Shown here piece by piece: positions 1 to 32,298 of a DNA stretch of 32,298 nt. Position 1 is the first letter of the stretch, and each line of letters begins with the position of its first letter. The stretch covers positions 1-32,298 of the forward strand of contig PLLR01000064.1 of assembly GCA_003141335.1 (NCBI GenBank), read 5' to 3'. The stretch is from Methanoregula sp. GTDB lineage: Archaea; Halobacteriota; Methanomicrobia; Methanomicrobiales; Methanospirillaceae. The translations under genes were made by a program, and so were the position numbers. The notes below the pieces were generated by a model. The model was not told the origin of the DNA. It did no database searches and saw nothing but the letters and a program-made list of their open reading frames with translations.

Positions 1-1571
1 TCAGTTCCGATCAGTTCTTCCCGTGAATGACCGGTAACCCGCACAGTCGCAGCGTTCACGTCACTGATCTTTCCATCAGGATTAATAGTGACGAGCGGGT
101 CAAGGCTTGCCTCAATCAGACTCCGGTTATACAGGTTTGCGATTTTGAGTTCAGTCAGTATTCTCTCTCTCTCGGTTATATCCCGTGCGAAACAACAGCA
201 GTACTGTTTTTCCTTGAATTCGAGGTAATTGAGGACCATTTCAACAGGGATTTCCCGGCCGTCCTTTGTCGTAAAGGCAGTTTCGATCGTAAGTTGGCGA
301 TCTCGCTTGGTAATCTCCCAGGTCTCATTCCAGGAAAAGCGCGTGTCGCTTGATAATATATCAAAAATGTTTTTTGAAGCAAGTTGCAAAGTAGAGAAAA
401 CCAGGACCTCCCGGGCTTTTGTGTTCATATAAACGAAACGCCCTTCAACGTTGATCCAGATGATCATATAGGAGGCGTTATCCATGGCAAACTGGGTGAA
501 TTGTAACTGGAACTCCGCCTTTTCACGATGGGAGATCTCATCATAGAGCTGCTTGTTGAGGTCCTGCATCTCCTTTCTCTGTACCTTGACAAGATCGTCA
601 ATATCCTGTTCTGTTTTTTTCAGGTTTTCCTTCAATTGTCTCAATTCGGTGATATCCAGCCCCGCACCATGATATTTTTTTAAGGTACCGTACGAATCAA
701 AAATTCCACGGAATTTCCAACGTTGCCACCGATGCTCTCCTTTGGGTGTTATTGTACGGAATTCCTGGGTTGAAACCGGGTGGTTTTTATCGATCGATGC
801 GAAACTGCTTTTGATTTTTGTAAATTCAGATTCAGGAATGACCGGCCGCCATTCATGCCCCAGAAGATCCGCTTTTGACTTTTGCAGCGTGTGGCAGTAG
901 ATTTCATTGACAAAGGTGATGGTACCGTCAGGTTCGAATTGGCAGACGTATTCAATTTCATCCATTCCGGGACCCGATGGGATGAATCCGGTATCTATAC
1001 ATCCGTTTTGTTCAGATCCAACCGGTACATCGATCATGAGCGAAACGCCCGGGTCCCCGTTTTCAAAAAAAACCGGGCTAATCGTGAGCATAGACGGGAA
1101 CAAATGGTCTCCCGATACAATCATAACGGGGTTTTGGGATTCTTTTTCTTTCAGCCCTTCTTTTATTAATGCTGGCAATCCAGGATGGCTTTGCACAACA
1201 AACGGCAGCTGTTCAATAGTTTTACCGACAATTTCCTTTTTTGATATTTTCAGGAATTCAGACAAGGGATCGTTGATATCAACAACTATCAGCCCATGAT
1301 TTATCAGTATTACATAATTCTTCGATAATTTTAGTACAGCAGCAGCTTGTAATTTATTTGAAAGGGAATAGATCTTTGAAGAACTGTAATGTTTGACGGT
1401 GACACTACCTTGACTCTGGAGCCGGTCAAGGTATTTAGCAACGGAATTGCGGTGAATGCCCAGCATTTTTGAAATGGTTTTAATGTTTAACCCTTCCGGA
1501 TGCTCATATAACAACTCCTTAATGATGGAGATTTCATCCTGAAATTTTTCGACTGCCATCATGTATTGCAT
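1..1571 (-). CDS. HTH-PAS sensory regulator (incomplete, C-terminus outside window)
   Basis: I read one uninterrupted minus-strand frame of 523 codons from ATG 1571 that runs off the left edge of the window. Residues 1-70 form a winged-helix/HTH domain (LNIKTISKMLGIHRNSVAKY resembles a recognition helix). A PAS-like segment follows at about 80-182, then a PAS with PAC tail at about 203-310 ending in GAGLDITEL, a coiled coil at about 310-352, a third PAS/PAC at about 353-470 ending in CFARDITERER, and the beginning of a fourth PAS. No membrane segment or histidine-kinase domain is visible. HTH-PAS proteins of this build are frequent in Methanomicrobiales and are thought to be cytosolic one-component sensors; the ligand is unknown. 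In-frame ATGs at 1562 and 1559 are alternative starts, and no clear ribosome-binding site decides between them. Confidence 0.8.
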   Translation of the reverse strand, partial: MQYMMAVEKFQDEISIIKELLYEHPEGLNIKTISKMLGIHRNSVAKYLDRLQSQGSVTVKHYSSSKIYSLSNKLQAAAVLKLSKNYVILINHGLIVVDINDPLSEFLKISKKEIVGKTIEQLPFVVQSHPGLPALIKEGLKEKESQNPVMIVSGDHLFPSMLTISPVFFENGDPGVSLMIDVPVGSEQNGCIDTGFIPSGPGMDEIEYVCQFEPDGTITFVNEIYCHTLQKSKADLLGHEWRPVIPESEFTKIKSSFASIDKNHPVSTQEFRTITPKGEHRWQRWKFRGIFDSYGTLKKYHGAGLDITELRQLKENLKKTEQDIDDLVKVQRKEMQDLNKQLYDEISHREKAEFQLQFTQFAMDNASYMIIWINVEGRFVYMNTKAREVLVFSTLQLASKNIFDILSSDTRFSWNETWEITKRDRQLTIETAFTTKDGREIPVEMVLNYLEFKEKQYCCCFARDITERERILTELKIANLYNRSLIEASLDPLVTINPDGKISDVNAATVRVTGHSREELIGT

Positions 1572-1600
1572 GACGATACGGTATTTAAGGTTTTTCGATC

Positions 1601-1623
1601 ATGTTGTGCACTTATGTTGTGCA
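1601..1623. repeat. Tandem 10-bp direct repeat in divergent intergenic region (possible operator)
   Basis: ATGTTGTGCA occurs at 1601-1610 and again at 1614-1623, a period of 13 bp, between the HTH-PAS gene and the divergent small zinc-protein gene. The second copy runs on into the palindrome GCATGC. The repeats lie between the AT-rich box at 1630-1642 and the HTH-PAS start codon, close to where transcription of that gene would begin. A regulator-binding site is inference. Confidence 0.45.
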
Positions 1624-1629
1624 TGCACT

Positions 1630-1642
1630 AAAATTTTTAAAT
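1630..1642. promoter_or_regulatory. AT-rich TATA-like box between divergent genes
   Basis: AAAATTTTTAAAT resembles an archaeal TATA element and is nearly symmetric, so it could be read in either direction. Toward the plus strand it lies about 36 bases before GTG 1674. Toward the minus strand it lies about 65 bases before ATG 1571, with the direct repeats in between. Confidence 0.4.
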
Positions 1643-1673
1643 CGATGACCAGATATCTAATTAATTCCTTGTT

Positions 1674-1922
1674 GTGAGGTTTTACGTATGTGATTCATCG
1701 TTGGAACCGCCTCAACGGTATGGTTGCTCAGGAAAAAAATTTGATGTGAAGGTGGATTACAAGATGCAAGAAATCTGTGTGGGATTTGAAGTGGCTCTCC
1801 CTGAAAAAAAGCTAAAGAATAAAATATGTACGCTTTGTTATGGCACGGGTAGTATAACACAACCAAATGGAGTAAAGGTTCCCTGTCCAAGAGGTTGTTC
1901 GGGTTACTATCCACCACATTGA
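1674..1922 (+). CDS. Small DnaJ-type zinc-motif protein
   Basis: This encodes an 82-residue protein, if it begins at GTG 1674. The C-terminal half carries CTLCYGTG and CPRGCSG, which resemble one half of the DnaJ central zinc-binding domain (CxxCxGxG), so a single zinc site is likely. No other domain is visible and I do not recognise a named family. The start is uncertain. GTG 1674 has no ribosome-binding site. ATG 1764 is preceded by AAGGTGG at 1749-1755 with good spacing and would give a 52-residue protein that keeps all of the zinc motif. The gene is followed 35 bases later by a winged-helix regulator on the same strand. A role as a small adaptor or nucleic-acid-binding protein is speculation. 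Confidence 0.6.
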   Translation: MRFYVCDSSLEPPQRYGCSGKKFDVKVDYKMQEICVGFEVALPEKKLKNKICTLCYGTGSITQPNGVKVPCPRGCSGYYPPH

Positions 1923-1946
1923 AAAGATGCGTGTTGAACAACATCC

Positions 1947-1955
1947 GGAGGTGAT
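1947..1955 (+). promoter_or_regulatory. Strong ribosome-binding site
   Basis: GGAGGTGAT lies immediately upstream of ATG 1958. It is one of the best Shine-Dalgarno matches in the window and fixes the start of the winged-helix gene. Several neighbours instead appear to be leaderless. Confidence 0.75.
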
Positions 1956-1957
1956 AT

Positions 1958-2332
1958 ATGGGACAGGAAAATGAGACGTACCTTGCGGAAAAAGAGGAGG
2001 AGTTGGTAAACCTTCTCTCCGGGATAGGGATCAAAAGAAACGTTGCCAAGGTACTCGTGTTCCTCGCAAAAACACCGACGGTAACATCCCGTGCGATTGA
2101 CCGGGGGACCGACCTCCGCCATCTTGAGGTGGCCACGGTGATGCAATACCTGAAGAAACAGGGTTGGATCAAGAGCCAGGAGAACAAAGCCAAGAGCAAG
2201 GGGAGACCGGTGAAGATCTACGAGTTGGCAAAACCTATCCCCGAGATCGTGAGCGGTATTGAAAAAGAAAAGATAAAAGAGGCAAACGACCAGCTCCAAC
2301 TAATCCAAAAATTACGAAACTACGTCATTTAA
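1958..2332 (+). CDS. Winged-helix transcriptional regulator
   Basis: The 124-residue protein begins with an acidic helix (about 1-20). A winged-helix domain follows at about 20-95: the segment VAKVLVFLAKTPTVTSRAID is typical of TrmB/MarR-like archaeal regulators, and the wing contains SKGRPVKIYELAKP. The C-terminus (95-124) is a charged helix, probably for dimerisation. There is no sugar- or metal-binding effector domain, so the signal it senses cannot be told. It lies 35 bases downstream of the small zinc-motif gene and may be co-transcribed with it. The length suits a single-domain DNA-binding protein. Family assignment below winged-helix level is uncertain. Confidence 0.75.
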   Translation: MGQENETYLAEKEEELVNLLSGIGIKRNVAKVLVFLAKTPTVTSRAIDRGTDLRHLEVATVMQYLKKQGWIKSQENKAKSKGRPVKIYELAKPIPEIVSGIEKEKIKEANDQLQLIQKLRNYVI

Positions 2333-2350
2333 TCTCACGATCCCGCACTA

Positions 2351-2357
2351 TTTTTTT
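2351..2357 (+). terminator. T-run, probable archaeal terminator
   Basis: Seven T follow the stop codon of the winged-helix gene by about 18 bases, in the convergent gap before the hydrogenase-maturation gene. Archaeal termination commonly uses such oligo-T tracts without a hairpin. The rest of the gap at 2333-2435 shows nothing else I can identify. Confidence 0.4.
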
Positions 2358-2435
2358 CGTCCGCTGGATCTGTTCCCTGTTACAAATCAAAACAATCCAG
2401 CCGGCAGTACGCATTCTGGTGTACGGAACCACGGG

Positions 2436-2888
2436 TTATTTTGATTCAAGGACAGGAATACGATCAAGTTCTCCGGTGTAAAGTACGTGTAAAAGCCGGT
2501 CCGCCCCCCTCCTGACCGGTAGTGAGATCTCCTCCCCCGTTCCGGCACGTTCCGGCTGGATGCCGATAAGTATGATCCTTTCTACAATATCTGAGAGAAA
2601 GTCAATGAGAAATGAGAGGGGGAGCTGGTGGGTTCCCATACTCACATCCTCAATTTTGTCCCGCGGAATGATCCGGTATTCCCCCGGGGAGATGCCCATT
2701 GCTGCAGCGTCAACAAGTACAAGACAGGATGGCCGGGTTTTCCGTATTATCCCGGTGAAATTCTCTGGTGCGGTTCCGCAGGCGAGTGGGATCCAGTCAT
2801 CTTTCCTGAACCGCTCAGCCACATAGATACCAACACCATCGTCCCCATTCAGTGGATTGCCGATGCCAAGCAGGATGTTTGTTGTCAT
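2436..2888 (-). CDS. hycI: Hydrogenase maturation protease, HycI/HoxM family
   Basis: The 150-residue protein opens with the family signature GIGNPLNGDDGVG, whose acidic residue binds the active-site nickel of the target hydrogenase large subunit. It continues with VLVDAAAMG (second metal-ligand aspartate region) and GTHQLPLS (histidine ligand region). Such peptidases remove a short C-terminal peptide from [NiFe]-hydrogenase large subunits after nickel insertion. The overall pattern, with GEYRIIPRDKI and an early THQLPL, is closest to HycI, which matures membrane-bound group 4 hydrogenases. The target in this organism cannot be told because no hydrogenase gene lies in the window. It is 48 bases downstream of the polymerase D small-subunit gene. 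An AT-rich box at 2907-2918 lies about 24 bases before the ATG, so it may have its own leaderless promoter. Confidence 0.85.
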   Translation of the reverse strand: MTTNILLGIGNPLNGDDGVGIYVAERFRKDDWIPLACGTAPENFTGIIRKTRPSCLVLVDAAAMGISPGEYRIIPRDKIEDVSMGTHQLPLSFLIDFLSDIVERIILIGIQPERAGTGEEISLPVRRGADRLLHVLYTGELDRIPVLESK

Positions 2889-2936
2889 GGTCTGAGAGTG
2901 ATCCCTTTTCTATTTTTATTTCAGACAGTTTGGGGT

Positions 2937-4334
2937 TTACATGAACACTAGTATCTCCGGTTGCAGTGTCTGGAGATCGACTACCACAGCCTGAGCCGGT
3001 GTAGGGTTTACGTTCATCTGTTTCTGGAATGCGGTCTGGGACTGCCATGTACCAGCATTAATCCCGAGCACGCCCCGGTACTGGGTCAGTCCACGGATGT
3101 GGACATGACCGGTGTGCAGGATTTCGGGCAGCGGGTCGATAATCAACCTGTCAGTTTTTCCTGCGGCGATGGGGGTCTTGCGCCCGTATGCCGGAGCAAG
3201 ATGCCGGCGCTGGAGCATCTCCTCCATCATGAGCCCGCTCTGTTCATAGGATGCACCGGGAATCAGTCCGATCATGTCATCGATCGATCTGCCGTGATAC
3301 ATGAGAACCCGCACTCCCTGAAGGTTGACGAGCGCCGGGTTCTCGACAAGCATGCAGTTCTCCGGGAATTTTTTTGTAAATTGTTGCGGAATCACCGGTT
3401 GCGGCTCTGCACCCCGGACCACATCGTGGTTACCCGGTGAAATGATAATCTTCATGCGTGAAGGAAGATCCCGCATCATTGCACCGAATGCATCATACTG
3501 TTCATAGATATTTTTGATCACCAGTTCGCTTTCCTGTCCCGGATAGATACCGATACCATCGACAAGGTCTCCTGCAATCAGGAGATACGAGAAATCAGAA
3601 TCCGAAAGCCAGTCTGCGAACCGGTTCCAGCACGCTTCAAGGAACGTGTCACTGCCGACATGGATATCTGAGATAAAGACCGCTTTGCCCGGCTGCTCAC
3701 TTTTGTACGGGGTGTTGTCGATACGTATGTCCGGGCGGTACAGCTGCTCGGCAAAAAAGAGTTTCCCGTCATTGGAGAGTTTTCCCTTCACCCCGATAAC
3801 TTCATCCTGGATAATCCGTTCTGCATCGGAAAAGACCGGGCGGTCTTTTCTGAAAAGCACGGGAATGTTTGCAGAAGAATCCTCTATCTCGGCAATCCGG
3901 TGACCGTTTGTCGTCGTCTTAACCTCGACAACCATGCCAATGATAGTACATTCTTCCTGGCGATAGCGGGTATTCCGGGTAAGTGCCTCGATGGGCATCG
4001 CACTGCACCGGCTCCGGATCATGCCTCCCAAACGGTTATACCGGTCACGGAAATAGTAGAGATAATCACTAGTCCCGTTCACACAGCCGGATGTACCCGG
4101 GCTGCCGCTGATCACTTCAACTGATGGGTCGGTGAGAAACCGCGTCCCGTCTCGTGTGACAGTCATGCCGGGGATATGTTTTGCCGAAACTACGATGGCC
4201 TCTCCGGGAACCTGTGCGATGATGCGTTCGATGAGATCCGGCTCATTCTTTTCCTGGATATAACGCACGACATCGGGATGCACCTGCAGCTTGGTCTCAA
4301 GAAACCGGAGCGTGATCTGCTGTGCATCGAGCAT
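2937..4334 (-). CDS. polB: DNA polymerase D (PolII) small subunit DP1
   Basis: This is the 3'-5' exonuclease subunit of the euryarchaeal replicative polymerase D. After an N-terminal helical region, an OB-fold at about residues 140-230 (IIGMVVEVKTTTNGHRIAEIEDSS) precedes a calcineurin-like phosphoesterase domain. All metal-binding motifs are present: FISDIHVGS, AGDLVDG, SPGNHD, MYHGRS and HTGHVHIRG. The C-terminus ILVFM ends the domain. The frame is open to ATG 4433, but ATG 4334 is preferred. It begins MLDAQQITLRFL as family members do, and a TATA-like box on this strand at 4357-4364 lies 26 bases before it, as expected for a leaderless message. The preferred form has 465 residues. The large subunit DP2 is not in the window, which is usual. 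hycI follows downstream on the same strand. Confidence 0.93.
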   Translation of the reverse strand: MLDAQQITLRFLETKLQVHPDVVRYIQEKNEPDLIERIIAQVPGEAIVVSAKHIPGMTVTRDGTRFLTDPSVEVISGSPGTSGCVNGTSDYLYYFRDRYNRLGGMIRSRCSAMPIEALTRNTRYRQEECTIIGMVVEVKTTTNGHRIAEIEDSSANIPVLFRKDRPVFSDAERIIQDEVIGVKGKLSNDGKLFFAEQLYRPDIRIDNTPYKSEQPGKAVFISDIHVGSDTFLEACWNRFADWLSDSDFSYLLIAGDLVDGIGIYPGQESELVIKNIYEQYDAFGAMMRDLPSRMKIIISPGNHDVVRGAEPQPVIPQQFTKKFPENCMLVENPALVNLQGVRVLMYHGRSIDDMIGLIPGASYEQSGLMMEEMLQRRHLAPAYGRKTPIAAGKTDRLIIDPLPEILHTGHVHIRGLTQYRGVLGINAGTWQSQTAFQKQMNVNPTPAQAVVVDLQTLQPEILVFM

Positions 4335-4356
4335 GGATAGTATATTGGTCACCAAG

Positions 4357-4364
4357 AAAATATA
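4357..4364 (-). promoter_or_regulatory. TATA box of the polymerase D small-subunit gene
   Basis: The minus strand reads TATATTTT, centred 26 bases upstream of ATG 4334. This spacing places the transcription start at or beside the A of the start codon, so it supports that start over ATG 4433. Confidence 0.55.
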
Positions 4365-4475
4365 GGGTTTTATCTTAACACCGGAACACAGGTTGAATTC
4401 AGCGGGCTGTTTATAAATGATTGATATGCTCATCAGATGTAGATAATAATACGAGATTACAGCGGATCCTGCTCC

Positions 4476-5096
4476 ATGTATGATATATTCAAGATGGTGT
4501 TCCTTGGTTTTGTGATCGGTCTGACCGGAGCGCTCGCACCTGGTCCAACACTGGTTGCAACCATCAACGCATCGATTGCCGGTGACTGGACGACCGGGTT
4601 GAAAGTGTCACTCGGCCATGTAATCGTAGAACTTTTTCTCGTTATACTGATACTTTTGGGATTGGCGACAGTTGCACTTCCCCATACCTCAGCGATTGCA
4701 GGAATTGGTGGGATTGCTCTGGTTGCATTCGGGGCATTGACGATCGCAGGAAGTAGGAAGGCAACCATGAGAACCTCTTCTCTCCAAACGGTTGCTAATC
4801 CCTATATGGCAGGACTTGTTACCAGCGCGGCAAACCCGTACTTCTGGATCTGGTGGCTCTCAATAGGAAGCGCAATGGTAATTGCGGGGCTCCAGGGCGG
4901 AGTGGTGCTTGTAGGAGCTCTTATGATCGGGCACTGGTCTGCAGATACCGTATGGTTAACGCTGGTCTCAACCGGCGTGTCCAAAGGCAGGACAATCGTT
5001 TCTGATACTGCATACCAGAAGATCATTGTCCTCTGCGGAATTTTCCTCATCCTTTTTGGGGTGTACTACTTATCACGCCTGTTTTTCTCACCATGA
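4476..5096 (+). CDS. LysE/RhtB-family amino-acid exporter
   Basis: The 206-residue, very hydrophobic protein has about six membrane segments. The first contains the family hallmark GLTGALAPGPTLVATINASI, with the PGP turn at about 22-24. The middle contains NPYFWIWWLSIGS, another conserved LysE/RhtB feature. Members export lysine, threonine, homoserine and similar compounds by proton exchange; the substrate here cannot be predicted. A TATA-like TTTATAAATG at 4410-4419 could serve this gene with a leader of about 35 bases. ATG 4494 is an alternative start six codons later. It is divergent from polB, and the signal peptidase gene follows after 83 bases with its own promoter-like box. Confidence 0.87.
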   Translation: MYDIFKMVFLGFVIGLTGALAPGPTLVATINASIAGDWTTGLKVSLGHVIVELFLVILILLGLATVALPHTSAIAGIGGIALVAFGALTIAGSRKATMRTSSLQTVANPYMAGLVTSAANPYFWIWWLSIGSAMVIAGLQGGVVLVGALMIGHWSADTVWLTLVSTGVSKGRTIVSDTAYQKIIVLCGIFLILFGVYYLSRLFFSP

Positions 5097-5145
5097 AACC
5101 CACGACATTTTTAATGCCACATGGTTAATTATGAAGGGTTAAACA

Positions 5146-5158
5146 CTATAATTAAAAA
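5146..5158 (+). promoter_or_regulatory. TATA-like box upstream of signal peptidase gene
   Basis: TATAATTAAAAA is centred about 26-28 bases before ATG 5180. This would give a leaderless or nearly leaderless message. There is no convincing Shine-Dalgarno sequence before that ATG. Confidence 0.45.
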
Positions 5159-5179
5159 TCAGATAAAGAGCGCAAAGAA

Positions 5180-5887
5180 ATGGCAGATAATGATAATAAA
5201 CGGGATATCCGCACGCTGGTTTCACAATTCCGCACAAGTGATCACTGGGCGGTGTCCCTGGCGCGCGATCTGCTCTGGATCGTTGCGGTTGTCGGAGGTA
5301 TCGCTCTTGCCCTGTTCCTCATCTGCGGTACCTGGCCTGCAGTTGTTACCATTGAATCCCAGAGTATGGTTCCTCATATGAACGTAGGGGACCTTGTTGT
5401 CGTCGTCCAGAAGGATCGGTACGGTTCTTTCGAAACATGGGTTGATGGTAATGCCTCCGGTACACTAAAGTTCCAGGATTACGGCGATGTCATCATCTAC
5501 AAGCCCAACGGGATAACAACAGTTCATCCCATCATCCACCGTGCGATCCAGTATGTCGAACCTGGCTCGGTGACCGAAATGAAAGGGAAGAAACTACCCA
5601 TCAATTATACAGCTTCCCATAGTGGGTATATCACGTGGGGAGATAACAACCGGTATCCCGATCAGCTGTCAAATTACCCTGGTATCGGCCAGATAGAACC
5701 GGTAAAAAATGAGTGGATAGTCGGAAAGGCGCTCTTTACGGTACCAGTTGTCGGGTATCTCCCCCTCCATATCGTTGAAGTGACTATTGTCATCGTTGGC
5801 ATCATGGTAATCCATGAGCTATACCTGCGGTCACGGCAGGACAAACCGGGGAAGCAGCCAAAGAAAAGCGGGAAAAAACAGCGCTAG
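5180..5887 (+). CDS. Signal peptidase I, archaeal/ER type (S26B)
   Basis: This membrane serine protease removes signal peptides from exported proteins. The 235-residue product has a cytoplasmic N-terminus and a membrane segment at about 30-52. The catalytic Ser62 lies in ESQSMVPHMNVGD. The second catalytic residue is a histidine, His120 in TVHPIIHR, where bacterial enzymes have lysine, so this is the archaeal/ER class. A conserved aspartate lies in YITWGDNN (155). A second membrane segment at about 195-215 is followed by a strongly basic tail rich in K and R. The C-terminal membrane anchor is an elaboration found in some archaeal members. cofH begins 15 bases downstream and may be read through. 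Confidence 0.9.
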   Translation: MADNDNKRDIRTLVSQFRTSDHWAVSLARDLLWIVAVVGGIALALFLICGTWPAVVTIESQSMVPHMNVGDLVVVVQKDRYGSFETWVDGNASGTLKFQDYGDVIIYKPNGITTVHPIIHRAIQYVEPGSVTEMKGKKLPINYTASHSGYITWGDNNRYPDQLSNYPGIGQIEPVKNEWIVGKALFTVPVVGYLPLHIVEVTIVIVGIMVIHELYLRSRQDKPGKQPKKSGKKQR

Positions 5888-5902
5888 CTCGTTTCGGTTG
5901 TT

Positions 5903-6988
5903 ATGTCAGAGATTTCAAACCTCCTCTCAGATGTACTCGGGGGACATCGCCTTACTGAGGCAGAAGCAACCCGGCTTCTGGACACACGGGGCCGGGAAGT
6001 TTTCCAAATTGCGTCTGCGGCAGATGAGATGCGAGAGCGCCATGTGGGGGATATTGTCACCTATGTGAAAAATCAGAATCTGCATGTGACCAATATCTGT
6101 AAGAACCTCTGCGGTTTCTGCGGCTTTGGCAGGAGTGCGGGTGATGAAGGGGCATACTGCAATGATAAGGCAGCAATTCAGGCAAAGGTACATCTCGCCT
6201 TAAAACGGGGTGTTACTGAGATCTGTCCGCTGAGCGGGGTGCATCCCGAATTTACAATCGACACCTACTGTGATCTGATCACGTGGGTGCACGAGGTGGG
6301 ATCGCATATTCATCTGCACGCGTTCAGCCCGGATGAGGTTTCTCATGCAGCCTCCAGGAGCAATCTCTCCAGCGCTGAGGTTCTTGGACGATTAAAGGCT
6401 GCAGGACTTGGTTCGTTACAGGGTACTGCAGCAGAGATCCTTGTGGACTCCGTGAGAAAGGTGATATGTCCCCGTAAACTAGGCACGGCTGAATGGGTGC
6501 GTATTATCAAAGAAGCACACACCCTGGGGATCTCATCGACGGCTACCATCATGTACGGTTCCTATGAAACTGCGAAGGACCGTGCTGAGCATCTTGGCAT
6601 CCTGCGCAATATTCAGGATGAGACGCACGGCTTTACCGAACTGGTTCCCCTGTCATACATCCACACAAATACTCCGCTCTATAAAGAAGGCATTGCCCGC
6701 GCAGGTGCGACCGGTCGGGAGGACCTGCTTATGATCGCAGTTTCCCGGCTGTTCCTGGATAATTTCGATAATATTCAGGTCCCCTGGGGGAAGCTGGGAC
6801 TAAAGATGTCGCAGATGACGTTGATGGCCGGAGGCAATGATCTTGCCGGTACAATGTTTTCTGATGATGTCACTGCGGATGCGGGGGCAAGCGATGCAGA
6901 TTACCTGGATCCCGCTGTCATGGAACGGATGGTTTCAGACCTTGGGAGAACCCTGCAAGAGCGGACAACCCTGTACGAGCTGGTATAA
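5903..6988 (+). CDS. cofH: CofH, F420 precursor (FO) synthase subunit 2, copy 1
   Basis: CofH is a radical-SAM enzyme that joins tyrosine-derived 4-hydroxybenzyl to 5-amino-6-ribitylaminouracil, the first committed step toward the deazaflavin FO of coenzyme F420. The [4Fe-4S]-binding motif is CKNLCGFC (Cys66, Cys70, Cys73), followed by the family block NDKAAIQAKVHLALKRGVTE. The length of 361 residues is normal. It shares most of its sequence with the second copy at 7490-8578, including GTAAEILVDSVRK, DETHGFTELVPLS and the terminal RTTLYEL. Only 15 bases separate it from the signal peptidase gene. No Shine-Dalgarno sequence is apparent. The partner CofG is not in the window. One of the two paralogues could act on a different substrate. 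Confidence 0.87.
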   Translation: MSEISNLLSDVLGGHRLTEAEATRLLDTRGREVFQIASAADEMRERHVGDIVTYVKNQNLHVTNICKNLCGFCGFGRSAGDEGAYCNDKAAIQAKVHLALKRGVTEICPLSGVHPEFTIDTYCDLITWVHEVGSHIHLHAFSPDEVSHAASRSNLSSAEVLGRLKAAGLGSLQGTAAEILVDSVRKVICPRKLGTAEWVRIIKEAHTLGISSTATIMYGSYETAKDRAEHLGILRNIQDETHGFTELVPLSYIHTNTPLYKEGIARAGATGREDLLMIAVSRLFLDNFDNIQVPWGKLGLKMSQMTLMAGGNDLAGTMFSDDVTADAGASDADYLDPAVMERMVSDLGRTLQERTTLYELV

Positions 6989-7016
6989 TAAACACAGAGC
7001 AAATTGCCTGCATTCA

Positions 7017-7024
7017 TTTTTTTT
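7017..7024 (+). terminator. T-run after cofH copy 1
   Basis: Eight T lie 29 bases after the stop codon, in the convergent gap between cofH and the DUF1805 gene. This fits an archaeal oligo-T terminator. Confidence 0.45.
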
Positions 7025-7074
7025 AAAAGGAAGTGCAACGATTAGCCGGTATTTCATTTTTATATAAAAAAAGT

Positions 7075-7374
7075 TCAGAGAAGTTCCAGCGCCTGCCGCC
7101 CGGTCATACCGATCCGGATCCCGCGCCCGAAAGCAGACCGGTTTGCCTCCTTGATAATCCCTTTGAGGATATCATCGGTATCTATGATTGACGGTCCGAT
7201 TGCGGGTCTCACCTTTGCTGCGGGATAGCTGAATGAATCAAGTGCAGCAACATCAAAAGCTCCGCACCCAACCATCCCTACATCGGTCATTACAGCGACA
7301 AGATTCGCCGGGCCGAGAGGGATAATATATCCCTCTGCAATTTTTCTGGTCAGTTGAACTTCAACCTGTTCCAT
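7075..7374 (-). CDS. DUF1805 family protein
   Basis: The 99-residue protein matches the DUF1805/YunC-like family through GYIIPLGPANLVAVMTDVGMVGCGAFDVAALDSFSYPAAKVR (positions about 15-57, quoted here only as GYIIPLGPANL and GCGAFDVAAL for orientation) and the end FGRGIRIGMTGRQALE. The family is small, soluble, widespread in methanogens and some bacilli, and without an established function. A good ribosome-binding site GGAGAT stands a few bases before ATG 7374. The gene is convergent with the first cofH and divergent from the second. The proximity to F420 genes may hint at a cofactor link but is not proof. Confidence 0.8.
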   Translation of the reverse strand: MEQVEVQLTRKIAEGYIIPLGPANLVAVMTDVGMVGCGAFDVAALDSFSYPAAKVRPAIGPSIIDTDDILKGIIKEANRSAFGRGIRIGMTGRQALELL

Positions 7375-7489
7375 AGATCTCCTGTAGAGATGGTTGGCGT
7401 AGGGAAATAATAATCATGTGGCATAAGAATACGATACATTTACTTTTAACCGGATGCTACACAGCCTGAAGAATTTCCTGGAGCGAGGT

Positions 7490-8578
7490 ATGGAGAAAAA
7501 CCTGCGGATCCTGCTGGATGATGTGAAAAACGGCTACCGGCTGAGCGAAGAAGAAGCACTGGATCTGTTCCATGTCCGGGATCGACGGGTCTGGGATATT
7601 GCAGCAACTGCTGATGAGGTGCGCGAACAACGGGTCGGTAACGATGTCACCTATGTCAGAAACCAGAATATCAATGTGACAAATCTTTGTGTTAACTCCT
7701 GTGGTTTCTGCGGTTTTTCAAAAAAACCCGGCGATGACGGCATCTATTTTCATGACAAGTCCGAGATCCAGAAGAAGGCGGCCCTCGCAAAAATGCGCGA
7801 AGTATCCGAGATCTGTACGGTCAGCGGGCTCCACCCGGATTTTAATGCCCGATCCTATTGTGATGTCTACCGCTGGATTCATGAGGCTGCACCCGGGGTC
7901 CACCTTCATGCAAGCAATCCGATGGAAGTTGCATTTGCTGCCAAAAAGAGCAATATGAGCACACAGGAAGTGCTGACCGTGATGAGGGAGGCGGGACTCG
8001 AGTCAATGTGCGGGACTGCAGCGGAGATCCTTGTTGATGTCGTCCGTAAAAAAATCTGTGCGCAGAAGGTTTCAACAGAGGAGTGGGTGCGCATTATCCG
8101 GGAGGCGCATGCCATGGGCATTCCAACGACTGCAACGATCATGTATGGTCACTGCGAGAGTGATGAAGACCGGGTGCATCACCTGGCAATCCTGCGTGAA
8201 ATTCAGGACGAGACGCACGGGTTCACAGAATTTGTCCCTCTCTCTTTTATCCATATGAACACCCCCCTCTACCGCGCAGGAATCGCGCGGGCGGGAGCGA
8301 CAGGAAGAGAAGATCTCCTGATGGTTGCCGTGTCACGCCTCTTTCTGGACAACTTTAAAAATATCCAGGTTTCGTGGGTGAAAGAGGGGATCAAGATGGC
8401 CCAGTTGGGTTTAATTGCCGGTGCCAACGATCTTGGAGGAACGATGTTTGAAGAGAGCATATCAAAAGGGGCGGGAGCGGTCAATACCGATTATCTCGAT
8501 CCCGCTGAGATGCAGCGGGTTGCAGAGGATGTGGGCAGACCCCTCCGGAGGCGCACCACGCTGTATGAGCTGATCTAA
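7490..8578 (+). CDS. cofH: CofH, F420 precursor (FO) synthase subunit 2, copy 2
   Basis: This is a second radical-SAM enzyme of the CofH family. The cluster motif is CVNSCGFC, followed by SKKPGDDGIYFHDKSEI, and it ends in RTTLYELI like the first copy. The frame is open to ATG 7454, but ATG 7490 is preferred. It is preceded by GGAGCGAGGT, it gives 362 residues and so matches the paralogue's 361, and a TATA-like stretch at 7435-7449 would start transcription after 7454. The two copies look roughly 60 percent identical by eye, with divergence concentrated around the segment after the cysteines and in the C-terminal third. Both keep the three cysteines and so should bind the cluster. Specialisation or partial redundancy is open. 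Confidence 0.87.
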   Translation: MEKNLRILLDDVKNGYRLSEEEALDLFHVRDRRVWDIAATADEVREQRVGNDVTYVRNQNINVTNLCVNSCGFCGFSKKPGDDGIYFHDKSEIQKKAALAKMREVSEICTVSGLHPDFNARSYCDVYRWIHEAAPGVHLHASNPMEVAFAAKKSNMSTQEVLTVMREAGLESMCGTAAEILVDVVRKKICAQKVSTEEWVRIIREAHAMGIPTTATIMYGHCESDEDRVHHLAILREIQDETHGFTEFVPLSFIHMNTPLYRAGIARAGATGREDLLMVAVSRLFLDNFKNIQVSWVKEGIKMAQLGLIAGANDLGGTMFEESISKGAGAVNTDYLDPAEMQRVAEDVGRPLRRRTTLYELI

Positions 8579-8594
8579 AAAACGTATTCGTTTT

Positions 8595-9149
8595 TCAACC
8601 GTGGTTGCGTTTCACAAGCCGGACAATTTTATCCCCGATCTTCTGTGCGTTCTGAACGGCCTCCGCATCGTTTAGTACATCTCCTTTATGGTACCCCGTC
8701 CCCTTGACATAACCCAGCGATGAAAATTCATGCGTGCTTAAGAACCCCTCAAGCGTCTGGATCGTCCTGCTTGCACCCTTATGTGCCTGCACAGCCACTG
8801 CGATACCTTTCCTTCCTGCAAGCTTCCGGTCATGGTAGAGGGAATACGTGCGGTCGATGAAGTTTTTAAGGTGGCCGCAGACATCGTAGTAATAGGTAGG
8901 TGAGCCGATGATGAGTACATCGCAGTCCAGCACTTTTTGAATCACGGTGTCCCAGTCATCGTTCTCGATTACGCACCACTTCTTCTCCTTGCATTTCTCA
9001 CAGCCCAGACACGGGTGGATCTTCTTTCCCGCGAGCGAGACAAATTCGGTTTTGATCCCCGCATCATCACAGCGTTTGAGGATGACGTTGACCAGATCCG
9101 CGGTATTGCCATCCTTACGCATGCTTCCCGATATCCCGAGCACTTTCAT
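8595..9149 (-). CDS. Iron-sulfur flavoprotein (Isf-like NADPH-dependent FMN reductase)
   Basis: The 184-residue flavodoxin-fold protein starts MKVLGISGSMRKDGNT, the phosphate-binding loop for FMN. A compact cluster motif CLGCEKCKEKKWC follows (Cys47, Cys50, Cys53, Cys59; spacing 2-2-5), the signature of methanogen iron-sulfur flavoproteins that hold a [4Fe-4S] cluster. GSPTYYYDVCGHLKNFIDR is the second flavin-binding block. Isf proteins are thought to reduce oxygen, peroxide or other acceptors with electrons from ferredoxin; the acceptor here is unknown. It is the last gene of a minus-strand set with the DUF123 and metallo-beta-lactamase genes (8-base gap upstream). It is convergent with cofH copy 2, with only 16 bases between their ends. 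Confidence 0.88.
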   Translation of the reverse strand: MKVLGISGSMRKDGNTADLVNVILKRCDDAGIKTEFVSLAGKKIHPCLGCEKCKEKKWCVIENDDWDTVIQKVLDCDVLIIGSPTYYYDVCGHLKNFIDRTYSLYHDRKLAGRKGIAVAVQAHKGASRTIQTLEGFLSTHEFSSLGYVKGTGYHKGDVLNDAEAVQNAQKIGDKIVRLVKRNHG

Positions 9150-9157
9150 ATGTTATC

Positions 9158-9601
9158 CTAGACCTGTGGATTAATGATAGTTTTGATAACAGGATCGGAT
9201 GTGAGTTCCCTGAATGCAGTAAGGATCTCTTCCTTTGGATCATGCTGCCGGAACAAAAGATGTGATGAGCAGGAGCAGTCGCTGCAGCCAAAACCTGGAA
9301 TCCCCGAATCGCTGAGCGCCTGAGCAAGTCTGCATTCGCATCGCTCCTGTGTCACTGCAAAGATTGCGTAACGTAGAGAAAAACCCGGGTTGGTGAGGAG
9401 ATAATCCACATGCCATTTCGGCTGCTTGTCGCGCAGGTGGGCAAGTGAAATGTGACGCCCGAGCCGTTTTAACCCGCCGCTACCGAGGGCTGATCCAACA
9501 TAGATATGCCAGCCAGCCCGAAAAGTGAGGTTTCCCAATGCACCGACCCGGACTGTGCATTCGTGATTTTCAAAGACGAGACAGTAAACTCCCTTATCCA
9601 T
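9158..9601 (-). CDS. GIY-YIG / DUF123 family protein
   Basis: The 147-residue protein contains the DUF123 pattern: GVYCLVFE near the N-terminus, AGWHIYVGSALG (the GIY-YIG-like strand, with YVG), GLKRLGRHI, and KPKWHVDYLL-like KQPKWHVDYLLT. It continues with the cysteine-rich SGIPGFGCSDCSCSSHLLF. The family is related to GIY-YIG nucleases such as endonuclease III-fused Uri domains and is common as a stand-alone gene in archaea. Nuclease activity is unproven. The ATG at 9601 overlaps the end of the metallo-beta-lactamase gene by 8 bases, indicating translational coupling. The iron-sulfur flavoprotein gene follows after 8 bases. Confidence 0.85.
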   Translation of the reverse strand: MDKGVYCLVFENHECTVRVGALGNLTFRAGWHIYVGSALGSGGLKRLGRHISLAHLRDKQPKWHVDYLLTNPGFSLRYAIFAVTQERCECRLAQALSDSGIPGFGCSDCSCSSHLLFRQHDPKEEILTAFRELTSDPVIKTIINPQV

Positions 9602-10196
9602 AACCGCTCTTTATGAGTTCCTGTGCGACAGCAATGTGCCGGCTGCCACCCTGTTCAACCGGTTCCCCATGACCGGGGTAAAGCCCTTCAACATCAAGAA
9701 GTGAGAGCCGGTCGATCGATCGTGCAAGTTCCATCCTGCTACCCCCCGGAAAATCATAGCGTCCGAAACAGCCGTCAGAAAAAACAGTATCTCCACTGAT
9801 GAGCACAAGATCCCGCTCAGAAAAGAGGCAGATGCTTCCTGGTGTGTGACCCGGTGTATGAAGGACTTTTAGTTCGCCGATGATGTCACCCTCGCCAAGG
9901 ATAATATCGGGAGCAATGCCAGGAGAACGAGCGCCAAAGTGCATGGAAAGGCTCTGGGTGTCATCAATAAGTCCTCTGGCATCGTTTTTATGAATGGCGA
10001 CCTTCGCCTTGCACATATGGGCGATCTCTTTTACACGAGCGGTGTGATCAAAATGGCAGTGAGTCAGGACGATTGTATCAATCTCGTCTTTGTATGGCCT
10101 GATTGCCATTGGCAGCACGCCCGCGTCAACGAGAACCGTGCCGAAAATATAGGAGTTCGCATAGCCCGACTGTTCGGGAATCCATCTCACCTGCAT
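9594..10196 (-). CDS. Metallo-beta-lactamase-fold hydrolase
   Basis: This is a soluble hydrolase with a two-metal active site. The motif THCHFDHT supplies H-x-H-x-D-H, and HTPGHTPGS, ISGDTVFSDG and LYPGHGEP supply the remaining histidine and aspartate ligands. These place it in the glyoxalase-II-like branch. The substrate is unknown. The frame is open to TTG 10202, but ATG 10196 (MQVRWIPEQSGYANSY) is the more natural start and gives 200 residues. Its 5' end is only about 25-35 bases from the start of the divergent thiC. It heads an apparent operon with DUF123 and iron-sulfur flavoprotein genes. Confidence 0.85.
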   Translation of the reverse strand: MQVRWIPEQSGYANSYIFGTVLVDAGVLPMAIRPYKDEIDTIVLTHCHFDHTARVKEIAHMCKAKVAIHKNDARGLIDDTQSLSMHFGARSPGIAPDIILGEGDIIGELKVLHTPGHTPGSICLFSERDLVLISGDTVFSDGCFGRYDFPGGSRMELARSIDRLSLLDVEGLYPGHGEPVEQGGSRHIAVAQELIKSGYG

Positions 10197-10221
10197 GCAC
10201 AATAATAAGGACTCCCGACAG

Positions 10222-11514
10222 ATGTTTCTTATGGATTCGCTTATCCGCAGGTGTGCTTCTGGTGTTCCGCCGGAACTCGAAGTAGTGGCACGAGCGGAAG
10301 GGATGGATCCGGCGCGCTTTGCACGGGGTATTGCAGCCGGAAGGATTGTGGTTCCGGCAAACCCGAAGCGGGTGCACCGGCAGTGCGCGATTGGTGAAGG
10401 GTGTCAGGTCAAAGTAAATGTGAATATCGGAACCTCTGGTACCCGCTGTGATCCTGCGCTTGAAGAGGAAAAGGCAACAGTTGCACTGAGTAATGGTGCC
10501 GATGCGCTCATGGACCTCTCCACAGGAGGGGATCTTGTCGCGATCCGGAAAAAAATCCTTGCGTTTGATACTACGGTAGGAACCGTGCCGATCTATGAAG
10601 CGGTACGCCGGGCGGGCAATGCAGGAGATGTGGATGCAGATCTCCTGTTCCGTGTGATCCGGGAACATTGTGCGCAGGGTGTGGACTTCCTCACGCTTCA
10701 CTGCGGTGTGAACCGGCAGGCACTCGCGGCGCTCAGGAGCGATCCGCGGGTGATGGGCGTGGTGAGCCGCGGGGGGGCGTTCCACTGTGCGATGATGGTG
10801 CACCGCGATGAGGAGAACCCGCTCTACGCTGAGTACGATTACCTGATGGAGATCCTCGCGGAGCACGATGTCACGATTAGCTTGGGTGACGGGATGCGTC
10901 CCGGTTGCCTTCAGGATGCAGAGAAACTTGCAAAATCGGTGGAGTACGTCACGCTTGGAACGCTCGCGAAGCGGGCGCACACAGCCGGTGTCCAGCGGAT
11001 GATTGAAGGTCCCGGTCACATGCCGCTCGATCAGGTGGGCTATAATGTGCGGATGATAAAAGAGATCACCGACCATGCGCCGCTCTACCTGCTCGGACCG
11101 CTCGTCACCGATATTGCGCCCGGCTACGATCATGTCGTGGCAGCCATCGGTGGGGCTACTGCCTGTCTCAACGGTGCTGATTTCCTCTGCATGGTCTCTC
11201 CCAGCGAGCACCTTGCCCTTCCGGATGTTGCTGACATCATCGAGGGGACACGGGTGGCAAAGATCGCCGCCCATGTGGGCGACACCGTCCGGAAGCACGA
11301 GGGCTGGCGGATGGAACGCGAGGTGCGGATGGCCGAGGCCCGGCATGAGCTCGACTGGGATACCCAGTTCAAACTCGCCCTCTTTGGCGACCATGCAAAG
11401 AAGATCCACTGCCGCGACGGGGATATGGAGACCTGCTCGATGTGCGGGGATCTGTGTGCAATCAAGGTGGTGAACGAGCTGTTTGGGACGGGGAAAAAGA
11501 ATAAGAAGAAATAA
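10222..11514 (+). CDS. thiC: Phosphomethylpyrimidine synthase ThiC
   Basis: ThiC is a radical-SAM enzyme that converts 5-aminoimidazole ribotide to the pyrimidine half of thiamine. Visible blocks are RIVVPANPKR, KVNVNIGTSG, ALMDLSTGGDL, TVPIYEAVRRAG, DFLTLHCGV, SRGGAFHCAMM, SLGDGMRPG, MIEGPGHMPLDQ and LGPLVTDIAPGYDH. The C-terminal cluster motif is CSMCGDLC, a 2-3 cysteine spacing that is one residue shorter than the CX2CX4C of E. coli ThiC. The frame is open to ATG 10195. I chose ATG 10222 because AATAAGGA at 10204-10211 precedes it at normal spacing; ATG 10231 also fits the family N-terminus. The product has about 430 residues. No TPP riboswitch is visible. purE ends 6 bases downstream on the other strand. 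Confidence 0.93.
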   Translation: MFLMDSLIRRCASGVPPELEVVARAEGMDPARFARGIAAGRIVVPANPKRVHRQCAIGEGCQVKVNVNIGTSGTRCDPALEEEKATVALSNGADALMDLSTGGDLVAIRKKILAFDTTVGTVPIYEAVRRAGNAGDVDADLLFRVIREHCAQGVDFLTLHCGVNRQALAALRSDPRVMGVVSRGGAFHCAMMVHRDEENPLYAEYDYLMEILAEHDVTISLGDGMRPGCLQDAEKLAKSVEYVTLGTLAKRAHTAGVQRMIEGPGHMPLDQVGYNVRMIKEITDHAPLYLLGPLVTDIAPGYDHVVAAIGGATACLNGADFLCMVSPSEHLALPDVADIIEGTRVAKIAAHVGDTVRKHEGWRMEREVRMAEARHELDWDTQFKLALFGDHAKKIHCRDGDMETCSMCGDLCAIKVVNELFGTGKKNKKK

Positions 11515-11520
11515 CGATTT

Positions 11521-11922
11521 TCATTTTTTTAATAAATTCAGTATCCGAACTGCAAGGTACGCCGCGTTCTCACCGTTATCTACACCAACGCACGCAACCG
11601 GCACACCTTTTGGCATCTGGGCAATCGCGAGGAGTGCATCCAGTCCGTTGAGGGTCCCGCTGACCGGGACGCCGATAACCGGTTTATCAGTCTTTGATGC
11701 AATAACGCCAGGAAGTGCCGCGGAAAGCCCGGCGATTGCGATGAACACCTTTGCTTTGCTCTTTTTAATATATGAGTCCAGCTTGTCCGGGTCACGGTGA
11801 GCGGAGATTATCTGATCATCATAGGACACCTTATTCTCTTCCAGGACTTTTTTCACTTTTTCCGTAATGGCTGCATCAGATGCGGATCCGGAAATTACTG
11901 CGATGTCTGCCATATCTGCCAT
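11521..11922 (-). CDS. purE: PurE, N5-carboxyaminoimidazole ribonucleotide mutase
   Basis: PurE carries out the carboxyl transfer that makes 4-carboxyaminoimidazole ribonucleotide in purine synthesis. The signature SGSASD binds the substrate phosphate, SAHRDP holds the catalytic histidine, and [10 protein letters not shown] with [20 protein letters not shown] completes the active site. The 133-residue length suits a stand-alone archaeal PurE. I cannot decide between the mutase and the direct carboxylase from sequence alone, because no purK is in view. The ATG at 11922 lies about 24 bases from the TATA-like box it shares with the divergent aminotransferase. ATG 11913 is an alternative start. 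Its product draws on AIR, the same intermediate used by neighbouring ThiC. Confidence 0.92.
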
Positions 11923-11940
11923 CCAAACTTATATCCTGTC

Positions 11941-11952
11941 TATATAAATATA
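11941..11952. promoter_or_regulatory. Bidirectional TATA box shared by purE and aminotransferase gene
   Basis: TATATAAATATA reads TATATTTATATA on the other strand, so it can act both ways. Its centre is about 24 bases from the purE ATG (minus strand) and about 23 bases from the aminotransferase ATG (plus strand). The whole divergent gap is only 46 bases, so both messages are predicted to be leaderless. Confidence 0.6.
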
Positions 11953-11968
11953 GTATGGGCAGATCCAC

Positions 11969-13557
<1,589 letters not shown>

Positions 13558-13617
13558 GGTAAAAAACAACAAAAGCGTACAAATTTATCAGGTTCGATTC
13601 ACAAGAGATGATTAACT

Positions 13618-14037
13618 ATGTGTGATACAAAGCCGATAAAACTGGGTTTTGTCGTTGCGGAATTCAACCGTGACATTACCTATATGATGGAGATCGAAGG
13701 AAGAGAGCACGCCGCGTTTCTCGGAGCAGAAGTGACCGAGTGCCTGTATGTACCTGGTGCCTATGACATGCCGCTGGCGATCAAGAAGATGCTACAGGCA
13801 GGAAAAGTTGATGCAGTCGTTACCATAGGCTGTGTTATCGAAGGCGCTACCCAGCATGACGATATTGTCGTACAGCATGCAGCCCGGAAGATTATTGATC
13901 TCTCGCTTGAATTCGGTAAACCGGTAACTCTCGGTATTTCCGGGCCCGGTATGACACGCCTTGAGGCGAACGAACGGATCGATTATGCAAAACGGGCTGT
14001 CGAATCAGCCATCAAACTTGTCCAGCGATTGAGATGA
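13618..14037 (+). CDS. ribH: Lumazine synthase RibH
   Basis: RibH condenses 5-amino-6-ribitylaminouracil with dihydroxybutanone phosphate to give 6,7-dimethyl-8-ribityllumazine. The 139-residue product shows [11 protein letters not shown] (ligand loop), [26 protein letters not shown] (phosphate binding and the catalytic-histidine region) and [16 protein letters not shown]. The substrate is also that of CofH, so this is the branch toward flavins. A TATA-like TACAAATTTATC at about 13579-13590 and GAGATGAT just before ATG 13618 indicate a short-leadered message of its own, although it could also be read from ribC. It overlaps the following aminotransferase by 4 bases. Confidence 0.94.
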
Positions 14038-15173
14038 GACAACTCTCGGAGAAGATTGCGGCTGTTGCGCCGTCAGCCACCCTTGCGATCTCCGATAAGG
14101 CAAAGAAGATGCAGCGGGAGGGCATCGATATCATCAGCCTCTCGATTGGTGAACCGGACTTCGATACTCCCCGGCATATCAAGGATGCCTGCATTGATGC
14201 GCTGAACCGGGGTGAAACGCATTACGCACCCAGTAACGGCATTCCCGAACTCCTCTCTGCCATCGGTGAAAAAATAACAAAAGAGAATCACTTCAGCTGC
14301 CGCCCTGAACAAGTGATCGTTGCCTGCGGTGCAAAGGATGCGATTTACGATGCGATGGAAGCGGTCCTGAACCCGGGCGATGAGACCATCCTTTTGACAC
14401 CAGCATGGGTTTCCTATGAACCATGCGTCCAGATTGCAGGGGGGAAAATTGTCCAACATGCGGTCAATTCCAAGACATTCCAGCTCGACGACTCCCTTCT
14501 GGAGCGGGTGAATGCAAAGACAAAGATGATCGTTGTAAACTCGCCCTCAAACCCGTCAGGTGCCGTTTTTGACAAATCATCGATGCAGCTCGTTGCAGAT
14601 CTCTGCGAAGACTACGATATCTATGCAATGTCGGATGAGATCTACGAGAAGCTGGTGTACGCCAAAGAGCACCTCTCGCTTGCTGCACTCGGGGATATGG
14701 CGCACCGTACAATCACTATCAACGGTTTCTCGAAGGCGTACGCGATGACCGGGTGGCGGCTGGGCTATGCTGTAGCACCGATCCAGATCATCCGGCAGAT
14801 GTCCAAGGTGCAGCAACACTCGGTCAGCCAGGCAGCCACGTTTGCGATGTGGGGTGCAGTGGCAGCGCTCAAAGGGGACCAGAGTTGCGTCGGGGAGATG
14901 CGAACTGAGTTTGACCGGCGAAGAAAATACATCATATCTGAGTTAAACCGGATGGGATACGAGACTGCGCCGGCGGACGGGGCGTTCTATGCATTTGTGA
15001 AAGTGTGTGGAGATGATAGGGAGATTGCCAACCGCTGGCTTGAGCAGGGACATGTTGCCACTATGCCTGGCAGTGCATTCTACGCGCCCGGGTGGATCCG
15101 ACTCTCGTATGCAACCTCGATGGAAAAATTAAAGGAAGCGATGAGGCGAATCCGGCAGCTTGGCGTGCAATAA
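14034..15173 (+). CDS. Class I/II aminotransferase (aspartate aminotransferase-like)
   Basis: This is a fold-type I PLP aminotransferase of 379 residues. Key blocks are [38 protein letters not shown] (cofactor phosphate), [11 protein letters not shown] (Asn contact) and [11 protein letters not shown] (aspartate and tyrosine). The Schiff-base Lys234 lies in [16 protein letters not shown], with Arg242 in the same block. The pattern is that of the subgroup I-gamma aspartate aminotransferases common in archaea and bacilli. The exact amino acid cannot be told. Its ATG overlaps the ribH stop (ATGA), so it is translationally coupled to flavin synthesis although no direct role there is known. It is convergent with the methyltransferase gene. 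Confidence 0.9.
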
Positions 15174-15190
15174 CTCCCGTTCAAATTTCA

Positions 15191-16060
15191 TCACGTTTTT
15201 TTCCGATCTTTTCTCCACCAGATCTTTGCAAATGTTGAATCACCGGATATGACGATCTCAGGTCCTATTGTCCAAATCAGCGGTTTGAGATAATCAGCCA
15301 TCACCCGTTCCTGTTCCTCTGTCATTACATTAAACCGGCGCCGGAAAAATGCGGTCATCTCATCCAGAGTTGTAAACCGGTACTCTTTCTTGAGAGGGAG
15401 CATCTCGACGTTTGCATAGATGCCCAGCTGGTACAGGACTCCAAAGAGGCAATCGGCTTTTGGCCCAGGATGATATTCCGATCCATGGAGCGGTTTCCAG
15501 AGATCAGCATACATTCTCTCCCAGAACGGCATGTCAACAAACCAGAACAGATATACGGAATCCCGCGAAGCAGCATTCATTTTTTGGAGTGCCATCCGGA
15601 TATCCTCCATCGTGAGCGAGAGCGAGGCGATCACTACATCATACTGCCCGTCAAGATCGCTGGCGGGATCGATATCCTCCCAGCGTTTTTGGATAGTTGT
15701 TACATTGGTAATACCCTCTTTTCTCATCCGCTCGTTAAGGATTGCAACCATTCCTTCACCGGGCTCAATTGCAGTAATCTCCTTTACCCGTGGTGCAAGC
15801 GGGATGGCAAGAGTACCCGGCCCAGCACCGATATCCAGCACCCGGGAATTTTTGGTGATATCCATACCTCCAATCGTTGTCATTACGCGGTCGTCATACT
15901 CGCTGCGGGAAGTATAATCGTACCGCTCTGCATTCTCCCGACGGTTCCAATTATGTGAGGGATCATCGAAATGCTTCGATGACTCGTGCAAGCTCTGCCG
16001 TGTCTTCCAGATCTCATTCCAGTCTGGATTTATGGGCGGTTGTATTGGTGCAGGGCTCAT
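15191..16060 (-). CDS. Class I SAM-dependent methyltransferase
   Basis: The 289-residue protein has the SAM-binding motif I VLDIGAGPGTLAIPLAP at about residues 74-90, and motif II EITAIEPGEGM (the acidic residue contacting the ribose). The fourth strand is in YDVVIASLSLTM. The N-terminal 60 residues (NPDWNEIWKTRQ, then SRSEYDDRVM) are a helical cap, and the C-terminal part has YRFTTLDEMTAFFRRRF. Similar genes are widespread in Methanomicrobia but the acceptor is unknown; it could be a small molecule or a corrinoid or metabolite intermediate. It ends 17 bases from the convergent aminotransferase gene. The ABC permease gene lies 68 bases upstream on the same strand, so read-through from the ABC operon is possible. 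Confidence 0.82.
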   Translation of the reverse strand: MSPAPIQPPINPDWNEIWKTRQSLHESSKHFDDPSHNWNRRENAERYDYTSRSEYDDRVMTTIGGMDITKNSRVLDIGAGPGTLAIPLAPRVKEITAIEPGEGMVAILNERMRKEGITNVTTIQKRWEDIDPASDLDGQYDVVIASLSLTMEDIRMALQKMNAASRDSVYLFWFVDMPFWERMYADLWKPLHGSEYHPGPKADCLFGVLYQLGIYANVEMLPLKKEYRFTTLDEMTAFFRRRFNVMTEEQERVMADYLKPLIWTIGPEIVISGDSTFAKIWWRKDRKKT

Positions 16061-16128
16061 AGCATTGAGTATGCATCCGGCCGGTTAAAAGTATCTGTCC
16101 GGGCAGACTCTGTCTATAAAAAAGGGAA

Positions 16129-17316
16129 TTATTCGTGTCTGAGTGCATCAATCGGGTTGAGGTTAGCTGCCCGCCACGCAGGATAGATACCGCAGATCAG
16201 GCTGATGACAATACCGAATGACATTCCGTAAACAATATGGATAAGACTTGAATATACGAACAGGTACTTCGTGGTTTTTAGCAGCACACTGCTGATCGCA
16301 TATCCACCAAGGAGACTCATGGCCCCTCCAATAAGGCTTCCAACGACACCGAGGATCAAAGCCTCGTAAAGAAACATCGACATCACTTCTTTTCGCTGCG
16401 CTCCGATACTGCGCATGATGCCGATCTCCTTGATCCGTTCGGTCACTGACATCATCATGATATTGAGAATGGAAACTCCTGCAACCAGCATTGATATGCC
16501 ACCGATTGCTGACACGAATGTGGTGATCTGGCCGAATGCTGAAAAAATGGTTTCCATTGTCTTACGTGTATCCACAACGTCAACGATTTTATCCCGCTTG
16601 TTCATCTGATTTTCGATAGCAGTTTTAACGGCCGGGAGGTCATCCAGATTCTTCACCTTGATAACCACTTTGTCGTAATCATCGCGATTATATGTCTCGT
16701 CGAACCAGTCCTTTGTCACGACTATTGCGGAGTCGGTGCTGACATCAAAGGCCATCCCGCGCTCCTCGATGATTCCGGTCACCCGAAGTGTACCTTTATT
16801 CCCATCAGTCCCGATTGCGATCCGGGATCCAACTTTGACATTATGGTCCGTAGCGAATGTGGATCCCACAAGGCATCCCGAGTTGCCGCGGCTGTACCCC
16901 CCCTCTTTCAATTTCAGGAGATCCGGGACATCATCCGGGTTAAGGCCGTAGATGGCTGCAACGATGTCATCGCTCCCCACACCGAGTTTCATGCGATCCG
17001 AAGTCTGAAGTATAGGGATCGCTACATTCGGGGCAGAAGCACGTTTTATCTGCTGGAAATTTTGTTCTGTTATTCTGAGTGATGATGATCCCCCGGCACC
17101 CCCGCTGAAACCTCCCATAGTGCCACCTACATGGGGTGTTACAATCACGCTGTCACCGACAGTTTTCAGGCTATCTGAAACAGTGAGCACTAAACTATTG
17201 CCAAGAATTCCCATGGATGCAATTGCAACCACCCCGATAACGATTCCCAGCATGGCAAGGGTTGACCGGAGCAGATGGATCCTGATATTGCGTTTGGCAA
17301 TTTCCCAAAAAATCAT
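16129..17316 (-). CDS. ABC transporter permease, MacB/FtsX type
   Basis: The 395-residue permease begins with WEIAKRNIRIHLLRSTLAMLGIVIGV, a membrane helix. A large extracytoplasmic MacB-type domain follows (about 40-270), with a glycine-rich stretch GGTMGGFSGGAGGSSS at about 64-79. An FtsX core with three further helices lies in the C-terminal third, including SVTERIKEIGIMRSIGAQRKEV, the ATPase-coupling segment. The C-terminus PAWRAANLNPIDALRHE is a family hallmark. Such transporters work by mechanotransmission and not by channelling across the bilayer. It overlaps the ATPase gene by 4 bases and is the last gene of the four-gene cassette. Confidence 0.9.
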   Translation of the reverse strand: MIFWEIAKRNIRIHLLRSTLAMLGIVIGVVAIASMGILGNSLVLTVSDSLKTVGDSVIVTPHVGGTMGGFSGGAGGSSSLRITEQNFQQIKRASAPNVAIPILQTSDRMKLGVGSDDIVAAIYGLNPDDVPDLLKLKEGGYSRGNSGCLVGSTFATDHNVKVGSRIAIGTDGNKGTLRVTGIIEERGMAFDVSTDSAIVVTKDWFDETYNRDDYDKVVIKVKNLDDLPAVKTAIENQMNKRDKIVDVVDTRKTMETIFSAFGQITTFVSAIGGISMLVAGVSILNIMMMSVTERIKEIGIMRSIGAQRKEVMSMFLYEALILGVVGSLIGGAMSLLGGYAISSVLLKTTKYLFVYSSLIHIVYGMSFGIVISLICGIYPAWRAANLNPIDALRHE

Positions 17317-18002
17317 TCCACGATCCTCCCATCTGCAATACGGATAGTTCTATGGGAATATTTTGCGATATTCGGGTCATGGGTAACCATGATGATTGTG
17401 GTGCCCTTCCGGTTGAGTTCTGACATCAGTTCCATGATGCCGGCACCAGTCTTTGAATCAAGGTTGCCCGTTGGTTCGTCACAGAGCAGGATGTCAGGGT
17501 CATTGATGAGTGCCCGGGCAACAGCGACTCTCTGCTGCTGACCGCCAGAGACTTCCGTGGGTGTGTGGGTGAAGAGCGAATCATCCAGCTGGACCGCCCG
17601 GAGCGCTGCACGCCCTTTTTCCGGGTCCACCGCTTCCTGGGATTTCAGCATCATCGGGAACGTTACATTCTCGATGATGTTCAATAGCGGGAAGAGGTTA
17701 AAATACTGGAATATAAATCCGATCCGGTCTCTCCGGAGATCGGTAAGCTCTTTATCGGACATGTCCCCGGTACGGGTACCGCTGATATAAATGTCTCCGG
17801 CTGTTGGCGTGTCAAGGCACCCCATCAGGTTCAGGAGCGTAGATTTTCCGGAACCCGAAGGCCCCATAATCGAGATGAACTCACCCCTCCCAACCTTGAA
17901 GTTTATACCATCAAGCGCGGTAACATCGCCAGAAGGGAGCGGGTACACTTTGACTACGTCTTTGAACACCATGACGGGGTGTTCGTCCATAGAAGTGGTC
18001 AC
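17313..18002 (-). CDS. ABC transporter ATP-binding protein, LolD/MacB type
   Basis: This is the cytoplasmic ATPase that powers the neighbouring FtsX-type permease. Visible motifs are Walker A GPSGSGKST, the Q-loop region FIFQYFNLFPLLN, the signature VSGGQQQRVA, Walker B ILLCDEPTGNLDS, and the switch histidine in MVTHDPN. DEPTGNLDSKTG is typical of the LolD/MacB/FtsE group. The frame is open to 18032. I prefer GTG 18002, which forms a GTGA overlap with the upstream stop and has AAGGA seven bases before it. ATG 17990 (MDEHPVMVFKDV) is an equally plausible start. The gene sits between the surface protein and permease genes and is coupled to both. Confidence 0.92.
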   Translation of the reverse strand: MTTSMDEHPVMVFKDVVKVYPLPSGDVTALDGINFKVGRGEFISIMGPSGSGKSTLLNLMGCLDTPTAGDIYISGTRTGDMSDKELTDLRRDRIGFIFQYFNLFPLLNIIENVTFPMMLKSQEAVDPEKGRAALRAVQLDDSLFTHTPTEVSGGQQQRVAVARALINDPDILLCDEPTGNLDSKTGAGIMELMSELNRKGTTIIMVTHDPNIAKYSHRTIRIADGRIVE

Positions 18003-19165
18003 TTCTTGTTCCTTCTCACGTAGAAGTACCATCCGCCGATACAGGCCACGAGTACAATCACCACAGCGATAATGGGAAAGAGAAGATTTGATCCCCCACT
18101 ATTCTGTGAATTGGTAGCAAGTGCTGAAATTTGTACGTCCTGCTGAGACATGTACAGGTTACCATCCGTATCCTTGTACGACAGTTGAATCGGGATACTC
18201 GAAGTGCTATTTGCCGAGAATGTAACCTCGAAGCTCCCAAAATCATCAGGTTTGAGCGCACCAACAACATAGGTCTTATATGGGTCCTGCGGAACCGCTG
18301 GTGAAAGTGAAGTTACCATGACCGTATTTGCCGTTTCCAGCCCGGCATTGTTCACATCACCGGTGATGTGGTAGATACCGCTTTCAGATTTTACCTGGAC
18401 ATTGCTGATAACGGGGTTTGCCTGCTTTTTATCGATTCCAAACGTAATCGGCAGATACATCTTCTCTTTGTGAGGATTATTACCGTTGTTATACGTTAAT
18501 GTTATAACAAGTGTAGTCTCCTGATCGGGTGTTACCGTGAAATTAACCGGCGTTTTAGCACCAGACGCAAGGTTCCCGAAGAAAATTTTTGTCGGTGTTG
18601 CGGTTATCCCCGTTCCGGAAACATCAAGCATTACGCTCCTTACATCATTTTTCCGGGGATTAGCCACTTGCATGTAAATAGTCTCTCTCTTCCCTTGGGT
18701 AAAGGTGTCGGGTTTGTCGATAACTGTTAGTTCGAGTGGTGTGTTATCTACCTGTACCGTTGCCCGGTAGTAAAGACTGTCTGCATCGCGGAAGCTCAGG
18801 GAAAATGTGGGGTAATACGTTCCATCAGGGGCATCAGCGACAACGGAAAAAACGAACGATTGCCTCTGGAGAGGACCGATATTGGCTGAGGAATCGTAGG
18901 GTGTGCTTGTGAGCCTGATATTTTTGTCACCGATGGTTACATGATTTACCACGACACTCTGGTCAGAGTTGCCGTTGGTAACATATACCATGACGGTACC
19001 AATATCATCGGTAAAAAAAGTTCCAGGATCATACGTAACATTGGACACATAGACATTGCCGGCGGCAATAATGGACTCCGGTGTCTGGAATGCGGTTACC
19101 GCACCAATCCCTGTGCTGAAAATCAGGCAGAGAGCTATGAGTATAATAAATCGTGTGTTTTTCAT
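17999..19165 (-). CDS. Exported membrane-anchored surface protein (COG1361-like)
   Basis: The 388-residue protein starts with a signal sequence (MKNTRFIILIALCLIFSTG, cleavage near residue 25). Several immunoglobulin-like beta repeats follow: VSNVTYDPGTFFTDD at about 40-55, the LTVIDKPDTFTQGKRE segment near 160, and VSGTGITATPTKIFFGNLASG. It ends with one membrane helix at about 362-384 (LLFPIIAVVIVLVACIGGW) and a basic cytoplasmic tail. Potential N-glycosylation sequons such as NVT, NFT and NST are present. Similar proteins are annotated as S-layer-domain or CARDB/NEW3-like and are often encoded beside MacB-type transporters in methanogens. A role as the outside partner of the permease is inference. 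TAA of the Yip1 gene is followed directly by this ATG. Confidence 0.78.
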   Translation of the reverse strand: MKNTRFIILIALCLIFSTGIGAVTAFQTPESIIAAGNVYVSNVTYDPGTFFTDDIGTVMVYVTNGNSDQSVVVNHVTIGDKNIRLTSTPYDSSANIGPLQRQSFVFSVVADAPDGTYYPTFSLSFRDADSLYYRATVQVDNTPLELTVIDKPDTFTQGKRETIYMQVANPRKNDVRSVMLDVSGTGITATPTKIFFGNLASGAKTPVNFTVTPDQETTLVITLTYNNGNNPHKEKMYLPITFGIDKKQANPVISNVQVKSESGIYHITGDVNNAGLETANTVMVTSLSPAVPQDPYKTYVVGALKPDDFGSFEVTFSANSTSSIPIQLSYKDTDGNLYMSQQDVQISALATNSQNSGGSNLLFPIIAVVIVLVACIGGWYFYVRRNKK

Positions 19166-19834
19166 TTAAATTCCTGTCATGGTATAGACAATATAGAGAA
19201 TGTAAACAACAACCGGAATGCCCACGCAGAGTGCGGAATCCCTTTCAGAAAGCTGTCGGGCATTTCTCATGCCAAAGATCCAGATATTTGCGCTCCAGAG
19301 GAGAAATACGATAGAAATAATTGAAATGATCTGGGTCATTTCCATCATTGCAGGATCATGCATCAGTGCTTTGACCGCTTCCTGGATCAGCTGGGGGTCC
19401 TGGGCTGCGGCTGTAGTAATTTCAGGAACAATGACTCTTGGGATATACTGGATCGCAACAATCACGGTTAGTATCGCTCCGAAAATCTGGGGAAGATAAC
19501 CATACCCTATAAACTCAAACGATCTTTTAAATGTCCCCTTACCCTTGAACAATGATGATATAAGATAGAATACGCCAGCCCATATCCCCCAGAAGATGAA
19601 TATCCCAAATAAAGCACCAAGAATAGTAGAAATGGCGATTATTGATTCCATACCAGGAATCAATCCTGCCATCATCTTTCCCGTTAATCCCCCGATTAAA
19701 TAGGCGTACATTGCTGAGACAATCCCCAGTGCGAGTACGATAAGTCCGGGAATTTTGAGACTTTCCTTTTCCGCGATTGCATCCTGGAAAAATGCCCCGG
19801 GTCTGATGAGAATATCAAAAAGTGAATGTTTCAT
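19166..19834 (-). CDS. Yip1-domain membrane protein
   Basis: The 222-residue protein has about five membrane helices. The opening HSLFDILIRPGAFFQDAIAEKESLKIP is the typical Yip1-family start: a short amphipathic leader with a P..FF motif. Helices follow at about 30-55, 65-95 and 105-130, then a pair near the C-terminus. The middle contains FKRSFEFIGYGYLPQIFGAI, another family block. In eukaryotes Yip1 proteins act in membrane trafficking; in archaea the function is unknown. It is the first gene of the ABC cassette. GGTGAT stands 6-7 bases before ATG 19834, and a TATA-like TTAATATAC lies at about 19910-19918 on this strand. Confidence 0.8.
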   Translation of the reverse strand: MKHSLFDILIRPGAFFQDAIAEKESLKIPGLIVLALGIVSAMYAYLIGGLTGKMMAGLIPGMESIIAISTILGALFGIFIFWGIWAGVFYLISSLFKGKGTFKRSFEFIGYGYLPQIFGAILTVIVAIQYIPRVIVPEITTAAAQDPQLIQEAVKALMHDPAMMEMTQIISIISIVFLLWSANIWIFGMRNARQLSERDSALCVGIPVVVYILYIVYTMTGI

Positions 19835-20068
19835 CCCATAATCACCTGTTCCGCTTGTGGATCTTTTTGTTGTTGCAGGAATAACAACTTCATTACAGAT
19901 TTTCTCCAGAGTATATTAATGGTATGGAAGGCGAAATCTAAAGTGTTGTTCGTGTGTTTAATAGTAAGGAATTGCCCTTTACACCTGAAGGGTGTGTGAG
20001 GAAGCTGTTTCATCCCTTGTGTCTTTTGCGATAAGCAATTAAAAAAAAATTCAAAGATTATTTTTTTA
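19835..20068. other. Intergenic region, promoter of the ABC cassette
   Basis: This 234-base AT-rich gap lies between the Yip1 gene and the coiled-coil gene. It holds the GGTGAT ribosome-binding site and a TATA-like box for the Yip1 gene, and a run of nine A at about 20041-20049 that could be the terminator (T-run on the minus strand) of the coiled-coil gene. An 89-codon open frame across it overlaps both neighbours and has no family features. I see no RNA gene here. Confidence 0.5.
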
Positions 20069-20308
20069 TCACGGGTTCTGGGCTTCCGAGAGCGCTTCAC
20101 GCGCCTTATCCACCATGTTCTGGGCTGCGGTTATTTTTGGTTTTATCATGGCGTACTCTTTCTTGTCAAATGATGCTTGCGCTTCCTTATATAGGCTATC
20201 CGCCCGGTCAATCCGTCCCTTGGCCTTGGTGACATTGGAGCCCTCGCTCTTTGCCATATCCACTTCTTCCTGCACAGCAAGCACCTGCCCACAGAGATCT
20301 TCTAACAT
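20069..20308 (-). CDS. Small coiled-coil protein of unknown function
   Basis: The 79-residue, highly charged protein is predicted to be almost entirely helical. Heptad-like hydrophobic spacing (LVQ, VDMAK, IDRADSLYKEA, ITAAQNMVDKAREAL) suggests an antiparallel helical hairpin or a dimeric coiled coil. No signal sequence, metal motif or known family is visible. The helix-turn-helix hairpin with KEYAMIKPKITAAQ resembles TPR-like or alpha-hairpin adaptors, but this is weak. Its ATG overlaps the end of the glycine-zipper gene by 7 bases, so the two are translationally coupled and probably work together. I do not assign a function. Confidence 0.65.
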   Translation of the reverse strand: MLEDLCGQVLAVQEEVDMAKSEGSNVTKAKGRIDRADSLYKEAQASFDKKEYAMIKPKITAAQNMVDKAREALSEAQNP

Positions 20309-20865
20309 ACTGCGGACTCTTCTGCTTTTGCAGAATCTTCCTCAAGTTTCTGCCTCCTGCGTTCGCGTACCGCCTCTTTTGCTTCCGCCTGCCCCTGAAT
20401 TATGTTTTGCAGTTCATCCTCGACTTCTTTGATGGTCTCAGCAAGCACAGAGGCGAAATTGGTGCGATTGTCTTTTGATTCTTCGTACCCATCATAGGCG
20501 CCGTATGCCCCTCCAGCAGCTGCACCGCCGATAGCACCGGTGATCGCATCCCCAAGTCCTTCATCCTTTCGCAGCACATTGCCGAGAATACCTCCTAGTC
20601 CTGCACCCGTAATCACATCCATCACACCTTTGGAGATCTCTTCTCTCTCGCGGGTAACGGTGTAAGTGACCTTGACATTCTCATTCTCAACGGCGATATC
20701 AAGGTGGCCCTGCTCGTCCGTATGTTTCACATGCATCTGTGCAGTGGTCTCTTTGAGCACCTGCCGGGTGATCTCGGTTCCCTTGAGCGCAAGATGTGAC
20801 ATCAAACGCTCGGTGAAATCCTGGTAATGTGACGATACTCCCTGACTATAATAGATGAAGACCAT
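20302..20865 (-). CDS. Glycine-zipper protein with coiled-coil tail
   Basis: The 187-residue protein has no signal sequence. Residues 20-80 are alternating polar and hydrophobic, suggesting a small beta or alpha/beta domain (VENENVKVTYTVTRE). Residues 80-125 are a glycine-rich hydrophobic segment (GAGLGGILGN and GAIGGAAAGGAYGAYDGY) with the small-xxx-small spacing of glycine-zipper membrane helices. Residues 130-187 are a charged coiled coil ending in EESAVC. I do not recognise a named family. The segment could insert in a membrane or drive oligomerisation. GGAG lies 11 bases before ATG 20865. ATG 20802 (MSHLALKG) is an alternative start. It is coupled to the small coiled-coil gene downstream and divergent from trpB2. 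Confidence 0.65.
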   Translation of the reverse strand: MVFIYYSQGVSSHYQDFTERLMSHLALKGTEITRQVLKETTAQMHVKHTDEQGHLDIAVENENVKVTYTVTREREEISKGVMDVITGAGLGGILGNVLRKDEGLGDAITGAIGGAAAGGAYGAYDGYEESKDNRTNFASVLAETIKEVEDELQNIIQGQAEAKEAVRERRRQKLEEDSAKAEESAVC

Positions 20866-21007
20866 GGCGCTCGTTACTCCTCAATGATATACTTATCAGA
20901 AGGTTCAAGAATAAATGTTTGATTTTTTTGATCTGATGAATTGAAGATTTCAATTTTGTTACGCACAATTTCCCTTGAAGTAACATCGCGCAATTGCATT
21001 AAAATAG

Positions 21008-21032
21008 TGTACACATTCATGCGCAGTGTACA
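21008..21032 (+). promoter_or_regulatory. Paired TGTACA boxes upstream of trpB2 (possible TRP boxes)
   Basis: TGTACA occurs at 21008-21013 and 21027-21032, 19 bases apart. This is the core reported for TRP boxes bound by the tryptophan repressor TrpY in Methanothermobacter, where trpB2 is one of the controlled genes. A perfect palindrome ACAAATTTGT (21030-21039) overlaps the second box. Regulation by a TrpY-like protein in this organism is inference. Confidence 0.45.
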
Positions 21033-21046
21033 AATTTGTTGCACAA

Positions 21047-21062
21047 TGTATATATTTATACA
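21047..21062 (+). promoter_or_regulatory. TATA box of trpB2 within an inverted repeat
   Basis: TGTATATATTTATACA holds a TATA element whose centre is about 26 bases before ATG 21080. This predicts a leaderless message and selects that start codon. The flanks TGTATA and TATACA form an inverted repeat, so a repressor could cover the box. The hexamers differ from TGTACA by one base. Confidence 0.6.
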
Positions 21063-21079
21063 AATTAAAAGTACTCGAT

Positions 21080-22438
21080 ATGCAAACAAAAATCCTTCTC
21101 GATGAGGAGCAGATGCCAAAAAAGTGGTATAATATCCAGGCGGACTTACCGTCCCCGCTGGATCCACCACTCCACCCAAAGACCCATAAACCGATCGGGC
21201 CTGAGGATCTTTCTGCAATCTTTCCCATGGATCTGATCCGGCAGGAAGTCACCACTGATCGCCATATTGACATCCCGGAAGAAGTGCGGGAGGTACTGCG
21301 GCTCTGGAGACCAAGTCCTCTCTACCGTGCCCACCGGCTTGAAAAATTTTTAAAAACTCCGGCGAAGATTTACTACAAGTGGGAGGGGGTCAGCCCGGCC
21401 GGGAGCCATAAGCCCAACACCGCGGTTCCTCAGGCGTATTTCAACATGAAGGCAGGAGTCGAGAGGTTAGCGACCGAAACGGGTGCCGGGCAGTGGGGCT
21501 CAGCGCTTGCATTCGCAACGATGCTCTATGATCTGGAGTGTACCATCTACATGGTCCGATCAAGCTACACGCAGAAACCCTACCGGAAATCGATGATGCA
21601 CGTCTGGGGTGCTGAATGCATCCCCAGCCCGAGCACCAAGACGAATGCCGGCCGGGCAATGCTCGAAAAAGACCCTGATACCCCGGGAAGTCTTGGGATG
21701 GCCATATCTGAAGCGGTTGAGGATGCGGCATCCCACAGCAACACCAACTACGCTTTGGGCTCGGTGTTGAACCATGTCTGCCTTCACCAGACTGTTATAG
21801 GTCAGGAGTGCCGCGAGCAGCTGGCGATGGTTGACGATTATCCGGATGTCGTGATCGGGTGCGTTGGCGGCGGGTCCAACTTCGCCGGCATCTCGTTCCC
21901 GTTTGCCGGGGACAAGCTGACCGGAAAGCACAAGGATGTGGACATCATCGGTGCCGAACCGGCATCCTGCCCCACGCTGACAAAAGGGTTATTCACGTAC
22001 GATCTTGCCGATGAAGCCGGTTACACCCCACTCCTCAAGATGTTCACGCTGGGCCATGACTTTGTTCCGCCTACCATGCATGCGGGGGGTCTCCGTTACC
22101 ACGGCGATTCCCCGATTGTCTCCCGGCTTGTGAATGACGGTGTGATGCGGGCTGTAGCCTACCACCAGAGCGAAGTCTTTGATGCAGCCCAGACCTTTGC
22201 CCGGACGGAAGGAATCATTGTAGCCCCCGAAACGTCTCATGCGGTAAAATCAGCTATTGATGAGGCGCTCAAATGCAAAAAGACGGGAGATACAAAGACT
22301 ATCCTGTTCAACTGTTCCGGCCATGGCAATTTCGATATGTCGGCATATGATGACTATTATGCCGGTAAACTGGTGGACTACGAATACCCGGATGAGCTGA
22401 TCAAGGAAGCCATTGCCCGGATCCCCATAATTTCCTAA
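21080..22438 (+). CDS. trpB2: Tryptophan synthase beta-like TrpB2
   Basis: TrpB2 is the second, TrpA-independent type of PLP-dependent tryptophan synthase beta chain, which makes tryptophan from indole and serine. The long N-terminus and the large insert are typical of this class. The PLP lysine lies in AGSHKPNTA (Lys111 from ATG 21080). [13 protein letters not shown]-like [11 protein letters not shown] binds the phosphate, and [12 protein letters not shown] closes the active site. The frame is open to ATG 21026, but that start would lie upstream of the TATA box; ATG 21080 gives 452 residues. No other trp gene is nearby, so it may scavenge indole. The ATP-NAD-kinase-family gene follows after 13 bases. 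Confidence 0.93.
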
Positions 22439-22444
22439 AAACCC

Positions 22445-22451
22445 TTTTTTT
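22445..22451 (+). terminator. T-run between trpB2 and kinase-family gene
   Basis: Seven T follow the trpB2 stop and abut ATG 22452. This could terminate some trpB2 transcripts. The position directly before a start codon leaves no room for a ribosome-binding site, so the downstream gene depends on read-through or another start mechanism. Confidence 0.3.
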
Positions 22452-23561
22452 ATGAAACGCATCGGATTTCTCATCAACCCTGTTGCCGGTATGGGAGGAG
22501 CCGTGGGGCTCAAGGGAACTGATGGCAACGTGGAAGAAGCCCGACGTCGTGGGGCATTGCCGCTCGCAAAAAACCGGGCAAAAATTACCCTGCACTACCT
22601 TAAAAATAATCAGGACCTGATTTTTCTCACCCCCTCTGGTGCAATGGGAGAAGATGCACTCAGGGAAACCGGTGTGCGGCATGTGCAGGTTGTCAGCCAT
22701 GCAGGGAATCACAGTACTGCACATGATACAAAGATTGCAGTGCAGCGGTTTTTTGAAGAGGGTGTTGACCTGATCCTGTTCTGTGGTGGTGACGGAACCG
22801 CCCGGGATATCTTTGATGTGGTGGGCCGGAATGTGACGATCCTCGGCATCCCTGCCGGTGTGAAGATGTACTCGGCCGTCTTTGCTATCGATCCGTCAAC
22901 GGCAGCGGAAATTGTGACAAAGTACGAGATACAATCATTGCGGGATTCAGAAGTGATGGATGTGGATGAAGATGCATACCGGGCAGGGGAACTGAAAACT
23001 CACCTGTATGGCATTGCCCTTGTCCCGTCAGTTGCAGGAAAGACCCAGATCTCAAAACAGATATTTGAAGAAAGCAATGAAGAACGTGCAAAAGGGGAAA
23101 TCGCCCGTTTTTTCCACGAGATCATGATCCCGGATGTGCTCTACATCCTTGGTGCAGGAACAACTACGGAATTCATTGCCCGCGAAATCGGGGTGAATAA
23201 AACCCTGCTGGGCGTCGATGCGGTAAAAAACGGGAAAACCGTTGCCATGGATATCGATGAAAAAACGCTCTGGGCTTTGCTTGAGCACGGGTATGAGGCA
23301 AAAATTATCCTCAGCCCGATCGGTGCACAGGGTTTTATCCTTGGCAGGGGAAACCAGCAGATCAGTGCACGTATCGTACGACGTGTGGGGATCAGCAATA
23401 TCATTGTCGTTGCTACCCCGCACAAACTCCGGGAAACACCTGTCCTCTACGTAGACTCCGGGGATCCGGTGCTTGATGCGGAGTTTGGCGATACGGTTCT
23501 GGTGGTCTCGGGCTACCGCATGGCCCAGCGAAAGCGCATCTACCAGCCAGAGCGTGGATAA
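22452..23561 (+). CDS. ATP-NAD/AcoX kinase family protein
   Basis: The 369-residue protein belongs to the NAD-kinase-like superfamily of the COG3199 type. It starts KRIGFLINPVAGMGGAVGLKGTDG, and the nucleotide-binding GGDGTARD is at residues 112-119. LGIPAGVKMYSAVFA follows the glycine loop, and GAGTTTEFIAREIG lies in the second half. These proteins are larger than ordinary NAD kinase (PpnK) and their substrate has not been settled for archaeal members; NAD phosphorylation is possible. It starts 13 bases after trpB2 and ends 7 bases from the convergent transporter gene. No Shine-Dalgarno sequence is visible before the ATG. Confidence 0.85.
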   Translation: MKRIGFLINPVAGMGGAVGLKGTDGNVEEARRRGALPLAKNRAKITLHYLKNNQDLIFLTPSGAMGEDALRETGVRHVQVVSHAGNHSTAHDTKIAVQRFFEEGVDLILFCGGDGTARDIFDVVGRNVTILGIPAGVKMYSAVFAIDPSTAAEIVTKYEIQSLRDSEVMDVDEDAYRAGELKTHLYGIALVPSVAGKTQISKQIFEESNEERAKGEIARFFHEIMIPDVLYILGAGTTTEFIAREIGVNKTLLGVDAVKNGKTVAMDIDEKTLWALLEHGYEAKIILSPIGAQGFILGRGNQQISARIVRRVGISNIIVVATPHKLRETPVLYVDSGDPVLDAEFGDTVLVVSGYRMAQRKRIYQPERG

Positions 23562-23568
23562 AAAAGGA

Positions 23569-24834
23569 TTAGTTTTTCTGGGGCGCTTGTGGCGGTTTCA
23601 AGAGTGCGAATGCGATCACAAGGCCAATGACTGCAAGTGCAAGCACATACGGGAACACCCCGAGATAGGATCCCGTTGATGTCTTGATGAACCCGGCAAG
23701 TTGTGGTCCAACAATGCCACCTGCGCCGTATGCAAGGAACATCACACCGTAGCACCGCGGGTAGTCACCGGTGCCGAAATAACTTGCCGTAGCAGTCGGG
23801 GTGATGGCCAGCCAGCCTCCCAGGCATCCCCAGAGTACGGCAAACACAAGGATGTATACCGGCACGGACGGGATCTGCCAGATGAGCAGTGATGCCAGTG
23901 CGATCAGTACGAAGGATACCATCGCGGTATTCCGGGGGGTCAGCTTGTCCGTAAGGGTGCCAAAGACCGGGCGCCCAAAGCCGTTGAAGACGGCAAAGGC
24001 GCCAACGAGCATCGTGGCAAGCCCGGCCTCAACACCAACATCGACGCCAACGGGCTTTGCGATGCCAATCGCCATGAGCCCGGCAAGACAGCCGATGAAG
24101 TAACAGGCCCAGAGTGCGTAGAATGTGGAGGTTTTCAGCATCTGCTCGCGTTTGAATTCGCAGGTGACTGCCTGACCGGCTGCCGGGGCAGGAGGTGTCC
24201 ATCCGGCAGGCCTCCACCCGGTTGCAGGGAATTTCAGGGGCAGTGCGAGTACGACGATCAGGATGATAAATGCTATACCAAACACCCTGAATGTGTTCAT
24301 GACCCCTGTGGCATCGATGAGGAATCCTGCAATATTGGCAGTCAGCACTGCAGAGAACCCGAACCCGAGCAGGGTCAGACCAACTGCCAGCCCCCGGCGA
24401 TCCGGGAACCAGCGGGCTGCAACGGCGACAGGGACTCCATAAGCGATGCCAACGCCAATTCCGGCAATCACCCCGTAAAATAGGTAGAGCCACTGGACAG
24501 AGCCGGCAAACGACGAGAGGAGCCAGCCAAGCCCGGTGAGACATCCGCCAACGATTGTAATGTTCCGGGGACCATATTTTTCGATATATTTACCGGTAAA
24601 CGGCATTGCTATGGCAAAGAATGCCAGGAAGACTGAAAACGGCAACAGGATCTCACTTGCGGACACGGCCTGACCCAGGTCCTTGGTGAAGTGGTTGGTA
24701 AGCGGTCCGACAAAGACGCTCCACGAATAGATAGATCCCAGACACAGGTTAATAACCATGCCGAGTATAACAAGCATCCAGCGCCCTTTTTCAGGGTCCA
24801 TCCCGAATAGTTTTTCCTGTACTATCTCGCTCAT
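23569..24834 (-). CDS. OFA-family major facilitator (oxalate/formate antiporter-like)
   Basis: The 421-residue protein has about twelve membrane helices. It opens with MDPEKGRWMLVILGMVINLC and SIYSWSVFVGPL, a hallmark of the OFA (oxalate/formate antiporter) family. Motif A appears twice as expected for a duplicated MFS fold, as GKYIEKYGPRN after the second helix and GTLTDKLTPRN after the eighth. It transports small carboxylates in characterised members. Because acetyl-CoA synthetase lies 29 bases upstream on the same strand, acetate or a related monocarboxylate is the most likely substrate, by inference. It is convergent with the kinase-family gene. Confidence 0.88.
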   Translation of the reverse strand: MSEIVQEKLFGMDPEKGRWMLVILGMVINLCLGSIYSWSVFVGPLTNHFTKDLGQAVSASEILLPFSVFLAFFAIAMPFTGKYIEKYGPRNITIVGGCLTGLGWLLSSFAGSVQWLYLFYGVIAGIGVGIAYGVPVAVAARWFPDRRGLAVGLTLLGFGFSAVLTANIAGFLIDATGVMNTFRVFGIAFIILIVVLALPLKFPATGWRPAGWTPPAPAAGQAVTCEFKREQMLKTSTFYALWACYFIGCLAGLMAIGIAKPVGVDVGVEAGLATMLVGAFAVFNGFGRPVFGTLTDKLTPRNTAMVSFVLIALASLLIWQIPSVPVYILVFAVLWGCLGGWLAITPTATASYFGTGDYPRCYGVMFLAYGAGGIVGPQLAGFIKTSTGSYLGVFPYVLALAVIGLVIAFALLKPPQAPQKN

Positions 24835-24863
24835 TTTTTCCTCATAAAAAAAAAATTTTAAGA

Positions 24864-26759
24864 TTATTCCTCCAGCGTTGATATGTCGCCGGGGTCGATC
24901 CCCATCTCTTTTGCCTTGAGAACACGGCGCATGATCTTCCCGCTCCGGGTCTTGGGGAGCTTATCAACAAATTCAATTTCATGAGGTACCGCAATCGGAC
25001 CGAGCGTGGTCCGCACATGGTGGACAAGGTCCTGTTTCAGGTTGTCACTTGGCTGGTGACCAACGCGGAGAATCACAAAGGCTTTAATCGTGTTCCCTTT
25101 TACTGAATCCGGTTTGCCAATTACGGCGGCTTCTGCCACTGCCTTGTGGGATACGAGGGCACTCTCCACTTCAGCGGTGCCGATATTGTGGCCTGCGACT
25201 ATGATGATATCATCGGCACGCCCGAGAATCATAATATAGCCGTCCTTGCCCTTGACTGCAAGATCGCCCGCCGTGTAAAGGTTATCAATGGTGTACCAGT
25301 ACTCACGGTACCGTTCATCGTCATTGTATAACGTGCGCATCATGGCCGGCCATGGCGAGTTGATAACAAGGAATCCCATGGTGTTCGCCGGGACAGGATT
25401 TCCGGATTTATCAACGACATCAGCTATGATACCGGGAATAGGTTTTCCTGCAAATCCCGGGCGCATCTTTTCGCCAATCATGGTGGTGATCAACAGCATT
25501 CCTGTCTCCGTCTGCCACCAGGTATCGACAATGGGGCACCTGTCCTTTCCAATCACATGATAGTACCATTCAAATGCTTCAGGGTTCAGGGGCTCGCCAA
25601 CTGACCCGATGATCCGCAGCGAGTTCAGGTTGTACTTGTTGGGCCAGCTCTCGCCCACCTTCATGAACGTACGGATGGCGGTTGGGGCTGTATACAAGAT
25701 CGTGATTTTCTGCTCCTCAATGAGATTCCACCAGCTTCCTGCATCCGGATAATCCGGGGTCAGTTCGGTAATAAAAACAGTGGCGCCGACAGCAAGCGGT
25801 CCGTAGATGATATAACTGTGCCCGGTGACCCAGCCCGGATCGGCAGTACACCAGAAAATATCATTGTCCTTGATATCAAAGACATATTTGCTCGTGTAAT
25901 GTGTCCCGACCATGTACCCGCCACAGGTATGCACCACCCCTTTTGGCTTTCCCGTGGATCCGCTCGTGTACAATATGAAAAGCGGATCCTCCGCATCCAT
26001 GACTTCGGGCGGGCATTCATCGGAAACCCCCTCCATCACCGCATAGAAATCCAGCTCGCGTGTCGGATGGAGATCAGGACACGGTTCCTTTCTTCGGAGT
26101 ACAATGACATGCTCTACCGTAGGGGCGTTAATAAGAGCTTCATCAACGATTGCTTTCAGCTGGATTGCTTTCCCGCGGCGGACTGCAATATCCGCTGTTA
26201 TAACGACCTTTGCTTCAGCGTCCTGAATCCGCAGGTTCAATGCTGCTGCGGCGAATCCTCCGAATACCACGCTGTGTGTTGCACCAATCCGTGCACAGGC
26301 AAGCATTGCAATTACCTGTTCCGGGACAAGCGGCATGTAAATACAGACACGGTCTCCTTTTTTCACCCCGATTTTCTTTAATGCATTTGCAAAGCGCATT
26401 ACATGAGACAGGAGTTTCTGGTAAGAATAAACACGCTCTACGCCACCTTCCCCCCGCCAGATGAGGGCGACCTTGTTGCGCCGGTGGTTGTTGACATGCC
26501 GGTCAAGACAGTTGGCAGTGATGTTGAGTTTTGCATTCGTGAACCACTTGGCATAGGGGTAATTCCATTCCCTGACAGCATCCCAGGGCTTGATCCAGTC
26601 AAGCTGGAGTGCCATCTTGCTCCAGAATGCATCAGGGTCTGCGAGGAACTCGTCATACGCCTTCTGGTAATCCCCAATCCAGGAATTTCGCTTGTATTCC
26701 GGTCTAGGTGTATAATATTTCATCTCCTCAACAAGTTTGACATCAAAGTTTTCAGCCAT
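24864..26759 (-). CDS. acs: Acetyl-CoA synthetase (AMP-forming)
   Basis: Acs activates acetate to acetyl-CoA through acetyl-AMP. The 631-residue product has the N-terminal FWSKMALQLDWIKPW cap, the ATP-binding loop YTSGSTGKPKG, WCTADPGWVTGHSY, the DTWWQTETGM block (adenine and acetate binding), and GRADDIIIVAGHNIGTAEVE with the hinge region. It ends with the PKTRSGKIMRR motif holding the catalytic lysine Lys608, which is reversibly acetylated in many organisms. The ATG has GGTGA at 26764-26768 before it. A TATA-like AT-rich box at 26795-26810 lies about 44 bases upstream, giving a leader of about 20 bases. A transporter gene follows. It serves acetate assimilation. Confidence 0.94.
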   Translation of the reverse strand: MAENFDVKLVEEMKYYTPRPEYKRNSWIGDYQKAYDEFLADPDAFWSKMALQLDWIKPWDAVREWNYPYAKWFTNAKLNITANCLDRHVNNHRRNKVALIWRGEGGVERVYSYQKLLSHVMRFANALKKIGVKKGDRVCIYMPLVPEQVIAMLACARIGATHSVVFGGFAAAALNLRIQDAEAKVVITADIAVRRGKAIQLKAIVDEALINAPTVEHVIVLRRKEPCPDLHPTRELDFYAVMEGVSDECPPEVMDAEDPLFILYTSGSTGKPKGVVHTCGGYMVGTHYTSKYVFDIKDNDIFWCTADPGWVTGHSYIIYGPLAVGATVFITELTPDYPDAGSWWNLIEEQKITILYTAPTAIRTFMKVGESWPNKYNLNSLRIIGSVGEPLNPEAFEWYYHVIGKDRCPIVDTWWQTETGMLLITTMIGEKMRPGFAGKPIPGIIADVVDKSGNPVPANTMGFLVINSPWPAMMRTLYNDDERYREYWYTIDNLYTAGDLAVKGKDGYIMILGRADDIIIVAGHNIGTAEVESALVSHKAVAEAAVIGKPDSVKGNTIKAFVILRVGHQPSDNLKQDLVHHVRTTLGPIAVPHEIEFVDKLPKTRSGKIMRRVLKAKEMGIDPGDISTLEE

Positions 26760-26975
26760 GTGTTCACCAATTATACATCATTAATCATGTTAGATTTTTA
26801 TTTAAAATTTGGTACAGGTCAATAACCCGAAAAAAGGAATTTTTTTATTGGCATAAATAACTCTGCATAAAAACCCCAAGAACAGTGTACTTGGAATGAT
26901 TATCCTTTTTCAAGCGGTGAAAACGATATCCGATATAACAAGAATTATCTATCCATATTTTTCAATATAGGATCG
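26760..26975. promoter_or_regulatory. Divergent promoter region of acs and ADP-ribosylglycohydrolase
   Basis: This 216-base AT-rich region contains the acs TATA-like box (26795-26810, minus strand), the acs ribosome-binding site, and a CATATTTTTC box at about 26954-26963 some 20 bases before ATG 26976. A further A/T-rich stretch with runs of A and T lies at about 26830-26845. No open frame or RNA gene is apparent. Confidence 0.5.
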
Positions 26976-27890
26976 ATGCTTAAAAAGTTCAAAGGGTGCC
27001 TGCTTGGTGCTGCAATTGGCGATGCGCTCGGTATGCCCAACGAAAGCACATCCCCCAACCTCAAAAAGATGAAGTACGGGTACCGTCGCCCGTACAAAAA
27101 CCATCCAAATAAAGGACTAAATCCTGGACAATATACGGATGACACCCAGCTGATGATCCTTGTCGCGACACTCCTCGCTGACGGAAAATATAATGAGGAA
27201 CGATACTTCGCTGCACTCAGTGAGCTCTATGATCGGGGCAAGCTCCGCTTTCCTGATGGATCGGTTTCATCCGTATGCGAGCACCCGGTAAAAGAGAACG
27301 TCCCCCAGAAAGGAGTGAAATCCACCACCTCCGGATGCCTTCCGATTGCGATCCCTTTCGGTTTGGCATTCCCTGATATGAATGAGGGATGTGAGCGTGC
27401 CGTGAGAGCCTGCAATGTCACCCATACTCATCCGGCAGCGCATGCAGCAGTATCAACCTTTGCAACTCTTCTCTACCATACGATCCACGATACACCGGAT
27501 CCCCTTGAAAGAGCTCTGGATAAAGCTCAGGTTGAAGATGAGGTGCTTGGGGGAAAAATTAAAAATGCACTTATACTGGAAAAAGAAGGAATGGAGACCG
27601 AAACAGCATTACTTAAAATTGGAAATGATGTGTCTGTTTTCCAGACTCTCCCGATTGCGATCTTCCTGATCAACAGGTATTCTAAACCATCTGATCTCCT
27701 TACGGTAGCAGCCAATGCGGGTGGAAATACCGATACTATTGGACTTATCTGTGGTGCATACCTTGGTGCAGCTAAAGGTATCGATGCACTTCCAGCGGAT
27801 TTATTGGAAGGGATTGAAGACAGGCAGCGGATAGAACTCCTTGGGCAACGGTTATACACCCTATATTCGCATAAACTGGAGCAGATGTAA
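26976..27890 (+). CDS. ADP-ribosylglycohydrolase family protein
   Basis: This is a DraG/ARH-type hydrolase that removes ADP-ribose from proteins or small molecules, using two magnesium ions. The N-terminal GCLLGAAIGDALGMPNE and YTDDTQLM (residues 53-60, Asp55 and Asp56) supply metal ligands, and THTHPAAHAA lies at about 149-157. The C-terminal AGGNTDTIGLICGAYLGA (Asp253) completes the site. The length of 304 residues is normal. The target is unknown. Its divergent partner is acs, and argC follows after 88 bases. AGGAT immediately upstream is a weak ribosome-binding site. Confidence 0.9.
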   Translation: MLKKFKGCLLGAAIGDALGMPNESTSPNLKKMKYGYRRPYKNHPNKGLNPGQYTDDTQLMILVATLLADGKYNEERYFAALSELYDRGKLRFPDGSVSSVCEHPVKENVPQKGVKSTTSGCLPIAIPFGLAFPDMNEGCERAVRACNVTHTHPAAHAAVSTFATLLYHTIHDTPDPLERALDKAQVEDEVLGGKIKNALILEKEGMETETALLKIGNDVSVFQTLPIAIFLINRYSKPSDLLTVAANAGGNTDTIGLICGAYLGAAKGIDALPADLLEGIEDRQRIELLGQRLYTLYSHKLEQM

Positions 27891-27950
27891 AGTAATTTCT
27901 CCAATTTCCTGTATTTTTTAAAAATCTAAACCAGTCGGGCCTAAAAAGCA

Positions 27951-27961
27951 TTAAATTTTTA
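27951..27961 (+). promoter_or_regulatory. TATA-like box of the arg operon
   Basis: TTAAATTTTTA is centred about 24 bases before the argC ATG at 27979. This again suggests a leaderless message, now for the head gene of argC-CBS-argJ-argB. The ADP-ribosylglycohydrolase stop is 61 bases upstream of the box. Confidence 0.5.
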
Positions 27962-27978
27962 CAATCGGATATTCTGTT

Positions 27979-28965
27979 ATGAAAATTGCGATTATCGGGG
28001 CTTCCGGTTATGCCGGTGGTGAGCTGATACGCCTCCTCGTTCACCACTCCACCGCAAAGGTTACCTGTGCCACTTCCCGTAAACTTGCGGGAACACCCCT
28101 TGATCAGGTTCATCCCCACCTCAAAGGATTTACCGATCTCAAATTTGAAAACCCGGATATTGACAACATTGATGCAGACGTTGTATTTCTCGCAGTTCCT
28201 CACACAGCTGCAATGACCTATGCAGGCAGACTGTTGTCGAGAGGAATAAAAGTAGTGGATCTCAGTGCCGATTACCGTTTACCAAAAGAGATCTATGAGA
28301 AGGTGTACGGGGTCCCCCACTCGGATTATTTCCCGGCACCTTACGGTATCCCTGAGCTTCACCGGAAGGAATGCGTCAATGCAAAGTTCGTTGCAAATCC
28401 CGGGTGTTTCCCAACCGGGGCAACTCTTGCGGCAGCTCCCCTGGCAAAATATGCTCACACGGTAATCTTTGACTCAAAGACCGGTGTGAGTGGTGCGGGG
28501 GACAATCCCTCAGCAACCACGCACTATCCGAATGTAGGGGACAATATCGGACCCTACAAATGGACAACCCATCGCCATCTGGCTGAGATGAAACAGGAGC
28601 TTACCTGGCTCGGGTCAAAAGCGAAATGCTATTTCACCCCCCATCTTGTGCCAGTTAATCGCGGCATTCTGACAACGGCCCACATCCTGCTCAATGAGCC
28701 CCTGGGGCAAGAAGATGTTGAGAAAATATACCGCGATTTCTACAAAGGGGAATTCTTTGTGCGGTATCAGAAGCCCTCACTTGCCGCGGTCCGCGGAAGC
28801 AATTTCTGTGATGTCATGGTCGAAAGTGAAGGATTGCGTGTCGTGGCAATATCTGCCATAGACAATCTCGTGAAAGGGGCAAGTGGCCAGGCAATTCAGA
28901 ATATGAATCTTATGTGTAGTCTAAAAGAACAGGACGGACTAATTGGGGCAGGTATGCTGCCGTAG
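27979..28965 (+). CDS. argC: N-acetyl-gamma-glutamyl-phosphate reductase ArgC
   Basis: ArgC reduces N-acetylglutamyl phosphate to the semialdehyde with NADPH, the third step of arginine synthesis. The start [18 protein letters not shown] is the nucleotide-binding loop. LAVPHTAAM and DLSADYR follow, the catalytic Cys143 lies in NPGCFPTGA, and [20 protein letters not shown] and [11 protein letters not shown] belong to the substrate site. The length of 328 residues is normal. The next gene, a CBS-domain protein, begins after 10 bases with GGTGA overlapping the argC stop, so the two are one transcript. Confidence 0.95.
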
Positions 28966-28975
28966 GTGAATAATA

Positions 28976-29470
28976 ATGCTGGTAAAGGATACAATGACAA
29001 AAGACCCTATTGTGTGCACTGCTGAAACATCCCTCCGCGACGCAGTAGGTTTAATGAGGAAGCATCATATCGGCGGGCTTCCGGTTATGGAAGGCACGGA
29101 ACTCATCGGCATGCTTACAGAATCTGATCTTATCTCGCTCCTTGAATCTGAAAGGATCTCCGATGACCTTTGGCTGCCATCTCCCTTTGAGATTATCGAG
29201 ATCCCTATCCGTGAGTACATCAACTGGGAGAAGACAAAACATGCACTTCGCAACATCGGGGATATGCAGGCAAAAAAGGTAATGACGCACCGGGTAATCA
29301 CCGCAACAGAGGACATGGATATCGAGGCAGCTGCGTCACTGATGCTTAAAGAGGGGATCGCACGCCTTCCAGTAATCCGGGGAAAAAAACTGGTAGGGAT
29401 TCTGACAAGGGCAGATATCATCAATGCAGTTGGGTCGTCCCATTCTGCCAAAGAGGGAGCTGATACGTAA
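28976..29470 (+). CDS. Tandem CBS-domain protein inside the arg operon
   Basis: The 164-residue protein is a pair of CBS domains. The first (about 1-60) has VKDTMTKDPIVCTAETSLRDA and HHIGGLPVMEGTELIGMLTESDL; the second (about 98-155) has VMTHRVITATEDMDIEAAA and GIARLPVIRGKKLVGILTRADI. A linker of about 40 residues contains SPFEIIEIPIREYINWEKTKHAL. No enzymatic domain is present. CBS pairs bind adenine nucleotides such as AMP, ATP or SAM and usually regulate a partner. The gene is tightly packed: GGTGA before its start overlaps the argC stop, and its TAA is followed at once by ATG of argJ. A role in sensing for arginine synthesis is inference. Confidence 0.88.
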   Translation: MLVKDTMTKDPIVCTAETSLRDAVGLMRKHHIGGLPVMEGTELIGMLTESDLISLLESERISDDLWLPSPFEIIEIPIREYINWEKTKHALRNIGDMQAKKVMTHRVITATEDMDIEAAASLMLKEGIARLPVIRGKKLVGILTRADIINAVGSSHSAKEGADT

Positions 29471-30628
29471 ATGACGTTTCAAAGTATCTGTGCAGTCAAG
29501 GGTGTAAAAGCATATGGGATGAAAGAAGGAAAGTTCGGGCTGACACTCATCCGTGCAAGCGGAACAGCAGCTGGTGTATTTACCGAAAATCTTGTCAAAG
29601 CAGCTCCCATTGAACTTATGCGCAAACAGATAAAAAAGGGGACAATGGAAGCAGTAATCGCAAACAGCGGGTGTGCCAATGCCTACACCGGAAAAAGAGG
29701 ATATTCAGATGCTGTTGCGATGACCGGGTTTGCAGGTTCTGCACTGGGTGTTGAACCGGATCAGGTTGGCGTTGCCAGTACAGGAGTCATTGGACGGTAT
29801 CTCGATCTCCCGCTTATTCAACGCCAGTGTGAGGCAATTGCACCGAAGATCGAATGTACCCAAGAAGCTGAAAACCTTGCAGCCCAGGCCATTTTGACGA
29901 CCGATACGTTTCCCAAACATGCACTCGTACAAAAAGAAACGTTCACTATTGGGGGAATTACCAAGGGAAGCGGGATGATCGCACCGAACATGGGGACAAT
30001 GCTCGCATTTATCTATACCGATGCGGATATCGGTGCAAAACCCCTGACGCAAGCCATCAAACTAGCTACCAGACGCACATTCAACCGCGTCGTCGTTGAT
30101 GGGGATATGAGTACGAATGATATTGCGCTTTGCACAGCAACAGGGGAATCAGGAAAGGTAAATCCTGCTGAGTTTTCACGTGCTCTTGAGGAGTGCTGTC
30201 GTTTGCTTGCACAGCAGATCGCGGCAGATGGTGAAGGTGCTACAAAATTAATAGAGGTGACCGTGAAGGGAGCGCAAAAGGAAGACGCGGCCGCAAAAGT
30301 TGCCCGCACCGTTATTGAGTCGCCCCTGGTAAAGACTGCTGTCTATGGGGAAGATCCAAACTGGGGAAGAGTGGTTGCAGCGGCCGGGCGTGCGGGTGTT
30401 GAGTTTGATCCGAATGCAATTTCACTCTGGATCAGCGATGGTACTGAGAGGTATCCGCTGGTCAGGTCCGGAGAGATTATCGCAGATCTGAAGAAGGCAA
30501 AAGGGGCAATGCACGGTAGGAAAGTGGTCTTTATTCTTGACCTTGCAGCGGGAAAAGAAGAAGCAACCGCATGGGGCTGCGATCTCACCGAACGCTACGT
30601 TGAGATCAACGGGAGGTACACCACATGA
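29471..30628 (+). CDS. argJ: Glutamate/ornithine N-acetyltransferase ArgJ
   Basis: ArgJ transfers acetyl from N-acetylornithine to glutamate, and in some organisms also uses acetyl-CoA, closing the acetyl cycle of arginine synthesis. The precursor cleaves itself before a nucleophilic threonine. Here the site is [10 protein letters not shown], with Gly175-Thr176, where most family members have Ala-Thr. The oxyanion-hole block is ASTGVIG, and [16 protein letters not shown] lies in the second half. The length of 385 residues is typical. Its ATG follows the CBS gene stop directly (TAAATG), and its stop overlaps argB by 4 bases (ATGA). Whether it is the one-substrate or the bifunctional type cannot be told from sequence. 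Confidence 0.94.
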
Positions 30629-31500
30629 TGAAGCGCGAGGATGTTCTTATGGAGGCGCTGCCCTACATCCAGCAGTTCCATGGCAAGACTATCGTGATCA
30701 AGCTCGGTGGGCATGCGATGGTGGACCCGGTTGTCCTCGAAAATGCCATCCGGGATGCAGTACTCCTCCATTACGTGGGAATTCGCGTGGTACTTGTGCA
30801 CGGGGGTGGCCCTGAAATATCTGAAAAGATGAAGGCGATGGGCAAAGAATCCGTCTTTATCGGGGGACTGCGGGTGACTGACCCGGAAACCCTCGAGATC
30901 GCCCAGATGGTTCTTGTTGGTAAGATCAACGCCGGGATTGTGTCCCTGATCGCTAAATGCGGCGCCCGTGGTGTCGGGCTCTCGGGCAGTGACGGCAACC
31001 TGATCATCGCAAAGAAGATGGATCTCCAGAAAATAGAGATCGGGGGTGTGCAGAAAGAAGTTGATCTCGGGCATGTCGGCGAGATCGAATGCATCGATCC
31101 GGCAATCCTGAACACGCTGCTCGATACGAGTTATATTCCGGTTGTCGCACCGATAGCGATTGATCGTTCTGGCAGGAGTTTAAACATCAATGCCGACACG
31201 GCAGCCGGCGATATTGCCGTTGCACTCAAAGCCTACAAACTCGTGAATATGACTGATGTAGACGGGGTTATGGACGCAAAACGGACTATGGTATACCGGA
31301 AACTGACCATCAATGAAGCGAATGCCATGCGGAAATCCGGGGCGATTGGTGAAGGGATGATCCCGAAAGTGAGTTCGGTGATCAGGGCAGTAGAAAATGG
31401 CGTGAATTATGCGCATATCATCAATGGCAACACCGAGCACAATCTCATTCTCGAACTCTTCACCCGAGACGGTGTCGGGACGATGATCTCCTTAAAATAA
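30625..31500 (+). CDS. argB: Acetylglutamate kinase ArgB
   Basis: ArgB phosphorylates N-acetylglutamate with ATP, the second step of arginine synthesis. The 291-residue protein shows [12 protein letters not shown] (phosphate-binding glycines and lysine), [45 protein letters not shown] and [10 protein letters not shown]. It belongs to the amino-acid-kinase fold. The start overlaps the argJ stop by 4 bases, with two successive ATGs, so 30628 is an alternative. It ends the argC-CBS-argJ-argB set. argD, argF and others are not in the window. Confidence 0.95.
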
Positions 31501-31568
31501 CCGTTTAAAAAAATTACAGAGCGGCATTTTATTAAAGCATAATATCAAATTTCTAGAGAGGTTACGGA

Positions 31569-31997
31569 ATGGACAATACGCTGAAGATAGTTTCAGGTGT
31601 AGTTATTGCGGTGCTGGCTGCCTGTGTGGTATTTTTTGTTATCTTCAATCAATCAGTAATAACGGTGTCACCTTCAGCGGATACTTCAGTTCAGAGTAAG
31701 GTTACGGTCTATTTCTTTTACGGTGAAGAATGCCCGCATTGCCATAACGTGATGCCGTTCATCCAGAATCTTTCAATAAAATATCCTGATGTGGATTTCC
31801 AGATCCTCGAGACCTGGCATAACGAGACCAATGCTAATTTTTTCAATATGATGAACGATCAGTTCCGGGTACCAAATAATAAAAGAGGTGTCCCGGAAGT
31901 AATGGTGGTCGGAAATAATACTCCTCTTATCGGAGAAGGTGACATTCCTGCATACCTAGAAGGCGTCATTCTCGAACAATTAAAAAAAAAGCAGTAA
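31569..31997 (+). CDS. Membrane-anchored thioredoxin-like protein, first domain
   Basis: The 142-residue reading frame starts with a signal-anchor helix (about 6-28, IVSGVVIAVLAACVVFFVIF) and a short linker. A thioredoxin-like domain follows: the redox motif is Cys55-Pro-His-Cys58 in YGEECPHCHN, and GVPEVMVVG carries the expected cis-proline. It is probably tethered outside the membrane, where it would act on disulfides. GAGAGGT at 31555-31561 precedes the ATG. The frame ends EQLKKKQ-stop inside a run of nine A. A second thioredoxin-like domain follows in the -1 frame without a start codon of its own, so the real protein may be longer through frameshifting or a base-count difference. Confidence 0.8.
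   Translation: MDNTLKIVSGVVIAVLAACVVFFVIFNQSVITVSPSADTSVQSKVTVYFFYGEECPHCHNVMPFIQNLSIKYPDVDFQILETWHNETNANFFNMMNDQFRVPNNKRGVPEVMVVGNNTPLIGEGDIPAYLEGVILEQLKKKQ
31985..31991 (+). other. Candidate -1 slippery heptamer A AAA AAG
   Basis: Within the run of nine A (31982-31990), the codons are arranged as A.AAA.AAG, the slippery heptamer known from E. coli dnaX. The zero frame meets TAA two codons later (31995-31997), while the -1 frame stays open to the end of the window and encodes a second thioredoxin domain. No strong downstream hairpin or upstream Shine-Dalgarno stimulator is evident. Confidence 0.45.
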
Positions 31998-32298
31998 CTG
32001 ATGGAACGGAATTTCATAAGACCACTTTTTCATCAAATGTTACATCACTAAACGCGACCATCAGCGCATTTTATTTCTATGGTGACGGCTGCAGCCATTG
32101 CGAGAAGGTAAAACCCCTAATCGCAGATCTCCGCGAGAAATACCCCGAACTCGATATACAGATGTTGGAAGTCTACAATAACGTGACAAATCAGGAGACG
32201 TTTGCCCGGATGAGCCGACAGTACGGTGTCAGCAGTCCAGGAGTGCCAACAATCTATATCGGTACTACTGCAATGGTCGGGGATGTTGATATTAAAAA
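31988..32298 (+). CDS. Second thioredoxin-like domain in -1 frame, no start codon, incomplete at window end
   Basis: By reading the -1 frame after the A9 run I find an open frame to the window end. It begins KAVTDGTEFHKTTFS, then ATISAFYFYGDGCSHC with redox motif CSHC, a helix EKVKPLIADLREKYPELD, and GVPTIYIG with the cis-proline. This closely parallels the first domain (FYFYGDGCSHC against YFFYGEECPHC). Going upstream, the frame is closed by TGA at 31940-31942, and between that and the domain there is no ATG, GTG or TTG. It is therefore either fused to the first frame by -1 frameshifting, or the A-run has lost or gained a base, naturally or as a sequence error. What follows beyond the window is unknown. 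Confidence 0.65.

Follow-up and report, generated by a model that had tools for sequence, protein, structure and literature searches.

A conserved A9–A10 tract in a Methanoregula thioredoxin gene as a candidate site of programmed recoding into two nested products

The dnaX gene is recoded at a run of adenines by two different routes, transcriptional slippage on nine As in Thermus thermophilus and ribosomal frameshifting at A AAA AAG in Escherichia coli. To our knowledge, programmed RNA-polymerase slippage has not been demonstrated as a means of making two proteins from any archaeal gene. A 2021 review (PMC8211752) regards −1 frameshifting as established for a single archaeal cellular gene and states that its use by further archaeal genes is not known. 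The first-pass annotation of the present locus had called programmed frameshifting rarely documented in archaea. A −1 change at a slippery site has been shown for the α-L-fucosidase gene fucA1 of Sulfolobus solfataricus (PMC8211752, PMC8037382), and −1 recoding was predicted for the magnesium chelatase ‘fs-genes’ of Methanocaldococcus and Methanococcus by Antonov et al. in 2013 (PMC3711429). The literature that we searched contained nothing linking Methanoregula with frameshifting.

Here we describe a Methanoregula thioredoxin gene lying at the end of a 32,298-nucleotide stretch of DNA (the window). Comparison of its sequence among relatives makes it highly probable that this is one gene with two nested products, which would arise when a conserved A9–A10 tract causes a programmed slip that depends on the length of the run.

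The gene at the end of the window

The first open reading frame (ORF1; 31569–31997, plus strand, as for the other parts of this gene) runs from an ATG at 31569 to a TAA at 31995–31997 and encodes a predicted membrane-anchored thioredoxin-like protein of 142 aa, the putative short form, as judged from the ORF listing, a profile, conservation and dN/dS. It has an N-terminal transmembrane anchor (31587–31649; 19-residue Kyte–Doolittle maximum of 3.11, located at residue 7) and a thioredoxin domain (thioredoxin 1) with a CPHC redox motif at 31731–31742; both cysteines, and the FYG..C..C pattern that holds them, are invariant across 25 homologues. The 3′ end of ORF1 reads CAA TTA AAA AAA AAG CAG TAA. 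Its A9 slippery run (31982–31990) provides two in-phase heptamers, A_AAA_AAA at 31982–31988 and A_AAA_AAG at 31985–31991, and the frame-0 stop at 31995–31997 would end the short form.

The −1 frame is open in the window from 31943, directly after a stop at 31940–31942, to 32298, and extends past the window end. From 31991 on, that is, after the run, it encodes a linker and a second thioredoxin domain (thioredoxin 2), whose CSHC motif at 32090–32101 has both cysteines invariant in 18 homologues. No ATG, GTG or TTG occurs in this frame from 31943 to the CSHC motif, the earliest lying at 32162. Two observations of the first-pass annotation are thereby confirmed: that the CPHC frame ends just past the A9 run, with a second, CSHC-bearing thioredoxin encoded in the −1 frame, and that no such start codon lies between the upstream stop and the second domain in the window.

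The window belongs to a contig of 69,051 bases in a draft genome of 2.02 Mb and 125 contigs, and a 2-N scaffold gap follows immediately at contig positions 32299–32300. The genus is assigned from relatives, the nearest matches in a named collection being species of Methanoregula and other Methanomicrobiales. The closest relative (G035, ~91–92% DNA identity) has 112 nt where the contig has NN, and a gap of true length would restore the frame between thioredoxin 2 and what follows. Past the gap, the same gene continues, up to about contig position 32969, as a multi-helix membrane domain with two cysteines (C156 and C276, in NPC and CTGG) that are invariant in 18 sequences. The full product is predicted to consist of an N-terminal anchor, thioredoxin 1, a KKK linker, thioredoxin 2 and the multi-helix membrane domain. 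The continuous two-domain protein that had been proposed from the window was thus supported as to the joining of the two thioredoxins, but it was too short, as the long form would also include the anchor and the membrane domain.

Elsewhere in the window, inspection by eye identified an argC-, argJ- and argB-like arginine biosynthesis cluster directly upstream of the recoded gene (27979–31500), with a CBS-domain ORF inserted inside it, and two adjacent paralogous radical-SAM-like ORFs (5903–6988 and 7454–8578; 361 and 374 aa) resembling a CofH/CofG-like pair of the F420 pathway.

Conservation across Methanoregula and in-frame relatives

We searched 39 Methanoregula genomes, one per species and several of them metagenome-assembled, and found the split layout in 20, about half (G000, G003, G005, G009, G010, G011, G014, G018, G021, G024, G025, G026, G027, G029, G030, G032, G033, G035, G036 and G037). 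All 20 split genes have an A9 or A10 run with ORF2 in the −1 frame, and in all of them the frame-0 stop falls 1–16 nt past the run. In 18 genomes ORF2 is intact and free of gaps, and there it extends for 359–364 codons beyond the run; outside this count are G000, where it is broken by the NN gap, and G032, where the open frame is shorter. The genomes with the split layout include the complete M. formicica genome (G033; 2,820,858 bp), that of the isolate SMSP, whose Roche 454 and Illumina sequence was finished by hand (PMC4155587). Runs of at least nine As are scarce in M. formicica, with just 24 on both strands of its 2.82 Mb, one of them being the junction.

The position of the frame change is narrowly delimited in four species (G029, G037, G024 and G011), in which the −1 frame opens just 10 nt ahead of the frame-0 stop; a −1-frame stop stands directly before the run, so that the shift must occur within the A run. 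Both parts of the gene are under purifying selection, with dN/dS of 0.09–0.27 for ORF1 and 0.12–0.37 for ORF2 over nine species pairs, and these low values indicate that both behave as expressed proteins. Where a Leu codon adjoins a run ending in AAG, it is TTA in all eight species having one, although TTA accounts for just 30 of 1141 Leu codons across the split genes; this points to selection at the synonymous level for an unbroken run, with the reservation that the species are kin and do not amount to eight independent draws.

In 15 of the 20 split species no ATG, GTG or TTG precedes the thioredoxin 2 CxxC, and a canonical start does so in the other five (G010, G024, G021, G018 and G003), so that the absence of a second-domain start noted in the window holds for most species but not for all. 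ORF1 carries an anchor in 20/20, and in 20/20 the N-terminus of ORF2 has no hydrophobic segment, whereas single-thioredoxin relatives of ORF2 begin with a hydrophobic anchor in 8/8. Fusion to ORF1 is therefore the only source of an anchor for ORF2, which on its own would lack the segment placing thioredoxin 2 outside the membrane.

Natural in-frame thioredoxin–thioredoxin–membrane fusions occur in three genomes (G016, G020 and G019), with no A run at the junction, and are, from their sequences, the counterparts that would be expected for a recoded product. On contig C43 of G019 (L168), three thioredoxin domains are naturally fused to the same membrane domain (632 aa). In G034 (L008:1501–2652), thioredoxin 1 is fused in frame to the membrane domain without thioredoxin 2, with an A10 run at the same place (CTT AAA AAA AAA ACG GTG AGT GAT). 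The gain or loss of a single A there leads to a stop within four codons past the run, and it is possible that G034 uses the slippery run inversely, keeping a ratio of long to short forms from the other side. M. formicica has an extra stand-alone copy of thioredoxin 1 (G033:C1:2402091–2402501; L016) besides the recoded gene.

When thioredoxin 1 sequences were placed on a tree, those from split genes fell into several well-separated groups, with poor resolution of the deep branches, and parsimony gave 5 changes (bootstrap range 4–6). As this tree is poorly resolved and the layout is confined to a single genus, the 20 cases are not to be counted as 20 independent events; the split layout probably arose early in the genus and was later gained, or lost to in-frame and stand-alone versions. 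No split pair was evident in the search table for 61 other genomes of the order, whose loci were partly inspected, and the viral contigs searched contained no relative. A mechanical frame-change filter applied to 110 A runs (the G011 runs listed, together with the remaining 23 A9+ runs in M. formicica) returned no other convincing recoded gene, its matches being mainly antisense or in non-coding frames.

Explanations for the frame change

An indel in the A run, introduced by sequencing or assembly into a single in-frame gene, had been the main alternative in the first-pass annotation. Errors are common in homopolymers, and the window comes from a draft genome with a gap close by. However, 20 genomes agree on the −1 frame, five of which consist of a single contig, and random errors would not consistently yield −1; with the finished M. 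formicica isolate genome among the concordant 20, we regard an artefact as ruled out, the chance of it being practically nil. Replication slippage that toggles the fusion at the DNA level (phase variation) would suit an A9–A10 homopolymer in a membrane-protein gene, but a switching locus should show both states and all 20 assemblies, at one genome per species, are in the same off state, making this a very remote prospect. It is likewise highly improbable that ORF1 and ORF2 are two separate genes, with ribosomes reinitiating on ORF2 at a start codon that overlaps the stop of ORF1 or lies close to it. Such starts can be pointed to, as a GTGA overlap in G024, a TTGA overlap in G010, a CTGA overlap in seven species and, deeper inside ORF2, an ATG in G021 and G018 and a TTG in G003. 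We set reinitiation at a stop-overlapping start aside because most species have no usable start; moreover, an independently started ORF2 would be missing the anchor that its single-thioredoxin relatives carry, and the A9–10 run would be left unexplained. Programmed recoding at the run, by comparison, is well supported, because the layout is conserved, the run is invariant, both parts are under selection, the frames overlap by as little as 10 nt and the in-frame fusions are free of the run.

Whether the polymerase or the ribosome would slip is less clear-cut. The slip had been read as ribosomal, with the −1 shift exactly at the dnaX-type heptamer and an alignment across related genomes suggested as a check. 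The −1 change and the A9 or A10 run hold throughout the 20 split species, as does an in-phase A_AAA_AAA, but A_AAA_AAG is kept in only 14 of them; what is invariant is a stretch of nine or more As, in any phase, and not the dnaX heptamer. Presence of a heptamer is not independent evidence, since any run of nine As holds one in phase, and the phase of the run is not decisive either. No conserved stem-loop was detected in 45–110 nt around each junction compared with dinucleotide shuffles (mean z −0.2 to −0.5), in a fold screen that covered stem-loops and left out pseudoknots, and no conserved Shine–Dalgarno (SD) sequence was found upstream of the junction among the split genes. The lack of a conserved stimulator of either kind makes RNA polymerase slippage at least as likely as ribosomal frameshifting. 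In addition, the complete G011 genome encodes both tRNA-Lys UUU and tRNA-Lys CUU, and the presence of the latter makes a dnaX-style slip on AAG less expected.

Under polymerase slippage, an A would be added on the A9–10 tract and the mixed mRNA pool would give short and long forms. This would account for the invariant minimum of nine As, where a ribosomal heptamer needs seven, and for run starts falling in all three codon phases among the split genes. Conservation of a nine-A run in homologues is, besides, a published criterion of purposeful transcriptional slippage (PMC1088944), and in the in-frame G034 fusion the A10 run is such that one A more or less would bring an early stop. Against it, the literature searched gave no proven case of transcriptional slippage in an archaeal gene, and the shift is −1 in 20/20; by one published rule, a −1-only direction is read as ribosomal frameshifting (PMC3711429). 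Ribosomal −1 frameshifting on the in-phase A_AAA_AAA, or on A_AAA_AAG, would fit this uniform direction, and in E. coli reporters frameshifting rises with the length of the A run, from 10% at 7 A to 40% at 9 A and 63% at 11 A (PMC3711429). We give polymerase slippage nearly an even chance and hold the ribosomal route to be somewhat more doubtful than probable, and thus rate the two almost alike, marginally favouring the polymerase. That a cellular archaeal gene makes two proteins by programmed RNA-polymerase slippage at an A9–A10 tract is a proposal that we put forward tentatively.

Predicted products and comparison with known systems

Programmed recoding at the tract would give the following scheme. 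When no slip occurs, ribosomes would halt 1–16 nt past the tract, and the product would be a small thioredoxin (thioredoxin 1) with a membrane anchor. After a net −1 change at the tract, in which either the ribosome re-reads one A or RNA polymerase adds one, translation would proceed through thioredoxin 2 into the membrane domain with its two invariant cysteines. We infer that one gene very probably gives two proteins, a short one with a single domain and a long one that spans the membrane. The short and long forms foreseen by the first-pass annotation thus stand in so far as the layout for both is conserved across relatives; the long form exceeds the two domains envisaged.

Window thioredoxin 2 scored 29.9 bits against Pfam PF00085, above the cut-off of 23.5, and window thioredoxin 1 scored 20.7 bits, under that cut-off, yet with an invariant CxxC; the G016 in-frame fusion reached 37.2 bits, best in its thioredoxin 1. 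The membrane domain has the two conserved transmembrane cysteines looked for in CcdA/DsbD proteins, but it gave sub-threshold profile matches only (NCBIfam DsbD, 21.8 bits for a cut-off of 330; Pfam SfLAP, 31.7 bits for a cut-off of 35). A model of the in-frame fusion had a mean pLDDT of 77 and a pTM of 0.46, at which the relative placement of the domains is unreliable. In a Foldseek search of the PDB it matched two-domain PDI fragments (E 2e-4 to 7e-4); the thioredoxin pair was recognised and the membrane domain was not.

CcdA/DsbD proteins likewise combine extracytoplasmic thioredoxin domains with a membrane domain that has two invariant cysteines. The present gene differs from them in its order (anchor–thioredoxin–thioredoxin–membrane domain), in its weak profile matches and in being split by recoding. 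By analogy, the long form may pass electrons across the membrane, as reducing (or oxidising) equivalents, to its two extracytoplasmic thioredoxins in the manner of CcdA/DsbD, and the short form may act as a separate, free-standing partner.

These results suggest an archaeal membrane redox protein made as two linked forms from one gene, and offer a genus-wide, evolutionarily stable candidate case of recoding. As M. formicica is a culturable isolate with a finished genome, the question of archaeal frameshifting becomes directly testable there. Automated gene calling will break this redox protein in two and overlook the N-terminal portion of ORF2.

Recoding at A runs is already known; the gene and the lineage are new, and among other archaeal families there is a prediction for magnesium chelatase. 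Like the present gene, the magnesium chelatase fs-genes occur in methanogens and have a predicted conserved −1 change at A_AAA_AAR or long A runs, two overlapping ORFs and in-frame homologues elsewhere. That family, however, has members in both bacteria and archaea, and E. coli was the host in which its slip sites were assayed, whereas the present candidate is a different gene, seen only in Methanoregula. The fucA1 gene shares an archaeal slippery-site −1 change with the C-terminal ORF in the −1 frame, but it is interrupted in two strains only and yields a single recoded enzyme (PMC8211752, PMC8037382); here the site is conserved in 20 species, and the short and long products would both make sense. 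The likeness to dnaX lies in one gene giving two products at an A run, which in Thermus is equally long, and the difference in that the present gene is archaeal, unrelated and without a conserved counterpart of the stem-loop or SD sequence of E. coli dnaX.
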